NCBI RefSeq assembly: GCF_002904165.1
Contig: NZ_CVTD020000007.1
Coordinates: 1-64,000, forward strand
Source of the DNA: Herbinix hemicellulosilytica
GTDB lineage: Bacteria; Bacillota; Clostridia; Lachnospirales; Lachnospiraceae
Length of the DNA stretch: 64,000 nucleotides
Direction: 5' to 3'
Part shown: positions 1 through 64,000 of the stretch, piece by piece
Layout: each line of letters opens with the position of its first letter
How positions within the stretch are numbered: position 1 is the stretch's first letter
Notes under the pieces: model-generated
Seen by the model: only the letters and a program-made list of their open reading frames with translations
Told to the model about the DNA's origin: nothing
Databases searched by the model: none
Program-made: the position numbers and the translations under genes

Positions 1-300
1 CAAAGAGCCGGAAATTAAAAAGATTAATTTTTAAACAATACAGGATTCAATTCAACTAATTTTAGGGTTAGTAAATTTTTAATAAAAATCTTTTTTTGAG
101 CCTTAGGCTATTATCATATATTATCTAAATTTTTATACTAACTTTATATACTCACAGGGATATATTATTAATCATATTATCAGAAAATACATTAAAATTA
201 AGCATTACACACTACAATGCAATAAATTGGTAGATATATTAAATTATTAATTCCTTAGCGTTTGCAACATTTAGTTTGCTATTTAATTTTCTATAATATT
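1..300. other. AT-rich flank, no gene seen
   Basis: Downstream of the minus-strand ligase-like gene. It is very AT-rich with stops in all frames. An 11-nt palindrome at 99-109 (AGCC-TTA-GGCT) is present but has no T-run in the proper direction, so I do not call a terminator. Confidence 0.6.
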
Positions 301-2139
301 TTAAGCGTTACCTAATAGTTTTTTTTCTTTTTTGTTGGTAACAATTCCTAATCCGATTAAGACCCAGAAAATAGGAGATACGGCTATAATAGAGTCGTTT
401 GCCAGACTTACGACCATATAAGTAAAAGTTGAAATAAGTATAGCTACACCAACTTGAGAATAATAACTTATAAATTTACTTTTAATATATAGTTTAAAGC
501 TTGAAACAAAATACATTGCGTAAAAGACAAGATAAGCTACAAGTGAAAGTACTCCAGACTGAACGGCTATTTGCAGATACATATTATGGGGTTTTGTAAG
601 AATTTGATTAGAAAATCCATAATTATAAAGGTTTACATAATCTTGCTGAGGAAATGCTAGTACGTAAGTATCTGCTCCTGCACCCAAAAATAAATATTTT
701 TTAAGTAAAGGTATAGTTCTTGACCAAATGTAACCACGACCTGATGCATATTTTTCATATCCGTTAAAAAGTACTGATGGGGCCTTTATAATTTTATCCA
801 ACTTTCCGTATCTGGTAATGTAATAATAGGTATTATCAGGTGTGAAATTTGTGAAAAACCAATCGTGTTCATCAATATTTACATAAAAGCTATTTATATC
901 ATTAAATAAGGCATATCCAAGTTCAAAACCTGGAAACCTATCATCCATTATAATATAACAATTCTTTTCCTCGTTATATAAAAGCGGCAAAGAATTATTA
1001 TTTTCATCTAATGCTAAAAAGATTACATCATTATTATATGGAAAAGATATTATCTGAAGTTTATTTCCCTGATAAGTAATTAAGATTTTGTCATCCAATG
1101 TTTGTATATCTTCTAAAGCTGGTTCTGTTTTTACAAAATTAAATGCTTGTTTTAATTGGTTTACCAGAAGATTATTATTAGCATTATTATAAGTAAATAA
1201 TAAACCTATAACGAAAAAGATAAAGGGAATACTCAAATAAAAATATTTTATAATAAATCTGTAAAAAACAATAACAGCTAGCAATCCACCTGCTATAAGC
1301 CCTATTATAGCAGTTTTAGATTTTGAGCCAATCAAGCATATTAAAATACCTGCAAATGAAGTAAGATAAATAGGAAGTTTCCAATACTTATTTTTAATAA
1401 AAAAAGTTAAAATCAAAATAAGAGGAGCTGCAAGAGCTATGTATGAACCAACGTAATTTGGATTATGCAATGTAAGGTAAACACGATTTTTTTCAAAATT
1501 AAATGATATTAAATCTAAATTATTCCAATATGATTTGGGTAAAATTAATTTTTTGCCTAATGTGGTTGCAAAAAAGTCTTTTCCCAGATACTGAGTAAGG
1601 CCCAATATACTCATCAAAATTATACTAATAATAAAACAATTTATAATTATCTCTATATCTTTTTCAGTTTGAATATATAGTAGGACATAGTAAACAATTA
1701 TACAATAACCTAAAAATACAAATACAGGTTCATGATGATCAATAGTTCCTCTTAAACTGTAAGTTCTAAATTTAGAAAACAAAGAGGACAATAATGTAAG
1801 TGTGCCATATATAGTAAGAGGAATTAAAATACGGGTGTATTCCATGCTTATATTATTGATATATATTTTATATAAAACCAAAATAAACATATAGCATACG
1901 GCAAATAAAAATAAAACCTTTTTATAATAAAGAAAAAAGTCAGCATCAATATCATTTAAAGGAAACCAAGGATATATAGACAGATTAGCATTTGTTTGTT
2001 TTAATCTTGTGATAAAAGGTAATACTGAAATAACAAATATAACCGGCATTAATAACCAAAAATTTGATTTTGATTCATTAACGTTGGTGTAATTTTTGTA
2101 TGATTTTTTCTTAGAGTTGTTATTGTTTTTATATCTCAT
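301..2139 (-). CDS. O-antigen ligase/Wzy-like polytopic membrane protein
   Basis: Predicted multi-spanning membrane protein of the O-antigen ligase/polymerase superfamily, which joins or polymerises lipid-linked glycans outside the membrane. Many hydrophobic helices are seen in the N-terminal half and again near the C-terminus. The family-like segment is in the last third (GRGYIWSRTIPLL, then LGAGADTY and KPHNMYLQIAVQSG). Between helices there is a long polar insert of roughly 130 residues with little hydrophobicity, probably an extracytoplasmic domain. I chose the ATG at 2139 because GTAGGAG stands 7 nt upstream; an in-frame TTG at 2169 is possible but has no ribosome site. It stands alone with its own promoter. 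No glycosyltransferases or flippase adjoin it, so the substrate is unknown. Confidence 0.75.
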   Translation of the reverse strand: MRYKNNNNSKKKSYKNYTNVNESKSNFWLLMPVIFVISVLPFITRLKQTNANLSIYPWFPLNDIDADFFLYYKKVLFLFAVCYMFILVLYKIYINNISMEYTRILIPLTIYGTLTLLSSLFSKFRTYSLRGTIDHHEPVFVFLGYCIIVYYVLLYIQTEKDIEIIINCFIISIILMSILGLTQYLGKDFFATTLGKKLILPKSYWNNLDLISFNFEKNRVYLTLHNPNYVGSYIALAAPLILILTFFIKNKYWKLPIYLTSFAGILICLIGSKSKTAIIGLIAGGLLAVIVFYRFIIKYFYLSIPFIFFVIGLLFTYNNANNNLLVNQLKQAFNFVKTEPALEDIQTLDDKILITYQGNKLQIISFPYNNDVIFLALDENNNSLPLLYNEEKNCYIIMDDRFPGFELGYALFNDINSFYVNIDEHDWFFTNFTPDNTYYYITRYGKLDKIIKAPSVLFNGYEKYASGRGYIWSRTIPLLKKYLFLGAGADTYVLAFPQQDYVNLYNYGFSNQILTKPHNMYLQIAVQSGVLSLVAYLVFYAMYFVSSFKLYIKSKFISYYSQVGVAILISTFTYMVVSLANDSIIAVSPIFWVLIGLGIVTNKKEKKLLGNA

Positions 2140-2212
2140 TGCTATTTCTCCTACTTTTATATTTTGCAAAAAACTTAGATTATATATTTTATTTGAAAAA
2201 TTATCGAATCTA

Positions 2213-2241
2213 ATTATACAATATTATAACTATTAAGACAA
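2213..2241 (-). promoter_or_regulatory. Sigma-A-type promoter of the ligase-like gene
   Basis: On the minus strand TTGTCT (2236-2241) and TATAAT (2213-2218) are separated by 17 nt, about 74 nt upstream of the chosen start codon. Confidence 0.6.
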
Positions 2242-2833
2242 GAAACCAATTAATATGCGTCGTTATAATGATTTTTATACTTAATAAATCTATTAGGATT
2301 TTTTATGAGGAGATTTCTATCTCATAGGTCTAATCGACAAACTGATATAGTCAAGAAGAAATGATTTGCATATAAGCGTTAATTTTCTATGACTCTGCAA
2401 TATATTACCATTTATGTCTTAAAATGTACATATTAGTTTATGATGAAAATCAAACTGGATAAGAAAAATTTAGGAAAATAGTAAATGTTTTGCCTTGTTT
2501 TCAGAAGCTTGACTATTTGTAAACTGCATACCATAAATTTTTAAAAGTATCACATCAGAACAGTAAAGATTTTATAAAATACACAAAGAACTGCATAAAG
2601 AATATATACTATTTCAAAGTCTCAAAATAGTTCAATTAATAAATTATATCATTAGTTGCATATTGGTAATACAATCTTGAATTTTTTGGTAAACTTAAGA
2701 AATAGTTATTTTCTGTTTGTAATTTTTTTTGTAACTTAATCGTAATACAAAAGAGATTATTACGTTTTATATATTTTTTTTACCACATGTATTTTAAATC
2801 CTAAATAGTTAGACTACAATACGGCTAAAGCAT
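2242..2833. other. AT-rich spacer between divergent genes
   Basis: About 590 nt between the divergent promoters. No ORF with a ribosome site was found. A spaced inverted repeat CGTAAT (2741-2746) / ATTACG (2759-2764) resembles half-sites of Bacillus-type Zur boxes but has a 12-nt gap, so its meaning is unclear. Confidence 0.5.
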
Positions 2834-2862
2834 TTGACATAGGGTAATACTTATAATATAAT
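2834..2862 (+). promoter_or_regulatory. Promoter of the zinc-uptake operon
   Basis: Consensus TTGACA (2834-2839), a 17-nt spacer and TATAAT (2857-2862), 38 nt before the znuA start codon. The transcript should begin near 2869, at the operator described next. Confidence 0.8.
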
Positions 2863-2869
2863 TTGTAAA

Positions 2870-2884
2870 TGCAAATGAGTTGCA
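2870..2884 (+). promoter_or_regulatory. Fur-family (probably Zur) operator
   Basis: A 15-bp inverted repeat in 7-1-7 form: TGCAAAT, G, AGTTGCA, with 6 of 7 arm positions complementary. It lies just after the -10 box, over the likely transcription start of a zinc transporter operon. Fur-family repressors bind 7-1-7 repeats; assignment to Zur is inferred from the genes controlled. Confidence 0.55.
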
Positions 2885-2899
2885 ATAGAGGGAGACGTT

Positions 2900-3865
2900 A
2901 TGAAGAAAAAATTATTAATTTTATTAAGTATAATGCTGGTGGTATTTGCTGCTGTTTTTGCCGTAATTACCGTCAACAATAGTAAAGAATTAAAAACAGA
3001 TGAGGATAATATCAGGATTGTTACTTCCTTTTATCCGGTATACATCCTGACCTTAAATTTAACTGATCAGGTTTCTGGCATAAAAGTAGACAGTCTTACC
3101 GACTTTAGCGCAGGATGCCTGCATGATTATCAGTTGACTACCAATGATATGAGATTATTGTCAGATGCCGATGTATTTATAATAAACGGCGGTGGGATGG
3201 AAGAATATTTGGAGGATGTTATTAAAAACTATCCGGATATTACAGTAATTGACCTTAGTAAAAATATTTCTATGCTTGAGAGTCTTGAACATGAAGGTGA
3301 ATATAACCCCCATGTTTGGCTTGATCCGGACCTATATATGATACAGATAGAAAACGCTAGACAGGGATTAGAGGAATACTTCAGTAATATATCTGTTAAA
3401 AATCAGAGCGAAATTACTGAAAAGATAAATACCAATGCCAAGGCATATCTTGATGAAGTTAAAGTTATTTCTGATGAAATGAACCGGTTACTTGATATAA
3501 TAAAGGACATGGCTGAAAATAAAAACATCAGCAATAAGGTTATAATATTCCATGATTCTTTTGCTTATCTTGCCAAAAAGGCAGGGCTTGATGTGGCTTT
3601 TGCATTGGAGGTCCATGATGACAATCCTCTAAGTGCTGGTACAATCGCTGAAGTTATTGACTTAATTAAAAAAGATGGTATCCGTTATCTTTTTGCCGAA
3701 GAGCAGCATAAAGATACCGTATCGGATCGGATTAAGGAAGAAACAAATGCTCAGGTATATATAATAGATACCGCGGTTACAGGCGATGCGGACAAGGATT
3801 CATATGTTAAATCCATGAGAAAAAACATAGAAACACTAAAAGAAGCATTTGAAAGCGGCAATTAG
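2900..3865 (+). CDS. znuA: Zinc/manganese ABC transporter substrate-binding protein
   Basis: Extracytoplasmic metal-binding protein of the ZnuA/AdcA cluster A-I family that delivers Zn2+ (or Mn2+) to the ZnuB permease. Residues 1-27 form an N-terminal hydrophobic segment; no lipobox cysteine is visible, so it is probably anchored by the uncleaved segment or secreted. Likely metal ligands are His75 (in CLHDYQLT), His138 (in NPHVWLDP), His218 (in FHDSFAYL) and the acidic pair near 267. The His-rich loop of many zinc-specific members is short here. GAGGGAGACGTT precedes the ATG. First gene of znuA-znuC-znuB, behind a Zur-type operator, which favours zinc as substrate. Confidence 0.88.
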   Translation: MKKKLLILLSIMLVVFAAVFAVITVNNSKELKTDEDNIRIVTSFYPVYILTLNLTDQVSGIKVDSLTDFSAGCLHDYQLTTNDMRLLSDADVFIINGGGMEEYLEDVIKNYPDITVIDLSKNISMLESLEHEGEYNPHVWLDPDLYMIQIENARQGLEEYFSNISVKNQSEITEKINTNAKAYLDEVKVISDEMNRLLDIIKDMAENKNISNKVIIFHDSFAYLAKKAGLDVAFALEVHDDNPLSAGTIAEVIDLIKKDGIRYLFAEEQHKDTVSDRIKEETNAQVYIIDTAVTGDADKDSYVKSMRKNIETLKEAFESGN

Positions 3866-3881
3866 CCTAAGGAGGAAACCT

Positions 3882-4664
3882 ATGCTGTGGACCTTTAATC
3901 AGGATATAAAAAGAAACAAAGTTCATGAAAGTTCCGGCAATTTTGCCTGTGGTCAGCACTGTTTAAAAATCAGGGATATTAGTGTCAAGGCTGATGAGGA
4001 GTTTATCATAGACAAAATTAATCTTCATATCCATTGCGGTAAACTTACTGTTATAATAGGTAGAAACGGAGCCGGAAAAACAACATTGATAAAAGCAATT
4101 CTTGGTGAAGTAAAGCATAGCGGAAGGATTGAGTTTACCGATTTAAAAAGTAATGCAGTGGAAGATTTAAAAATAGGATATGTTCCGCAGAATTTTCATA
4201 TCGAAAAAAATACACCTGTAAGTGTATACGATCTTTTTGCCGGCTACATAAGCAGGACTCCGGTTTTCCTTAAAAAAAGCAAGAAATTATATGACTTTAT
4301 TAAAGAGCGTTTAAGTATTTTTGATGCGCAGGACTTAATCGACAAAAGAGCCTGCGATTTGTCAGGCGGTGAACTTCAAAGAGTTTTATTGGCAATTGCT
4401 ATAACTCCTATGCCGAATTTATTGCTTTTGGACGAGCCGGTTTCCGGTATAGACAAAAACGGCATGGAGCTTTTTTATAATAACATTCAGAAAATCAAAG
4501 AAAATTTTGATTTGGCGATAATAATGGTTTCCCATGATTTTGAGTTCGTAAAAAAATATGCAGACCATGTGGTTTTGCTGGATAAAACTATATTAAAAGA
4601 GGGCACTTTTGAAGAAGTAAGCGGATGCGAAGACTTTTTAAAAGTGTTTGGGAGGGTTGAATGA
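3882..4664 (+). CDS. znuC: Zinc ABC transporter ATP-binding protein
   Basis: Cytoplasmic ATPase that drives the ZnuACB importer. Walker A GRNGAGKTT is at about 60-68, the ABC signature LSGGE at about 160-164, Walker B LLLLDEP at about 180-186 and the H-loop in VSHDFEF. The ATG at 3882 follows AAGGAGG by 6 nt and is preferred over an in-frame TTG at 3849 that would overlap znuA. The gap to znuA is 16 nt. The first 40 or so residues before the ABC core (which begins near LKIRDISVK) contain a Cys/His-containing stretch (NFACGQHCLK) that is not typical of the family; whether it binds metal is unknown. Confidence 0.9.
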   Translation: MLWTFNQDIKRNKVHESSGNFACGQHCLKIRDISVKADEEFIIDKINLHIHCGKLTVIIGRNGAGKTTLIKAILGEVKHSGRIEFTDLKSNAVEDLKIGYVPQNFHIEKNTPVSVYDLFAGYISRTPVFLKKSKKLYDFIKERLSIFDAQDLIDKRACDLSGGELQRVLLAIAITPMPNLLLLDEPVSGIDKNGMELFYNNIQKIKENFDLAIIMVSHDFEFVKKYADHVVLLDKTILKEGTFEEVSGCEDFLKVFGRVE

Positions 4665-5503
4665 ATACTATCTATAATTTATTGGAAACAATACTTCCTT
4701 TTTCCTGGATTGAATATAATTTTATGAAGAATGCTTTGCTGGCTGTAGTTATTATAACACCCTTATTCGGAATTTTAGGTACCATGATAGTAAATAACCG
4801 AATGGCCTTTTTTTCGGATGCACTGGGGCACTCGGCATTAACCGGCATAGCCCTTGGGGCAATTATGGGAATAGCGGATACAAACTTTTCAATGACAGCT
4901 TACGCTATTATATTTGCAGTATTGTTAAATTACATCAAGAATAAAAAAACTTTGTCTACTGATACTTTAATATCGGTTTTTTCTTCATTCAGCATGGCAC
5001 TGGGCCTTGTAATTCTGTCCCGGGGCGGAAATTTTTCAAAGTATTCAAGTTTGCTGTTAGGCGACATATTAAGTATTAACCCCATGGAAATAAGGCTGTT
5101 ATGCATTATACTTATCGTTACACTAATATATTGGTTTGTCGGATTTAATAAACTTCACTCTGTAGCTATTAATACATCATTGGCGAAAAGTAAAAAAATA
5201 AATATTAACTTGGTCGAAGCATCTTTTTGTATTTTAATTGCCGTGATTGTAATGCTTTCTATAAAGTGGGTAGGCATACTGATTATTAACGCTTTACTGA
5301 CTTTGCCTGCTGCCGCCGGCCGCAATATAGCATCAAATATGAGGGAATATCACCTGTTTTCCTTGCTGATTTCCGTATTTTCAGGTATTACAGGTTTAAT
5401 TTTATCCTTTTATCTGGGAACTGCCACCGGTCCTACTGTGGTGATAATAGCTGCCTTGATTTTCTTTATTACATTAATTATCGGAACAGTTAAAAGCAAA
5501 TAA
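4661..5503 (+). CDS. znuB: Zinc ABC transporter permease
   Basis: Integral membrane permease of the ABC-3 family (ZnuB/AdcB/MntB). Seven to nine hydrophobic helices are apparent, with the family pattern FFSDALGHSALTGIALG near 47-63 and a conserved VGILIINALLTLPAA segment near 203-217. The ATG overlaps the znuC stop by 4 nt (ATGA), which suggests translational coupling. GGAGGGTTG lies just upstream. It completes a full znuACB importer. No terminator with a convincing T-tract follows. Confidence 0.9.
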   Translation: MNTIYNLLETILPFSWIEYNFMKNALLAVVIITPLFGILGTMIVNNRMAFFSDALGHSALTGIALGAIMGIADTNFSMTAYAIIFAVLLNYIKNKKTLSTDTLISVFSSFSMALGLVILSRGGNFSKYSSLLLGDILSINPMEIRLLCIILIVTLIYWFVGFNKLHSVAINTSLAKSKKININLVEASFCILIAVIVMLSIKWVGILIINALLTLPAAAGRNIASNMREYHLFSLLISVFSGITGLILSFYLGTATGPTVVIIAALIFFITLIIGTVKSK

Positions 5504-5828
5504 GTAAAAATTATACGGGTTTAACAAAACATTTTCCATAATCACTGGAAAAATTAATTTATTTGGTGTAAAATTTATAAAATTTAAACGTTTTTTTGAT
5601 AAGAGTATTTATGCCTGACTATAAACATTAAGGCTATGCTTATAAGCAGGAAAAGTGTGAGATAATATTTATTAATGAATCAATATTTATAATATTAGAA
5701 AATCTAATTTTAATATTAGTTAATTTTTTATTTATTCTATGGAAATGTATAAATATTTATGATATTATATTAAAAATGGGTTACTGCAAGTCTTATACAA
5801 TGAGGCATAATCCGGCGCTGGAGGATTT
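5504..5828. other. Intergenic spacer, weak hairpin only
   Basis: 325 nt, AT-rich. A short A/T hairpin (TTTTCCA near 5533 with TGGAAAA near 5547) has no T-run after it. No ORF or RNA recognised. Confidence 0.5.
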
Positions 5829-6956
5829 ATGGGTGAATCAAGATTTATAAAATATTTAAAAATATTTATAAATTTATTATTTGCCGTGATTGTTGTTTTA
5901 TGTCTGGTTATTATAGTACCTAAACTGCTTGGTTTCTTTTTGCCTTTTGTAATAGGCTGGATTGTAGCAATGATTGCAAATCCCCTTGTAAAGTTTTTGG
6001 AAAGCAAGGTTAAGTTGCTTAGAAAACACAGCTCAGCAATAATTATTATCGTAGTTATTGCAGCCATAGTGGGAACTTTATATCTGATTGTATCGGTATT
6101 GATTAAAGAGAGCAAGCAGTTGGCAAAAGATCTGCCTGCTATAATAGAACAGGTTGAAGTACAGATTGATAATATATCTGTAAAAATAAGGGATATAAAT
6201 AATGATATGCCAAAACCGGTCCAGAAATTTGTTGACAATCTGTTGGACAGAATAAACAAGAATCTGATGAATTTTGAACCAAGCGGAGATTTGCTTACCT
6301 TCAGTGGAGCAAGCAACCTGGCACAGAATATCGCTGAATTTTTCCTGACATTTATAATAACCATATTGTCGGCATATTTCTTTATAATTAAAAGAGACGA
6401 GCTTATGGAAGGCTTCAAAAAGTTTTTTCCGAACTCCGTAATTGAGGGATGGAATTTAATATATAACAATTTTACAAAGGCTGTAGGAGGCTATTTTAAA
6501 GCCCAGCTAAAAATTATGTTTGTCTTAACAATTATTATGATTGTGGGATTTGAAATACTAAAGGTATCATATTCGGTTTTGCTGGCGCTTGGTATAGCCT
6601 TTCTTGATTTCCTTCCAGTTTTCGGGACAGGAGCGGTGCTTTGGCCCTGGGCCTTGGTGGATATGCTTTCGGGTAATTATTTCAGGGCAATAGGATTGGT
6701 AATTATATATCTGATTTGCCAGATTACAAAGCAGGTACTGCAGCCCAAAATGGTCGGTGACAGTATAGGCCTCAGTCCGCTTAGTACATTGATATTTTTA
6801 TATATCGGATATAAGTTATATGGGGTTTTGGGAATGATTTTAGGCGTTCCTGTCGGAATGGTGATAGTAAACTTATACAGAGTGGGGACGTTTGACAGGC
6901 TTATTAGGGGCTTTAAAATTATAATTCATGATATAAACGAATTCAGGAAATTTTAA
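5829..6956 (+). CDS. AI-2E family transporter (YtvI/PerM-like)
   Basis: Polytopic membrane protein of the AI-2E exporter family (PF01594). It has two N-terminal hydrophobic helices, then helix-polar-helix around residues 65-100, a charged amphipathic region of about 60 residues, and a C-terminal helical bundle with family-like segments (LALGIAFLDFLPVFGTG and MVGDSIGLSPL). Family members export the AI-2 signal or act as Na+/H+ antiporters, and sporulation-type paralogues exist in Firmicutes; the sequence alone does not decide. GGAGG precedes the ATG by 6 nt. Length (375 aa) is normal. An antisense ORF of 234 codons over this gene is a shadow. Confidence 0.8.
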   Translation: MGESRFIKYLKIFINLLFAVIVVLCLVIIVPKLLGFFLPFVIGWIVAMIANPLVKFLESKVKLLRKHSSAIIIIVVIAAIVGTLYLIVSVLIKESKQLAKDLPAIIEQVEVQIDNISVKIRDINNDMPKPVQKFVDNLLDRINKNLMNFEPSGDLLTFSGASNLAQNIAEFFLTFIITILSAYFFIIKRDELMEGFKKFFPNSVIEGWNLIYNNFTKAVGGYFKAQLKIMFVLTIIMIVGFEILKVSYSVLLALGIAFLDFLPVFGTGAVLWPWALVDMLSGNYFRAIGLVIIYLICQITKQVLQPKMVGDSIGLSPLSTLIFLYIGYKLYGVLGMILGVPVGMVIVNLYRVGTFDRLIRGFKIIIHDINEFRKF

Positions 6957-6986
6957 TTTTATATTATGCAAAGGTAATTACTACTG

Positions 6987-7040
6987 ATGAGTATATATAT
7001 ATCAATTACCGTTGTTATATCCATAATAGCCATAAGATGA
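6987..7040 (+). CDS. Possible 17-residue hydrophobic peptide upstream of Panacea gene
   Basis: An ORF of 17 codons (MSIYISITVV...AIR) that is almost entirely hydrophobic or Ser/Thr and ends in Arg, the look of a tiny membrane peptide. Its TGA lies directly in the ribosome-site region of the next gene. An in-frame stop sits close upstream, so it cannot be longer. The ribosome site is poor (AAAGG about 12 nt away). It could be a small toxin partner of the downstream antitoxin-like protein, a leader peptide or chance. Confidence 0.25.
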   Translation: MSIYISITVVISIIAIR

Positions 7041-7053
7041 GGAGTAGAGGAGT

Positions 7054-7848
7054 ATGGAAATGAGTAACAAATATGAAAACGAAGGGGTAATTACATCAGA
7101 GGAGATTAGAGAAATACTTGAAAAATACCGGATAGGAAAAAAACCTTTAGCCAAATTGCTTGGTTGGGGAGAAACTACAATAATTCGTTATATGGAGGGG
7201 GATATACCCACCAGCGAGTATTCCAGTAAGCTAAGGACTATTTTGGACAATCCTGAATATTATTATGATTTATTGATGAAGAGAAAGGATTGCCTTACTA
7301 ATGTAGCTTTTAAAAAGAGCAAGAAAGCAGTTCTTTCAAAAATCATGGCATCCAAGATATATGCTGTGGCGTATTATTTGATTGCTAAAAGTGATGCCGA
7401 AGTTTGCCCATGCTATATTCAGTATTTGCTGTATTATGTTCAGGCCTTTTCTCTTGCCCTGTATGATAAGGAAATGTTTGAAGAAGACTATGGAATTAAT
7501 AACGAGAAAATGCCGTATCTTAAATTATATCAAAATATGAAACGCTGCGGCATACAGAAATTGGATTTGGGTGACGATTACCTTAATGATGAGGAAAAGG
7601 AATTAATAGACGAAGTTTATGAAGCTTTTATGTGGTACGGACCTAAAGCTTTAGAAGCCCTGATGAATTTTGAAAGAACTATGATGAAGGTATCTCTTGA
7701 TAAATATAATAACAAGATAATATCCAAGGAAAGTATGAAGCAATATTTTAAGGATATTTGTATAAAATACGATATTAAATCCGTAAAAGATATCAAAAAA
7801 TACCCGGATCGTTGCTTTGATTATATATTGGAGCAAACGGGTTGCTGA
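7054..7848 (+). CDS. HTH plus Panacea (SocA/DUF4065) domain protein
   Basis: Residues about 14-65 form a helix-turn-helix of the MqsA/HigA type (REILEKYRIGKKPLAKLLG, then ETTIIRYMEG). Residues about 90-215 resemble the Panacea/SocA domain (IQYLLYYVQAFSLALYDKEMF, then a WYGPKALEAL segment). Panacea proteins are known as antitoxins that neutralise varied small toxins, and SocA works as a proteolytic adaptor. No standard toxin gene adjoins: the upstream gene is an AI-2E transporter and the downstream gene is convergent typA. ATG at 7054 and ATG at 7060 both have suitable GAGGAG sequences; 7060 has the better spaced one. It may be a stand-alone regulator. Confidence 0.65.
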   Translation: MEMSNKYENEGVITSEEIREILEKYRIGKKPLAKLLGWGETTIIRYMEGDIPTSEYSSKLRTILDNPEYYYDLLMKRKDCLTNVAFKKSKKAVLSKIMASKIYAVAYYLIAKSDAEVCPCYIQYLLYYVQAFSLALYDKEMFEEDYGINNEKMPYLKLYQNMKRCGIQKLDLGDDYLNDEEKELIDEVYEAFMWYGPKALEALMNFERTMMKVSLDKYNNKIISKESMKQYFKDICIKYDIKSVKDIKKYPDRCFDYILEQTGC

Positions 7849-7867
7849 CGGAAAATAAATTATAAGT

Positions 7868-7907
7868 AAAAAGAGTGTAAACACTTAGGAATGTTTGCAC
7901 TCTTTTT
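7868..7907. terminator. Bidirectional terminator between Panacea gene and typA
   Basis: A 16-bp near-perfect stem: the left arm (7868-7883) starts AAAAAGAGTG and the right arm (7892-7907) ends CACTCTTTTT. It is flanked by A-tract and T-tract, so it works for both convergent genes. Confidence 0.85.
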
Positions 7908-7944
7908 ATATAACCAACTGTAATATCAGGCTGTATGATTACAT

Positions 7945-9777
7945 TTATGAACCTGTTCTGTTTCTGCGTTCGCGCATACGCTGGGTTGAATCGAGGATTT
8001 TTTTGCGGATTCGAAGGCTTTTTGGAGTAATTTCCAATAATTCGTCCGTTTCAATGAAATCCAGAGCCTGTTCAAGACTTAATATTTTAGGCGGTGTTAA
8101 TCTTAAAGCCTCATCGGAACCTGCAGCTCTCATATTGGTAAGCTGTTTGCGTTTGCATACATTTACTTCTATATCTTCGGATTTGGGATTTTGACCCACT
8201 ACCATGCCGCAATAAACTTTCGTTCCGGGGCCGATAAAGAGGATACCACGCTCCTGGGCATTATATAAACCGTAAGCTGTACTTTCACCGGTTTCAAATG
8301 CTATAAGGCTTCCGGTCTTGCGGTACTGAATATCTCCCTTATAGGGGCCGTATCCGTCAAAAATGGTATTCATTATACCCGTTCCTTTAGTATCGGTAAG
8401 AAACTCTCCGCGATAACCGATAAGGCCTCTTGAAGGGATGGAAAATTCCAGTCTGGTATTGCCTGTTCCTGTGGGGCGCATATTTATCAATTCACCTTTA
8501 CGCTGGCCAAGCTTTTCTATAACAATACCGGTATATTCATCGGGAACGTCAATAAGGGCCCGTTCCATAGGCTCCAACCTGTTGCCCTTTTCGTCTTCTT
8601 TATATAAAACTTCAGGTTTGCTTACCGAAAATTCATAGCCTTCTCTTCTCATATTTTCGATCAGTATGGAAAGATGAAGTTCTCCTCGGCCCGAAACCTT
8701 AAAACTTTCCGTTGTATCAGTTTCTTCTACCCGCAGGCTTACGTCTGTATTTAATTCTCTAAACAAGCGGTCACGCAAATGCCTTGATGTGACATACTTG
8801 CCTTCGGTACCGGCAAAAGGGCTGTCATTTACATTAAAATACATGGCAATAGTAGGCTCGGATATTTTCTGGAAAGGCAGGGGTTCCGGCCGGTCGGGAG
8901 AACATATTGTATCACCGATATGAATATCGGCAATACCCGATACGGCTACAATTGAGCCGATTGTTGCCTCTGTCACCTCAACCCTTTTAAGTCCGTCAAA
9001 TTCATAAAGTTTACTTACCTTTACCCTGTTACTTTGATCGGGATTATGGGCATTTACAATTACAACATCGTCATTTACGCGTATAGTTCCCCGTTCTACT
9101 TTTCCGATGCCGATACGGCCTACATATTCATTATAGTCAATGGTACTGATAAGAATCTGGGTGCCCTGGTCGGGATCTCCTTCCGGAGCGGGGATGTAAT
9201 TTATTATTGTATCAAAAAGGGGCTTAAGACTGTCTGTTTTCTCATCAGGTGAAAAGGATGCAAAACCTGCCTTGGCGGAAGCAAAAATAAAAGGACAATC
9301 AAGTTGCTTTTCATCCGCATCAAGTTCAATGAGCAATTCAAGGACTTCATCCACAACTTCCATAGGCCTTGCTTCCGGCCGGTCGATTTTATTTACACAT
9401 ACTATTACAGGAAGTGAAAGATCTAAAGCATTTTTAAGTACAAATTTAGTTTGGGGCATAGGTCCTTCGAATGCATCTACAACCAGAATGACCCCGTCAA
9501 CCATTTTAAGCACGCGTTCAACTTCGCCGCCAAAGTCCGCATGGCCCGGCGTATCCACTATATTAATTTTAATACCGTTATAAGTAACGGCAGTATTTTT
9601 CGATAAAATGGTAATGCCTCGTTCTCTTTCCAAATCATTAGAATCTAAAACCCGTTCCATTACGAACTGATTGGAACGAAATACACCGCTTTGCTTTAAT
9701 AACCCATCCACCAAAGTAGTCTTGCCATGGTCGACATGAGCTATTATGGCCACATTTCTGACATCGTGCCGTTTCAT
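7945..9777 (-). CDS. typA: Translational GTPase TypA/BipA
   Basis: Ribosome-associated GTPase of the EF-G/EF-Tu class, involved in 50S assembly and stress or cold adaptation. The GTPase domain shows AHVDHGKTT (G1, near 13-21), RGITI (G2), DTPGHADFGGEV (G3), NKIDRPEARP (G4) and a SAK element (G5). The TypA-specific C-terminus is present (LRLTPPKILSLEQALDFI), with the basic tail ending RERRNRTGS. Full length at 610 aa. The ATG is preceded by AGAAAGAAGG. It is monocistronic with a TTGATT/TAAAAT promoter. Very secure assignment. Confidence 0.97.
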   Translation of the reverse strand: MKRHDVRNVAIIAHVDHGKTTLVDGLLKQSGVFRSNQFVMERVLDSNDLERERGITILSKNTAVTYNGIKINIVDTPGHADFGGEVERVLKMVDGVILVVDAFEGPMPQTKFVLKNALDLSLPVIVCVNKIDRPEARPMEVVDEVLELLIELDADEKQLDCPFIFASAKAGFASFSPDEKTDSLKPLFDTIINYIPAPEGDPDQGTQILISTIDYNEYVGRIGIGKVERGTIRVNDDVVIVNAHNPDQSNRVKVSKLYEFDGLKRVEVTEATIGSIVAVSGIADIHIGDTICSPDRPEPLPFQKISEPTIAMYFNVNDSPFAGTEGKYVTSRHLRDRLFRELNTDVSLRVEETDTTESFKVSGRGELHLSILIENMRREGYEFSVSKPEVLYKEDEKGNRLEPMERALIDVPDEYTGIVIEKLGQRKGELINMRPTGTGNTRLEFSIPSRGLIGYRGEFLTDTKGTGIMNTIFDGYGPYKGDIQYRKTGSLIAFETGESTAYGLYNAQERGILFIGPGTKVYCGMVVGQNPKSEDIEVNVCKRKQLTNMRAAGSDEALRLTPPKILSLEQALDFIETDELLEITPKSLRIRKKILDSTQRMRERRNRTGS

Positions 9778-9829
9778 TAATTTAACCTTCTTTCTAAATT
9801 TAGCATACCATTATTTATACAACTTTTAC

Positions 9830-9858
9830 ATTTTATCAGAGGGAAACATAAAAATCAA
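9830..9858 (-). promoter_or_regulatory. Likely typA promoter
   Basis: On the minus strand TTGATT (9853-9858) and TAAAAT (9830-9835) are 17 nt apart, about 50 nt before the typA start codon. Confidence 0.5.
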
Positions 9859-10045
9859 CTTTTGATTCAGGAAAAACTCACAATGTATTACATTATTTTT
9901 GTATAATATAACAAATTTTGGATAAAATAAAAAAATATGTAAATTTTTACTTCTAAATTATGTATATTAGCATATATATATCATAGGTGAATGAATGCTG
10001 TTAACAATAAACAGATAAATTTACCCCACATTTTAATAAAAAGCA

Positions 10046-10064
10046 GTGGCGTAAAAAACGTCAC
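10046..10064 (+). promoter_or_regulatory. Leader hairpin before the SSB-like gene
   Basis: GTGGCGT, loop AAAAA, ACGTCAC: 7 bp including one G-U pair, ending 8 nt before the AGGGAG ribosome site. It could tune translation of the gene that follows; there is no direct evidence. The rest of 9859-10045 shows no gene. Confidence 0.35.
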
Positions 10065-10085
10065 GAAAGAAGGGAGAGGTACGAT

Positions 10086-10718
10086 ATGGCGGATAAAATT
10101 TTTGAAAACAATCAAGTAAGTATTGCAGGTGAAGTGGCAAACGCTTTTACGTTTAGCCATGAGGTCTTCGGAGAAGGATTTTATCTTTTTGACGTAATCG
10201 TTAAAAGGCTTAGCGATGCGGTCGATATTATACCGGTTATGGTCTCCGAAAGGCTGATTGACGTAAAACAGGATTACACCGGTAAGTACGCCGAGATAAT
10301 TGGTCAGTTCAGATCCTATAACAGGCATGAAGAAAACAAGAATAAACTGGTGCTGTCGGTTTTTGCCAGGGATATTAAAATAGTCGACCAATTATCCGAA
10401 AATGTCAAAACCAATTACATCTTTCTGGACGGCTATGTATGCAAACCTCCGGTTTACCGTAAGACCCCTCTTGGCAGAGAAATAGCGGACATATTGCTGG
10501 CAGTAAACCGACCGTATGGAAAATCTGATTATATTCCCTGCATAAGCTGGGGCAGGAACGCAAGATATGCCGAAACATTTGCGGTTGGCGGTCATGTGCA
10601 GATCTGGGGCAGAATTCAAAGCAGGGAATATCAAAAGAAAATTAGTGAAACCGAATTTGAAAAGCGCATAGCTTATGAGGTCTCCGTAAGCAAACTGGAA
10701 TATTTGGATGAATCATAA
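10086..10718 (+). CDS. SSB-like protein with two OB folds
   Basis: A 210-residue protein that looks like two tandem OB-fold units. The first (about 5-100) starts NNQVSIAGEVANAF and the second (about 105-207) has NYIFLDGYVCKPPVYRKTPLGREIADILLAVNR followed by YIPCISWGRNARYAETF and GHVQIWGRIQSR. The second unit follows the SSB strand pattern closely. It lacks the acidic DDDIPF-type tail of the canonical replicative SSB, so it is probably an accessory single-strand binding protein of the kind common in Clostridia. AGAAGGGAGAGG precedes the ATG. It stands alone, with a leader hairpin. Confidence 0.75.
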   Translation: MADKIFENNQVSIAGEVANAFTFSHEVFGEGFYLFDVIVKRLSDAVDIIPVMVSERLIDVKQDYTGKYAEIIGQFRSYNRHEENKNKLVLSVFARDIKIVDQLSENVKTNYIFLDGYVCKPPVYRKTPLGREIADILLAVNRPYGKSDYIPCISWGRNARYAETFAVGGHVQIWGRIQSREYQKKISETEFEKRIAYEVSVSKLEYLDES

Positions 10719-10752
10719 TCTTTGGATATTTAAAATGTATAATGTCAGATTC

Positions 10753-10849
10753 AAGGTATGCGGATATAACCAAAACATAACGATAAACACATTTTGAATT
10801 TAAGGTGCATATAATGAGGTAGGTGTGTTGGGTTATATCTGTATACCTT
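10753..10849 (+). repeat. Long inverted repeat, 19-bp arms
   Basis: Arm 10753-10771 (AAGGTATGCGGATATAACC) pairs with 10831-10849 along 19 positions as RNA, with two of the pairs being G-U. The loop is 59 nt. It begins 34 nt after the SSB-like gene. No T-run follows, so it is not a standard terminator. It could be a structured RNA, a degenerate miniature element or a processing site. Confidence 0.55.
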
Positions 10850-10952
10850 TATTTATTTGGTAAAGCTTCTTTTAAAATATTTATTAAATTTTTTGGCATT
10901 TTAATAAAAATATGAAAAGTTTGATTAAAAAATTAAGGCTTAATTATTTGTA

Positions 10953-10981
10953 TTGACATCATATGATATAAATGCTAATAT
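10953..10981 (+). promoter_or_regulatory. Promoter of the dapA-dapB leader
   Basis: TTGACA (10953-10958), 17 nt, TAATAT (10976-10981), ending about 27 nt before the lysine riboswitch. Confidence 0.75.
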
Positions 10982-11008
10982 AAGTTTACGAAAATTGAAA
11001 ATTTTGCT

Positions 11009-11179
11009 TAAGGTAGAGGTGCGGCATTCATAAGTACGCTGTATGATATTTCAGGGATAGGTGATTACAGCGGAAAGGGGATGCTGCCGAAGCAATAATA
11101 ATCCTGAGTTATTATTGCTGGGCATATGGTGAATAACCATATGACTGTCATCAGTTTTATTGATGGAGCGCTACCTAAA
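11009..11179 (+). promoter_or_regulatory. Lysine riboswitch (L box)
   Basis: The conserved L-box blocks are visible in order: AGGTAGAGGTGCGG at 11011, GGGGATGCTGCCGAAG near 11078-11093, a hairpin ending GCTGGGCAT, TGACTGTCATC near 11141, and TGGAGCGCTACCT at 11164-11176. The closing stem P1 pairs AGGTAG (11011-11016) with CTACCT (11171-11176). It senses lysine and should lower dapA-dapB transcription when lysine is plentiful. The expression platform (11180-11273) is rich in ACGTA repeats, and CTAAAGAATT (11175-11184) can pair with AATTCTTTAG (11263-11272), probably as the alternative helix. Confidence 0.9.
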
Positions 11180-11273
11180 GAATTTACGTATTATATACGT
11201 ATTATGCGTATATATCTTTAAATTTATACGTATAGTACGTCTATAAATTAATATACGTACAGAATTCTTTAGA

Positions 11274-11300
11274 GTCGACTCTGCAGTCGACCTTTTTTTT
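11274..11300 (+). terminator. Riboswitch-controlled terminator before dapA
   Basis: GTCGACT, loop CTGC, AGTCGAC, then C and eight T. It lies 65 nt before the dapA start, so it acts as the off-switch of the L-box leader. Confidence 0.85.
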
Positions 11301-11365
11301 AGCATAATATTGAATACAGAACGAAATGTAATTAATCATAGATAAAATTTTACGGAGGTGTCATT

Positions 11366-12259
11366 ATGGCTTTATTCAAAGGAGCCGGTGTTGCTATCGT
11401 AACACCCTTTAACGAAAAAAACGAGGTTAATTATGAGAAACTGGGTGAATTGATTGACTATCAGATTGAGAACGGTACGGACAGCATAATAATTTGCGGA
11501 ACGACAGGAGAATCATCCACACTTACCGAAGAAGAACATCTGGAATGCATCAAATTTGCTGTGGAAAAAGTAAACAAGAGAGTACCTGTTATAGCGGGAA
11601 CCGGGTCAAACTGCACCGAAACAGCCATATACCTGTCAACCGAAGCAGAAAAATACGGGGCGGACGGACTTCTGCTTGTCACACCGTATTACAACAAAGC
11701 AACACAAAACGGGCTTATAGAACATTTTACGGCAGTGGCAAAAAAGGTGTCGATTCCTATTATACTTTATAACGTACCGGGAAGAACCGGATGCAATATT
11801 CTGCCCAAGACGGTAGCAACTCTGGTAAAGAACGTTGATAATATAGTAGGAATAAAGGAAGCCAGCGGCAATATAGCTCAAGTGGCAGAAATAATGAATT
11901 TGACTGACGGAAATATAGATATGTATTCAGGAAATGACGAGATGGTTGTTCCTATTTTATCCCTGGGCGGCATAGGGGTAATCTCCGTATTGTCAAATAT
12001 TGCTCCCAGAGAAACCCATGATATGGTTATGAAATATCTGGAAGGCGATATAATTACAAGCCGCAATCTTCAGCTTAAATATCTTCCTTTAATTAATGCA
12101 TTATTCTGTGAAGTTAATCCTATCCCGGTAAAGGCAGCTCTTAATCTGATGGGCTTTAATGTAGGAAAACCCCGTATGCCTTTGACCGAAATGGAACCTG
12201 CAAATCAGGAAAGACTTAAGAAAGAAATGAATAATTGCAACATTAAAACGGTAGCATAA
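11366..12259 (+). CDS. dapA: 4-hydroxy-tetrahydrodipicolinate synthase
   Basis: Condenses pyruvate and aspartate semialdehyde, the first step committed to lysine and diaminopimelate. It also feeds dipicolinate for spores. It is a TIM-barrel aldolase: Schiff-base Lys164 in GIKEASGN, Tyr135 in ILYNVPGRTG, and the GTTGES motif at 45-50. Length 297 aa is standard. ACGGAGGTG lies just upstream of the ATG. First gene of dapA-dapB, controlled by the lysine riboswitch and its terminator. Confidence 0.97.
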   Translation: MALFKGAGVAIVTPFNEKNEVNYEKLGELIDYQIENGTDSIIICGTTGESSTLTEEEHLECIKFAVEKVNKRVPVIAGTGSNCTETAIYLSTEAEKYGADGLLLVTPYYNKATQNGLIEHFTAVAKKVSIPIILYNVPGRTGCNILPKTVATLVKNVDNIVGIKEASGNIAQVAEIMNLTDGNIDMYSGNDEMVVPILSLGGIGVISVLSNIAPRETHDMVMKYLEGDIITSRNLQLKYLPLINALFCEVNPIPVKAALNLMGFNVGKPRMPLTEMEPANQERLKKEMNNCNIKTVA

Positions 12260-12290
12260 ATACCGGTAAAAATACGATCGGAGGAAGCAT

Positions 12291-13046
12291 ATGACAAATA
12301 TCATTTTACGCGGATGCAATGGCAAAATGGGCCGGGTAGTTACGCAGTTGGTAAATGAAGATGAAAATGTCGCCATTGTGGCAGGAATTGATTTGTCAAC
12401 TGATGGTCAAAATACTTATCCGGTTTTTCAAAGCTTTTCCCAGTGTAATATAAAGGCAGATGTCATTATTGATTTTTCTTCACCGGTGAATGTCAGGGAT
12501 ATGCTGGATTTTGCCATAGACAGGGGTATAGGGATTGTACTATGCACAACGGGCTTTACAAAAAAGGACCTGGAGCTGATAGAGGAAGCTTCAAGGTTAA
12601 TTTCCATACTTAGGTCGGCGAATATGTCCATGGGTATAAACCTGATTACCAAGTTGGTCAAAGAAGCCGCAAGGGTTCTTGCTGTATCAGGCTTTGATAT
12701 TGAGATCGTAGAGAAGCATCATAATAAAAAAGTAGATGCCCCGTCAGGGACAGCACTTGCCTTAGCCGATGCCATAAACGATGCGTTAAACAACTCTTAT
12801 GAATATGTCTATGACCGTACCGATATCCGGGCTCCCAGACAGAAAAAAGAAATAGGAATATCGGCTGTCCGCGGAGGAACTATTGTCGGCGAACATGAAA
12901 TAATATTTGCGGGAAGCGACGAGGTTATCGAAATAAAACATACGGCTTATTCCAAAGCGATTTTTGCCAAGGGCGCTATACAGGCAGCAAAGTTTTTGCA
13001 TGGCAAGCCTGCCGGAATGTACACTATGAATGATGTAATAGGCTAA
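12291..13046 (+). CDS. dapB: 4-hydroxy-tetrahydrodipicolinate reductase
   Basis: NAD(P)H-dependent second enzyme of the DAP/lysine pathway. The nucleotide-binding motif GCNGKMGRVV is at 8-17 and the catalytic EKHHNKKVDAPSGTA segment at 141-155 contains the His pair and the Lys. The length (251 aa) is normal. CGGAGGAAGC precedes the ATG. It is 31 nt after dapA and shares its riboswitch. A strong terminator follows. Confidence 0.97.
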   Translation: MTNIILRGCNGKMGRVVTQLVNEDENVAIVAGIDLSTDGQNTYPVFQSFSQCNIKADVIIDFSSPVNVRDMLDFAIDRGIGIVLCTTGFTKKDLELIEEASRLISILRSANMSMGINLITKLVKEAARVLAVSGFDIEIVEKHHNKKVDAPSGTALALADAINDALNNSYEYVYDRTDIRAPRQKKEIGISAVRGGTIVGEHEIIFAGSDEVIEIKHTAYSKAIFAKGAIQAAKFLHGKPAGMYTMNDVIG

Positions 13047-13063
13047 GTAAAAAATAAAACTGG

Positions 13064-13100
13064 ACCCTAAAACACTTAACCGGTGATTTTAGGGTTTTTT
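13064..13100 (+). terminator. dapB terminator
   Basis: ACCCTAAAA (13064-13072) pairs with TTTTAGGGT (13087-13095), followed by a T-tract. Confidence 0.9.
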
Positions 13101-13256
13101 ATTTTTACTCTTATATATGATGATGGTTAATATATATTTTCAATTACATAGAATGATGAAATAATATCAAATTGTATATTTGTTCACAATTTTTTCGTAT
13201 TCTTATTGTATTATACTGGATGGAATATATACATATTTGCAAGGGAGGAGACTGTT

Positions 13257-14294
13257 TTGATTGAGGTAAAAAATCTGGTTAAGCGTTATGGAAACCATAC
13301 CGCTGTAAACGATTTGTCTTTTACCGTTAACAGGGGGCAGATATTAGGTTTTCTCGGCCCCAACGGGGCAGGAAAAACCACAACTATGAATATTATTACA
13401 GGTTATATATCTGCGACGGAAGGAACAGTAACAGTAAACGGCATTGATGTTTTTGAAGAGCCTGAAGAAGTTAAAAAAATGATAGGTTACCTTCCGGAAT
13501 TCCCGCCTTTGTATCCTGATCTTACGGTTTGGGAATACCTTAACTTTGTGGCAGATATCAAGAAAGTAAAAAAATCTGCAAGAAGACAGATGGTGAATGA
13601 TGTCATGGAAGCCACAAAGATAGCAGACATGAGAAACCGTCTGATAAAACATTTGTCTAAAGGTTATAAGCAAAGGGTAGGACTTGCCCAGGCCATTATG
13701 GGATATCCTGAAGTTATTATTCTTGATGAACCGACAGTCGGACTTGATCCTAAGCAGATTATTGAAATAAGAGATTTGATTCGTGACCTTAGCAAAAATC
13801 ATACTGTAATTTTAAGTTCACATATAATGCAGGAAGTAAATGCGGTTTGTGACAGTGTTATGATAATTGATAAAGGCAGATTAATATTACAGGACAAACC
13901 GGAAAACTTAAGCCTGCATTTCGGGTCTACCGGAGGCCTTAAGCTGGTTATTAAGGGCAATAAAAACGATGTACTTAATGAGCTTAAAAAGATAGGAAGA
14001 ATAACCAAGATAGAAGAAAAAGAAAGCCTTGAAGAGGGAACAGTCAGTTTTACCGTATATTGTAAAGAAGACGATGATATTAGGGAAGAAGTCTTTTACA
14101 GCATGAGCAAAAACAATACTCCTATCTTAGAGATGCAATCCATACGGATGAGTCTGGAAGATATCTTTATTAAGGTTACTCAGGATGATGCTTTTATAAA
14201 TGAGGACAAACCGGAAGTATATGAGGATAAAACCGAGGATTTGTCATCATCCGCAGATAAAGAGGAGGTAAGTAATAATGCTGGCGATTTATAA
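13257..14294 (+). CDS. ABC transporter ATP-binding protein (GldA-like)
   Basis: ATPase of an ABC-2 type exporter. The LGPNGAGKTT Walker A is near residues 30-39, the signature-like LSKGYKQR near 130, Walker B VIILDEPTVGLDP follows, then the switch His in LSSHIMQEV. After the ATPase core there is a C-terminal extension of roughly 120 residues ending in an acidic tail. I place the start at TTG 13257, 6 nt after AGGGAGGAG; a longer reading from 13206 has no ribosome site. Its end overlaps the permease gene by 17 nt. First of four genes that resemble the Bacteroidetes gldA-F-G set plus a DUF4340 gene. Confidence 0.85.
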   Translation: MIEVKNLVKRYGNHTAVNDLSFTVNRGQILGFLGPNGAGKTTTMNIITGYISATEGTVTVNGIDVFEEPEEVKKMIGYLPEFPPLYPDLTVWEYLNFVADIKKVKKSARRQMVNDVMEATKIADMRNRLIKHLSKGYKQRVGLAQAIMGYPEVIILDEPTVGLDPKQIIEIRDLIRDLSKNHTVILSSHIMQEVNAVCDSVMIIDKGRLILQDKPENLSLHFGSTGGLKLVIKGNKNDVLNELKKIGRITKIEEKESLEEGTVSFTVYCKEDDDIREEVFYSMSKNNTPILEMQSIRMSLEDIFIKVTQDDAFINEDKPEVYEDKTEDLSSSADKEEVSNNAGDL

Positions 14295-15141
14295 AAAAGA
14301 ATTGCGTTCGTATTTTACTTCTATGATAGGGTATGTATTTATATCGCTGTTTTTGGCTATAATCGGAGTTTATTTTTACATTTATAACCTGGTAAACAGG
14401 GCAGCAAATTTTGAATATACGGTAGCAAATGTAAGTTTTATCTTTGTTCTTCTTGTACCTCTTCTTACTATGAGAATCATGGCGGAAGAAAACAGACAAA
14501 AAACCGACCAGCTTCTTTTGACATCGCCGGTTACGGCTGCCGATATTGTTCTTGGTAAGTTTTTTGCGGTATTTACCATATTGTTTATGGTAGTTGCCGT
14601 TATCAGTACATACCCCCTGATTATGTCAAGGTTCGGGGAAGTTCCGTATGCTTCGGCTTATGCCAGTTTATTTGGCTTTCTTTTGCTTGGAGGAGCTTAT
14701 CTGGCAATGGGCTTGTATCTTTCTTCCCTTACTGAAAGCCAGGTTGTTGCGGCTGTAATTACTTTTATAGTATTCTTCATAACTTTATTTATGGACAATA
14801 TAGCCAAAAGTATATCTACCGGCAGTAAATCCGCATTTATCTTTTTTACGGTTTTGATTCTAATAATTTGCTTTATACTCTGGCTTATGATGCATAACCT
14901 GACTGTTTCTGTCGGAACAGCAGTTGTAGGAGAGGGGATATTACTTGCCATTTATCTGTCTAAACCTGCTCTCCTTGAAGGGTCTGTTATAAAGGTATTT
15001 AATTGGCTTTCGGCAAATGCCCGTTTCTATAATTTTTACATGGGTATATTTGATTTGTCGGATATAATTTATTACCTAAGTATAATTATAATATTCTTGT
15101 TCCTTTCAATTCAGGTTATTAAGAAAAAGAGATGGAGCTAG
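14278..15141 (+). CDS. ABC-2 type permease (GldF-like)
   Basis: Membrane subunit of the exporter. It starts MLAIYKKELRSYFTSMIGYVF, the usual opening of ABC-2/GldF permeases. About six or seven helices follow, with the family motif RIMAEENRQKTDQLLLTSPV near 62-81 in the first cytoplasmic loop. The length of 287 aa fits. AGAGGAGGTAAGTA precedes the ATG, inside the end of the ATPase gene. The substrate is unknown; in Firmicutes these sets are not linked to gliding. Confidence 0.85.
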   Translation: MLAIYKKELRSYFTSMIGYVFISLFLAIIGVYFYIYNLVNRAANFEYTVANVSFIFVLLVPLLTMRIMAEENRQKTDQLLLTSPVTAADIVLGKFFAVFTILFMVVAVISTYPLIMSRFGEVPYASAYASLFGFLLLGGAYLAMGLYLSSLTESQVVAAVITFIVFFITLFMDNIAKSISTGSKSAFIFFTVLILIICFILWLMMHNLTVSVGTAVVGEGILLAIYLSKPALLEGSVIKVFNWLSANARFYNFYMGIFDLSDIIYYLSIIIIFLFLSIQVIKKKRWS

Positions 15142-15158
15142 GGATGGAGGAGGAAGCA

Positions 15159-16613
15159 ATGAGCGATAATAAAAAGCAAAATTCAAAAAATATTATTGAG
15201 CAGATAAAGGCTTCCTTTACCGGAAGAAAATTTAAAAGCGGAGCTTATGTATCTGTAATATCTGCGGTAGTTATAGTTTTGATTCTTCTTATAAATTTAA
15301 TAATATCAGAATTTGATTTAAAAATTGACTTAAGTAACAATAAGCTGTACACCTTAACTGACGAAACCAAGGAATACATAAAGAATATGGAAGACGACAT
15401 AACAATTTATTATCTGGTCGAAGCGGGAAATGAAGCTCAGATTTTCCAAAAGATAGCCGAAAAATTCGACAGTCTTTCCGACAAGATTACCCTGGTGCAA
15501 AAAGACCCGGTTCAATACCCTACTTTTGCCCAGCAGTATGTGGATGATGAGATTAGTGTAGGCAGTTTTCTTGTAGTAAATAACCGCACAAACAAGGCAA
15601 AGTATGTGGATTATAATGAAATGCTTGTGCAGGAATTCGACTACCAAAGCTTTCAATATTTTACGGTAGGTGTGGATGTAGAAGGTAAACTCATATCAGC
15701 CATTCAATATGTTACAAATCCGGATCTTCCTGTTGTTTATTATACGGTCGGCCATGAAGAGTATGAAATCGGTGAACTGTTTAAGGATACCTTAGACAGG
15801 ATGAACATAGAAATCCAGTCTCTTCAGACTCTGACTCTGGAAAAGATGCCGGATGACTGTGACGTATTGATAATTAACAGCCCTAAGATAGATTTCTCCG
15901 ATTCGGAAATCGATATGATAAAGCAGTATATGGCAGCAGGGGGCAAGGCAGTCATAGTAATGGACTATCAGGCCCAGGATTTTGTAAACTTAAATTCATT
16001 AATAAATTACTATGGTATGCAGATTGAAAAAGGGATTATATGTGAAGCGGATGCCGACAGATATGTTCCATTATATCCACGATACATTGTGCCTGAGGTA
16101 TTGGAACATGATATTACAAATACCTTATCAAAAAGCAACCGTATTGTGGTTACCCCCAAATCTTCCGGCATAACCCTTTTGGATAATGTAAGAAGTTCCC
16201 TTACCATTGAACCGTTACTAAAAACTTCCGATTCTGCATACTCAAAAGTCGACCTAAATCCTCAGACCCTCTTGAAAGAGGATGGGGATATTGACGGGCC
16301 ATTCTATACTGGTGTTGTTTCCAGTGACACCTATGAAGGAGTTACTTCAAAACTGGTAGTATATACATCGGAAATGATATTTGACGATAATATGATAAGC
16401 GATTTCGGAAACTTTTATCTGCTTGTCGGAACAATATCCAATCTGGTAGGAGAAATGGATACCATATCGGTAAGAGCCAGATATCTGTATCCTCAGTTTC
16501 TTAATATAACACAGAAAGCTGCTATGATATGGGCCGCCGCCATAGTAATAGTGCTGCCGGTAATTATCCTAGCTTCAGGTATAGTAATCGTAGTTAGGAG
16601 GAGGAAGCGCTAA
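15159..16613 (+). CDS. GldG-like ABC auxiliary protein
   Basis: Membrane-anchored extracytoplasmic protein of the GldG/ABC-type uncharacterised family (PF09822-like). One helix near residues 33-55 follows a basic N-terminus, then comes a large outer domain starting FDLKIDLSNNKLYTLTDETK, the family's hallmark. A second helix near the C-terminus (AAAIVIVLPVIILASGIVIVV) is followed by RRRKR. I chose ATG 15159 because GGAGGAGG sits 6 nt upstream; the in-frame ATG at 15132 lies inside the previous gene without a ribosome site. Partner of the GldA/F-like transporter. Confidence 0.85.
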   Translation: MSDNKKQNSKNIIEQIKASFTGRKFKSGAYVSVISAVVIVLILLINLIISEFDLKIDLSNNKLYTLTDETKEYIKNMEDDITIYYLVEAGNEAQIFQKIAEKFDSLSDKITLVQKDPVQYPTFAQQYVDDEISVGSFLVVNNRTNKAKYVDYNEMLVQEFDYQSFQYFTVGVDVEGKLISAIQYVTNPDLPVVYYTVGHEEYEIGELFKDTLDRMNIEIQSLQTLTLEKMPDDCDVLIINSPKIDFSDSEIDMIKQYMAAGGKAVIVMDYQAQDFVNLNSLINYYGMQIEKGIICEADADRYVPLYPRYIVPEVLEHDITNTLSKSNRIVVTPKSSGITLLDNVRSSLTIEPLLKTSDSAYSKVDLNPQTLLKEDGDIDGPFYTGVVSSDTYEGVTSKLVVYTSEMIFDDNMISDFGNFYLLVGTISNLVGEMDTISVRARYLYPQFLNITQKAAMIWAAAIVIVLPVIILASGIVIVVRRRKR

Positions 16614-18124
16614 TGTCAAAGAAAAAAAAGAAAAACCGGATAACACTGATATCCCTTATAGGGATATTAGTGATTTTGACGGGTTTTTATGTATGGTATC
16701 TAAACAGGGATAAATTCGGCAATAACAATGAAACAAGTGATGAAGATACCTCTCTCATCATGGCGACAATGGACCCTGAGCTTATAGATACTATTCATTA
16801 TAAAAATGAGAATGCGGATATGACCTTTATAAAGGAAAATGATACATGGGTATATGTGGACGATAAAGAAAGGCCTATAAGACAAAATTATATTCAAAAT
16901 ATGATAAATCTCATTGATGAGATCAAAGCTGACAGGATTGTCATTGAAAATCCCGATGACCTTGGACAGTACGGGCTTACTGATCCTTTCGCATCTATAA
17001 AAGCAACCCAGTCCGACGGAAAAAGCGTTTATCTTTTAATCGGAAACGAAGTTACCGGCGGGAATGGGTATTATGCAAAACTGGAGGGTAATGATACCGT
17101 ATTTATACTGCCTACTATATACGCAACCAATCTGTCTTACAGCGATGTCAATATGACTCAGGTAGAAAATGGGCCTTCCATAATATCTAACAATATATAT
17201 CATATAGAGGTCACAAAAAAGGACGGAGAAGACTTTGAGCTGCTTTATGACCCCGATTCGGAATATCATGTGGCAGGTACACCTTTATTGTCCTGGGCCA
17301 TACTCAAACCTTATGAGGAGCCCTATGCCGCAGACAGTTCCAAAGTTACAGAACTTCTTGATGATTTTACCAATTTTTACTTCTTAAGTTGTGTAGACTA
17401 CAAAGCAAGTGATTTCTCCAAATATGGATTAGATGAGCCATTAGCCACCATATTTGTGGAATATTATGAAGAACGGGAAGAAGAACTTGAAAAACCTGAA
17501 ACAGATCCGGACACCGGTGAAGAAATCACCAAAAAAACTGTCAGGGAAGATAAGAGCTTTAAATTATATGTCGGCAACAAGGACGATAAGGGAAATTATT
17601 ATGTAAGGAAAGACGGAGACAATGCGGTCTACACCATGACCCCAAGCTATGTGGACGCTATGCTTGAAATAGATATTTTTAACCTTATGAGTTCGTTTGT
17701 AAGCATCCATAACATTGAAAATATTGAGCGCGTAGATATTGATATCTCCGGAAGGCCTTACACAATGGAAATTAAACGGGAAGTTACTACAGACGAAGAA
17801 GGAAACGAAGAAACCGTAGCAACTTATTACTATAACGGCAAGGAAGCGAAAGAGGACGTATTTAAGGAAGTATACCAGGCTATGATAGGAGCCAAGTATG
17901 ATACTCAGCTTAAAGAGGAAGTATCTGTAGAAGGCCTGCAACCCGTGCTTACCATTACTTATCGCTATAAAGATACCGGTGAAACATATACAAGCAAATA
18001 CTATCCGTATGATGAAAGCTTTTACCTTGTAGATACCGGTTATCCCATCCGCTTTACCGCCGATAAAAGAAAAATTGATGCAATTATAAAAGCCATACGG
18101 GAATTCAAAAAATCAGATGAATAA
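16613..18124 (+). CDS. DUF4340 domain protein of the Gld-like operon
   Basis: A 503-residue protein with one N-terminal membrane helix (about 12-30) and a long outer region. The region contains repeated units of the DUF4340 type, seen as NADMTFIKENDTWVYVDD...I followed by LGQYGLTDPFASIK near 105-130, and a similar LDEPLATIFVEYY later. Its A of ATG overlaps the TAA of the previous gene, so it is translationally coupled. DUF4340 genes usually close GldFG-type ABC operons. The function is unknown, perhaps a scaffold or sensor outside the membrane. Confidence 0.82.
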   Translation: MSKKKKKNRITLISLIGILVILTGFYVWYLNRDKFGNNNETSDEDTSLIMATMDPELIDTIHYKNENADMTFIKENDTWVYVDDKERPIRQNYIQNMINLIDEIKADRIVIENPDDLGQYGLTDPFASIKATQSDGKSVYLLIGNEVTGGNGYYAKLEGNDTVFILPTIYATNLSYSDVNMTQVENGPSIISNNIYHIEVTKKDGEDFELLYDPDSEYHVAGTPLLSWAILKPYEEPYAADSSKVTELLDDFTNFYFLSCVDYKASDFSKYGLDEPLATIFVEYYEEREEELEKPETDPDTGEEITKKTVREDKSFKLYVGNKDDKGNYYVRKDGDNAVYTMTPSYVDAMLEIDIFNLMSSFVSIHNIENIERVDIDISGRPYTMEIKREVTTDEEGNEETVATYYYNGKEAKEDVFKEVYQAMIGAKYDTQLKEEVSVEGLQPVLTITYRYKDTGETYTSKYYPYDESFYLVDTGYPIRFTADKRKIDAIIKAIREFKKSDE

Positions 18125-18205
18125 TAGGTAAAGAAACCGATTCAATTCTATTTAAAAGCCGATATAGCGTGCCTGTTTTTATTTAAATTATCGGTAAACG
18201 GTTAA

Positions 18206-18262
18206 CAGAGCTGTTTATAAACCTTAAAGGTTGTATATGGTTTATAAACAGCTCTGATTTAT
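18206..18262 (+). terminator. Perfect 18-bp hairpin after the Gld-like operon
   Basis: Arms 18206-18223 and 18239-18256 are exact inverse complements of 18 bp with a 15-nt loop. The tail is only ATTTATTTAAA, so the terminator reading is probable rather than certain. The rest of 18125-18414 holds no gene. Confidence 0.65.
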
Positions 18263-18414
18263 TTAAATCGATAAATTTTAATTAGTAAAAAATGTAGGAC
18301 GAGATATAGATGCTCTGTTATATTTAATATAAATAATTTGCCACGAGACCTTTACTATGATATTATGATTTTAACTAAACAAGAAAGTTTAATCCGAATA
18401 AGAGAGGATAAATA

Positions 18415-18894
18415 ATGGACATAGTTAAATTAAGCTCACACCCTGATCTCTTTGACAAAGCGGCGCAATTTTTTCATAGTATATGGGGAATACCAAAACA
18501 AGCCTACCTAGACAGCATAAATGAAAGCCTGAACGCAAAAGAAGGCATACCTGAGTGGTATATTGTAAAGGAAAATGATGAAATTATTGCAGGGATCGGA
18601 GTAATAGAGAATGACTTCCATAAGCGCCCGGATTTAAGGCCCAATATATGCGCTGTTTATGTGAAAGAAGAATACCGCCGTCAGGGAATAGCCCGCAGGC
18701 TTATGGACAGGGTATGCAAAGACTTATATGAGCATGGAATAACTGACGTATATCTTATAACAGACCATACCGGCTTTTATGAACGCTGCGGATGGGAATT
18801 TTTCGGTGAGATTGAAGAAAACAGCGGCAATTTGGCCCGGTGTTATCACAGAAGGACAAATGAAAAAGAACCGGATTATCAGGACAGGTTTTAA
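18415..18894 (+). CDS. GNAT family N-acetyltransferase
   Basis: Acetyl-CoA dependent transferase of 159 residues. The core is clear: the strand before motif A (NICAVYVKEEYRRQGIARRL near 79-98) contains the R/Q-x-x-G-x-G/A pyrophosphate-binding motif (RRQGIA), and the C-terminal YLITDHTGFYERCGWEFFG is motif B with the usual FYERCGW. The substrate cannot be told. GAGAGGAT precedes the ATG. Monocistronic, ended by a hairpin at 18944. Confidence 0.85.
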   Translation: MDIVKLSSHPDLFDKAAQFFHSIWGIPKQAYLDSINESLNAKEGIPEWYIVKENDEIIAGIGVIENDFHKRPDLRPNICAVYVKEEYRRQGIARRLMDRVCKDLYEHGITDVYLITDHTGFYERCGWEFFGEIEENSGNLARCYHRRTNEKEPDYQDRF

Positions 18895-18943
18895 GATGAG
18901 TTTGCGGAAGAATTAAAAAACGACATAAGAAAAATAATATCAG

Positions 18944-18974
18944 GCCTTCAGGGATTATTCCGGAGAAGGCTTTT
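18944..18974 (+). terminator. Terminator after the GNAT gene
   Basis: GCCTTC (18944-18949) and GAAGGC (18965-18970), then TTTTATTATT. Confidence 0.65.
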
Positions 18975-19101
18975 ATTATTAACAACTTGTACGAATATTC
19001 CGTGCACTGATATAATATATTAGCATATGGGATAACAATCCGCACTAGTTTTTTGGCAACAAGCAGAAAAGTATGCTTCTGTGCCCGAAGGGGGAATATT
19101 T

Positions 19102-21600
19102 ATGAATATAAAGAAAAAGCTTATTATAATAGGTGTATGTTTTGTAATCATAATAATGGTATTAACGGCCAATATTATCAGACGAATTATAGCGGATAGG
19201 GATAATAAGCAGGAAGATAATGTTCTGGCAGAGAACGTTATTTCAAGGGCAGAAGCTTACCGCCTTTTAAGCTATCTTGAATATGACAAAGCAAAAAGAG
19301 AATCTCTGCCGATGGGGATTACTTATGCCGATAAAGATATGTCTGATTGGTATGACAGGTATGTAAATGCCATTTGGAGAATGGGCCTGATAGACGAAAA
19401 TATAACCGTATCCCCCAAAGAGGCTTTGACACTTGGGGAATGCAAATTTTTAATCGATAAACTTATTACTAAAAAGCCAATACTGCAAGGGGTGTATTCA
19501 GGAATTTCTTTTGATTTTCTGAAGGCTGAAAGCGAAATGCTGATACCTCAATTTTTGGAATTGTATAATGCCATTCTTGATTTGCTTCCTGAGGATGAGA
19601 AAATTGTTAAGGACGAGATTCTTTTTGTCCTGGACCGTGAAATAGCCGAGGACGGCAAAGACAGAATAGTTACCGACCAAGGGAAATATTTTTATGTGAA
19701 TTCAATGGATTACGAAAAGTTTTATAATCCCGAAGCAGACAGGCCTTATGACAGGCTAACCGGGGAAGAGGTACTGAGGCGTTTCAATAATAAAGGAATA
19801 GAAGTGTTGGCCTGTAAAAATGAAATTATATATATAAAAAATATTTATACCGGTAAAATTACAATTAAAAATGTCTGGATTAAACAGGGTAAAGAACTTA
19901 AAATTGATACTTTTATAAACGGAGTACATAAAGAGTTCCAGGCTCAGTTTAAACTTTCCCAGGATATTGAAGAGATAGTCGGTGATATTGCTATTGAAAA
20001 CGGAAATGTAGTCGGTATCAGTATCAAGCCTGATATTATAACAGGAAAAGTATTGCTGTCGGGTGAAGATTTTATAGAAATCGAAGGTTACGGAAAAATT
20101 CCGCTGGATGATGACTATAAAATATATAAGATTTACGGCGAATTGTCAATGGAACAGACAAGCGGAATTCTGGTAGGATATGACACCACGGATTTTGTGG
20201 TATCCGAAGGAAAAATCAGCGCCGCACTCATCAAGGAAAGTATAAAAGCCGAAAGAATTAGGGTGCTTCTTCATACTACGGGATTTAAAGATATATATCA
20301 TAAGCAGGTTGAAATAGGGGCGACTTCCGATTATGTAGTAAGAACCGGTGAAAGCGAAACCCGCTATAGCGCTTCTGAAACTTTGACTTTAGAGCCGGGA
20401 GACAAGATGCTGTCTTTGGGAAGAGTAATAATAGAGCCTGTTTCGGAGGAAGGCAAAATTAAGTTGTTGTCAATAGAGCGCTCTACGGGTACTCCTAAAT
20501 ACAGGGGGAGAATAGAGATTACACAGGAAGACAAGGGGCTTCTGATTGTAAATGAATTGCCCCTGGAGGAATATCTGTATGCGGTTATACCCAGCGAAAT
20601 GCCCACATATTACGGTCTTGAGCCGTTAAAAGTGCAGGCGGTTTGCGCAAGAAGCTATGCATATCGCCATCTTTTGGCAAACAGCTTAAGTGCATACGGA
20701 GCTCATGTAGACGACAGCGTAGCATATCAGGTTTACAACAATATAGAAGAAAATGAAGAATCCATTCTTGCCGTCAAGGAAACTTACGGAAAAGTCGTAG
20801 AATACAATGGAGATGTGGTTGCGGCATATTATTTTTCTACTTCCTGCGGGCATACAACCGACGTGGAATATGTATGGCCTAACGGAAAAGATTTGCCATT
20901 CCTGAAAGGAAGGCTGCTTTCCGCAGAAGATGAGAGTGAGAGTGTCATATCAAATCAGAAAACCAATATCTACAGTGATTTAACCAATGAGGATAATTTC
21001 AGGACTTTTATTCTTGATAAAGATTATAATACCTATGACAGCGATTTTGCCTGGTACAGGTGGCAGGTAACAATAAATGCAGACGATATAAAGAATAATA
21101 TAAACGATAAGCTTTCAGCAAGATACAAGGCAAATCCTGATTTTATACAAACTCTTGTTTCAAATAAGCCTACGGATAAAAATGCAGTATTTGAAAGTAT
21201 GCCGGTGGAAACAGTAGGGGATATTCTTGATATATCCGTGGCAAAGAGGGGAACAGGCGGAATTATATATGAGCTTATTATACAAGGGACCGAAAGGACA
21301 ATAAAGGTGCAGACAGAGTACAATATAAGAGCCCTTCTGGCACCGGTTAATGCTACGGTTTATCGGCAGGATGAAAAAGGCATAAACAATTTGACTTTGC
21401 TTCCCAGCGCATTCTTTTTTATAGAGCAGAATAAGGAAAACGGAAAGCTAAAAAGTATAACTCTTACCGGAGGAGGTTACGGTCACGGGGTAGGATTAAG
21501 TCAGAACGGTGTTAAATCATTGGCTGATGCAGGGAAAAAATACGATGAGATAATTTCGTATTTTTACAGAGGAACCAATATAGGTTTTATTTATGAATAG
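19102..21600 (+). CDS. SpoIID/LytB-type lytic transglycosylase-like protein
   Basis: Membrane-anchored cell-wall enzyme of 832 residues. A signal anchor lies at about 5-25. Residues about 45-125 look like degenerate S-layer-homology units (MSDWYDRYVNAIWRMGLIDE). The C-terminal SpoIID domain contains LPLEEYLYAVIPSEMPTYYG, with the likely catalytic Glu499, then QAVCARSYAYRH, a YFSTSCGHTTDVEYVW segment and the closing GGGYGHGVGLSQNG. SpoIID cleaves glycan strands during engulfment, but true SpoIID is about 340 aa, so this is a larger paralogue. ATG 19102 follows AGGGGG; a GTG at 19081 is in frame but lies before that site. Monocistronic. Confidence 0.82.
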   Translation: MNIKKKLIIIGVCFVIIIMVLTANIIRRIIADRDNKQEDNVLAENVISRAEAYRLLSYLEYDKAKRESLPMGITYADKDMSDWYDRYVNAIWRMGLIDENITVSPKEALTLGECKFLIDKLITKKPILQGVYSGISFDFLKAESEMLIPQFLELYNAILDLLPEDEKIVKDEILFVLDREIAEDGKDRIVTDQGKYFYVNSMDYEKFYNPEADRPYDRLTGEEVLRRFNNKGIEVLACKNEIIYIKNIYTGKITIKNVWIKQGKELKIDTFINGVHKEFQAQFKLSQDIEEIVGDIAIENGNVVGISIKPDIITGKVLLSGEDFIEIEGYGKIPLDDDYKIYKIYGELSMEQTSGILVGYDTTDFVVSEGKISAALIKESIKAERIRVLLHTTGFKDIYHKQVEIGATSDYVVRTGESETRYSASETLTLEPGDKMLSLGRVIIEPVSEEGKIKLLSIERSTGTPKYRGRIEITQEDKGLLIVNELPLEEYLYAVIPSEMPTYYGLEPLKVQAVCARSYAYRHLLANSLSAYGAHVDDSVAYQVYNNIEENEESILAVKETYGKVVEYNGDVVAAYYFSTSCGHTTDVEYVWPNGKDLPFLKGRLLSAEDESESVISNQKTNIYSDLTNEDNFRTFILDKDYNTYDSDFAWYRWQVTINADDIKNNINDKLSARYKANPDFIQTLVSNKPTDKNAVFESMPVETVGDILDISVAKRGTGGIIYELIIQGTERTIKVQTEYNIRALLAPVNATVYRQDEKGINNLTLLPSAFFFIEQNKENGKLKSITLTGGGYGHGVGLSQNGVKSLADAGKKYDEIISYFYRGTNIGFIYE

Positions 21601-21612
21601 CATAAATATTAG

Positions 21613-21680
21613 GCAGGATTTATATTCAACTCAGTTTCTTTATGCGGAGACTGTTGAATATGAATCCTGCATATTTTATT
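21613..21680. terminator. Bidirectional terminator, SpoIID-like / YihY
   Basis: Arm 21613-21630 (GCAGGATTTATATTCAAC) pairs with 21653-21670 (GTTGAATATGAATCCTGC), 18 positions with one G-U, then ATATTTTATT. It serves the two convergent genes. Confidence 0.75.
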
Positions 21681-22569
21681 GTTCGCCCCTCTCTGCGTGT
21701 GAGCTTGCGTAATGGATTTCATTTTTATAAAGTTGTTTTACTTTGTTTATTAAATCTTTGTTTTGAAGGAGTATGTTGATCTCCGCACCTAAAAAGAGGA
21801 TATACATGCAAAAATACATCCAAAGCATAAACAGCACAATGGTTGTAAGGCTTCCGTACATGGAAGAATAATTGGAATAATGGTCAATGTAATATGAAAA
21901 AGCATAGGAATATCCCATCCATCCCGCAGCACAAACAAAGGCTCCCGGGACTTCTTTGGACAGTTTGGTTTGTCGGTTTGGTACAAACTTGTATATTATT
22001 AAGAAGAAAATAAACAGGGCAATCAGGCCTACCATTGTACGAATGCTTATAATCACCAGGGCTAAATCGTGTAAAACGGAAAACCTCTGGGTTATCCACA
22101 GGTATAATCTGTTTCCGAATACAAAAATTGTCATACTGATGATTATCATTATGGCAAATATAAGAGTATACAGGGTTGAAACAATTCTTAGAAATATTGA
22201 ATGCCTGGTTTCCTGGATTTCATAAACGGAATTTAAACCTTTCATTATTGCAAGAAAACCTTTGCCTGCCGACCAAAGGGCAGTAAGAGCGGTAACAGAA
22301 ATTACAGTTCCTGAATTGGTGAGGTCATAAATTTCGGTTATAACCCGGACTATTAATGAGTTAAAAGCCTTAGGAAAAACCTGTATAAAAATCTTCAGAA
22401 TGGTGCTTTCCTGAATATTAAAAAATGGAACAATGCTTAATAAAAACATGATAAACGGAAAGAAAGATATGATGATAAAAAATGCTGCCTGAGCCGAGAA
22501 GGCAGATATATGATCATCTTTTATTTTTTTAAAAAACATATCGATAATTTTTATTGTTGTTTTTATCAT
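21676..22569 (-). CDS. YihY/BrkB family membrane protein
   Basis: Six-helix inner membrane protein (PF03631) once misnamed ribonuclease BN. It has the family opening FFKKIKDDHISAFSAQAAFFIIISFFPF at about 13-40 and conserved WSAGKGFLAIMKGLN near 90-104, and ends GAEINILLQNKDL plus a polar tail. Length 297 aa is typical. AGAGGTAG lies before the ATG. Function is unsettled, probably transport or envelope. It stands alone and converges on the SpoIID-like gene. Confidence 0.87.
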   Translation of the reverse strand: MIKTTIKIIDMFFKKIKDDHISAFSAQAAFFIIISFFPFIMFLLSIVPFFNIQESTILKIFIQVFPKAFNSLIVRVITEIYDLTNSGTVISVTALTALWSAGKGFLAIMKGLNSVYEIQETRHSIFLRIVSTLYTLIFAIMIIISMTIFVFGNRLYLWITQRFSVLHDLALVIISIRTMVGLIALFIFFLIIYKFVPNRQTKLSKEVPGAFVCAAGWMGYSYAFSYYIDHYSNYSSMYGSLTTIVLFMLWMYFCMYILFLGAEINILLQNKDLINKVKQLYKNEIHYASSHAERGEQ

Positions 22570-22931
22570 AACACTACCTCTGCCTTATCAATAAGAGTTA
22601 AATATGCTGCTTTAGCAAAGTACTTTCAAACAGCAATATCGGTTTTAATTATTTATTTATATTATATTTCCTGTTTTACATGTATATAATTTAGATTAAA
22701 AGTTAAGCACTTTTATTGTAAACTATTTGACCGGTTAGTCAAGTATAAAGGACTGAAAAATATGTGGCTTTTAAGTAACGGAATTGTGGACGGAATGAAG
22801 ATTTTATAAAAATTGCTATATAATAGTATAAACACTTGATTTTTAGTATTATTATGAGTATGATGATAGTTAGAATATAGAAATTTTTGAGATATTCCTA
22901 AAATCATCATTATAGATAAGGAGAAATGATT
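22570..22931. other. Intergenic spacer between divergent genes
   Basis: 362 nt of AT-rich sequence between yihY (-) and the small ORF at 22932 (+). It should contain both promoters. I see no clear consensus pair and no RNA gene. Confidence 0.4.
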
Positions 22932-23078
22932 ATGATTAATTTTGAAGAAGAAATCGAAAAATTTCAACCGAGTCCTGAAATAGAACAAGCGGAAGACTTG
23001 ATCAACAACAATGATTTGACGGATATCTCTGACATTTTAAAAGCGTTACTTAAGGATAAAGAGAATAATTCATTTTGA
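22932..23078 (+). CDS. Small acidic protein, 48 aa
   Basis: Hypothetical 48-residue protein, MINFEEEIEKFQPSPEIEQ followed by an acidic region, rich in Glu/Asp/Asn and without membrane helix. The ATG at 22932 has AAGGAG 8 nt upstream; an in-frame ATG at 22926 is too close to it. Its stop lies 24 nt before the TPR gene, so the two are very likely co-transcribed and perhaps functionally linked. The helical, charged composition would suit a small binding partner. I do not recognise a family. Confidence 0.6.
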   Translation: MINFEEEIEKFQPSPEIEQAEDLINNNDLTDISDILKALLKDKENNSF

Positions 23079-23102
23079 TGAGTGAAGTTAGGTGGGGATT
23101 AT

Positions 23103-24497
23103 ATGGTTTGTCCGAATTGCCATGGCATGGTTTCTGAAAAAAGAAGTCGCTGTGACCGATGTGGGCAGGATTTGACTTTATACAAAAGGATATACAAAGC
23201 TTCCAATATGTACTATAATTTGGGGCTTGAAAAAGCAAAAGTAAGAGATTTATCCGGAGCGGTTATTGCTTTAAGAAAGAGTCTGGAATTCAATAAAAGG
23301 AATACTAATGCCAGAAACCTGCTGGGACTGGTATATTTTGAAATGGGTGAAACGGTAGCTGCACTTACCGAATGGGTAATCAGCCGGCATTTTAAACCGG
23401 ATGATAATGATGCAGATAAATATATTAATGCCGTACAGGAAAATCCTACAAGACTGGATGCCCTAAACCAGGCTATTAAACGGTATAATAATGCGCTTAC
23501 GTTTGCCAAACAGGGAAGTGATGATCTCGCTATAATACAATTAAAGAGAGTTCTTCAGTTAAATCCCCATTTTATAAGAGCTTATCACTTACTTTCAATC
23601 TTATATATTAAAAATGGTGAGATTGAAAAAGCAAGAAAATGTTTACTTCGGGCATCTAAAATAGATGTATCAAATACTACAACCTTAAGATATATGAATG
23701 AGCTGGAGCAAAAACCTGCTGGCGGGCAGGAGGGAGAGGCTTCTTTAAGTCATGACAGTTCCACAATTATGCCTATTTCTTCTTACAGGGAAGATAAGCC
23801 CAATATTATGGCGTTTGTTAATTTGATTATCGGGGTATTGATAGGCGTTGCCGTAACGGCATTCCTGATAGTTCCCTCAATAAAAAGAAATAACGTAGCC
23901 GATAACAATCAGGATTATGTAGATTACAGTGCGGGGCTTGCCGCTTTGGAAGAAAAAGAGGCTGCTATTGCAAAGCTTCAGGAAGAAAATGCAGAATTAA
24001 GCCAAAAGATAAATGACCTGCAGGCCGAACTTGACGGTATTGAAATGCCGGAAGTAAATCCTGAATTGTACGACCCTTTATTTGAAGCAGCTTCCCTATA
24101 TATGGATGAGCTTAAAAAAAGGGAAAGAGACAGGGATTATTCGCAGATAGCCGAGATTTTAAGAAACATAGATACCGACAAATATGAATCCGAACAATCC
24201 CTTCTGCTTATAGACCGGCTTAAGCAGGATATTTTCCCGGTTGTATCGAAAATACATTATGACATAGGGCATAAATTATACAGTGACTATAAATATGAAC
24301 AAGCACTGGATGAACTGTTCCTGGCATATAATTATGACCAGACCAATGTAGATGCTATCTATTTTATTGCCCGGTCATATCATAGGCTTGAGGATTATGA
24401 GAGTGCCCGGACTTATTATGAAATGATAGTAAATGATTTTGCCGATTCCAGAAGATATCAGAGTGCAGCAGAATTTTTGGAAAGTTTGCCTGATTAA
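23103..24497 (+). CDS. Zinc-ribbon and TPR membrane protein
   Basis: Domains in order: a zinc ribbon at the very N-terminus (CPNCHGMVSEKRSRCDRCG, four Cys), TPR-like helical repeats at about 30-200 (VIALRKSLEFNKRNTNARNL and IIQLKRVLQLNPHFIRAYHL), a membrane helix at about 235-260, a coiled coil near 280-320, and extracytoplasmic TPR-like repeats to the end (ALDELFLAYNYDQTNVDAIY). The ATG at 23103 follows AGGTGGGG; GTG 23082 is also in frame. This zinc ribbon-TPR-TM-TPR arrangement is seen in Clostridia without assigned function, probably an assembly scaffold crossing the membrane. Confidence 0.75.
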   Translation: MVCPNCHGMVSEKRSRCDRCGQDLTLYKRIYKASNMYYNLGLEKAKVRDLSGAVIALRKSLEFNKRNTNARNLLGLVYFEMGETVAALTEWVISRHFKPDDNDADKYINAVQENPTRLDALNQAIKRYNNALTFAKQGSDDLAIIQLKRVLQLNPHFIRAYHLLSILYIKNGEIEKARKCLLRASKIDVSNTTTLRYMNELEQKPAGGQEGEASLSHDSSTIMPISSYREDKPNIMAFVNLIIGVLIGVAVTAFLIVPSIKRNNVADNNQDYVDYSAGLAALEEKEAAIAKLQEENAELSQKINDLQAELDGIEMPEVNPELYDPLFEAASLYMDELKKRERDRDYSQIAEILRNIDTDKYESEQSLLLIDRLKQDIFPVVSKIHYDIGHKLYSDYKYEQALDELFLAYNYDQTNVDAIYFIARSYHRLEDYESARTYYEMIVNDFADSRRYQSAAEFLESLPD

Positions 24498-24581
24498 TAT
24501 ATCAATTACATAAAAAGATTATAATGAAAAATAGTAAGCCATATCTCATTCTTTTGAAGAATTAGGCTGTTTATAAATTTT

Positions 24582-24649
24582 GCCGTTATTTATGCATTCA
24601 CATACGGATTGTTGTATCCTAATGTGAAGCATAAATAACGGCTTTTTTT
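24582..24649 (+). terminator. Terminator of the TPR gene, entered by the IS
   Basis: A long stem: GCCGTTATTTATGC... (24582-24603) pairs with ...GCATAAATAACGGC (24622-24642), 21 bp with one bulged A, then seven T. The IS target duplication starts inside this T-tract at 24645, so the stem and first T residues remain and the terminator should still work. Confidence 0.9.
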
Positions 24650-24652
24650 AGA
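24645..24652 (+). repeat. Left 8-bp target site duplication
   Basis: TTTTTAGA directly before the IS left end, identical to 26089-26096. Confidence 0.9.
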
Positions 24653-24793
24653 GGCTCTTTGTCAAGTGTTGGGGTATGATATGTTTGAATTATGTTAAAA
24701 CACTAGGCTTAGAGCCTATTTTTATGATTGATTCATTAATCCCTGTTTTTGGGCATGACAAATAAACCTCGGGCCAGTCATATTTATTTTTAC

Positions 24794-25968
24794 TTAATTG
24801 CAAGAATGTAAGATACGTGTACGAAATCTTTCAAAGTTTTTTATACCATACGATATACGCTAGGTACCTTTATTTTATTATTAAATCCCTCTGTTACACC
24901 ATTGGTTAAGCCATATTTAAATGCATTTAGTATTTCTTTTGACCAATGTCGGAAAGTTGCTGCACATTTTTTAAACTCTTTAATGCCTGAGTTTTCTGCA
25001 TTCTTTATCCATTCAAATAATTCTTTTCTTTGAATAGAATACTTTTCATTATGACAAATATCATAAAACCATTCTTTAAGCATATGAGCTTTCCTTAAAT
25101 CATCGTTATAAAGCAGCATAAGATCACAGGCTTTTTTATCTTCATCCTTTAACTTATAATACCTGGTAAGAATTAATTTACGGCTTCTTTTGTAGTATTT
25201 TCTCAAAGTAGGAGACATGGATTTTTGTATTCTTTTACGTACATTTTCTATTGCCCAGGTTACATGCCTTATGAAATGATATTTATCAATAATTACTACA
25301 GCATTAGGAAAATAACTATAAGCTAAATCAACATATGGCTGCCACATATCACAAACAAAGAATTTTACCCGATGCCTTTCATTACGATTCATTTCTCTAA
25401 AATAAGCAGAAAGATGAGATTGTGTTCTGTCAGGTAGGATGTCCATAATGTAATTCTTTTTAGGATTAACAATAATACATTGATATTTACCTGTTTCAGC
25501 GTTACCTTTAAATTCATCAATAGCAATAGCATCTTTCAAAGGGAAACTAGAATAATGAATAGTATCCAGAATTCTAGTGACCGTTGAATGAGATACATTA
25601 GATTTTTCAGCAACAGCTTTTATAGAAACCGAATTTCGTAATTCATTAGCTATGTATTGAGTAAGACGAGTGGTTCGTTGCTGATATCTAGCTAAAAAGG
25701 GATATTTTTCATAAAAACGTTTTCCACACTTACAACGATACCGCCTTTTTTTAAGAATTAGATAGCAGTCTTTGAACTGTAAAGGTAAATCTTTAATTTT
25801 TTGATAACGGTAATCATGTATCTGTTTAGTTTGTTGATGACAACAAGGGCAAATCTGTGTTGTGGCTTTTGTTTCAATATAAATTTTTAAATAATTATCT
25901 GCGTGGTTGATTTTTTTTACAAAAATACCTTCCAAATTTAATAAAGATGTGATATGCTTATTAAGCAT
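24794..25968 (-). pseudogene. ISL3 transposase, frameshifted near the C-terminus
   Basis: DDE transposase. The N-terminal zinc-binding part has CPCCHQQTKQIHDYR and KKRRYRCKCGKRFYEKYP. An HTH follows (VSIKAVAEKSNVSHSTVTRI). The catalytic core has AIDEFKG (Asp), VCDMWQPY (Asp) and GVTEGFNNKIKV (Glu). Frame 1 stops at 24841 after NNKIKV-PSVYRMV. The other frame continues RISYGIKNFERFRTRILHS to a stop at 24794, which is the normal family ending. Loss of one base around 24866 (GTACCTAGCGT where GTACCTAAGCGT would keep frame) explains it. The catalytic residues precede the break, so partial activity cannot be excluded. AGGAGGT precedes the ATG at 25968 by 9 nt. Confidence 0.88.
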
Positions 25969-25976
25969 ATTTATTT

Positions 25977-26021
25977 ACCTCCTGGTGGTCTACTTATTGA
26001 CTGGCACTGGGAGGTTTTTTT
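25977..26021. promoter_or_regulatory. IS right-end hairpin covering the transposase ribosome site
   Basis: ACCTCC-TG-GTG (25977-25987) can pair with CAC-TG-GGAGGT (26005-26015), 9 bp with an internal mismatch, followed on the + strand by seven T. On + it looks like a terminator. On the minus strand the same hairpin hides the transposase ribosome site AGGAGGT in any transcript that enters from outside the element. Confidence 0.5.
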
Positions 26022-26088
26022 ATTATAAACTAAAATGCTGGGGTTGTGAACTAAATGATTCACTTACCCCAACATTTATTATAGAACC

Positions 26089-26096
26089 TTTTTAGA
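26089..26096 (+). repeat. Right 8-bp target site duplication
   Basis: TTTTTAGA directly after the IS right end, identical to 24645-24652. Confidence 0.9.
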
Positions 26097-26230
26097 CATA
26101 AAACAGAGAAGGTATTGGTATACCTTGTTTATAAAGGACGGGATATCTTAATAATTATTTTTAACTTGACTATAACTGGAATAATATGTAAAAATATAAC
26201 TATATCCAACAGAATGGAGGTTAAGTTTTA

Positions 26231-26617
26231 ATGCAAGATAGCAAAAGGTATTATAAACCGGACGTAAGGACGGGAAAGGAGGGGACAAGCTATGAAATCT
26301 ACCAAAGATGCCTGATTATCAGACTGAATGACGAGTTAGACCATCACAATGCGGTAAAAATAAGAGAACAGTCGGATAAGCTGATTGACAGGAATCATAT
26401 AAAGTATATTATATTTGATTTTTCAGGTACCGATTTTATGGATAGTGCAGGTATTGGGGTTATCATGGGCAGATATAAAAAGTTGGTTTTCATTGGGGGG
26501 AAAATAGCCGTGGCCAATGTGAGTTCTGCTATAGACCGAATTTTAAGGCTTTCCGGCCTTTATAAAATTATAGAGAAGTACGATACGGTTGAAGCAGCTT
26601 TGCAAAGTTTTATATAG
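26231..26617 (+). CDS. spoIIAA: Anti-sigma F factor antagonist SpoIIAA
   Basis: STAS-domain anti-anti-sigma factor; when unphosphorylated it binds SpoIIAB and frees sigma F in the forespore. The core starts CLIIRLNDELDHHNA (ELDHH is the family hallmark) and the phosphorylated serine is Ser72 in GTDFMDSAGIGV. At 128 aa it is about ten residues longer than Bacillus SpoIIAA because of an N-terminal extension of about 20 residues (MQDSKRYYKPDVRTGKEGTS). The ATG has ATGGAGG 10 nt upstream, and no closer in-frame start exists. First gene of spoIIAA-AB-sigF; the IS ends 142 nt upstream. Confidence 0.95.
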   Translation: MQDSKRYYKPDVRTGKEGTSYEIYQRCLIIRLNDELDHHNAVKIREQSDKLIDRNHIKYIIFDFSGTDFMDSAGIGVIMGRYKKLVFIGGKIAVANVSSAIDRILRLSGLYKIIEKYDTVEAALQSFI

Positions 26618-26649
26618 ATATAAGTAATAGGAAAGGGGAATAAGTATTT

Positions 26650-27108
26650 ATGGATAATACTAATCGAATGGTATTGGAGTTTGAAAGCAGGTCTCAAAAT
26701 GAAAGTTTTGCAAGAACTGTGGTTGCGGCTTTTGCGGCAACAATGGACCCAACTTTAGAGGAGCTTGCAGATATAAAAACAGCCGTATCCGAAGCTGTAA
26801 CAAACTGCATAATTCATGGATATCCTGACAAAATCGGCATTATTACCATGAGATGCTCCATTTCGGGAGATGAAATAACTGTTGAAGTAGAAGATAACGG
26901 AGTAGGCATTGAAGATATAAATAAGGCCATGGAGCCGTTATATACAACCAGGCCGGATCTTGAGAGGTCTGGTATGGGTTTTTCCTTTATGGAGGCTTTT
27001 ATGGACGAGCTTGAGGTGGAATCTGTAGTCGGAGAAGGTACTTTAGTAAGAATGAGAAAACGGATAGGTAAAGAAGCAATTAAAGGTTATACACAGCATA
27101 CCGGATAA
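26650..27108 (+). CDS. spoIIAB: Anti-sigma F factor / serine kinase SpoIIAB
   Basis: GHKL-type protein that binds and inhibits sigma F and phosphorylates SpoIIAA. It has the N box [12 protein letters not shown] near 48-59, G1 [10 protein letters not shown] near 80-89, and the glycine-rich lid and [18 protein letters not shown] near 110-127. The length of 152 aa matches the family (146 in Bacillus). It is 32 nt after spoIIAA, with AGGAAAGGGG upstream of the ATG. Middle gene of the operon. Confidence 0.96.
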
Positions 27109-27145
27109 TTAGGCCTAAACTTAACCGAAGGGAGTGGGGTTTAAT

Positions 27146-27862
27146 GTGGATACGCTGGAATTGATTAAAAGGAGTAAGGAAGGCGATAAGGAAGCCCGGG
27201 ACAGGGTTGTAGCTGAAAATGTCGGTTTGGTATGGAGTATAGTAAGAAGGTTTGCCAACCGAGGTTATGAAATGGAAGATTTGTTTCAGATTGGCAGTAT
27301 CGGATTGATTAAAGCAATTGATAAATTTGACTGTTCTTATGATGTTAAATTTTCTACTTATGCTGTCCCTATGATAACCGGTGAAATAAAACGGTTTTTA
27401 AGGGACGACGGTATGATTAAGGTAAGCAGGTCACTAAAGGAAAATGCCGCCAAAATAAGAGCGTACAGAGAAAAATACAGCAATATGTACGGTAAAGAAC
27501 CAACCATAGAAGAGATAGAAGAAGAATTAAAACTTCCAAAGGATGAAATTTTGATGGCTCTTGAAACAGGAGCCGAAGTTGAATCACTTTATAAAACCAT
27601 ATACCAAAGTGACGGAAGCCCAATATATCTGATAGATAAATTGGCACAATCAAAAGATGAAAGCGAAAATATGATAGATAAGCTTGCATTAAGAGAAGTT
27701 ATTGCTTCCCTGGATGAAAGGGAACAGGAAATAATCAAGCTTAGATATTTTAATGATAGAACTCAGACCGATATAGCAAAAGAACTTGGTATTTCACAGG
27801 TTCAGGTTTCCAGAATGGAAAAAAGAATTTTAAAAATACTAAAAGATAAGCTCGGTGCTTAA
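27146..27862 (+). CDS. sigF: Forespore sigma factor SigF
   Basis: First compartment-specific sigma factor, active in the forespore. Region 2: ENVGLVWSIVRRFANRGYEM, EDLFQIGSIGLIKAIDKFD and KFSTYAVPMITGEIKRFLRDD. Region 3 follows, and region 4 has REVIASLDEREQEIIKLRYF and the HTH RTQTDIAKELGISQVQVSR. I place the start at GTG 27146 (after GGAGTGGGG); a GTG at 27134 in the same frame lies inside that ribosome site. Third gene of the spoIIA operon, 37 nt after spoIIAB, with its own terminator. Confidence 0.95.
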   Translation: MDTLELIKRSKEGDKEARDRVVAENVGLVWSIVRRFANRGYEMEDLFQIGSIGLIKAIDKFDCSYDVKFSTYAVPMITGEIKRFLRDDGMIKVSRSLKENAAKIRAYREKYSNMYGKEPTIEEIEEELKLPKDEILMALETGAEVESLYKTIYQSDGSPIYLIDKLAQSKDESENMIDKLALREVIASLDEREQEIIKLRYFNDRTQTDIAKELGISQVQVSRMEKRILKILKDKLGA

Positions 27863-27925
27863 ATTCATGGATTTTCCAGTATAGTAATTTTCTAAAAACA
27901 CATAATAATATAGGTAAATGTAAAC

Positions 27926-27960
27926 AAAAAGCATCAGGATAAATAAACTGATGCTTTTTT
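27926..27960 (+). terminator. spoIIA operon terminator
   Basis: AAAAAGCATCAG and CTGATGC with a 10-nt loop, then six T. Confidence 0.92.
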
Positions 27961-28074
27961 ATATAAATAAAATTTTTCAATTTTATGCTATAAAATATAT
28001 CCATTAAAAGGCGGAAATTCTTATATTTATTCAAATAAATCTTGATAAAAAGCCGTTTGCTGGGAGGGATGTTT

Positions 28075-28224
28075 ATGATAAAAAAACGAAAAATTATTGT
28101 AGTGGCAACCCTGCTAATTATAGCCGCAGTTGCTGTTGTGCTTTGCGTAGGTTTTCTTACAGGAGAAAAGAAAAGGGATATTGACGGGACACTGGTGAAT
28201 ATAAGAATTGAGCAGGATTGCTGA
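28075..28224 (+). CDS. Small single-helix membrane protein before spoVAC
   Basis: 49 residues: MIKKRK, one hydrophobic helix (IIVVATLLIIAAVAVVLCVGF), then a short charged tail ending in Cys. The ATG at 28075 has GGGAGGG 6 nt upstream; the ATG at 28069 overlaps that site. It is 25 nt before spoVAC and must be in its operon. No family recognised. Likely produced in the forespore with SpoVA proteins if the operon is sigma-G controlled, as it is in other spore formers. Confidence 0.6.
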   Translation: MIKKRKIIVVATLLIIAAVAVVLCVGFLTGEKKRDIDGTLVNIRIEQDC

Positions 28225-28249
28225 ATATGTTTTCTGGGAGGTGACTTAA

Positions 28250-28750
28250 GTGGAAAAGGAGAAGAATACAGTATCTGATATAATAAGGGAAACCAACAAG
28301 ACGATAAGAGATGAAAAATACAATCAATATGTAAAGCAGGTCACACCGACATTCAGTACGGTAAAAAACTGCGTGGCAGCGTATATTGTAGGCGGTTTTA
28401 TTTGCGTTATCGGCCAGGGGCTTACTAATTTCTTTTTAAAGAGGTCGGGAGATATAGAATTGGCAAAGGCATATACTACAATTTGCCTTGTTTTCCTGTC
28501 TGTTTTTCTGACAGGAGTCGGTTTGTACCAGAAACTGGCCAAATTCGGCGGTGCAGGAACATTGGTTCCTATTACCGGATTTGCCAATTCTGTAGCCGCT
28601 CCTGCAGTTGAATACAAGAAAGAGGGACAGGTATTCGGGATCGGATGTAAGGTATTTACAATAGCAGGACCTGTAATTTTATACGGAATATTTTCGTCAT
28701 GGGTATTGGGTTTAATCTATTATATTTTAAAACAGGTTGGAGTTGTATAA
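28250..28750 (+). CDS. spoVAC: Stage V sporulation protein AC
   Basis: Membrane protein of the SpoVA complex in the spore inner membrane, needed for uptake and release of Ca-dipicolinate. An N-terminal polar stretch of about 40 residues is followed by four helices. The region GVGLYQKLAKFGGAGTLVPITGFANSVAAPAVEYKKEGQ carries the conserved GAGTLVPITGFANS motif. It starts with GTG, preceded by GGGAGGTGA. Upstream of spoVAD by 41 nt; a conserved Clostridia gene order. SpoVAC is reported to act as a mechanosensitive channel in Bacillus. Confidence 0.95.
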   Translation: MEKEKNTVSDIIRETNKTIRDEKYNQYVKQVTPTFSTVKNCVAAYIVGGFICVIGQGLTNFFLKRSGDIELAKAYTTICLVFLSVFLTGVGLYQKLAKFGGAGTLVPITGFANSVAAPAVEYKKEGQVFGIGCKVFTIAGPVILYGIFSSWVLGLIYYILKQVGVV

Positions 28751-28791
28751 GAATAAAAAAGTAAAAAGTAAGCACGATGGGAGTTGGGAAA

Positions 28792-29883
28792 ATGGCGGAA
28801 AATCTCAGTGGCAATATGCAGGAAGCAAATACCGGCAATGAAACAAGCGTAAGTAAGATTGTAGGAAAGCAAAGTGTCGCTTTTAGGAAGCCACCGTATA
28901 TAATTGCAGCATCCTCCATAGCAGGGAAAAAAGAAGGTGAAGGACCGCTTGGTACCTTGTTTGACCAAATAGTTGAAGACCCGATGGTCGGCAAGGAAAA
29001 CTGGGAGGCGGCTGAAAGCGAACTGATGAAAATGGCGGCACAAAAGGTTCTGACAAAAGCAGGCCTTAAAAATACCGATATCAGGTATCTGATAGGCGGA
29101 GACCTGCTTGGTCAGCTAATAGCGACATCTTTCGGTATTGCGGAACTTGGCATACCTGTATTCGGTGTCTTCGGAGCATGCTCTACCATGGGTGAAGCCA
29201 TGATTATAGGCTCCACGCTTGTAGAGGGAGGATATGCAAATAAAGTTATGGCTATTACTTCAAGCCATTTTGCCGGGGCGGAAAAACAGTTCAGATTCCC
29301 ACTGGATTACGGCAATCAGCGGCCTTACTCTGCATCCTGGACCGTCACCGGGTCCGGAGCGGTTATTATATCAAATCAAAAAGATCCTAATAAAAATACA
29401 GGAGAACCGGATATCGTTATTACCGGATTTACTACAGGCAAAATAGTGGATTACGGAATAAAGGACTCTATGAATATGGGTGCCGCAATGGCTCCAGCCG
29501 CTTTTGACACCATAAAGCAGAACTTCGAAGATTTTGGTATCAAACCGGATTATTACGATAAAATAATTACCGGAGATCTGGGATATGTGGGCAAGAATAT
29601 ACTGATAGAATTGCTGAAAGAAGTAGGCTACGACATTACAAATCAACATATGGACTGCGGTATGGAAATCTTTGATCAGGAATCCCAGGATACCCATGCA
29701 GGCGGAAGCGGATGCGGCTGTTCTGCCATAACATTTGCAGCTTATATATTAAAGCAGTTAAGGGAAAGAAACTGGAGAAGGATATTGTTTATCCCGACAG
29801 GAGCTCTGCTTTCCCAGGTCAGCTTTAATGAAGGAAATACGATACCGTGTATTGCTCATGCGGTTATGGTAGAGGCAAGGTAA
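28792..29883 (+). CDS. spoVAD: Stage V sporulation protein AD
   Basis: Soluble, thiolase-fold SpoVA subunit that binds dipicolinate at the spore inner membrane. It has VAFRKPPYIIAASSIAGKKEGEGP near the start, the DLLGQLIATSFG and VFGACSTMGEAM segments of the KASIII-like fold, and CGCSAITFAAYILKQL near the C-terminus. The ATG at 28792 has GGGAG 8 nt upstream. An ATG at 28777 is in frame but poorly placed. Length of 363 aa is slightly above Bacillus (338). Second SpoVA gene of the operon. Confidence 0.95.
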   Translation: MAENLSGNMQEANTGNETSVSKIVGKQSVAFRKPPYIIAASSIAGKKEGEGPLGTLFDQIVEDPMVGKENWEAAESELMKMAAQKVLTKAGLKNTDIRYLIGGDLLGQLIATSFGIAELGIPVFGVFGACSTMGEAMIIGSTLVEGGYANKVMAITSSHFAGAEKQFRFPLDYGNQRPYSASWTVTGSGAVIISNQKDPNKNTGEPDIVITGFTTGKIVDYGIKDSMNMGAAMAPAAFDTIKQNFEDFGIKPDYYDKIITGDLGYVGKNILIELLKEVGYDITNQHMDCGMEIFDQESQDTHAGGSGCGCSAITFAAYILKQLRERNWRRILFIPTGALLSQVSFNEGNTIPCIAHAVMVEAR

Positions 29884-29906
29884 CAGAAGAAAGGAGTAGA
29901 TTTTTA

Positions 29907-30263
29907 ATGGATTATGTTATCGCCTTTTTGGTTGGTGGGGCCATATGCGCACTGACACAAATATTACTTGATAAAACAAAACTGATGCCAGGGAGGGTAA
30001 TGGTAATATTAGTCTGTTTGGGTGCTGTTCTTGGAGCTATCGGTATATACGAACCTTTTTCAAAGTGGGCTGGAGCCGGAGCCAATGTTCCTTTGACCGG
30101 CTTTGGAAATGCCCTGTTTAAGGGTATAAAAAAAGCTGTGGATCAGGAAGGATTTATCGGAATTTTTAAAGGCGGTTTTACCGCATCGGCAGTCGGAATT
30201 TCGGCAGCGCTTATTTTTTCATATATTGCTTCATGGTTCTTTAATCCGAAGATGAAATCATAA
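29907..30263 (+). CDS. spoVAE: Stage V sporulation protein AE
   Basis: Small membrane protein (118 aa) paired with SpoVAC in the spore inner membrane. Four hydrophobic segments; the motif WAGAGANVPLTGFGNALFKGIKKAVDQEG resembles that of SpoVAC, as expected for these paralogues. ATG 29907 has AAGGAG 9 nt upstream; a longer frame reaching into spoVAD has no ribosome site. It ends the spoVAC-AD-AE set. Confidence 0.94.
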   Translation: MDYVIAFLVGGAICALTQILLDKTKLMPGRVMVILVCLGAVLGAIGIYEPFSKWAGAGANVPLTGFGNALFKGIKKAVDQEGFIGIFKGGFTASAVGISAALIFSYIASWFFNPKMKS

Positions 30264-30349
30264 ATTTAAGCCAATCTAATACGGATTAAAAATTTTACTA
30301 TAAGAACAAATTCATATAACAGATTCATAAATGTCAATTTTTAATTGAA

Positions 30350-30416
30350 AACACCTGCTTAAGCAATTTGTTGTTTAGAACGAAATACAGTTAAATAAAG
30401 CAGCAGGTGTTTTATT
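30350..30416 (+). terminator. First hairpin after spoVAE
   Basis: AACACCTGCT (30350-30359) pairs with AGCAGGTGTT (30402-30411), followed by TTATTATTTT. The loop is 42 nt. Confidence 0.6.
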
Positions 30417-30435
30417 ATTTTAAATTCAAACAAAA

Positions 30436-30497
30436 ACACATAGTGTACTTTACTGTGGCCTATTGGCGTTATAGTACACTATGTGTCTTTTATCTTT
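30436..30497. terminator. Second hairpin, bidirectional
   Basis: ACACATAGTGTACT (30436-30449) and AGTACACTATGTGT (30473-30486) pair perfectly over 14 bp, then CTTTTATCTTTT on + and an A-tract on the other side. It can end both spoVAE and the convergent PBP gene. Confidence 0.75.
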
Positions 30498-30552
30498 TAA
30501 ACTATATCTTAGTATTTAATTTTCGGTAACTAATTATATAATATCAGGCAAA

Positions 30553-33234
30553 CTACCTAAAGTTAGTGAAAAAATCGTTAAAATTATCTTCAAAATAGTA
30601 TTCATTGAAATAATTATCATCGGAAGGAGCAAAAGGCGGTTCATCTTCATAATAGTTGCCGGTATGAATATGACATGTTTCTTTAGGAAGGATATAAGGG
30701 GTGTCATAAGTAGTACCGGTTTCTGTTTTGTCAAGGTATACGGCCTCTTTCTGCTTATTTGCAGGACAATATTCGGTAGCGAGAGCCGATGATTCGGTAC
30801 AGATTGTAGCTTTTACATGTACGTCACATTTTTCTGTAGGTTCTGTTCCCTTGGCAAAGTATTCTGTTTTTATCGTATTTCCACCCAAATAGTGGTCACA
30901 TAAGCCCTCTACGGCCAATTTTCCGGATTTTGTGCATATCTTTGCTGTAACTATAGAATTGGGCATAGGAAAGCTTTGTTTTTCCAGGCCTTTTTCAATA
31001 TGGATTCTCTCCATAATGGTACGCCAGATAACTCTGTTAAAGGTACGGTCCACCATTGTCTTGTTGTTGTCAAAACCGGCCCAGACTGTGGCGGTATAAT
31101 AAGGAGAATAACCGGAAAACCACAAATCATTATAATCCGAAGTTGATCCGGTTTTACCGGCTATGGGCATATCGATTTCTCTGAGTCGCAGATTGGTACC
31201 AGTTCCGATTTTAACAACGTCTTCCATGGCATTTGTTAGAAGCCAGGCCGTTGATTCTTTCATTACCTGTTCTTTCATAGGGTGTTTTTCAAGGAGAACC
31301 TTGCCGTTTTGATCCAGAACCTTTGTATAGAATATGGGCTCAATATATACCCCTTTATTGGCAATGGCTGCATATGCTGCCGTCAGTTCCAGATTGGTTA
31401 CACCGTCCGTAAGCCCTCCCAGAGCCATAGGAAGGTTTATGTCTGATACCACTCTGCCGTCGGCTTCCGTTCTGGACTCAACCAGGGTAGTAAAACCAAG
31501 TTTTTTAAGATATTCATAACCTACCTTTGGTGTAACTTCAGCCAGGGTCTTGACTGTAACTATGTTCATAGAATCATAAATACCTTTACGAAGAGTTACC
31601 AATCCTTCATATTCTTTTTTCGATCTCCAGTTGCTGACCTCAACCTTGGTACCGGGATAATAGTATGGGCCTGAATCGTCCTGAACGCTTGCCAGGGTAA
31701 AACCGGCCATATCCAGTGCGGGTAAATAAGTAGACAGGACCTTAAAGGTTGAACCGGGCTGTCTTTTTGTATCAGTAGCCCTGTTTAAGGTACGGTTACC
31801 AACCTTTTCGCCTCTGCCGCCGGCTATAGCCACAACATGGCCTGTATGCTGATCAATAACCACAAAGGAAATTTGAGGTTGGATAGTCATATTAATCCTT
31901 TCAAGCAGGATTTTATCGCCTTCTTCTAGTATGGATGCTTTAAATTCTTCAATTTTTTTGAGCATGTCATCCTTATCTTTAAAGTATAAGGAAAATTTTC
32001 TGCCCTTTTCATCCGCATATAAATTATCCGGATCGGAATAGTTTTTAAAGTATTCTAGCAGGTCTGAGCTGTGATAATGTTTAGTTGTTTTCTCTTCATC
32101 ATTCTTTTGAATTGAAATGGCATAATTCAACTCATAATATGATATGCCCATTTCTGGATAATATGATTCGTCAGAAATTACTTCATCAACAATTCTTTGG
32201 ATAGTGGGATCCATAGTTGTTATTATTCTTAGACCGCCGCTATATATTAAATCCAAAGCCTCTGACTGGGTATAACCCAGTTCGGACTGAAGATCATTCA
32301 TTAGCTGGTCTATTAATTCATCTACAAAATAGCTGTAATATGAAGTTGAAGAATATTCTTCGTTTACGGCCTGAATTCTGGCATAAACATCATCAGCCAT
32401 GGCCTCGTCGTATTCTTTTTGAGTACATTTGCCCTGTTCGAGCATCAGGCTAAGAATCTTGTTCTTTCTGGCTTCGTTTCTTTCCGGGTTGGTGATGGGA
32501 TTATGATATACCGGCAATTGTGCTATGGCAGCCAGTACCGCTGCTTCGGACAAATTAAGTTCCCAGACATTTTTATTAAAATATCTCTTTGATGCCGTCT
32601 GAACTCCATATGTACCGGAGCCGAGATTAATGGTATTAAGATAATATTCAAGTATCTGCTTTTTATCCATCCGGTTTTCCAATTGGATAGCCAAATACTG
32701 CTCCTGAATTTTACGCTTCAGTCGGTCAATAAATTTTTGCTCCCTGCCTCCGTCAAAAACCTGATTCTTTATAAGCTGCTGGGTAATTGTGCTGGCTCCC
32801 TGGTCAAACTCGCCGCCTTTTATACCTGAGAAAAAGGCCCTGAGTATACCTCTGATATCAATTCCGTCATGTTCGTAGAATCTCTCGTCCTCAATAGAGA
32901 TAAATGCATCTTGGACTATTTTCGGAATTTGATCTATGGTAACATATTCGCGGTTTGCCTCGGCGCCTATCAGATTTTCAATAACGTTGCCTTCGCTGTC
33001 ATATACTTTTGTGGTAAAACCCTTGGGGCTTACGTCAATCTGGGTAATGTCAGGCGCACTGTCAATCAATCCTTTTAAATAACCAAAACCCGCATATGCA
33101 CCGATTATTACCGCCACAACGGCAGCAATAACGCATAAGCGGAATACAGTTATCCTGAATTTTGATGTAAGGCGTCTGGCATTTGACTTTATATAATTTT
33201 GCTTTTGCTCAATTCCTTTTTTACTGTAATTCAT
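30553..33234 (-). CDS. Class A penicillin-binding protein (PBP1A-like)
   Basis: Bifunctional peptidoglycan synthase. A cytoplasmic basic N-terminus and one helix near 30-55 precede the GT51 glycosyltransferase domain: SIEDERFYEHDGIDIRGI (catalytic Glu near 115), GASTITQQLIKNQVF, then KRKIQEQYLAIQLE. The transpeptidase domain has the active Ser495 in RQPGSTFKVL, SMN in YDSMNIVTVK, and the KTG box AGKTGSTSDYND. The tail has several Cys and is Asp/Phe/Asn-rich. ATG 33234 follows GGAGG by 5 nt; a TTG at 33246 lies before it. Length 893 aa. Monocistronic. Confidence 0.95.
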   Translation of the reverse strand: MNYSKKGIEQKQNYIKSNARRLTSKFRITVFRLCVIAAVVAVIIGAYAGFGYLKGLIDSAPDITQIDVSPKGFTTKVYDSEGNVIENLIGAEANREYVTIDQIPKIVQDAFISIEDERFYEHDGIDIRGILRAFFSGIKGGEFDQGASTITQQLIKNQVFDGGREQKFIDRLKRKIQEQYLAIQLENRMDKKQILEYYLNTINLGSGTYGVQTASKRYFNKNVWELNLSEAAVLAAIAQLPVYHNPITNPERNEARKNKILSLMLEQGKCTQKEYDEAMADDVYARIQAVNEEYSSTSYYSYFVDELIDQLMNDLQSELGYTQSEALDLIYSGGLRIITTMDPTIQRIVDEVISDESYYPEMGISYYELNYAISIQKNDEEKTTKHYHSSDLLEYFKNYSDPDNLYADEKGRKFSLYFKDKDDMLKKIEEFKASILEEGDKILLERINMTIQPQISFVVIDQHTGHVVAIAGGRGEKVGNRTLNRATDTKRQPGSTFKVLSTYLPALDMAGFTLASVQDDSGPYYYPGTKVEVSNWRSKKEYEGLVTLRKGIYDSMNIVTVKTLAEVTPKVGYEYLKKLGFTTLVESRTEADGRVVSDINLPMALGGLTDGVTNLELTAAYAAIANKGVYIEPIFYTKVLDQNGKVLLEKHPMKEQVMKESTAWLLTNAMEDVVKIGTGTNLRLREIDMPIAGKTGSTSDYNDLWFSGYSPYYTATVWAGFDNNKTMVDRTFNRVIWRTIMERIHIEKGLEKQSFPMPNSIVTAKICTKSGKLAVEGLCDHYLGGNTIKTEYFAKGTEPTEKCDVHVKATICTESSALATEYCPANKQKEAVYLDKTETGTTYDTPYILPKETCHIHTGNYYEDEPPFAPSDDNYFNEYYFEDNFNDFFTNFR

Positions 33235-33246
33235 AGTAACCTCCAA

Positions 33247-33597
33247 TTTGCATTAAAAATGCATGGACTTCGGACTAAGAAGAGTATAACAAATTATTCT
33301 TATTAAATAAAGTATAAAATCTTTACATATAAAGGATTACCGTTTTATAGGAATAAAATACCAATTTTAGGGAAAACGGATAAAACTTGTCTTTTTCTAA
33401 TAATTCTATATATTGTTGTATTATTTTTATAATTTAACATTATATAGGGGCATTGTATATAAAATGAAAAGATGTGTCGAAAACTAACGAACTCTACGGA
33501 AAGGTGCGTTAAATTTCACTTTATTTCGTATAATATTCAGTGTATAATTATATTTGTCAGCCGTTTTCGGGAAGTTTCAATATAATGGGGGATGAAA
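33247..33597. other. Intergenic region between divergent genes
   Basis: About 350 nt between PBP (-) and DUF6514 (+). It contains two TATAAT boxes near 33527 and 33543 without good -35 partners. No RNA gene recognised. Confidence 0.4.
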
Positions 33598-33888
33598 ATG
33601 AAAAAGATGAGTCTGTTATTTAGCAATGAAGTGACATTGGAAGACAACAGAATTATGAGGCTGGAGTATAACATTACTGAAAACAGAAGCTCTGACACTG
33701 ACGAACCTTATTATGGAATACTGATCGCTAAATATTTGGACGGAAGTAAAGAAGTTGAAGAAATTGAGGGGATATCATATTCCAGAGATAAGGTTGAAGC
33801 AATCGCAAAAATTTTGCACAGAAACACAGTTACACCTATTTCGATGGTAGAGATTGTAGACGACCTGATAACACTTGAGGCAGTATGA
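33598..33888 (+). CDS. DUF6514 family protein
   Basis: A 96-residue cytoplasmic protein with no membrane helix, starting MKKMSLLFSNEVTLEDN and containing YYGILIAKYLDGSKEVEEIEGIS then AIAKILHRNTVTPISMVEIVDD. This pattern fits DUF6514, a family of unknown function found in Clostridia. The ATG at 33598 has GGGGG 6 nt upstream; the ATG at 33592 is too near to it. Monocistronic, followed by a long terminator shared with yigZ. Confidence 0.65.
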   Translation: MKKMSLLFSNEVTLEDNRIMRLEYNITENRSSDTDEPYYGILIAKYLDGSKEVEEIEGISYSRDKVEAIAKILHRNTVTPISMVEIVDDLITLEAV

Positions 33889-33938
33889 ATTGTCCTAAAT
33901 ACATACAGTATTAACACTTCTTCAGATGTGTTTGACGG

Positions 33939-34016
33939 AACCCATGCTGTGATTTTGCAGGCTTTAATCGGACAGGCACCGAAAATAAAGCGGCAAATTC
34001 ACAGCATGGGTTTTTA
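33939..34016. terminator. Bidirectional terminator, DUF6514 / YigZ
   Basis: AACCCATGCTGTGA (33939-33952) pairs with TCACAGCATGGGTT (33999-34012), 14 bp, followed by TTTAT. The right end overlaps the last codons of yigZ. Confidence 0.8.
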
Positions 34017-34673
34017 TAGAAGATGTACTTGTCCTTCAATAAGGGCATAGTATGTCTTTTTTATTTCTGCAGCTTTTAGTGTTCCGTTTGACAGATCTGC
34101 CAGCTTTTTTTGAAAAGCATTAACTTTATCTGCAGGTATTATAACATCAAGCGCTACAGTATCCGTATAGTCTGATGAAAGTATATGATAATTTTCCTGA
34201 CCAAGATAGTATTGGATTTTACCGACAAGATTATAGTCGGTTATAAGCCGCATATGGACCCCCGGCTCCTTACTTATGATTATACTGTTATTTAGACCTT
34301 CTATTGTAGCTGTCTGGTATGCTTTTACCAAACCGCCGGTACCAAGCAGGGTTCCTCCGAAATAGCGGGTTACCACCACAACCAGATTGGTTAATTCTTT
34401 GGCGATAAGGACATCGAGCATGGGCTTGCCGGCTGTTTTGCTGGGTTCTCCGTCATCGGAACACCGCATTACGGGATTTTTTATACCTATTATATACGCA
34501 TAGCAGTTATGGGTTGCATCCCAATATTTTTTCTTTAACTGCTGAATAAAATCAAGAGCTTCTTCTTCGGTTTCCGCTGGACTGACAGTTGCTATAAATC
34601 TTGACTTTTTCATTATGATTTCGCCTGTACCGCCTTGGTATATGGTTTTATATGATTCCAGGGACTGATCCAT
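34014..34673 (-). CDS. YigZ/IMPACT family protein
   Basis: Conserved protein with an N-terminal UPF0029/Impact domain. It shows KSRFIATVSPAETEEEALDFI, then WDATHNCYAYIIG, CSDDGEPSKTAGKPMLD and NLVVVVTRYFGGTLLGTGGLVKAY, all hallmark motifs. A second domain with DUF1949 fold closes the protein. Family members are linked to translation regulation, but the bacterial role is unknown. ATG 34673 has GGGAGG 7 nt upstream; a longer frame to 34733 lacks this. Length is about 219 aa, normal. Confidence 0.93.
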   Translation of the reverse strand: MDQSLESYKTIYQGGTGEIIMKKSRFIATVSPAETEEEALDFIQQLKKKYWDATHNCYAYIIGIKNPVMRCSDDGEPSKTAGKPMLDVLIAKELTNLVVVVTRYFGGTLLGTGGLVKAYQTATIEGLNNSIIISKEPGVHMRLITDYNLVGKIQYYLGQENYHILSSDYTDTVALDVIIPADKVNAFQKKLADLSNGTLKAAEIKKTYYALIEGQVHLL

Positions 34674-34900
34674 TTTATTTCCTCCCAAAATTTTTTCTTG
34701 CTTAATTATATCAGCAGCATCTGATATAAGCAAGCAGGCAGAAGCTTATGACCTTACGGTGGGAAGTAAAGCATATATTTAAGGCTGGCCCTAACTGGGG
34801 TATATTACTGCCTGATTAAGGGAGATTAAAACATATGTTTGAATTTTACCCGCCATATGGTATAATTCACTTTAAAGAGTGCGTAAACGGGAGACTAATT

Positions 34901-35362
34901 ATGAAAAGAATCCTTTACTTTATTCCTGCTTTATGTATGATGATTGTTATATTTGCTTTTTCGTCAAAGCCGGCCGATATTTCCGGAAAAAGCAGTATGA
35001 GAATAGCAAATAAGATCTATTCGGTATATGAAGGTATTACCGGCAGGACAAAAACTGAAGAAGAAAGGCTATATGAGGTAGAAATTTTGGATCATATAGT
35101 GAGAAAAGGAGCACATGTTACGGAGTTTGCCTTGCTTGCCGCAGCTTGGGCCTGGCCGTTATCAAAGTCCGGTTTAAAAGGCATAAAACTGGCCCTGACT
35201 GCAATAGGTTTAACCGTACTTTATGCTGCATCCGATGAGTATCATCAGACTTTTGTTCCCGGAAGAAGCGGAGAAATAAAGGATGTGTGTATCGACAGCA
35301 TAGGTGCATTGATTGGGTATTTTGCTTTTAATGCGCTGGTTTTTATTCGAAGCAAAAGATAA
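34901..35362 (+). CDS. VanZ-like family protein
   Basis: Small membrane protein (153 aa) with four helices. Family motifs: MIVIFAFSSKPADISGKSS near 13-31, then HIVRKGAHVTEFALLAAAW and ASDEYHQTFVPGRSGEIKDV with the acidic and basic residues conserved in VanZ. VanZ gives low teicoplanin resistance in enterococci, but most relatives, including stand-alone ones like this, have no proven role in resistance. The ATG at 34901 has CGGGAG 9 nt upstream; a longer frame from 34835 has no ribosome site. Confidence 0.85.
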   Translation: MKRILYFIPALCMMIVIFAFSSKPADISGKSSMRIANKIYSVYEGITGRTKTEEERLYEVEILDHIVRKGAHVTEFALLAAAWAWPLSKSGLKGIKLALTAIGLTVLYAASDEYHQTFVPGRSGEIKDVCIDSIGALIGYFAFNALVFIRSKR

Positions 35363-35377
35363 ATTGCCAATAGTATA

Positions 35378-35563
35378 TCAGTCTTTTTGGATAAACTGAT
35401 TTTTTACGCTATCATAAACGTAGCCGATGGATGCCAGGGAAGATGTAAGTTCTTCATAATCCGCATGAAGGCTTTGGCATAAATCGTCCAATGAATGAAA
35501 CTCGTTTCTTAATTTTGTGTTGATGTAACTTAAGAGAATATATGGATCTTTAGGGAGATTCAT
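35378..35563 (-). CDS. DUF4250 domain protein
   Basis: A 61-residue protein, MNLPKDPYILLSYINTKLRN..., ending GYVYDSVKNQFIQKD. It fits DUF4250, a small family of unknown function typical of Firmicutes, with an HTH-like helical pattern (LDDLCQSLHADYEELTSSL). ATG 35563 is preceded by AGAGGTGAT; the frame extends to 35587 without a ribosome site. It lies between convergent VanZ-like and divergent rarA genes. Confidence 0.75.
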   Translation of the reverse strand: MNLPKDPYILLSYINTKLRNEFHSLDDLCQSLHADYEELTSSLASIGYVYDSVKNQFIQKD

Positions 35564-35677
35564 TTTATCACCTCTTTTTAAATACACAACTTGTTTTATT
35601 AATTATTATTATGCACATTATCCTTAAAATTGCAATATAAATGGACATTTACTTTAGTATAAACGGGAGGTGGCATT

Positions 35678-37006
35678 GTGGATTTATTTGATTATATGAG
35701 AAACAATGCTCTGGAAAAGGAAGCTCCTTTAGCTTCCAGGCTTCGGCCGCGAACTCTTGATGAGGTGGTTGGCCAAAAACATATTATAGGCAAAGATAAG
35801 CTGCTTTATCGTGCCATTAAAGCGGATAAATTAAGTTCCATAATATTTTACGGCCCTCCCGGGACAGGGAAGACCACTCTTGCCAAGGTTATTGCCAATA
35901 CGACAAGTTCCATATTTATGCAGTTAAATGCAACGACATCAGGCAAGAAAGAAATGGAGTCCGTAATAGAAGAAGCAAAGAGTAATCTGGGAATGTACGG
36001 GAAAAGAACAATCCTGTTTATAGATGAGATTCACAGATTCAATAAAAGCCAGCAAGATTATTTGCTGCCATTTGTTGAAGACGGTACAATTATCCTGATA
36101 GGTGCGACTACCGAAAATCCTTATTTTGAGGTAAATTCAGCCCTTATTTCCAGATCTATTATCTTTGAACTCAAACCTTTGGAAAAGGAAGACATCAAGA
36201 TATTAATTACCAGAGCAGTTACAGATGAAGAACGGGGGCTAGGGGCTTATAAAGTAAAACTCCATGACGATGCCCTGGACTTTTTGGCTGATATGGCCAA
36301 TGGGGATGCAAGGACTGCCCTCAATGCCATAGAATTGGGGGTACTTACAACGGAGAGGTCTGATGACGGATATATTCACATAACATTGGAGGTAGCCTCC
36401 GAATGTATCCAGAAGCGCCCAATCCTATATGATAAAACAGGGGATAATCATTACGATACCATATCGGCATTCATAAAGAGTATGAGAGGATCCGATCCTG
36501 ATGCGGCCGTTTACTATCTGGCACGGATGTTGTATGCGGGAGAAGATGTGGCTTTTATTGCAAGAAGGATTATGATATGTGCCGCCGAAGATGTAGGAAA
36601 CGCCGATCCGAACGCTTTAGTTGTTGCGGTAAGTGCTTCTTTGGCAGCGGAAAGGTTAGGCATGCCAGAAGCTCAGATAGTACTTTCACAGGCAGCGATA
36701 TATGTAGCATCTGCACCGAAAAGCAATTCGGCAGTCAAGGCAATAGGAGAGGCAATGAGAGTAGTTGAGACTGTAAAGACGGCATCCATTCCCCCTTATC
36801 TTAAGGATGCCCATTATAAGGGAGCTGAAAAACTTGGGCATGGAATAGGCTATAAATATGCCCATGATTATAAGAATAATTATGTCAAGCAGCAATATCT
36901 GCCGGATGAAATCAAAGACTATGTATTTTATGTTCCGTCTGACAACGGTTATGAGAAAACCATTAAAGAATATTTTAAGAGAATAAAAGAGGAAGCAGAG
37001 GTTTAA
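35678..37006 (+). CDS. rarA: Replication-associated recombination protein A
   Basis: AAA+ ATPase (RarA/MgsA/WRNIP1) that acts at stalled replication forks with SSB. Walker A GPPGTGKTT near 59-67, Walker B ILFIDEIHRFNKSQQD near 107-122, sensor 1 GATTENPYFEVN, and the MgsA C-terminal tetramerisation domain with KSMRGSDPDAAVYYLARML and RRIMICAAEDVGNADP. Starts with GTG, with GGGAGGTGG upstream. The length of 442 aa is standard. Monocistronic, terminator at 37108. Confidence 0.97.
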   Translation: MDLFDYMRNNALEKEAPLASRLRPRTLDEVVGQKHIIGKDKLLYRAIKADKLSSIIFYGPPGTGKTTLAKVIANTTSSIFMQLNATTSGKKEMESVIEEAKSNLGMYGKRTILFIDEIHRFNKSQQDYLLPFVEDGTIILIGATTENPYFEVNSALISRSIIFELKPLEKEDIKILITRAVTDEERGLGAYKVKLHDDALDFLADMANGDARTALNAIELGVLTTERSDDGYIHITLEVASECIQKRPILYDKTGDNHYDTISAFIKSMRGSDPDAAVYYLARMLYAGEDVAFIARRIMICAAEDVGNADPNALVVAVSASLAAERLGMPEAQIVLSQAAIYVASAPKSNSAVKAIGEAMRVVETVKTASIPPYLKDAHYKGAEKLGHGIGYKYAHDYKNNYVKQQYLPDEIKDYVFYVPSDNGYEKTIKEYFKRIKEEAEV

Positions 37007-37107
37007 TCATATATAAAGAGCCAATTAAAACTGCATTTAGTTTATAAGAAGAAATATGATTAATTGAACATTTTTTGATGAGGGTATCAATTATATAAAA
37101 TAAGATT

Positions 37108-37146
37108 AAAGGGGTTGCCGCATAATATGTGGCAACCCCCTTTTTA
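37108..37146. terminator. rarA terminator
   Basis: AAAGGGGTTGCC (37108-37119) with GGCAACCCCC (37131-37140), then TTTTT. An A-run on the other side makes it usable by the convergent gene too. Confidence 0.9.
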
Positions 37147-37156
37147 AATTGGATAT

Positions 37157-37414
37157 TTACTCGTTTTCGCTATTGTCAGTATCTTCAGGATCATTAAAAT
37201 TATAATCCTTTATATCCTGTTTTTTATACACCCGTTCATAGACTGCTAAAAATAAGTGTATCATAATGGGGATAATTACTGTGCAAAAAGCACTTGCCAT
37301 AAATAATCCCGGTGCCTTATCCGAGGCAAAGATAGCTAAAAGCAAGGTTACTAAATACAGAGACAATATAGCTATGATACCGATTATGGCACTAATTCTT
37401 TTTACTTTGTTCAT
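37157..37414 (-). CDS. Small two-helix membrane protein
   Basis: 85 residues with two hydrophobic helices (about 8-30 and 37-61) and an acidic C-terminal tail ending DNSENE. I do not recognise a family. GAGGTAAC lies upstream of the ATG. It follows the chemoreceptor gene by 24 nt on the same strand and is probably co-transcribed with it. Confidence 0.65.
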   Translation of the reverse strand: MNKVKRISAIIGIIAILSLYLVTLLLAIFASDKAPGLFMASAFCTVIIPIMIHLFLAVYERVYKKQDIKDYNFNDPEDTDNSENE

Positions 37415-37438
37415 ATGTTACCTCTTTATTATAATGTT

Positions 37439-39550
37439 TTATACCGTAAATTTCTGTATTTCCTTGGCTAGATTATCAGCATAGGTGTCCAGGCGCACAG
37501 CGGCTTCATTAAGGCTTTCAACAGAACGCAGCTGATCGTCTGAGGTCTGGCTTACGTTATTGGAAGCAGCCGCAATTTCTTCCAGTACGGCAGATATATT
37601 TTCAATAGCTGCCAAAGTTGTAACTCTAGTAGTATTTATACTGTCAACATTATCGGATATTTCCTGTAAAAATACAACCAATTTTTCAACACTTTCATTA
37701 ATTTCCTGATAGGAATCGGTTGTATTTTTTACTGCACTTTCCTGAAGTTTAAGGGCATTTTCAACATTTCTTGCGGTTTCAACCAGATTTTTGGTGTCTT
37801 TTATTATACTGTCTATAATTTTCTTAATATCGTTGACTGACGATTTGGATTGCTCAGCCAGATTTCTGATCTCATCAGCAACTACTGCAAAACCTCTGCC
37901 GTATTCACCTGCATGGGAAGCTTCAATAGATGCATTAAGTGACAGCAGGTTGGTCTGGTTGGCTATATCGTTAATAACATTTATGATTCTGTTGATTGAT
38001 GAAGATTTTTCGGCCAGTTTTTCTATTTCACTGATTATGCCCTTAGTAATGGAAATTGTGGAAGAGGTCTGTTTATTCAGTTCGTCGGATACAACGGTTC
38101 CTTCTAGTACCCGTTGTTTAGTATTTCCTGCAATCTGGCCTATTTCCTTAGTATTTTCACTTACTACCTCGATCTTTTTGCTCAATGTGTCCATCTGAAG
38201 CAAGCACTGTTCGGCTTCAAGTGCCTGTGAGTTGACGCCTTGTTCAATTTCATTCATGGCCCTTGATATATCTTCGGAAGATTTTAAAAATGCCTCGGAA
38301 GCCTTTGACACTTTGGAAGACGACTGTGATACTTCCAAACTCAGGTCTTTTACCTGCTGGATTAGTTTTTTCATATTATCTATTGTAGTCTGCAATTCTG
38401 TGGACAGGGCTTTAAATTCGTCTTTTCTGTTGGCAGAAAATTGAACCGTAAGGTCGCCTTGAGCAGCTTTTCTTAATGCTGAATTTATTTTGCTGATAGT
38501 ATTTTTTATGTCGGTGGATAACAGTGCTGCGGTAAGCAATGCAATAAAGCAGGCGATTACAACTATAACAAATGTAGTACGTCTGATATTGTTGGCTTGT
38601 CTGTTTATTACTGACAAAGGAGTCAGTGAACATACCATAGCTCCCGTGTCGCCTACTTTTGAGTAAATGAAAAGATAAGGCTTTCCTTTATAGGTTACGT
38701 CGTATGAACCGGAAATATTTTCAGATGCTACGGCTTCCTGATAAAATGTTTGGTTTGTAAATATTACATCATCCGAAAGAGGCGCTTCTTTCTTGGACAT
38801 ATCTATTATTTCACGCCCGTCGGGAGTTATTAATCCTAAAAATCCGGAAGCATCAAATGATAAATTTGCAAGGATGTTCTTAACCGTATCGGCTTTTACT
38901 TCTATAATGAGAACGGAGTCTAAGCTACCTAATAATCTGACTAAACGAATGGAATAAACATCATGGTTTGTCTGAAGTTTTTCATCCAGATAATCGTCCT
39001 GGCCATCCCATAAAATATTAAAAGGATTTTTCAGTAAATACTGGCCGATTTCGGTTTCTGAAAATTCGTCAAAAAAAGTATCACTGATTTGAATCTTTGT
39101 AGAAATAATTGGTTTGGCTTTACTTGATATTATGTAAATATTTTTGATAAACTCGTCAGATGTGAGTCTTGCTGCAATAGATTTTGAAGTGGTATTCTTC
39201 AGGTTCATCAGTTCAACAACATCGCCTTTGTTTTGCAGATATTTTGTAAGATTATTATCGCTGGCATATTGGTTGCTGGTAGATTTGACATTGTCAAAAC
39301 CAAATCGTAAATATTCCGCAGCCATATTAATGGAGTCGGCTGTAGACTTTTTGTAATTGCTTATAATTCCCGAAGAAGCCAGATTATATGACACAATTCC
39401 GAGCAATATAATACAAAAAACCGGAATTAAGAACATGGCAATCAATTTTGATCTTAATGATGTAAATAAACCCCCATTGTTTGAATTTACCAACTCTTTT
39501 TTGAAATTGCGAAAAAAAGATGTTGATTTTTCATAAAACTTTTTAAACAT
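37439..39550 (-). CDS. Methyl-accepting chemotaxis protein
   Basis: Transmembrane chemoreceptor of 703 residues. TM1 at about 33-55, an extracytoplasmic sensing region of about 270 residues (double-Cache-like), TM2 near 330-350, a HAMP domain ([21 protein letters not shown] region) and a long cytoplasmic signalling coiled coil with the hairpin tip [18 protein letters not shown]. The ligand is unknown. No flagellar or che genes are in the window. The ATG is preceded by GGGGGAAAAG. The next gene on the strand is a small membrane protein. Confidence 0.93.
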
Positions 39551-39688
39551 TACTTTTCCCCCTAAGCAATAATTATAGTATAGCCCCTTTTTGTGTAAGT
39601 AATTATAACATTATACACAATATGATTCAATAGAACATAATATAAAGGTAATTTGGTGCATAATTTTGTCAAAATAAGATGTTTTTTA

Positions 39689-39754
39689 TTATACCCATCT
39701 GATTTGGTAAAGTGTTTAATTTTAAACTTTACTGAAATTGTCATATGGGTGTAA
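39689..39754. repeat. Long imperfect inverted repeat between divergent genes
   Basis: TTATACCCAT (39689-39698) pairs with ATGGGTGTAA (39745-39754). Inside it, ATTTGGTAAAG pairs with CTTTACTGAAAT and TTTAA with TTAAA, giving a 66-nt fold-back. The mcp (-) and the gene at 39867 (+) diverge from here, so a terminator is not expected. The remainder of 39551-39866 holds nothing else recognisable. Confidence 0.5.
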
Positions 39755-39866
39755 TATGGTAATAAATAAGTTGATATACACTTTATAATGTAACAGATAA
39801 GGTATTTATTAACTATAGGAAATTTGTTGTAATTTAAGAAAATAAGTCGAATATTAGGAGGTATTT

Positions 39867-40373
39867 ATGAATTCCGAATTCCGAAAGCCTTTTGAGTATA
39901 GAGAAGATAATAAAGGACTATTGATATTGTTTATAATTATGATACTTGGCATAGACCCTTTGCAGTCTTTATCTTTTGCATCCCAGGAGTACAAGTATAT
40001 GGGGCATATTCCTATACTAGGAGTATTGTTTTTTGTTATAGGAGGTATATTTATTCTTTATACGATTTATACCGCTGTTGTAGTATTCAGAATGAAAGAA
40101 AATTTTTCTTGCGCAGCCAAAAAATATATAATTATAAGAACCCTTTATTCTGTTTTGAATTATTTAATTATATTTTTTAATATATTAAAAAAGGAAAATT
40201 TAATTGGAAATTCGGCAGATCAATATGAGTCGTTCGGCAAAATGATTGTAGGTGAATTAGTTGTTCCTTTGCTTTATATATTATCATTCAGTTTAGCATG
40301 GTATCTGTATTTTACTTTTTCAAAAAGGTGCAGGAATGCTAAGATGCATAAGGATATGAAAGATAAAACATGA
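39867..40373 (+). CDS. Four-helix membrane protein of unknown function
   Basis: 168 residues with four hydrophobic segments (about 18-35, 50-72, 88-106 and 128-150) and a basic tail (SKRCRNAKMHKDMKDK). The order resembles DUF2569-type proteins but the match is weak, so I leave it as hypothetical. TTAGGAGG lies upstream of the ATG. Codon use is as AT-rich as the neighbours. Monocistronic. Confidence 0.6.
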   Translation: MNSEFRKPFEYREDNKGLLILFIIMILGIDPLQSLSFASQEYKYMGHIPILGVLFFVIGGIFILYTIYTAVVVFRMKENFSCAAKKYIIIRTLYSVLNYLIIFFNILKKENLIGNSADQYESFGKMIVGELVVPLLYILSFSLAWYLYFTFSKRCRNAKMHKDMKDKT

Positions 40374-40624
40374 TGGTGAAATAATATATTGAAATGTGAA
40401 AAGAAATGTGAAAATTTCTTGAAAAATTAAATTTCGATATAAATGTTCAATAAATCATGCCGATAAAATGTATAAAATATAATGATTTCTAAAATCATAC
40501 CAGTTTAATTTTATAAGATATGTTCATATTTAAGAGTATGATAATATAAATGCTAAGTTATGAAGTATGTAATAATGTTTATGTCTGAATATTCATGCAA
40601 TATCTATTTGTTAGGCACTTTATA
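40374..40624. other. AT-rich spacer upstream of htrA
   Basis: No ORF with a ribosome site and no RNA recognised in about 250 nt before the htrA promoter. Confidence 0.4.
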
Positions 40625-40653
40625 TTGACAAAAATTGTATAATTTTATAAAAT
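40625..40653 (+). promoter_or_regulatory. Promoter of the HtrA gene
   Basis: TTGACA (40625-40630), 17 nt, TAAAAT (40648-40653). The 5' leader would be about 205 nt before the GTG start. Confidence 0.7.
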
Positions 40654-40865
40654 TTGAGTATAGCTTCCATAAATGTATCATAGGCGTTTTAACATTCCTT
40701 TTAGCTGCTAATGCATTCGCGCGAGTATTTGTTTAAATTTAAAAGGAGGTTTAAAACGCTTTATTATATTTATTGCTTTAAGAGTACATAAACTTGGGAC
40801 ATTATATGATTTCATTTTATTCTTTATTCATTCCCGTATGCAATAACTCGTTGGAGGTGATAAGT

Positions 40866-42074
40866 GTGTTTGATGATCGATTTTTAAATTACGAAATATC
40901 AAAAAAGAATAAGAGAAAAAAAGCAGGAAGTATTTTGGGAACGGTTTTTTTGCTGATTGCCAGCTGCCTTATGACAGGCTTTATTACAGGAAGAGCAATA
41001 TATACGAAGCTATCCGATGAGATTAAAGAACTAAGAGTAAAAACGCAACAGAAAGAATATATTATATCAGATTCAGATATTACCCTCGAAAATGCCCTGC
41101 TGCTTGCCACAGACGGGGAAATGTCAGTAAAAAATATTGCAAAAAAAGTCGGACCGTCTATTGTCGGTATAAGAATGGTAACAAAAAGCCCGAGATATTG
41201 GTATTCCACAGATGAAATGACCGAATCTGAGTATGAAGGATCAGGCATTATAATAAGCAATGACGGATATATTATGACAAATTATCATGTGGTACAGTAT
41301 GCCGATCCTAAAAATTCACTGAGCAAAAATACAACATTGGAAGTTTTTCTTTCGGATAAGCAGCAGGCAGCGGCTAAATTTATAGGTGGGGATTCAAAAA
41401 CCGATCTGGCTGTAATAAAAATTGACAAGAAAAATCTTCCGGCCGCAATCTTGGGCGATTCGGACGAACTTGAAGTAGGTGAACTGGCAGTTGCAATCGG
41501 TAATCCGTTGGGGCTGGAGTTTCAGGGTACCGTAACTGTAGGAGTAATAAGCGCCCTTAACAGGACAATAAATATAAATGATAAAGTCCTAAATTTAATT
41601 CAGACTGATGCCGCCATAAATCCTGGCAACAGCGGTGGAGCCCTGGTTAATTCCAAAGGGCAGGTTATAGGTATCAATACCGCAAAAATATCTGTTAGCG
41701 GTGTGGAAGGACTGGGGTTTGCCATACCTATAAACGAAGCTAAGCCTATTATTGATCAGCTTATAATGTTTGGTTATGTAAAAGGAAGACCGTTTATAGG
41801 CATAAGCGGAAAGGAAATCACTGAGCAGTTATCCCGCTATTACGGTTTGCCGGTAGGAATTTATATTGTTGAAGTTGTTCCAGGAAGCGGAGCGGAAAAA
41901 GCCGGTATTAAAAACGGAGACATACTTATTTCCCTTGCCGGGAAAGAAGTCCGTACTATGACAGAACTGGACAAAATCAAAGAAAATTATAAAGCAGGAG
42001 ATACGGTAAAGGCGGTTGTAGTAAGAAACGGCAAAAAAATTACTCTTACCCTTACTTTTAGTGAAGAACAGTAG
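40866..42074 (+). CDS. htrA: HtrA/DegP-type serine protease with PDZ domain
   Basis: Membrane-anchored quality-control protease. A basic cytoplasmic N-terminus and one helix at about 22-45, then the trypsin-like domain with His141 (MTNYHVV), Asp180 (KTDLAVIKI) and Ser256 (NPGNSGGAL), and one PDZ domain with GIYIVEVVPGSGAEKAGIKNGDI. GTG 40866 is chosen because GGAGGTGA lies 5 nt upstream; a frame opening at 40794 has no ribosome site. A single PDZ and N-terminal anchor fit the Gram-positive HtrA/YkdA group. A terminator follows. Confidence 0.92.
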   Translation: MFDDRFLNYEISKKNKRKKAGSILGTVFLLIASCLMTGFITGRAIYTKLSDEIKELRVKTQQKEYIISDSDITLENALLLATDGEMSVKNIAKKVGPSIVGIRMVTKSPRYWYSTDEMTESEYEGSGIIISNDGYIMTNYHVVQYADPKNSLSKNTTLEVFLSDKQQAAAKFIGGDSKTDLAVIKIDKKNLPAAILGDSDELEVGELAVAIGNPLGLEFQGTVTVGVISALNRTININDKVLNLIQTDAAINPGNSGGALVNSKGQVIGINTAKISVSGVEGLGFAIPINEAKPIIDQLIMFGYVKGRPFIGISGKEITEQLSRYYGLPVGIYIVEVVPGSGAEKAGIKNGDILISLAGKEVRTMTELDKIKENYKAGDTVKAVVVRNGKKITLTLTFSEEQ

Positions 42075-42123
42075 ATTTAAAATTACTTAAAACATAAAGA
42101 AATATAAGAACCTGCCGCTTTAT

Positions 42124-42157
42124 AAAAAGCCTGGCATTAAATGTGCCGGGCTTTTTT
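42124..42157 (+). terminator. htrA terminator
   Basis: AAAAAGCCTGGCA with TGCCGGGCTTTTTT, one G-U pair. Confidence 0.85.
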
Positions 42158-42457
42158 AGATACGCTCAGGATTTACATAATATAAAGGCTTATAATACGT
42201 TTATCAGGAATTATCGCCAAAGCTTCGGAAACAGAAAAAATGAATATAGGCTTAATCTATGGTCTGTTACCTTAGCGTATAGTAGTGGGAAGTGTATCAT
42301 AAGCATGGGTTTATTAGTTAAATCAAATGATTATTTATTCATTATAACAAAAAAATCGGTATCAAATTTGAAAAAATTGGTCTCTATTAAGATTGAATAA
42401 TAAAAAGTACAGTTTTATAATTAATAAAACAGGATTTGATTGGAGGATATTTTTGTT
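42158..42457. other. Spacer before the PII-like gene
   Basis: 300 nt. An 85-codon frame covers 42143-42400 but starts inside the htrA terminator, has no ribosome site and no family look, so I do not call it. Confidence 0.4.
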
Positions 42458-42811
42458 ATGAGACTCTTTTTTTATGTACTGAATAAGACAGAGTATCTGG
42501 ATACTCTGCTGGATGAGTTTGCCCATAACGGTATTAATGGGGCAACCATTATTGAAAGTACAGGTATGGCGAAAATTTTAAGCAGTAAGTATGACGAAGA
42601 TGAACTGCCGTTTTTGGCATCCTTACGTAACTTTCTTAACCCGGAAAGAGAAAACAGTTATGTAATATTTATGATTATAGAAGATGAGCAGCTTAACAAA
42701 GTAGTTGATATTATAGAAAATATTGTTGGTGACCTAACACAAGACAATAACGGAGTAGTATTCAGCTTTCCAATAGATTATGCAAAGGGGATAAAGAGAA
42801 ATGGAAAATGA
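42458..42811 (+). CDS. PII/CutA-like small regulatory protein
   Basis: 117 residues with an alternating strand-helix pattern of a ferredoxin-like PII/CutA fold: MRLFFYVLNKTEYLDTLLDEFAHNGINGATII, then YVIFMIIEDEQLNKVVDIIENIVGDL and a closing strand GVVFSFPIDYAKG. PII-like proteins often lie beside the transporter they gate in response to nucleotides. Here the gene overlaps an antiporter gene by 11 nt, so control of that antiporter is likely. ATG 42458 has TGGAGG 11 nt upstream. The ligand is unknown. Confidence 0.65.
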   Translation: MRLFFYVLNKTEYLDTLLDEFAHNGINGATIIESTGMAKILSSKYDEDELPFLASLRNFLNPERENSYVIFMIIEDEQLNKVVDIIENIVGDLTQDNNGVVFSFPIDYAKGIKRNGK

Positions 42812-43979
42812 AGTAATATTTGACGTGGCACTCCTTCTTATATCGGGAATTCTGTTTGGCAGGTTAGTTAAAAAAATAAAATTGCCTAATGTGACTGGCT
42901 ACTTGATAGCCGGTCTTTTATTGGGACCTTCTGTATTAAATATTATTTCTGCAGATATGGTGGAAAATTTTAATCTTATATCTGATATAGCGCTGGGTTT
43001 TATAGCATTTTCTATAGGAACCGAATTTAACCTGAAGTATTTTAAGAAGGTAGGAATCGCGCCTATTTTAATTGCAACAACGGAATCATTTGGGGCTATA
43101 ATTTTTGTTTTAGGGGCCCTTGTACTGCTGGGATTTGATTTAAAACTGTCGATTATGCTTGGAGCTATAGCTGCCGCTACAGCGCCTGCACAGACTATAG
43201 CGGTCATTAACCAGTACAAAGCAAAAGGTTCCTTGACATCAATGCTGATAAGTGTTGTAGCTATTGATGATGCAACGGCTTTAATCGGATTTGGCTTTGC
43301 CACAGCAATTGTTAATATGATGAGCAGCCAAAAGAATTTTAACCTTCTTTTAGCTTTGCTTTCTCCTTTTTATGAGATATTAATATCTTTTGTAATTGGC
43401 GCATGCCTAAGTTTTATAATGAAATTTATGTTCCGCTGGTTTAAAAAACCTTCAAACCGCTTATGTATTATAATTTCATTTATTTTATTTACTTATTGGA
43501 CATCTGTAATGTTAGGCGGCTCTCCGCTGATGGCATGTATGACATTGGGAGGAGTTTTGGCAAATATATTCACTGATATCAATAAAATTGTCGAAATCAC
43601 TGAAGCCTTTAACCCTCCGATTTTAATGCTGTTTTTTGTGGTATCCGGGGCAGGTTTCAAGATTTCTGCTCTTAAAGGTATCGGAATTATCGGTGTTGTT
43701 TATGTAGTGGCAAGAGTCATAGGAAAATGCCTTGGAGCCTGGTTTGGCGGTGTTGTTACAAAACAGGAAGAAAAGATTTGCAAATATCTTGGACCTACCT
43801 TGATGCCTCAGGCAGGAGTGGCCTTGGGACTGGTTGCAGTGGCAAGCAGGATTGTCCCTGATTATGCTGCTCAGATAAGAGTTATAGTCCTTTGCTCTAC
43901 ATTTATATATTCTATTATTGGTCCCGCCGTATCAAAGGCTTCACTGGTAAAAGCCGGCGAAATTGTAACTGATAAGTAA
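42801..43979 (+). CDS. Cation:proton antiporter (CPA2 family)
   Basis: Membrane antiporter of 392 residues with about 12 helices, in the KefB/NapA-type CPA2 family. It shows KKIKLPNVTGYLIAGLLLGPS near 24-44, GFIAFSIGTEFNLKYFKK, TAPAQTIAVINQYKAKGSLT and VAIDDATALIGF (the ion-binding Asp pair). It has no C-terminal TrkA domains, so the PII-like partner may supply regulation. The ATG has AAAGGGG upstream, inside the end of the previous gene. The exchanged ion (Na+ or K+) is not clear. Confidence 0.87.
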   Translation: MENEVIFDVALLLISGILFGRLVKKIKLPNVTGYLIAGLLLGPSVLNIISADMVENFNLISDIALGFIAFSIGTEFNLKYFKKVGIAPILIATTESFGAIIFVLGALVLLGFDLKLSIMLGAIAAATAPAQTIAVINQYKAKGSLTSMLISVVAIDDATALIGFGFATAIVNMMSSQKNFNLLLALLSPFYEILISFVIGACLSFIMKFMFRWFKKPSNRLCIIISFILFTYWTSVMLGGSPLMACMTLGGVLANIFTDINKIVEITEAFNPPILMLFFVVSGAGFKISALKGIGIIGVVYVVARVIGKCLGAWFGGVVTKQEEKICKYLGPTLMPQAGVALGLVAVASRIVPDYAAQIRVIVLCSTFIYSIIGPAVSKASLVKAGEIVTDK

Positions 43980-44037
43980 AAGCAAATTTAAATAAATATA
44001 ACTGAGATTACGGTACATTAGCTAAAATTGCTTTTTA
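43977..44037 (+). terminator. Possible terminator of the antiporter operon
   Basis: AAAAGCAAATTTA near 43978-43990 pairs with TAAAATTGCTTTTT (44023-44036) over 12 of 13 positions with a loop of about 32 nt, ending in a T-run. Confidence 0.5.
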
Positions 44038-44159
44038 ATACATAGGATTTACGTTTAATGGCACAAGTTTGACATATTTTTGCTTTATAATAATACAAAA
44101 TTAATCAAATTATGAAAAATATTTAAGGAATGTAAAAATAATACCGAGGAGGAAACCGG

Positions 44160-45428
44160 GTGAGGGTACAGAAGGGTATAGCAATAATTTTAACTGTTTT
44201 GATTTTAAGCCCATGCTTTTATGGCAGCTATAATTTTATAACATATTCAAAAGCAGCAAGTTTTGATGAAATTAATCATCCGGATGTTTTTTTAAAGCAG
44301 GTAAACGGAGATATGCAGTGTACCTTAGTAGCTGCCACTATGTTGATACGAAGGGCTGCCATTTTGACTGGAAATCCAAATTGGAAAGATATAACGGTAG
44401 ATAAAGTAAAAGTACAGGCTTGGGTTGACGGGATAGGTCTGAAATATACATTTACATATGCCGGTATTACCGTAAATAAGGCCAAATTCGCAAATGATCC
44501 GGTAAATGAATCGATTGCATTATTACAACAGCATCCGGAAGGCATTGTTTTGTATCACCAAAACCGTAAACCCAGAGCCCATGCAATTTTATTGACGGAC
44601 TATACGGACGGAATATTTTACTGCGCCGACCCTTCTGATGCGGTACCCTATGGCAGAATTCCTGTGAGTCTTGGACTGGTACAGGTAGAGAATGCGGATT
44701 CTTATTATTATATATCAAGTCCTTCTATTCCTTCATACATATATCCGTATACAAATGAAGACTCAATAAGCGAAAACAATAATGCAAATGATAAAAGCGT
44801 ATATAATGAAAACAGCGCTGTAAGTGAAAATATTGAAAAAAATAATAACGGCGTAAGTATTGACACAAATTTATATGATGAGAATACTATTTCACCTGTA
44901 ACGGATATTTCTTTGTATGAAGCCCAATTATCCAGGGCAATATTTTATTATGACGGGAATGTAAAGAAGCCGACAGTAAAAATACCCGGCTTGACCGAGA
45001 ACATTGATTATACGGTTTCATATATAAATAATATTTATCCGGGAACAGCAACAGTCGTAATTGTCGGGACGGGGAATTATTCCGGATATATAATAAAAAA
45101 TTTTGAAATCAGACAAGCCACAGTTTATGATTATTTCAATGATATAAATGTTGCTGTATCAAAAAGTTCAATTAAAGTAGGAAAAACTGCCAAAATAGAA
45201 CTTTCTTTGCCGGATGCTCTTACTGCAGTAAAAGATTTTAGTATTGAAGAACAAAACGCTGTCTATGAAGTAAAGATAAGTTATTCATCAAGTAACAGCA
45301 AAATCGCAAAAGTTAATTCAAACGGAAAAATAACCGGCAAAAAGAAAGGCACAGTAAAAATTAAAGTAACAGCAGAGTTGGCAGACGGAACAAAGAAGGA
45401 ATTTACATTTAAAATTAAAGTGAAATAA
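44160..45428 (+). CDS. Secreted C39-like cysteine peptidase with Ig-like domains
   Basis: 422 residues. A signal peptide or anchor covers about 6-33. A papain-like C39 fold follows: Cys54 in GDMQCTLVAAT, His141 in KPRAHAILLTDY and the acidic partner in CADPSD. A Ser/Asn-rich linker (about 195-240) leads to an Ig-like unit (YDGNVKKPTVKIPG) and a BIG2-type domain (ISYSSSNSKIAKVNSNGKITGKKKGTVKIKV). GTG start after GAGGAGGAAACCGG. Probably acts on or is displayed at the cell surface; the substrate is unknown. Confidence 0.75.
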   Translation: MRVQKGIAIILTVLILSPCFYGSYNFITYSKAASFDEINHPDVFLKQVNGDMQCTLVAATMLIRRAAILTGNPNWKDITVDKVKVQAWVDGIGLKYTFTYAGITVNKAKFANDPVNESIALLQQHPEGIVLYHQNRKPRAHAILLTDYTDGIFYCADPSDAVPYGRIPVSLGLVQVENADSYYYISSPSIPSYIYPYTNEDSISENNNANDKSVYNENSAVSENIEKNNNGVSIDTNLYDENTISPVTDISLYEAQLSRAIFYYDGNVKKPTVKIPGLTENIDYTVSYINNIYPGTATVVIVGTGNYSGYIIKNFEIRQATVYDYFNDINVAVSKSSIKVGKTAKIELSLPDALTAVKDFSIEEQNAVYEVKISYSSSNSKIAKVNSNGKITGKKKGTVKIKVTAELADGTKKEFTFKIKVK

Positions 45429-45447
45429 AACTATTGATAACATAAAT

Positions 45448-45483
45448 CAACCCACTGCTTTTTTGCAGTGGGTTGTTGCTGTT
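45448..45483. terminator. Bidirectional terminator, C39-like / L,D-transpeptidase
   Basis: CAACCCACTGC (45448-45458) and GCAGTGGGTTG (45465-45475) form an 11-bp perfect stem with a TTTTTT loop. Confidence 0.75.
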
Positions 45484-45513
45484 TAATCCGAAATAGGGTT
45501 ACTTATAAAGTTA

Positions 45514-46908
45514 TTATTCCTCATAGACTACTACGGGAGTTCCTTCTTCTATATTTTCAAAAACAGTTTTAGCCAGATATAAGGGGGCATTAACACATCC
45601 ATGTGAGCCGTTTCTAAGGTAAATGTCACCGCCAAACCGATATCTCCACGGGGCATCATGCAAACCGATATTGCCGAAAAAGGGCATCCAATAGGTTACT
45701 TTTGCTTCATAACCGGGCCCGGTTAAAGTGGCATTCATTTGCTTGTAATTTATCATATATACACCAAGTACAGTGGCGTGGCCCCTGTTAGGATTTCCGG
45801 TAACTACAGGCCCCTGGACTATCATTTTTCCGTCTTTATAAAACCACAGATGCTGCTTTGTTATATTGATTTCTATGTAGGTGTCTCCTATTTCGTTGCC
45901 ATATCTGGAAACAGCCTTTTGAAGGTATGCAGGTTCTTTTTCAATTTTATCCCCTTTTTTAATATGATTGATTAACGCTTCTGTTTCTGCATTCCGGTCG
46001 ATTTTCCAGCCGTACAGACCACCCTGCAATTCCGCTATTTTACCGGTAGAAGTAAGAAAAGTCCGTTTAATGCCTACGGTATCGTATTTCTTACTGAGTT
46101 CCCGAACATAAGCCGCCACATCATTATTGTTTATAATAACGTCTAAATTTTCATCAACTTTTAGCCATTTATGTATGGACGCTGCATCTAAAGTTTCTGT
46201 ATCTTTACCAAACCGATATGTTATTTTTGCAGAAACATATTTATCTAAAAGGTTTTTTGTTTTAATAGTCTTTTTAGAGCTTGCGGTATACTTCGGTTTT
46301 TCGTAGCAGTTCATTTTATCCAGGTCTAAAATGCGTTTTCCTTCGGATATGTATTTTATAAGGGCTTTTTTAAGGTAAAATTTATTTATTTTATTGCCGT
46401 CTATTTCTTTGATTATTTCATAGGAACCGTTGATATATTTAAAATCTACGTTACGGGGGTTTATTATTTCTCTGTTTAGGCAATTTAGACGGTTAATCCT
46501 TATGTCGAGAAGTTCAGCGTTATAAATAAAGAGGTCTTTAATGTAAAACTTGCTGCTTTTAAATAAAGAGCTTAACCACATAAAAGGATTTTGGATACAC
46601 CAAATCCTATGTAAGGAAATGCCGTTATTATATTTCATTCCGATTTCATGGCCGGTTATAACTTCTGTTTCTCCGCTTCGTTCTATTATAAGGATGTCAT
46701 ATTCCCTAATATACTTACTTATAATATTTGAAAAATTCCGATGAGCTTTTAAAGACACATTGACACCGTTTATTTCGGTACGGAAAAGAAAATGATTGAT
46801 AAAGTACAGAGAGATAAGCAAGTATAAGCCAATAAAAGAAAAGAGTATTATGAAGAGGTTTCTTTTGATTTTTCTTTTACTTAAAACCATTATTCTAACC
46901 TGCTTCAT
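45514..46908 (-). CDS. L,D-transpeptidase (YkuD) with PG-binding domain
   Basis: Membrane-anchored cell-wall crosslinking enzyme of 464 residues. A basic N-terminus and helix (about 16-40) lead to a long putative peptidoglycan-binding region. The YkuD domain at about 340-464 has IEINITKQHLWFYKDGK, then IGLHDAPWRYRFGG (His417) and the active Cys438 in RNGSHGCVNAP. It makes 3-3 crosslinks or attaches proteins to peptidoglycan. Two in-frame ATGs at 46908 and 46890 each have AGCAGG about 8 nt upstream, so the start is not settled. Convergent to the C39-like gene. Confidence 0.92.
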   Translation of the reverse strand: MKQVRIMVLSKRKIKRNLFIILFSFIGLYLLISLYFINHFLFRTEINGVNVSLKAHRNFSNIISKYIREYDILIIERSGETEVITGHEIGMKYNNGISLHRIWCIQNPFMWLSSLFKSSKFYIKDLFIYNAELLDIRINRLNCLNREIINPRNVDFKYINGSYEIIKEIDGNKINKFYLKKALIKYISEGKRILDLDKMNCYEKPKYTASSKKTIKTKNLLDKYVSAKITYRFGKDTETLDAASIHKWLKVDENLDVIINNNDVAAYVRELSKKYDTVGIKRTFLTSTGKIAELQGGLYGWKIDRNAETEALINHIKKGDKIEKEPAYLQKAVSRYGNEIGDTYIEINITKQHLWFYKDGKMIVQGPVVTGNPNRGHATVLGVYMINYKQMNATLTGPGYEAKVTYWMPFFGNIGLHDAPWRYRFGGDIYLRNGSHGCVNAPLYLAKTVFENIEEGTPVVVYEE

Positions 46909-47261
46909 ATCCGGTTACCTGCTGGTATATTTCAATTATATCATAATATGTTCGTGTTCCAGGATATATAACCGGATTTATATAAGCATATCACCTGTTA
47001 GTAAAAGGATAATTTTAATTAGAGCTATTTGCATTTTTTCTGCGGGCATTTTGCTAAAATTAAGATTGTAATTTCAAATTACAAGGTGAGTATAAAATAA
47101 GCTTTATAAGTTTAAAAATTTTAAAATAATTATTTATCGCAATAGAATCTATTGAGTAATAAAAATTATTTAATTTTATTGAAAAATAAAGTAAAATATA
47201 GTAAACTTATGATGGAATAAATTAGAATTATTAAACAATAGACTGCAAAGGTAGTGAGGTT

Positions 47262-47585
47262 ATGTTTTCAGAATTAAAAAAATTACAAAATATTTTGATA
47301 TTTTTTTCAGGTTTAAGTGTATTATTTTCACTTATATCAGCTATTTTAGTGTTTGATAACAGACGTTTTTTAGAATTTGATGGATTGTTTTTCATTTTAT
47401 GTTGTCTTATAGTTCTGGTGCCAATCGGCTTTATAATTCTAACTGTTGCTTTAAACAGAATAGTTAACGCACTAATTTCAAGAGAAATGTCCTTAATTGA
47501 ACGTATTAGAGAGATTGAAAAAGAACAGGAGAAACAAGCCGAATCATTGACAGATAACAAAAAGTCAGGCGCTTTATCAAAATAA
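47262..47585 (+). CDS. Small membrane protein with C-terminal coiled coil
   Basis: 107 residues: two hydrophobic helices (about 8-30 and 42-66), then a charged helix (SLIERIREIEKEQEKQAESL) that would form a short coiled coil. I do not recognise a family. GTGAGG is close to the ATG and AAAGG is farther, so the ribosome site is mediocre. It is followed by a strong terminator, consistent with a real transcript. Confidence 0.6.
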   Translation: MFSELKKLQNILIFFSGLSVLFSLISAILVFDNRRFLEFDGLFFILCCLIVLVPIGFIILTVALNRIVNALISREMSLIERIREIEKEQEKQAESLTDNKKSGALSK

Positions 47586-47652
47586 GGTTATTTAAAAAAA
47601 TAGAAATAATTATAAGCATAAATAACAACCCACTACGCCTTTATGGGATATG

Positions 47653-47687
47653 AAAAAAGTCCGGCACGCCATTGTGCCGGACTTTTA
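47653..47687 (+). terminator. Terminator after the small membrane protein
   Basis: AAAAGTCCGGCAC with GTGCCGGACTTTT, loop GCCATT, 13 bp. Confidence 0.9.
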
Positions 47688-47728
47688 CAAAAAAGGGGAG
47701 GATAAGTATTTACTTGTCTTTAGTGCCC

Positions 47729-47753
47729 ATAATTGGAGGGGGAGTCCAATTAT
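47729..47753 (+). promoter_or_regulatory. Perfect inverted repeat around a ribosome site
   Basis: ATAATTGGA (47729-47737), loop GGGGGAG (47738-47744), TCCAATTAT (47745-47753). The purine loop is a strong ribosome site for the ORF whose ATG is at 47752-47754, the 3' foot of the stem. In RNA it is a 9-bp hairpin; in DNA it could be an operator. Confidence 0.5.
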
Positions 47754-47868
47754 GAAAAGAGCATACGCATTTTATCCTATACAGAATATTCTATATAAGG
47801 ACATTACTATTATGATACAGTTTTTCTTTATTTATACATTGAAAGAAATTTTTTTTAAAATTTTTTAA
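47752..47868 (+). CDS. Possible 38-residue small protein
   Basis: ATG with a GGAGGGGGAG ribosome site 7 nt upstream, one of the best in the window. The peptide starts MKRAYAFYPIQNILYKD and has a hydrophobic, aromatic C-terminal half (IMIQFFFIYTLKEIFFKIF), which suggests membrane association. No family recognised. It is 71 nt before the SEC-C gene, whose promoter may lie over its end. Coding status rests on the ribosome site only. Confidence 0.4.
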   Translation: MKRAYAFYPIQNILYKDITIMIQFFFIYTLKEIFFKIF

Positions 47869-47939
47869 TATTGGATATTGTAAGGTTTATATGATATAAT
47901 TACTGACTATAAAATACAGTACTAGGGAAGGATGAAATT

Positions 47940-48446
<507 letters not shown>

Positions 48447-48468
48447 TAAAATATTTTACATCAACAAT

Positions 48469-48504
48469 AAAGGATAAGCATCTGTTGTATGCCTATCCTT
48501 TTAA
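48469..48504 (+). terminator. Terminator after the SEC-C gene
   Basis: AAAGGATAAGCAT pairs with ATGCCTATCCTTTT with one A-C mismatch, ending in a T-run. Confidence 0.7.
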
Positions 48505-48631
48505 ATTTTTATACTTAAAACTTTACCGCACCATAAGTCATACAAGCGGATGTCCAAACTTGACTAACCCAATATATGGCTTTATCATATAATTATTGAA
48601 AGTTACCATAAGAAGAAAACGGAGTAAAAAC

Positions 48632-50092
48632 ATGAGAAAAAAGAACGAAATTAACATGTATATAGATTATAAAAAAACTTACCGCAAAAGAAGAAGGGGT
48701 TATAATACATTTCTGGGGGTTATAATTGTTTTTATTCTTGCTGTTATTGCTGGTCTTGGCACCTATTATGCCATCAGGATTAAAACAGGAGGGGAATATA
48801 GCCTAAGAAAAAACAGTTCTTATGAAGCAAATAACGGATACGCAAAGAAAATATCTGAATTGGAAGCGGATAATACCGATGACTATTATTTAGTCAAAGA
48901 TAATGCCGATTCGGTTAACGGCAAGGATGAAAATATCAATGAAAAAAATCATGTTGACCAAATGAATAATAAAGATGAAGCTAGCGATATAAAGCAGGAT
49001 AACAAACAGGCGGATAATACGGAAGGTAAAAATAAAGACAATAAGCCTGAAAACGGAAAGGAAAGTAATGAAGTTTATAGGGAAGATGACCCGAGAAAAT
49101 CGGTAAAGGTTAAGGGAATTTATGTTACATCCCTGGCTATTATGTATAAAAGGGATCAACTGATTGAAATAGCCGATTCAACCGAAATAAATGCTATGGT
49201 AATAGATGTAAAGGATGATAACGGCAGGATTACGTTCAACATGGAAAATACCATGGCTCATGATATCGGTGCAACCACCAATACCATCCATGATATAGCT
49301 GATTTAATGAAACTTTTTGAAGAAAAAAACATTTATCCTATAGCCAGAATAGTTGCCTTTAAAGATCCGTATTTAGCCGAAAATAAACCGGAATATGCCA
49401 TTAAAAACAAGGACGGTACAATTTACCGGGACAATAACGGAGAAAGTTGGGTTAATCCTTACAATAAAGAAGTTTGGGACTATCTGATAGAAATATCAAC
49501 AAAGGCAGCGGAAGTGGGTTTTAAAGAAATACAGTTTGACTATATCCGTTTTTCGACAGGTAAGGGTATGTCTGATGTCGATTTTGGACCACTGGCTGAG
49601 GAAAAAACAAAAGAAGAAATTATTCTTGAATTTACAAAATATGCATACGAAAAGCTAAAGCCTTTAGGAGTATTTGTATCGGCGGATGTTTACGGAACTA
49701 TTATAAGCAGCACTATTGACGCAAGCCTGGTAGGTCAGAATTATGTGGAAATGGCCAGATATCTGGATTATATTTGTCCTATGATTTATCCGTCTCATTT
49801 TGCGGAAGGCAATTATGGGGTAGAATATCCGGATTTAGAACCGTATCAGATTATCAGGAAGGTTCTTATGGTATCCAGGGAAAAATTGGAGCAAATACCC
49901 GAAGGGGAACATAAAGCAATAGTAAGGCCCTGGCTGCAGGACTTTACCGCTTCATGGATACGGAATTACCAGGTTTATACAGGTAAGCAGGTCCGTGAGC
50001 AAATTGAGGCTGTATATGCTTCAGGGTATAGGGAATGGCTTTTATGGAATGCGGCAAGCAACTATTCTGTGGACGGATTGTATGACAGATGA
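48632..50092 (+). CDS. Putative glycoside hydrolase (DUF4015)
   Basis: 486 residues. A basic N-terminus with helix (about 25-50) anchors it; an Asp/Asn/Lys-rich linker (about 85-155) precedes a TIM-barrel-like DUF4015 domain: VKGIYVTSLA, INAMVIDVKDDNGRITF, YPIARIVAFKDPYLA, WVNPYNKEVWDYLIEI and FKEIQFDYIRFSTG, then SADVYGTI and CPMIYPSHFAEG. The conserved acids (QFDYIRF, SADVYG) would be the active site, but no activity is proven in the family. ATG 48632 follows CGGAG; TTG 48596 is in frame without a ribosome site. Probably acts on cell-surface glycans. Confidence 0.85.
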   Translation: MRKKNEINMYIDYKKTYRKRRRGYNTFLGVIIVFILAVIAGLGTYYAIRIKTGGEYSLRKNSSYEANNGYAKKISELEADNTDDYYLVKDNADSVNGKDENINEKNHVDQMNNKDEASDIKQDNKQADNTEGKNKDNKPENGKESNEVYREDDPRKSVKVKGIYVTSLAIMYKRDQLIEIADSTEINAMVIDVKDDNGRITFNMENTMAHDIGATTNTIHDIADLMKLFEEKNIYPIARIVAFKDPYLAENKPEYAIKNKDGTIYRDNNGESWVNPYNKEVWDYLIEISTKAAEVGFKEIQFDYIRFSTGKGMSDVDFGPLAEEKTKEEIILEFTKYAYEKLKPLGVFVSADVYGTIISSTIDASLVGQNYVEMARYLDYICPMIYPSHFAEGNYGVEYPDLEPYQIIRKVLMVSREKLEQIPEGEHKAIVRPWLQDFTASWIRNYQVYTGKQVREQIEAVYASGYREWLLWNAASNYSVDGLYDR

Positions 50093-50148
50093 ATATTTTG
50101 GACTCCTTGTTAATATATTCTATTAGAGGATAAAACAAGGGGTGTAAA

Positions 50149-50523
50149 ATGAATAAGGCAGTTACTCAAAATAAAAAATTTATTTACGTTTTGGAAGGGT
50201 TGCTTTTTTCCTATATTATTACTGCAATTTTGCTGTTGATAGTTTCATTTTTAATGCTAAATTTTGAGCTTTCCGGTTCCGTAATAAGCGGGATAATTAA
50301 TGTAACCTATATAGTATCAACTTTTATGGGAGGCTTTTTTGTAGGAAAAAAGACCGAGCACAGAAAGTTTATATGGGGATTGGTTGTCGGCGTATTTTAC
50401 TTTATCATTTTGATGCTGGTTTCGTTGCTGATGAACCGGGTAGGGCCTCTTCCTATCGGCAGTCTTATTACTGTGTTTATTATTACAGGTCTTGGCGGCA
50501 TGCTTGGCGGTATGATAAGTTGA
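50149..50523 (+). CDS. TIGR04086 family membrane protein
   Basis: 124 residues with four hydrophobic helices. The pattern FVYVLEGLLFSYIITAILLL at the start and GLGGMLGGMIS at the end fit TIGR04086, a small Firmicutes membrane family of unknown function that is often found near yajC or secD genes elsewhere. AAGGGGTG precedes the ATG. It follows the glycoside hydrolase gene by 56 nt and may share its transcript. Confidence 0.75.
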   Translation: MNKAVTQNKKFIYVLEGLLFSYIITAILLLIVSFLMLNFELSGSVISGIINVTYIVSTFMGGFFVGKKTEHRKFIWGLVVGVFYFIILMLVSLLMNRVGPLPIGSLITVFIITGLGGMLGGMIS

Positions 50524-50591
50524 AAACCGTTGTATTTTAATACGAAATTGTTTATACTATGATATATTATGGAGAAATTTAAGGAGCACAT

Positions 50592-51473
50592 ATGAAAAAG
50601 ATTCTTATTACCGGCGCTTTGGGGCAGCTGGGACAGGCTTTATATGAGCTTTTAAAACAAAAAAATGAATATCGGTTATACCTTACCGATTCCCATGGAA
50701 GTGACGACGGGCTTATAAGAAAACTGGACATTTCTGATGAAGTTTCCGTAGAATATGAGATTCAAAGTACAAATCCCGATATTATAATAAACTGTGCGGC
50801 TATGACCGCGGTAGATTTATGCGAGAAAGAAAAGGAAATGGCATATAAAATTAACAGTCTTGGGCCCAAGTATCTTGCTATTGCAGCCGAAAAAACAGGA
50901 GCAAAACTTATTCATATATCTACAGATTATATATACGATGGACAAGCCAAAACTCCTTATACGGAAGAAGCCAAGGCTAACCCTATTAATGTATATGGGC
51001 AAACCAAACTGGCAGGAGATAATTTTGTCCTTAAGTACTGTAAAAAATCTTTCGTTCTTCATACAGCCTGGCTTTATGGAGAAGGGAAAAATTTTGTAAA
51101 AACCATGCTGAGAATGGCAGATGAAGGCAAAAGAATCCGGGTGGTATCGGATCAGATAGGTTCACCGACCAGTGCTATGGAACTTGCCCGGGTTATTCTG
51201 TTCTTAATGGAAACTGAAAGTTACGGGAAATACCATGCCACCTGTGAAGGCAGTACAAGCTGGTACAGGTTTGCGGTGAAAATATTTGAACTGGCAGGAC
51301 TGAATGTTGAAGTTGAACCGATATCCAGTGACGAATATCCTACACCTGCAAAGCGTCCGGCTTATTCCGTTCTGGACAATAAAAGGCTTAGGGAAGAGCA
51401 CGGATATTATATGAAGGATTGGATTGATGCTCTACAGGAATATATGGACAGATTAAAAGAAAAGAATTTATAA
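50592..51473 (+). CDS. rfbD: dTDP-4-dehydrorhamnose reductase
   Basis: SDR-family reductase that makes dTDP-L-rhamnose, the last step of that pathway. NADP-binding GALGQLGQAL at 8-17, INCAAMTAVDLCE near 74, the STDYIYDG motif near 113 and the catalytic YGQTK near 134. Length of 293 aa is standard. TAAGGAGCAC precedes the ATG. The rest of the pathway (rfbA, rfbB, rfbC) is not adjacent, which is unusual, so they must lie elsewhere or the enzyme acts on a different sugar nucleotide. Confidence 0.9.
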   Translation: MKKILITGALGQLGQALYELLKQKNEYRLYLTDSHGSDDGLIRKLDISDEVSVEYEIQSTNPDIIINCAAMTAVDLCEKEKEMAYKINSLGPKYLAIAAEKTGAKLIHISTDYIYDGQAKTPYTEEAKANPINVYGQTKLAGDNFVLKYCKKSFVLHTAWLYGEGKNFVKTMLRMADEGKRIRVVSDQIGSPTSAMELARVILFLMETESYGKYHATCEGSTSWYRFAVKIFELAGLNVEVEPISSDEYPTPAKRPAYSVLDNKRLREEHGYYMKDWIDALQEYMDRLKEKNL

Positions 51474-51747
51474 AGGAATTTAAAAATATCAGGATAATAT
51501 TAAAAAGATATTTAATTTAAAAAGATATAGATTTTAAAATGATAATAAGGATAAAAAATACCAGAGTATTTAAAGATTAAAAGATATGTACGCAAATTTT
51601 TTGCTATTATACACATTTATAAAAGCATATAGCTTCTATTTTATTTACAAGAATTTATAAGTTATTTGCAGTTATAACCGGATAAAGATTTGAAGTTTGT
51701 GCAAAATACTACTGAAAATAAAATCCTTAAAGTGAAAGGTAAAATGT

Positions 51748-52488
51748 ATGAGGTACGAAGAATCAGTTATAGAAGGAAGAAATGCGGTTTTTGAAGCAAT
51801 ACGTTCGGGGAAAACCATCGATAAGCTTTTTGTTTTAAAGGGCAGTGATGACGGGCCTATAAGAACCATTGTAAGTAAGGCAAAGAAGGCAGATACTGTT
51901 ATATCCTATGTGACCAAAGAACAGCTTGACCGGATGTCACAGACCGGAAAGCATCAGGGAGTCATTGCATATACGGCAGCTTATGAGTATGCAGAGATTG
52001 AAGATATTTTAGAAGCGGCGAAAGAAAAAGGGGAAGACCCTTTTATAATATTACTTGACGGTATTGAAGACCCTCATAATCTCGGTGCTATTATCCGTAC
52101 CGCTCATCAGGCCGGTGCCCATGGCATTATCATTCCGAAAAGACGGGCTGCAGGGCTTACAGCCACAGTGGCAAAGACTTCAGCCGGAGCCGTTAACTAT
52201 CTTCCGGTCGCCAGGGTAACGAATCTTTCGGCAACTATTGAAGAACTTAAAAAAGAAGGCCTGTGGTTTGTGTGTGCGGATATGGACGGAGAACTGATGT
52301 ATAATCTTGACTTAAAAGGTCCGATCGGTCTTGTTATAGGCAGCGAAGGCGAAGGAGTAGGCAAGCTGGTAAAGGAAAAATGCGATTTTGTTGCCAAAAT
52401 ACCTATGTTTGGGCAGGTAGACTCATTAAATGCATCAGTGGCGGCTGGAATACTGGCTTATGAAATAGTAAGGCAAAGGATGAGTTAA
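51748..52488 (+). CDS. rlmB: 23S rRNA (guanosine-2'-O-)-methyltransferase RlmB
   Basis: SPOUT (TrmH, group 3) methyltransferase for G2251 of 23S rRNA. The N-terminal substrate-binding domain (VIEGRNAVFEAI) precedes the knotted SPOUT domain with LLDGIEDPHNLGAIIRTAHQAGAHG, GLVIGSEGEGVGKLV and the final motif QVDSLNASVAAGILAYE. Length of 246 aa is usual. AAAGG precedes the ATG. It directly precedes sigH, as in the yacO-yacP-sigH order of Bacillus but with yacP absent. Confidence 0.95.
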   Translation: MRYEESVIEGRNAVFEAIRSGKTIDKLFVLKGSDDGPIRTIVSKAKKADTVISYVTKEQLDRMSQTGKHQGVIAYTAAYEYAEIEDILEAAKEKGEDPFIILLDGIEDPHNLGAIIRTAHQAGAHGIIIPKRRAAGLTATVAKTSAGAVNYLPVARVTNLSATIEELKKEGLWFVCADMDGELMYNLDLKGPIGLVIGSEGEGVGKLVKEKCDFVAKIPMFGQVDSLNASVAAGILAYEIVRQRMS

Positions 52489-52516
52489 TCTTTTGGGCCA
52501 TAAAGGAGCTGATAGT

Positions 52517-53164
52517 ATGAAAACAGATATGAAATACAGTGCCATGCCCGATGAAGAAGTTGTCAGCCTTATTCAGGCAGGAGATAATCAGGCTATGGAT
52601 TATCTTTTTGAGAAATATAAGCATATAGTAAGGAATAAGGCTAAAGCTTTGTTTCTGATCGGCGGAGATAAAGATGACCTTATTCAGGAGGGAATGATAG
52701 GGCTATATAAGGCTATCCGGGATTTTCAAAATGATAAGCAAAATTCATTTTTTAGTTTTGCCGATATGTGTATATCAAGGCAAATTTACAGTGCCATAAA
52801 GGCATCCAACCGTAAGAAAAACATTCCTTTAAATACATATATTTCCCTGTATACACCACTTTCTGGTGAAAACGGAGACGGTGTAGAAAAAGAAACACTG
52901 GTTGACATAATTTTTCAAGAAAAAAGGTCAAATCCTGAAGATTTAGTTATTGACAAAGAGAATACAAGTATGATAGAATATGAACTCGTAAGGCGCTTGA
53001 GTGATTTAGAAAAGAGTGTGTTAAACCTGTATATGCAGGATATGAAATACACACAGATTGCCGAAGTACTTGGTAAGGAACCTAAGGTAATCGACAATGC
53101 ATTAACCAGAATTAAGACAAAACTTAATCAGGTTCTGATTGATCTTGAAAAGCAAGATACTTAG
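52517..53164 (+). CDS. sigH: Sporulation/transition-state sigma factor SigH
   Basis: Sigma factor that starts sporulation and transition-state transcription, including spoIIA. Region 2 contains GGDKDDLIQEGMIGLYKAIRD and SFADMCISRQIYSAIKASNR; region 4 has RRLSDLEKSVLNLYMQDMKY followed by the HTH TQIAEVLGKEPKVIDNALTR. The 215-aa length matches Bacillus SigH (218). ATG 52517 has AAAGGAG 8 nt upstream; TTG 52493 is in frame without one. It follows rlmB by 28 nt and is followed by tRNA genes. Confidence 0.95.
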   Translation: MKTDMKYSAMPDEEVVSLIQAGDNQAMDYLFEKYKHIVRNKAKALFLIGGDKDDLIQEGMIGLYKAIRDFQNDKQNSFFSFADMCISRQIYSAIKASNRKKNIPLNTYISLYTPLSGENGDGVEKETLVDIIFQEKRSNPEDLVIDKENTSMIEYELVRRLSDLEKSVLNLYMQDMKYTQIAEVLGKEPKVIDNALTRIKTKLNQVLIDLEKQDT

Positions 53165-53184
53165 GCAGTCGTAATAAAAAAGAT

Positions 53185-53257
53185 GCTGTTGTAGCTCAGA
53201 CGGTAGAGCACCTCATTGGTAATGAGGAGGTCAGCGGTTCAAGTCCGCCCAACAGCT
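53185..53257 (+). tRNA. tRNA-Thr (anticodon GGT)
   Basis: Full cloverleaf: acceptor GCTGTTG/CAACAGC, D stem GCTC/GAGC, anticodon stem CCTCA/TGAGG with loop TTGGTAA, T loop TTCAAGT. The outermost T-stem pair is an A-C mismatch. CCA is not encoded. 73 nt. Confidence 0.95.
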
Positions 53258-53303
53258 TTATCCGTTCTTTCCTTTAAAATTGAATAAGGCAAAAACGGAA
53301 TAT

Positions 53304-53378
53304 CGAGGTGTGGCTCAGTTTGGCTAGAGCGCTACGTTAGGGACGTAGAGGCCGCAGGTTCAAATCCTGTCACCTCGA
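53304..53378 (+). tRNA. tRNA-Pro (anticodon AGG)
   Basis: Acceptor CGAGGTG/CACCTCG, D stem GCTC/GAGC, anticodon stem CTACG/CGTAG with loop TTAGGGA giving anticodon AGG, T stem GCAGG/CCTGT. CCA not encoded. A34 would need deamination to inosine to read all CCU/CCC/CCA. 75 nt. Confidence 0.92.
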
Positions 53379-53534
53379 TTTTTTTATGCTTAAATACGCC
53401 CATTTAATTTGGCGATATGCTGTAAGAATAGGATTGCATTGGTTAAGCCGAAAGACATGATAAAGAGCTTTTAAAAAAATATAATGCTATGCGGAAAATA
53501 TGGATGCATAATTATAAATTTTATAAATAATGTA

Positions 53535-53563
53535 TTGACATAATATAATTCATACGTTATACT
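53535..53563 (+). promoter_or_regulatory. Promoter of the met leader
   Basis: TTGACA (53535-53540), 17 nt, TATACT (53558-53563). Transcription should begin near 53570, 56 nt before the leader ORF. Between the tRNA-Pro gene and this promoter nothing else is seen. Confidence 0.8.
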
Positions 53564-53625
53564 ACCAACAAACATATCTGATTACTTGGAATTATTCAGA
53601 AGTTTCCAGGAAAGGAGCAAATATA

Positions 53626-53724
53626 GTGAGAACATCAGTCATCGTCATGTGCAATATGTGTGACATGTGCGGTATGTGTAATATGTATGACATGCCATAT
53701 AAAATATTGCGCTCTGATAGATGA
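53626..53724 (+). CDS. Met/Cys-rich leader peptide of the metNIQ operon
   Basis: A 32-codon ORF starting with GTG, with AAAGGAG 9 nt upstream. The peptide reads MRTSVIV, then MCN-MCD-MCG-MCN-MYD-M, then PYKILRSDR. Codons 8-23 (53647-53694) are a 9-nt repeat ATG-TGY-NNN, with six Met and four Cys codons in 16. It lies between a consensus promoter and an intrinsic terminator, before a methionine transporter. This is the form of an attenuation leader peptide whose translation speed reports charged tRNA-Met and tRNA-Cys. The CxxCxxCxxC spacing could also bind metal, an alternative I consider less likely given the context. Confidence 0.8.
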   Translation: MRTSVIVMCNMCDMCGMCNMYDMPYKILRSDR

Positions 53725-53808
53725 ATGTGGTGTTTTCATAATAAGAAGATAGACATCTTGTAATAATATTATAGATAATAGTTATGAAAACCGACAGGAG
53801 GCTATCAG
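53714..53808 (+). promoter_or_regulatory. Proposed antiterminator of the met leader
   Basis: Two nested helices compete with the terminator: CTGATAG (53714-53720, last codons of the leader ORF) with CTATCAG (53802-53808, inside the terminator hairpin), and GTTTTCATAA (53732-53741) with TTATGAAAAC (53782-53791). A ribosome stalled on the Met-Cys codons leaves these free; one that reaches the stop codon at 53722 covers the first strand. An early helix GTGCAATAT (53649-53657) with ATATTGCGC (53704-53712) may form without translation. Confidence 0.65.
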
Positions 53809-53824
53809 CCGTCCTGTTTTTTTT
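53793..53824 (+). terminator. Attenuator terminator before metN
   Basis: GACAGGA-GGCT, loop ATC, AGCC-G-TCCTGT with one bulged G, followed by a run of eight T. It lies 73 nt before metN and inside its transcript. Confidence 0.9.
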
Positions 53825-53897
53825 AAGCTGGCATATGAATGCAGTTAAATAATTAGGGATAAGGAACGGTTTTACTAAAGTTTGCGAGGTGGGAGTC

Positions 53898-54905
53898 ATG
53901 GATAATCGAACTCCGATAATTGAACTTATCGGTCTTGGTAAAATTTATAATAATAAAAATAGTTCGGTTAGAGCTTTGGAGGATATCAATTTAAGCATAT
54001 ATGAGGGAGAAATATTCGGTATTATCGGACTTAGCGGGGCAGGGAAAAGTACCTTGGTTCGATGTATAAACTATCTGGAAAGGCCCACGGAAGGGAAAGT
54101 CATTTTTAACGGAATTGATTTGTCAAAAGTCAGTGAAAAAGAATTACTGAAAATCAGACAGTCAATGAGCATGATATTCCAGCAATTTAACCTTTTGATG
54201 CAGCGTACGGCATTGCAGAATATTTGTTTTCCTCTGGAAATAGCCGGTGTACCAAAGAAAGAAGCAAGAAAACGGGCTTATGAACTTTTGGAGGTTGTCG
54301 GACTTAAAGATAAAGCAAAAGCATATCCGGCACAGCTGTCAGGTGGGCAAAAACAAAGGGTTGCCATAGCAAGAGCTTTGGCTACAAATCCTAAAGTTTT
54401 ATTGTGTGATGAGGCAACAAGTGCCCTGGATCCGACAACAACAAGGTCAATCCTTAACCTTCTTAAAGAAATTAATCAAAAACTGGGAATTACCGTTATT
54501 GTTATTACCCACGAAATGAGTGTTATTGAGGAAATTTGCAGCCGTGTTGCCATAGTCGACAAGAGTCAAATTGCTGAAATAGGCACAGTGGAAGAAGTAT
54601 TTATGAAGCCCAAGTCTAAGATTGCAAAACAGCTGGTCTTTTCGGGTGCCAATCATATTGAAATATTTGAAGGAAAAGATAAACTCAGGATAATATTTGA
54701 CGGACGGACTTCTTTTGAGCCTGTAATTGCCAATATGGTATTGGAATGTAAGACTCCGGTGAATATATTATTTGCCGATACAAAGGATATTTACGGTAAA
54801 GCTTACGGTCAAATGGTTATTCAGCTTCCTGACGATGAAAGCGGGAAGAAAAGAATATATGCTTATCTGGAAACCCATAAAATACCGTTTGAGGAGGTGA
54901 TCTAG
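53898..54905 (+). CDS. metN: Methionine ABC transporter ATP-binding protein
   Basis: ATPase of the MetNIQ methionine importer. Walker A GLSGAGKST near 44-52, Q-loop FQQFNLL, signature LSGGQKQRVAIARAL, Walker B VLLCDEATSALDP and H-loop ITHEMSV. The C-terminal 80 or so residues form the NIL (ACT-like) domain (LRIIFDGRTSFEPVIANMV), which binds methionine and inhibits transport in this family. ATG 53898 follows GAGGTGG; an in-frame GTG at 53889 overlaps that site. First gene of metN-metI-metQ behind the attenuator. Confidence 0.95.
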   Translation: MDNRTPIIELIGLGKIYNNKNSSVRALEDINLSIYEGEIFGIIGLSGAGKSTLVRCINYLERPTEGKVIFNGIDLSKVSEKELLKIRQSMSMIFQQFNLLMQRTALQNICFPLEIAGVPKKEARKRAYELLEVVGLKDKAKAYPAQLSGGQKQRVAIARALATNPKVLLCDEATSALDPTTTRSILNLLKEINQKLGITVIVITHEMSVIEEICSRVAIVDKSQIAEIGTVEEVFMKPKSKIAKQLVFSGANHIEIFEGKDKLRIIFDGRTSFEPVIANMVLECKTPVNILFADTKDIYGKAYGQMVIQLPDDESGKKRIYAYLETHKIPFEEVI

Positions 54906-55565
54906 ATGTTTACCAAGGCTATTATCAATATGATAGGAAGAGGAATACTGGAAACTCTTTATATGACATTCTTATCCTCTTTTTTGGCCTATCTCATCGG
55001 GCTTCCTTTGGGGATTTTATTGGTTATAACGGATAAGGACGGGATTAAGCCTTTTATAACACTTAATAAAATCCTGGGTGTGTTAGTTAATCTGATCCGT
55101 TCTGTTCCTTTTGTTATTTTGCTGGTTGCCCTAATGCCGTTTACCAGGGCGGTTGTAGGAACCACCCTTGGCCCCAATGCCGTTGTTGTTCCTTTAGTAA
55201 TCGGCTCGGCCCCTTATATAGCCAGGCTGGTTGAATCTTCATTAAAGGAAGTGGACAGCGGCGTTATCGAAGCTGCACAGTCTATGGGAGCATCACCTTT
55301 TCAAATAGTATTTAAGGTGTTAATTCCGGAAGCTAAACCGTCCCTTATTATGGGAGGAGCCATAGCGGTGATAACTATTCTAAGTTATTCGGCTATGGCA
55401 GGATTTGTCGGAGGAGGGGGACTTGGTACAATTGCCATTAACTACGGTTACTATCGCTATAAAACGGATATAATGTTGGTAACCATAGCCTTAATGGTAT
55501 TAATTGTCCAGGGAATCCAGGAGATCGGAGCCAGATGGATGAGGCGTACCGATAAAAGATTATAA
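54906..55565 (+). CDS. metI: Methionine ABC transporter permease
   Basis: Five-helix permease (219 aa) of the MetI family. It shows the start ETLYMTFLSSFLAYLIGLPLG and the EAA-like loop VIEAAQSMGASPFQIVFKVLIPEAKPS near 118-144 that docks MetN, then SAMAGFVGGGGLG. The ATG follows the metN stop with no gap; GAGGAGGTGAT just upstream is inside the end of metN, so translation is coupled. Second gene of the operon. Confidence 0.95.
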   Translation: MFTKAIINMIGRGILETLYMTFLSSFLAYLIGLPLGILLVITDKDGIKPFITLNKILGVLVNLIRSVPFVILLVALMPFTRAVVGTTLGPNAVVVPLVIGSAPYIARLVESSLKEVDSGVIEAAQSMGASPFQIVFKVLIPEAKPSLIMGGAIAVITILSYSAMAGFVGGGGLGTIAINYGYYRYKTDIMLVTIALMVLIVQGIQEIGARWMRRTDKRL

Positions 55566-55619
55566 GTAGCATATAAACTATATAAGGTATGGGAGTAAAT
55601 AATTAGAGGAGGTAAGAGG

Positions 55620-56546
55620 ATGAAAAAGATCAGTTTAGTATTGTTTTTATTAATTTTTGCGGCTGTACTTGCAGGCTGCGGTACAAAAGATAAGAAGGAC
55701 ACCACCAATCAGCAAAACAATACAGTTAATGAGAATACGCAAGATAATAAAGAAGATACAAAAGAAGATGCAAACGTAGATAATAATGATACAGGAAATA
55801 ATAATACAGCCGAAAAGAAAAAGATTGTAGTTGGGGCCAGCGTTACTCCCCATGCCGAAATTTTGGAAGTTGCAAAAGGTATTTTGGCTAAAAAGGGCTA
55901 TGAACTTGAAATAGTTGAGTACAGCGATTATGTACAGCCTAACCTGGCTTTGGATTACGGTGATCTTGATGCGAACTACTTCCAGCATCAGCCTTATTTG
56001 GATAACTTCAATGAAGAAAGGGGCTTAGACCTTGTATCCGTAGCAAAAATTCACTATGAGCCCTTCGGTTTGTATCCCGGAAAGACTAAAAAGATAGAGG
56101 ATTTAAAAGACGGAGCCTTGATTGCCGTACCCAATGACGGAACCAATGAAGCCAGAGCTTTGCTTCTGCTTGAAGCTCAGGGGCTCATTAAGCTTAAAGA
56201 AGGCGCCGGCATGGACGCAACAATTACCGATATCGTAGAAAATCCGAAAAATCTTGAAATAATTGAAATCGAAGCTGCTCAGCTTGCCCGTTCATTACAG
56301 GACGTTGATATGGCGGTTATAAACGGCAACTATGCTATTCAGGCCGGATTAAATGTATCTAAAGATGCTGTAGCTGTAGAAGCTCAGGATTCACTGGCAG
56401 CTGAAACATATGCCAATATTGTTGCCGTAAGAAGAGGCGATGAAGACAGGGAAGAAATTAAAGCTTTAGTAGAAGCCTTAATGAGTGACGAAGTAAGAGA
56501 CTTTATCGAATCAACATATGAAGGAGCAGTCGTACCTAAGTTTTAA
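55620..56546 (+). CDS. metQ: Methionine-binding lipoprotein
   Basis: Substrate-binding lipoprotein (308 aa) of the NlpA/MetQ family. Signal peptide with lipobox LAGC (Cys20), an Asp/Asn/Lys-rich linker to about 60, then the binding domain: VVGASVTPHAEILEVAK, DYVQPNLALDYGDLDANYFQHQPYLD and VAVPNDGTNEARALLLLEAQGLI-type segments, and later NGNYAIQAGL. GAGGAGGTAAGAGG precedes the ATG, 54 nt after metI. A strong terminator ends the operon. Confidence 0.95.
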   Translation: MKKISLVLFLLIFAAVLAGCGTKDKKDTTNQQNNTVNENTQDNKEDTKEDANVDNNDTGNNNTAEKKKIVVGASVTPHAEILEVAKGILAKKGYELEIVEYSDYVQPNLALDYGDLDANYFQHQPYLDNFNEERGLDLVSVAKIHYEPFGLYPGKTKKIEDLKDGALIAVPNDGTNEARALLLLEAQGLIKLKEGAGMDATITDIVENPKNLEIIEIEAAQLARSLQDVDMAVINGNYAIQAGLNVSKDAVAVEAQDSLAAETYANIVAVRRGDEDREEIKALVEALMSDEVRDFIESTYEGAVVPKF

Positions 56547-56562
56547 TACTGTGTATAATACG

Positions 56563-56596
56563 GCCGGGACCCGTAAAAACGGGTTCCGGCTTTTTT
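56563..56596 (+). terminator. metNIQ operon terminator
   Basis: GCCGGGACCCGT, loop AAAA, ACGGGTTCCGGC with one mismatch, then six T. Confidence 0.92.
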
Positions 56597-56766
56597 ACGT
56601 CAGGTACTGATATCGTTTGACTTATAAATACAGCTATAACTGTGACGGCCTTTATGATTGTGCCAACAATTACATAAATCTATTGAGGCCGGTTTTATTG
56701 CTAATAAGGGGATAATATGTTACTATAAATTACGGGGACTGACCGTATGAAAGGGGAGATTCTTAA

Positions 56767-57879
56767 GTGAAAGAGCTGTCTAAATTAAAGAGAATTTATT
56801 TAATATTATTGACGCCATTGTCTTTGATTTTGATACTTTTTGCCAGAAAGAGCGCTTTTTTTGCGGAGCAGATATATGCGCTGCGCATTTATAAATATAT
56901 CTCCCAGTTTATTTCCATTATTACAGGTATTTTGCCCATTTCCTTAGCAGAAATTGCGGTTATAGCCTTACCGGTAATTATTATAGTTTTGATAATTAGA
57001 TTTATTTATCGTATCCTTACAGATAAGGACAGATGGAAAATATATTTAGCCAGGGCAGCCATTAATGTAGGCGTTGCCGGAAGTGTTTTATTATTCTCAT
57101 TTACTCTATTGGGTGGACTTAATTATTACCGATATCCTTTTAGTTATTATTCTAATCTTGAAATAAAAGAATCTTCTCTTGAAGAATTGTACGGACTTAC
57201 CAAATATCTTGCTCATCAGGCTAACGATTTAAGAAGTAAAATTCCCATGGAAGATGAAAACGGTATTTTTAAGCTGTCCGTAAGCAAATATAAACTGGCC
57301 AGGGAAGCTAATCAGGCTATGAGGAAACTTTCGGGAAAATACCCTGTTCTAAGCGGCAGATACGGACAACCAAAGCCCTTGATGTTATCAGCCTTAATGT
57401 CATATACGGAAACGACAGGTATATTTATTCCGTTTACAGTGGAGGCCAACGTAAATGTCGATATTCCCGATTACTCCATCCCTTTTACCATGTTGCATGA
57501 ACTGGCCCATCAAAGGGGATTTATGAGGGAGGATGAAGCAAACTTTATCGCTTATCTTGCCGGTATAAGTTCGGAAAATACAGAATTAATGTACAGCAGT
57601 GTCATGCATGCTCTTATAACAGCAGGAAACGCCCTGTACGGACAAAACGTGGATATGTATTTTGAAATCAGGGATATGTTTTCTTTAGGGGTTGTAAAAG
57701 ACCTAAGGGCCAACAATGAATATTGGGCAAAATATGAAGATACGGTAGTCAGTACGGTTTCCAATAAGATTAATGACACCTATCTTAAGGCAAATGCACA
57801 GGTTGACGGTGTAAAAAGTTACGGCCGTATGCTGGATTTACTGCTGGCAATGTATAGGACACAACAGGATTCAAATTAA
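56767..57879 (+). CDS. DUF3810 membrane metalloprotease-like protein
   Basis: 370 residues: three hydrophobic helices (about 12-25, 45-80 and 97-118), then a soluble domain with a zinc-protease motif HELAHQRG (244-251) and REDEANFIAYLAG with the downstream acidic ligand near 255-257. This fits DUF3810, gluzincin-like membrane proteins of unknown substrate. GTG start, with AAGGGGAG 8 nt upstream. Monocistronic with a terminator. An activity in signal or envelope proteolysis is inferred only from the motif. Confidence 0.85.
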   Translation: MKELSKLKRIYLILLTPLSLILILFARKSAFFAEQIYALRIYKYISQFISIITGILPISLAEIAVIALPVIIIVLIIRFIYRILTDKDRWKIYLARAAINVGVAGSVLLFSFTLLGGLNYYRYPFSYYSNLEIKESSLEELYGLTKYLAHQANDLRSKIPMEDENGIFKLSVSKYKLAREANQAMRKLSGKYPVLSGRYGQPKPLMLSALMSYTETTGIFIPFTVEANVNVDIPDYSIPFTMLHELAHQRGFMREDEANFIAYLAGISSENTELMYSSVMHALITAGNALYGQNVDMYFEIRDMFSLGVVKDLRANNEYWAKYEDTVVSTVSNKINDTYLKANAQVDGVKSYGRMLDLLLAMYRTQQDSN

Positions 57880-57913
57880 GGAAAAACAGAATAAACATTA
57901 GGAATATTGTATA

Positions 57914-57949
57914 AAAAACAGCCTTAAAAATTTAGGGTTGTTTTTTTTA
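57914..57949 (+). terminator. Terminator after the DUF3810 gene
   Basis: AAACAGCCTTAAA pairs with TTTAGGGTTGTTT, two G-U pairs, then a T-run. Confidence 0.8.
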
Positions 57950-58038
57950 TCAGATATGTTATAATTTATTACGTATTTGTTAACAAAGTATTATGAATAT
58001 TCCAAAATTGTAACATTTAGATTTCTGAGGAGATTACT

Positions 58039-58890
58039 ATGAATATCATAAAGAAATTATGCATTGTAACTATCGGAGTATTGCTGATTACAATCAGCTC
58101 TAATTCTACGGTACGAGCTTCTGAAATAGGATATTCAGAAAATACCGATGAAGTAATTCTTACAATTGATGAAGAATCTTCTTTAGCGGAAGAACCTTTG
58201 GATGCAGAAGAGAATTTAGAAGAAATAGCAGATGCGGATTATGAATTGTCTGAAGAAGAAATAGATTTGGACAAATATGAAATATATGTGGATGAGCAAG
58301 GGCAAGTCTACTATATTGAGAAGAAAACAGCAGATTCCGATAGTGAAAGCGAAAAAGCAATACAAGAGAATAACGAGAAAAATGAAAAATCAAATTCTGC
58401 AAAAAAAGAAAAGAATAAAAATCAAACCGAGAAGCCTTCTTATAGTGAAAAAGATTTAAGACTTTTGGCATGTCTTATTTATGCCGAAGCAGGAAATCAA
58501 TCCTATGAAGGAATGCTTGCTGTGGCCAATGTGGTTTTAAACAGAGTAAAAAGTCCGATTTTTGCTCATGTAAATACTATAGAAGAGGTTATTTACGATA
58601 ATAAATGGGGCGTTCAGTTTAGTGTTATTGTGAAGAATAGCAAGACAGGAAAAAGTATCCTTGATAAGGCGTTTGAATGTTATGATACAGGTAAATTCCC
58701 AGGGAAAAATCCGGAAGCTGAAAGAAAATGTATGAACAGAGCTATTAAAGCTGCTAAAGCGGCCTTATGCGGTGAAAACAATATAGGTGATTTTCTGTAT
58801 TTCAGGGCAAATAACAGCAGTGCCGCAAGTATAAAGAAAAAATATGATTACAAAATTATTGGTGACCATATATTCTACCGAACGAAGTAA
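58039..58890 (+). CDS. SleB/CwlJ-type cell wall hydrolase
   Basis: 283 residues. Signal peptide at 1-27, then a long Glu/Asp-rich and later Lys/Asn-rich linker (about 35-135), and the Hydrolase_2 domain: DLRLLACLIYAEAGNQSYEG with the likely catalytic Glu150, MLAVANVVLNRVKS, and the closing YFRANN plus IGDHIFYR. SleB and CwlJ break spore cortex peptidoglycan in germination. This version has no PG_binding_1 domain, and the acidic linker is unusual, so the exact role (spore or vegetative wall) is open. TGAGGAG precedes the ATG. Confidence 0.85.
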   Translation: MNIIKKLCIVTIGVLLITISSNSTVRASEIGYSENTDEVILTIDEESSLAEEPLDAEENLEEIADADYELSEEEIDLDKYEIYVDEQGQVYYIEKKTADSDSESEKAIQENNEKNEKSNSAKKEKNKNQTEKPSYSEKDLRLLACLIYAEAGNQSYEGMLAVANVVLNRVKSPIFAHVNTIEEVIYDNKWGVQFSVIVKNSKTGKSILDKAFECYDTGKFPGKNPEAERKCMNRAIKAAKAALCGENNIGDFLYFRANNSSAASIKKKYDYKIIGDHIFYRTK

Positions 58891-58923
58891 AATACATATG
58901 TAAAGTCCCCTAATTTAAAAAGC

Positions 58924-58963
58924 TCCTAAGCAGGTTGTAAAAACAAACTGCTTAGGTTTTTTT
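58924..58963 (+). terminator. Terminator after the SleB-like gene
   Basis: CCTAAGCAG and CTGCTTAGG, 9 bp, then seven T. The 247 nt to the next gene have no other feature. Confidence 0.9.
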
Positions 58964-59209
58964 ATGCCTAAATTTTGAAACTTTCAGAGATATACGAAAA
59001 AGTTTGAAGGATAATATAAATATATTTATATTAATGGTGGATAAAATTTAGAAAATGCCGATATATAGTATAGTAGAAAATATACTTTGATATTTAGTGA
59101 TATTGTGTTATTATAATACATATTATGCTATTATTTTAAATAAAAGGAAGTACGTTTTTAGGAGAATATGGCAAAAAAGCATAATTGATCGGTAAATGGA
59201 GGAATATTT

Positions 59210-60049
59210 ATGTCAAATTTATTTTCCGGTTTAGAAGAATTTGGGTTAAACAATTTATCAAATATCAATATATATGAAGATTCGGAGAAGTCAGCAGGCG
59301 AAGAGGCTAAGAAAAGCCAGCAAAATACATTTTCCGAAGAAGATATCATATATGATAGATCATATACCTGTCCGGTATGCAACAAGGATTTTAAAGCCAA
59401 GACCGTTAAGGTAGGGAAATTAAAATTACAAAGTCTGGATACTGACTTAAGACCTAAATATCAGCTTGCTGATCCCCTTAAATACGATGCTATTCTGTGT
59501 CCAAATTGTGGATATGCGGCACTGAACAGATTTTTCAATCATATAACCGGGTCACAGGCCGACTTAATTAAAAAGAATATTTCGGTAAAATATAAGCATG
59601 TAGAAGAAAGCGAAAATATATATACATATGATACGGCCATTGCAAGACACAAGATGGCACTGATAAATTCGATAGTTAAAAAGGCAAAATTATCCGAAAA
59701 AGCATATACTTGCCTAAAGACGGCCTGGGTAATAAGAGGAAAGAGAGAAACACTTCCTGAAGATACTCCGAATTATAAAGAAACGGTAGAAAAACTTTTG
59801 CAGGAAGAAAAAGAATTTATCAGCAATGCATATGAAGGCTTTTCGGAAGCATATATGAAAGAAGAATTCCCTATGTGCGGAATGGATGTAAATACTATTA
59901 CTCTGTTAGTTGCTGAACTGGCCAGAAAAGTAGGCAAATACGATGAGTGCTCAAGGTGGATTTCAAAAATATTGATTTCTAAAGAGGCCAGTGAAAGAAT
60001 TAAAGAAAAAGCCAGAGAAATCAAAGAAATGTTAAAAGAGGGAATGTAA
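59210..60049 (+). CDS. DUF2225 protein with zinc-binding cysteines
   Basis: 279 residues. A polar 45-residue start leads to SYTCPVCNKDFKAKTVKVGKL, then ADPLKYDAILCPNCGYAALNRFF: two CPxC pairs that would bind one zinc, the DUF2225 pattern. The rest is helical and TPR-like, with ARKVGKYDECSRWISKIL. Unknown function. GGAGGAATATTT precedes the ATG. Its stop TAA abuts the TTG start of the next gene, so the two proteins are coupled and may work together. Confidence 0.82.
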   Translation: MSNLFSGLEEFGLNNLSNINIYEDSEKSAGEEAKKSQQNTFSEEDIIYDRSYTCPVCNKDFKAKTVKVGKLKLQSLDTDLRPKYQLADPLKYDAILCPNCGYAALNRFFNHITGSQADLIKKNISVKYKHVEESENIYTYDTAIARHKMALINSIVKKAKLSEKAYTCLKTAWVIRGKRETLPEDTPNYKETVEKLLQEEKEFISNAYEGFSEAYMKEEFPMCGMDVNTITLLVAELARKVGKYDECSRWISKILISKEASERIKEKAREIKEMLKEGM

Positions 60050-60772
60050 TTGAAAGACAAGCTGTATACAATTCCGGTAAATGATGCGTTTGATAAAGGC
60101 GGAGAGTGTCCCTTATGTAATATGATTGATGAACTGGAGCAAAAGGCAATTGATTTTACTATGGGACCCAGTTATATGGAAGATGATGTTCGTGGCGAAA
60201 CTTCCAGGCTTGGTTTTTGTGAAAGGCATATAGAGCTATTGTATAAAAATCAGAACCGCCTTGGGCTTTCCCTGATTATAAAAAGCCATATGGACAAAAT
60301 AATTAATGATGTTGAAAAGTTATCAGCAAATGATGTAAAAACTACAGTACCTTCTTTATTTAAAAAGCATAGCGATAATTTTTCAGTTGCGGATTATATA
60401 GAAAAGCTAAGTAAAACCTGCTATATCTGTTCAAAAATAGACAGTACTTTTGAGCGGTATATCGCTACGGTGTTTTATTTGTATCAGCATGAAGAAGAAT
60501 TCAGAATGAAGTTCAAAGACAGCCGGGGATTTTGCACACGGCATTATAGTATCCTTTATAAAGAAGCCAACAAACACCTAAGCGGCAGGCAGTTCAAAGA
60601 GTTCATAGAGATATTAAATTCACTCTATCTTAATAATATGAAGAGAGTAAGAGACGATCTCGAATGGTTTATCAATAAATTCGATTACCGGTATGCCAAT
60701 GAGCCATGGAAAAATTCAAAAGATGCCCTGCCAAGAGCTATTAAAAAAACGAACAGTATTAGTTTGGATTAA
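60050..60772 (+). CDS. DUF6062 protein with duplicated Cys motifs
   Basis: 240 residues. Two similar halves each start with a C-x-x-C pair and end with GFC-x-R-H: CPLCNMIDELEQ...LGFCERHIELLYK and CYICSKIDSTFE...RGFCTRHYSILYK. Each half offers Cys/Cys/Cys/His, fitting a zinc site, and the layout suggests an internal duplication. TTG start immediately after the DUF2225 stop, with GAGGG upstream. Unknown function. Confidence 0.78.
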   Translation: MKDKLYTIPVNDAFDKGGECPLCNMIDELEQKAIDFTMGPSYMEDDVRGETSRLGFCERHIELLYKNQNRLGLSLIIKSHMDKIINDVEKLSANDVKTTVPSLFKKHSDNFSVADYIEKLSKTCYICSKIDSTFERYIATVFYLYQHEEEFRMKFKDSRGFCTRHYSILYKEANKHLSGRQFKEFIEILNSLYLNNMKRVRDDLEWFINKFDYRYANEPWKNSKDALPRAIKKTNSISLD

Positions 60773-60856
60773 ATCATATAATAGAAAGTAATTTAATTAA
60801 ATTTGGTATATGGTTACTCTTTCGGAATATACTAGAATAGTATATGGAAGGAATAT

Positions 60857-60891
60857 AAAGAGTTATTGTCTAATAAGGCAATAACTCTTTA
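60857..60891 (+). terminator. Hairpin after the DUF6062 gene
   Basis: AAAGAGTTATTG and CAATAACTCTTT, 12 bp perfect, loop 10 nt. The T-run is short. Confidence 0.7.
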
Positions 60892-61132
60892 ACCATGCAA
60901 TAGGGGCTTTATAATATCACACATTTTCTATATCTTTATATAGGCTTCGAAAATTTTTATCGTAATTATTGCATATGATTGCTTTGTCCGTTAAAATAGT
61001 TTTACAATATAATCTATATTTGGAAAAACGAGATAGAATTAGAAATGATGAGAAAAAATGAGAAAAAAAGAGATAACAAGAGCAAATTGAAGAAAATATC
61101 AAAAATGACAACATATTCTATAAGATATAAAG

Positions 61133-61161
61133 TTGCATATTAAAAGTAAATTTAATAATAT
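61133..61161 (+). promoter_or_regulatory. groESL promoter
   Basis: TTGCAT (61133-61138), 17 nt, TAATAT (61156-61161), 12 nt before the CIRCE element. The A-rich stretch between 60892 and 61132 has no gene. Confidence 0.7.
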
Positions 61162-61173
61162 ATAAACTATCAG

Positions 61174-61200
61174 TTAGCACTCAACTGGAAGGAGTGCTAA
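61174..61200 (+). promoter_or_regulatory. CIRCE element (HrcA operator)
   Basis: TTAGCACTC, 9 nt, GAGTGCTAA: a perfect CIRCE inverted repeat, at the expected start of the groESL transcript. HrcA represses here and is released on heat shock. Confidence 0.97.
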
Positions 61201-61257
61201 TAATCAACAAAAATTGGTGAATACATAATAACATAAAATTAAAGGAGGAATTATAAT

Positions 61258-61545
61258 ATGAAGCTTGTACCGTTAGCAGACAGGGTAGTTTTAAAGCCAA
61301 TAGTTGCAGAAGAGACAACAAAATCCGGAATTGTGCTGCCCGATAAAGCAAAAGAGAAACCTCAGCAGGCAGAAGTTATTGCTGTAGGTCCCGGCGGAAT
61401 TGTTGATGGTAAAGAAGTTGTAATGAATGTTAAAGTAGGAGATAGAGTAATTTATTCAAAATATGCCGGAACAGAGGTTAAACTTGATAATGAAGAGTTC
61501 ATTATCGTAAGACAAAACGATATTGTTGCAAAGGTAGAAGATTAG
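61258..61545 (+). CDS. groES: Co-chaperonin GroES
   Basis: 95-residue lid of the GroEL chamber. It begins LVPLADRVVLKPIVAEETTKSG, has the mobile loop TTKSGIVLPDKAKEKPQ and ends VRQNDIVAKVED. AAAGGAGG lies 9 nt before the ATG. Standard length, first gene of groES-groL, controlled by HrcA/CIRCE. Confidence 0.98.
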   Translation: MKLVPLADRVVLKPIVAEETTKSGIVLPDKAKEKPQQAEVIAVGPGGIVDGKEVVMNVKVGDRVIYSKYAGTEVKLDNEEFIIVRQNDIVAKVED

Positions 61546-61608
61546 TTATTAAATAAGGCTTATTGCAGAATAAGACTTTTTATAGAAGACCAATTAAGGA
61601 GGAGATAG

Positions 61609-63231
<1,623 letters not shown>

Positions 63232-63317
63232 TCGGTAGCCGTGTGCAATAGGTATAAAGTGAAATATAGTTTATAACTTTTGCATATATAATGCATATAT
63301 AAAAGTTGATATAATAA

Positions 63318-63362
63318 AAAAAGCTGCTGTGATTTTAGGCCACAAAATCATAGCAGCTTTAT
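63318..63362 (+). terminator. groESL terminator
   Basis: AAAGCTGCT-G-TGATTTT pairs with AAAATCA-T-AGCAGCTTT, 16 bp with one mismatch. Confidence 0.88.
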
Positions 63363-63503
63363 TGTATATTTACATTTTTAAGGGTCGAATATTATCATAA
63401 AAAGTTTTGACAATGACGCACGATATTAGGTAGATGTTTTTTACCGGTGTAGATCTATATTTTTGATAAAATTATGTTATAATTCTATCTATAAATCTTT
63501 GCA

Positions 63504-63532
63504 TTGACAAATATAGAGTGTTTGTATATGAT
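63504..63532 (+). promoter_or_regulatory. Promoter of the thiT leader
   Basis: TTGACA (63504-63509), 17 nt, TATGAT (63527-63532), just before the TPP riboswitch. Confidence 0.75.
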
Positions 63533-63563
63533 ATAACAGAAAACTAAATATAAATTATAATTA

Positions 63564-63677
63564 AATGCTAGGGGAGCGGAAGCTGAGAAGTGTGCGTTAA
63601 TGTTGGCTTTGTATAAGCTGCATTTGCATACTGACCCTCAAAACTTGATCCGGGTAATGCCGGCGAAAGGAAGCATT
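63564..63677 (+). promoter_or_regulatory. TPP riboswitch (THI element)
   Basis: The conserved blocks are present: GGGGAGC...GCTGAGA (63571-63587), CTGACCCT, AACTTGATCCGGGTAATGCC and GGCGAAAGGAAG. P1 pairs AATGCT (63564-63569) with AGCATT (63672-63677). Downstream CCTCTCCTT (near 63685) could pair with the AAAGGAGG ribosome site, which suggests translational control. It should repress thiT when thiamine pyrophosphate is plentiful. Confidence 0.93.
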
Positions 63678-63718
63678 CAGTGTTCCTCTCCTTAGCAAAA
63701 ATTAAAGGAGGTTTTTTT

Positions 63719-64000
63719 ATGCTTAAAAATTTATTTGATTTCTTTTTCGTAACCGATGCCGAAAGCGGGAGCTTTTATCCTACTACGGCAGGAAACATTG
63801 CTTTACTTATTGTTATTGCCCTGCTTTTTGTTGCTTTGCTGGCACTAAGCAAAGGCAACAAAAAAATAAATGTTAAGCAGATAGCATTTTCAGCAGTTGC
63901 CATGACAATGGCTGTAGTTACGTCGATTTATACCGTATATGAATTCCCTTTTGGCGGATCTATTACTCTTTTTAGAATGTTCTTTATTTGCTTTATAGGT
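63719..64000 (+). CDS. thiT: Thiamine ECF transporter S component ThiT (partial)
   Basis: Start of a membrane protein that runs off the window (94 codons seen). The first part has a helix (ALLIVIALLFVALLALS), then IAFSAVAMTMAVVTSIYTVY and FPFGGSITLFRMFF, the hallmarks of the ThiT/YuaJ family, which binds thiamine and uses the shared ECF energising module. It has an additional N-terminal helix of about 45 residues compared with the usual ThiT start. AAAGGAGG precedes the ATG. The TPP riboswitch supports the assignment. Confidence 0.85.
   Translation, partial: MLKNLFDFFFVTDAESGSFYPTTAGNIALLIVIALLFVALLALSKGNKKINVKQIAFSAVAMTMAVVTSIYTVYEFPFGGSITLFRMFFICFIG

Follow-up and report, generated by a model that had tools for sequence, protein, structure and literature searches.

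The attenuators of the trp, his and leu operons (Escherichia coli trpL and its kin) are ribosome-mediated. The leader described here stands upstream of metNIQ in a 64,000-nucleotide stretch of Herbinix hemicellulosilytica DNA (the whole stretch analysed, hereafter the window). It resembles those attenuators in its short open reading frame (ORF) rich in the amino acid presumed to be regulated, in its mutually exclusive antiterminator and terminator, and in a putative protector helix that includes the start of the ORF. It differs from them in its amino acid, which is Met together with Cys, in its target, a transporter gene in Clostridia, and in the position of its stop codon, which is not fixed. 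Because translation itself begins with Met, such a sensor would rely on its own ligand for initiation, unlike those of trp, his and leu.

In Firmicutes, S-box and T-box control of methionine genes is textbook knowledge, and most described cases of leader-peptide attenuation are, to our knowledge, from bacteria other than Clostridia. The window leader would likewise control Firmicutes methionine genes by premature termination, but unlike the S-box and the T-box it would require translation of an ORF for sensing. The met T-box of Staphylococcus aureus binds the initiator tRNA, according to the available text of that study (PMC3771891).

The closest precedent that we found is the predicted metL leader of Streptomyces lividans TK24, in which a peptide with Met and Cys, MSTTSDRTPATEATTTPGARCMCRRMCAF, ending in CMCRRMCAF, lies 5' of metNIQ (PMC8079986). 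As far as the available part of that report goes, metL is a prediction from RNA-seq alone, its start is leaderless and no typical Rho-independent terminator was found; the operon is the same as in the window and the peptide likewise holds Met and Cys, but the phylum is different. Cys leader peptides are described in Actinobacteria, at the Mycobacterium cys operon and B. longum cbs (PMC1262725), and a Cys-codon leader, uORFC-8-2, precedes cysS in Rhodobacterales (PMC8632094). These are Cys-codon ORFs like the window's, but in the available text they involve Cys only, and other genes; the actinobacterial comparison reports there Cys leaders without conserved terminator hairpins and Met operons without conserved structure (PMC1262725). 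Leader-peptide attenuation in Gram-positive bacteria is also represented by a His leader peptide before hisS/hisZ, which Naville and Gautheret reported as new for Firmicutes (PMC2965389), and by a Leu-rich attenuator peptide of S. aureus (PMC5794164); in the portions available, these concern other amino acids and other genes, in Bacilli. For the uORF of fthC, a Streptococcus gene of one-carbon metabolism, the authors suggest that Met acts via initiator tRNA on the leader ORF (PMC11109978); the available text mentions no run of Met codons, unlike the window leader.

Our literature search, which covered subscription papers poorly, so that an earlier report is possible, returned no tested Met leader peptide and none at metNIQ in this phylum. 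A preliminary description of this locus knew of no well-described case for methionine transport in Clostridia; this holds in that no tested one was found, but it must be qualified by the Met/Cys leader already predicted for metNIQ of S. lividans. We regard the mechanism as one of a known kind, and the Met (perhaps Cys) leader at metNIQ in this phylum as what is new here.

Layout of the leader and its operon

The locus comprises, in order, a promoter, a Shine-Dalgarno sequence, a 32-codon ORF, a 69-base spacer and an intrinsic terminator, followed by metN, metI and metQ:

53535–53563, + strand: promoter TTGACA-17-TATACT, 11/12 consensus matches
53566–53586, + strand: 5' UTR block ccaacaaacatatctgattac / CCAACAAACATATCTGATTAC, conserved by eye in relatives of the window's type
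53611–53617, + strand: Shine-Dalgarno sequence AAAGGAG, from the sequence
53626–53724, + strand: leader peptide ORF, GTG start, 32 codons, VRTSVIVMCNMCDMCGMCNMYDMPYKILRSDR; stop TGA at 53722–53724
53647–53694, + strand: Met-Cys-X repeat; Met codons 8, 11, 14, 17, 20 and 23, Cys codons 9, 12, 15 and 18
53794–53824, + strand: intrinsic terminator, stem ACAGGAGGC/GCCgTCCTGT plus eight T, from fold and comparison
53898–54905, + strand: metN, ATPase with C-terminal NIL domain (NCBIfam; Pfam ABC_tran and NIL)
54906–55565, + strand: metI, permease (NCBIfam; Pfam BPD_transp_1)
55620–56546, + strand: metQ, NlpA-family substrate-binding lipoprotein (NCBIfam; Pfam NlpA lipoprotein)

The promoter, AAAGGAG, the GTG start with its 32 codons, the five-fold repeat, the terminator with eight T and the downstream metNIQ genes were all located where the preliminary description had placed them. 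TTGACA-17-TATACT scores highest among eight promoter-like sites in the region (3.8 in shuffles), and our script detected a comparable promoter 5' of 24 of the 25 distinct leaders of the genus. The ORF contains five 9-nt repeats beginning ATGTG or ATGTA from 53647, and its internal codons include six Met and four Cys. At least six ATG codons per 20-codon open stretch were seen in just 3 of 5000 shuffled family upstream regions and in 0 of 2100 shuffled genus-type regions. With a promoter and a ribosome site 5' of an operon, the ORF is predicted to be translated. Its GTG start is the window's exception, ATG being used in the other 24 of the 25 distinct leaders. A second ORF (ATG TGG TGT..) right behind the stop was rejected because relatives show ATG TGA at that point.

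The flanks of the promoter carry features of their own. The 5' UTR block at 53566–53586 sits just 3' of it, and the helices described below give no explanation for this block. Directly 5' of the promoter lie genes for tRNA-Pro (anticodon AGG, 53303–53379) and tRNA-Thr (GGT, 53185–53257), and a tRNA end, CACCTCGATTTTT, is present upstream of the leader in several relatives.

As an attenuator demands, an intrinsic terminator stands between ORF and operon. The hairpin at 53794–53817, with eight T up to 53824, folds at -14.1 kcal/mol (the fold counts one flanking pair). A simple terminator scan of the region listed none, this hairpin included, probably because of its one-base bulge. All pairs of the stem are intact in 18 of 18 sequences, the window counted (162/162 cells), and two of the pairs are altered on both sides across this set.

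Judging from the sequence, the start of metN is likely the ATG at 53898 rather than the GTG at 53889 given in the ORF list. As expected of a MetNIQ importer, a metN with a C-terminal NIL domain shares one operon with metI and metQ. The permease scores over the NCBIfam cut-off for the MetI subfamily. MetN is the best equivalog match, yet lies under its curated cut-off (348.9 vs 499.7), and MetQ/NlpA falls slightly under its own (221.4 vs 228.85); with these scores below the cut-offs, methionine is the presumed rather than the assigned cargo of the transporter.

An Rfam search of 53380–53905 at E≤1 gave zero matches, and the covariance models of the S-box (RF00162) and the T-box (RF00230) were unmatched at the leader locus. 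We therefore rejected an S-box, a T-box or another Rfam RNA as the identity of the leader. The same genome holds a single S-box, 5' of metK, and 14 T-boxes over cut-off; it thus possesses such devices, though not at this locus. Elsewhere in the window, Rfam matches at gathering level mark a lysine riboswitch (11006–11181) and a TPP riboswitch (63560–63688).

Conservation in the genus and the alternative helices

A covariance model built from 18 leaders identified a homologous leader in 27 of 34 genomes of the genus (E<1e-5); among the remaining seven, six are without metN at E≤1e-100 and one has a contig that begins at metN. Of the best 18 MetN loci (L039–L056, from Herbinix, Mobilitalea sibirica and Clostridiales MAGs; the best 80 of 113 MetN-relative stretches were examined), 17 bear a homologous leader directly 5' of metN; for the remaining locus, L045, upstream DNA is missing. 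One of the contigs, L043, is filed as Anaerolineaceae (Chloroflexota), and its MetN and leader fall within the Herbinix-like group (MetN tree); it is probably a mis-binned MAG contig.

Met codons are retained throughout the 25 distinct leaders of the genus. In nine distinct leaders of the window's type (the window included; L039, with one extra codon, excluded), the six internal Met codons are present in 54 of 54 cells, and neighbouring codons vary, at codons 5, 12, 13, 19, 22, 25 and 26. Codons for the amino acid presumed to be handled by the operon are both enriched and conserved, as in an attenuator. According to the preliminary description, relatives that keep the terminator but not the ORF, or drift that destroyed the Met codons, would tell against its reading. 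Neither was seen: every Met cell is kept, and none of the 34 genus genomes has metN and upstream DNA yet no leader.

One genus locus, L178 (G428), has at 1486–1577 a different Met-repeat ORF (MSGDCDMSDMCDMSDMPRSNETN...), which enters the start of an O-acetylhomoserine sulfhydrylase gene (TIGR01326). A terminator was looked for at this ORF and none was seen; it is perhaps a translational Met leader for metY. By DNA similarity, such a metY leader occurs in one of the 34 genus genomes.

The leader RNA can form the following alternative helices:

53626–53637, + strand: P1 5' strand GTGAGAACATCA, 12/12 pairs in the window including G-U
53728–53739, + strand: P1 3' strand TGGTGTTTTCAT; P1 also appears when the full leader is folded to minimum energy
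53716–53720, + strand: P2 5' strand GATAG, in the last ORF codons, from covariation and folds
53802–53806, + strand: P2 3' strand CTATC, in the terminator arm and loop, from covariation and folds
53726–53728, + strand: antiterminator pair TGT, partner ACA at 53794–53796 in the terminator 5' arm
53732–53741, + strand: P3 5' strand GTTTTCATAA, from comparison and folds
53782–53791, + strand: P3 3' strand TTATGAAAAC, from comparison and folds

The preliminary description had drawn two of these as 53714–53720/53802–53808 and 53732–53741/53782–53791, and both are exact. Its antiterminator overlooked the TGT:ACA pair, a short helix that occupies the base of the terminator arm, and its inventory omitted the start-codon helix P1.

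Evidence for P2 comes from compensatory change, which had been proposed as a check. Counted over 25 distinct leaders treated as independent, with shared ancestry ignored, P2 pairs in 154 of 175 cells (shuffled mean 140.5) and shows 16 double changes (shuffled mean 6.1); 0 of 2000 shuffles reach either value. Further pair types in P2 were not above shuffles (949 of 2000 reach the count). The P2 strand and the terminator arm change jointly, as GATAG/CTATC, GATAAG/CTTATC and GACGGC/GCTGTC, so the stop-proximal helix covaries with the terminator in the manner predicted. P3 (GTTTTC:GAAAAC) lies directly 5' of the terminator and is compensated in the diverged group L171–L174 (GTTATC with GATgAAC or GATAAC); it beats shuffled sequence at p≤0.05 in just 11 of 25 leaders. 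When the terminator 3' arm is left out, folds contain P2 and TGT:ACA in 25 of 25 leaders and P3 in 24, the exception being L042. By these folds and by P2 covariation, antiterminator and terminator are mutually exclusive, as attenuation requires. A pairing of the 5' UTR block with GATAGATGA, noticed by eye, was dropped because it does not track the P2 change in L171–L175.

Helix P1 would join the start of the ORF to the antiterminator: the start region ATGAGAACATCA is complementary to the P3 strand TGRTGTTTTCAT. For this comparison exact duplicates were merged, reducing 44 rows to 25, and L163 and L169 were dropped (the script missed the motif or the start). The complementarity is present in 25 of 25 leaders, with 10–12 of 12 pairs in 24 of them and 8 in L174; covariation is scarce, and the P1 sequence is close to invariant. 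Among window-type leaders the codons AGA (8/9) and ACA (9/9) are conserved, which fits P1 pairing. By analogy with the trp 1:2 helix, P1 may act as a protector, promoting termination on transcripts that ribosomes fail to load.

The position of the stop codon bears on whether a terminating ribosome would mask the antiterminator, which we judged by the usual ribosome footprint on mRNA. In the window type the stop lies 6 nt past the start of GATAG, so a terminating ribosome should cover GATAG. The stop position varies across the 25 leaders, between −14 and +59 nt relative to the first base of the P2 strand. The L053 stop appears too early, and a terminating ribosome would barely reach P2; with the longer ORFs it would sit 3' of P2, and in several of these the stop lies inside the hairpin above P3. 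The ORFs of L048–L052, L054 and L170 extend in frame across the conserved RNA block and read it as ..SECDVF.., ..GECDVF.. or ..SECGVF..; in the window type most of this block is 3' of the stop. The preliminary description proposed that a ribosome completing the peptide would mask the antiterminator strand. This agrees with the geometry of the window type but not with the stop position of some relatives; given this variation, the simple masking account is best for the window's own type.

Methionine and cysteine codons in other genera

The preliminary description dealt with this leader alone. A scan of metN upstream regions in other Clostridia widened that scope, and the idea of a curiosity confined to the genus was rejected: similar leaders lie 5' of metN in other genera. 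Within 450 nt 5' of metN, 21 of 100 loci from other genera of the family have an open stretch of 20 codons that includes six or more ATG (the loci were drawn from a 250-genome family sample, with a MetI match in 134). The controls for these 100 loci gave 0 on the reverse strand, 0 for TGG and a shuffle expectation of 0.06. Wider loci have such a stretch in 6 of 61, a set that includes L105, a contig starting at metN (no real upstream DNA); here the reverse strand gave 1, TGG 0 and shuffles 0.02. Nine of 215 loci, in which the metN N-terminus was unrecognisable, were left out of the scan.

The peptides of these leaders differ, for example MNQLKAMQMNMYMMNGMMMCRMSMCVKNRK (L013), MKNFAMAMCGMMMCGSMSFGHGERVRPWVLA (L081) and MAQFSNSMMNMDMMMQMSMGMCVMMMCKNIYNTCL (L113), with start codons picked by eye. 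The same layout appears to recur 5' of metN in other Clostridia, in sequences that are not alignable end to end. Our script found a terminator in 31 of 34 tested leaders (33 non-window leaders and the window; some, containing 4 or 5 Met, had been picked by eye). It missed L022, L024 and L097, two of which, L022 and L097, show a hairpin on visual inspection. Complements to the terminator 5' arm and loop, searched from 45 nt before the stop to 50 nt after, exceed shuffles overall (Fisher p 1.2e-8, treating related leaders as independent); single duplexes reach p≤0.05 in just 8 of 31, and the window's best duplex in this search is another one, 25 nt past the stop, rather than P2. In the L013-like set, most of the terminator arm and loop is paired with a conserved TTGTATGGATTGTGATTG.

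Mapped onto a MetN tree with 112 rows, the leader label requires 14 changes, at least five of them forced by well-supported branches; rows without a detected leader were labelled "other", and missed leaders may hide there. A T-box or S-box at metN, by gathering score, was present in 6 of 17 wider loci searched (S-box in L071 and L074; T-box in L064, L065, L068 and L070). Among family loci it was present in one of a set of 80 and in none of another 20. Of these 100 scanned family loci, a subset of those fetched, 99 gave no Rfam match over gathering score.

Searches by RNA similarity gave a different picture. A covariance model with terminator pairs only (R1, from 18 leaders) reached E≤0.1 in 19 of 397 family genomes, convincingly just for the sample's two genus genomes. 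The other 17 matches (L134–L150, E 0.002–0.088) were rejected as leaders, with at most four Met per 20 codons around the match; the leaders of other genera are therefore not found through RNA similarity with R1. The weak non-genus matches of the genus covariance search were L176 and two more. The pattern ATGTGYNNNATGTGYNNNATG had 35 matches in 29 of the 397 genomes vs 20 for a reversed control pattern, so the Met/Cys pattern alone is a weak, modest signal. Inspection by eye covered the matches with loci of their own apart from L263, L274 and L285. Those in short frames with a terminator lay 5' of metN (L264, L279, L280, L283 and L288) or, in a single case, 5' of a different gene (L284); the remaining matches inspected were in long frames or in frames without leader features. 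In L284 (G073), a short ORF ..MKGFKKLTGMCYMCMMKRMQYFRAGVTVRCMA and a terminator-like hairpin at 1432–1572 precede a gene at 1697–2914 that encodes a glutathione S-transferase C-terminal domain (PF13410); this ORF is a possible Met/Cys leader for another gene.

Cysteine accompanies methionine in these peptides. Of the leaders picked on Met count alone, 27/27 contain Cys and 23 contain at least two; Cys makes up 82 of their 677 non-Met residues (12.1%), vs 0.96% in the window's longer ORFs (≥250 aa). The full set of 34 non-genus leaders was assembled partly by eye (seven of them have a 20-codon Met count below six or were matches of the pattern). In this set the residue after an internal Met is Cys in 57 of 179 cases, vs 46 of 625 elsewhere. 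The corresponding values for the 25 genus leaders are 76 of 148 vs 28 of 491. In the window type, Cys is present at codon 9 in 9/9 leaders, at codon 15 in 5/9, at codon 18 in 8/9 and at codon 21 in 6/9; the window's Cys at codon 12 is found in 0 of the 8 other close leaders. The simplest reading is that slow decoding of Cys would also trigger the switch, which makes sense where Met is the source of Cys. Alternatively, the TGY codons could be kept for RNA pairing.

Proposed mechanism and its alternatives

We consider it highly probable that the leader is a ribosome-mediated transcription attenuator controlling metNIQ. Conservation of the leader, the invariant Met codons and P2 covariation support the preliminary description in its reading of a Met- and possibly Cys-sensing attenuator. 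From the features that sequence comparison establishes (an ORF with conserved Met codons, a terminator, a covarying P2 and the gene context), we infer the stalling and its ligand, the masking by the ribosome, the P1 step and the contribution of Cys, as follows. The transcript would begin just past the promoter, and a ribosome would load onto the leader ORF. With ample charged tRNA-Met (and tRNA-Cys), it would reach the stop at 53722 and cover GATAG..TGTG; the terminator at 53794–53824 would then form and metNIQ would be off. A ribosome stalled at the Met/Cys codons of 53647–53694 would leave GATAG, TGT and GTTTTC free to pair with CTATC, ACA and GAAAAC, and this antiterminator would take the terminator 5' arm, so that RNA polymerase continues into metNIQ. 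If the ribosome is absent, the start region would pair with TGGTGTTTTCAT, blocking the antiterminator, and the terminator would form, as with the trp 1:2 helix. One argument counts against any sensor built on Met codons: Met starvation should also lower fMet-tRNA, and hence initiation.

The same RNA switch would operate downstream if the nascent Met/Cys peptide itself arrested the ribosome with methionine, SAM or cysteine, in place of hungry codons. The recurrence of MCGM or MCR(M/T) across genera, resembling CMCRRMCAF of the predicted Streptomyces leader, is what such an arrest peptide would lead one to expect. However, the length, order and Met number of the peptides vary across genera, and the recurring G/R codons (CGGCATG..CATGTGCCG) could form a putative RNA hairpin, seen by eye in several leaders, that would account for these codons with no role for the peptide; we consider peptide arrest improbable.

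Even less probable is an element of RNA only, in which the near-invariant GATAG-R-TGAATGTGRTGTTTTC block would be a riboswitch or a protein-binding site and the ORF incidental. No other part of the genus leaders is as well conserved as this block, and, being 3' of the window-type stop yet in frame in the longer ORFs, it is conserved at the RNA level. Pairing to the start region and to the terminator arm, however, explains much of it; there are no Rfam matches, the Met codons are invariant, and other genera have Met-codon leaders without the block at the same place. The slightest chance belongs to an ORF whose product is itself a working small Met/Cys protein (with a metal or redox role, or as a MetNIQ partner), the terminator just setting a basal level. 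In its favour, a good ribosome site precedes the ORF, the peptide has conserved residues, and Met/Cys-rich peptides can bind metals. Against it, the peptides of different genera share neither length nor order nor most of their residues, whereas Met content, the terminator and, in aggregate, the arm complements near the stop recur.

Returning to the ribosome-mediated attenuator, we advance a broader reading tentatively, and with more doubt than belief. Clostridia would hold a class of sulfur-amino-acid attenuators, gained or lost several times at metNIQ, where relatives use an S-box or T-box; one leader would read Met and Cys codons and so integrate both supplies; and the P1 of the genus would check fMet initiation, so that readthrough rises under moderate and falls under extreme Met starvation.

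What has been found looks like a recurring class of Met/Cys attenuators. Such a leader at a clostridial transporter operon would add an amino acid usually absent from the list of attenuators, and it supplies a candidate regulator for an operon that is Rfam-negative in nearly all the family loci scanned (99/100). It also poses the question of how a sensor uses codons of the amino acid that initiates every protein, for which the 59 leaders (25 from the genus and 34 others) are natural variants ready for tests.
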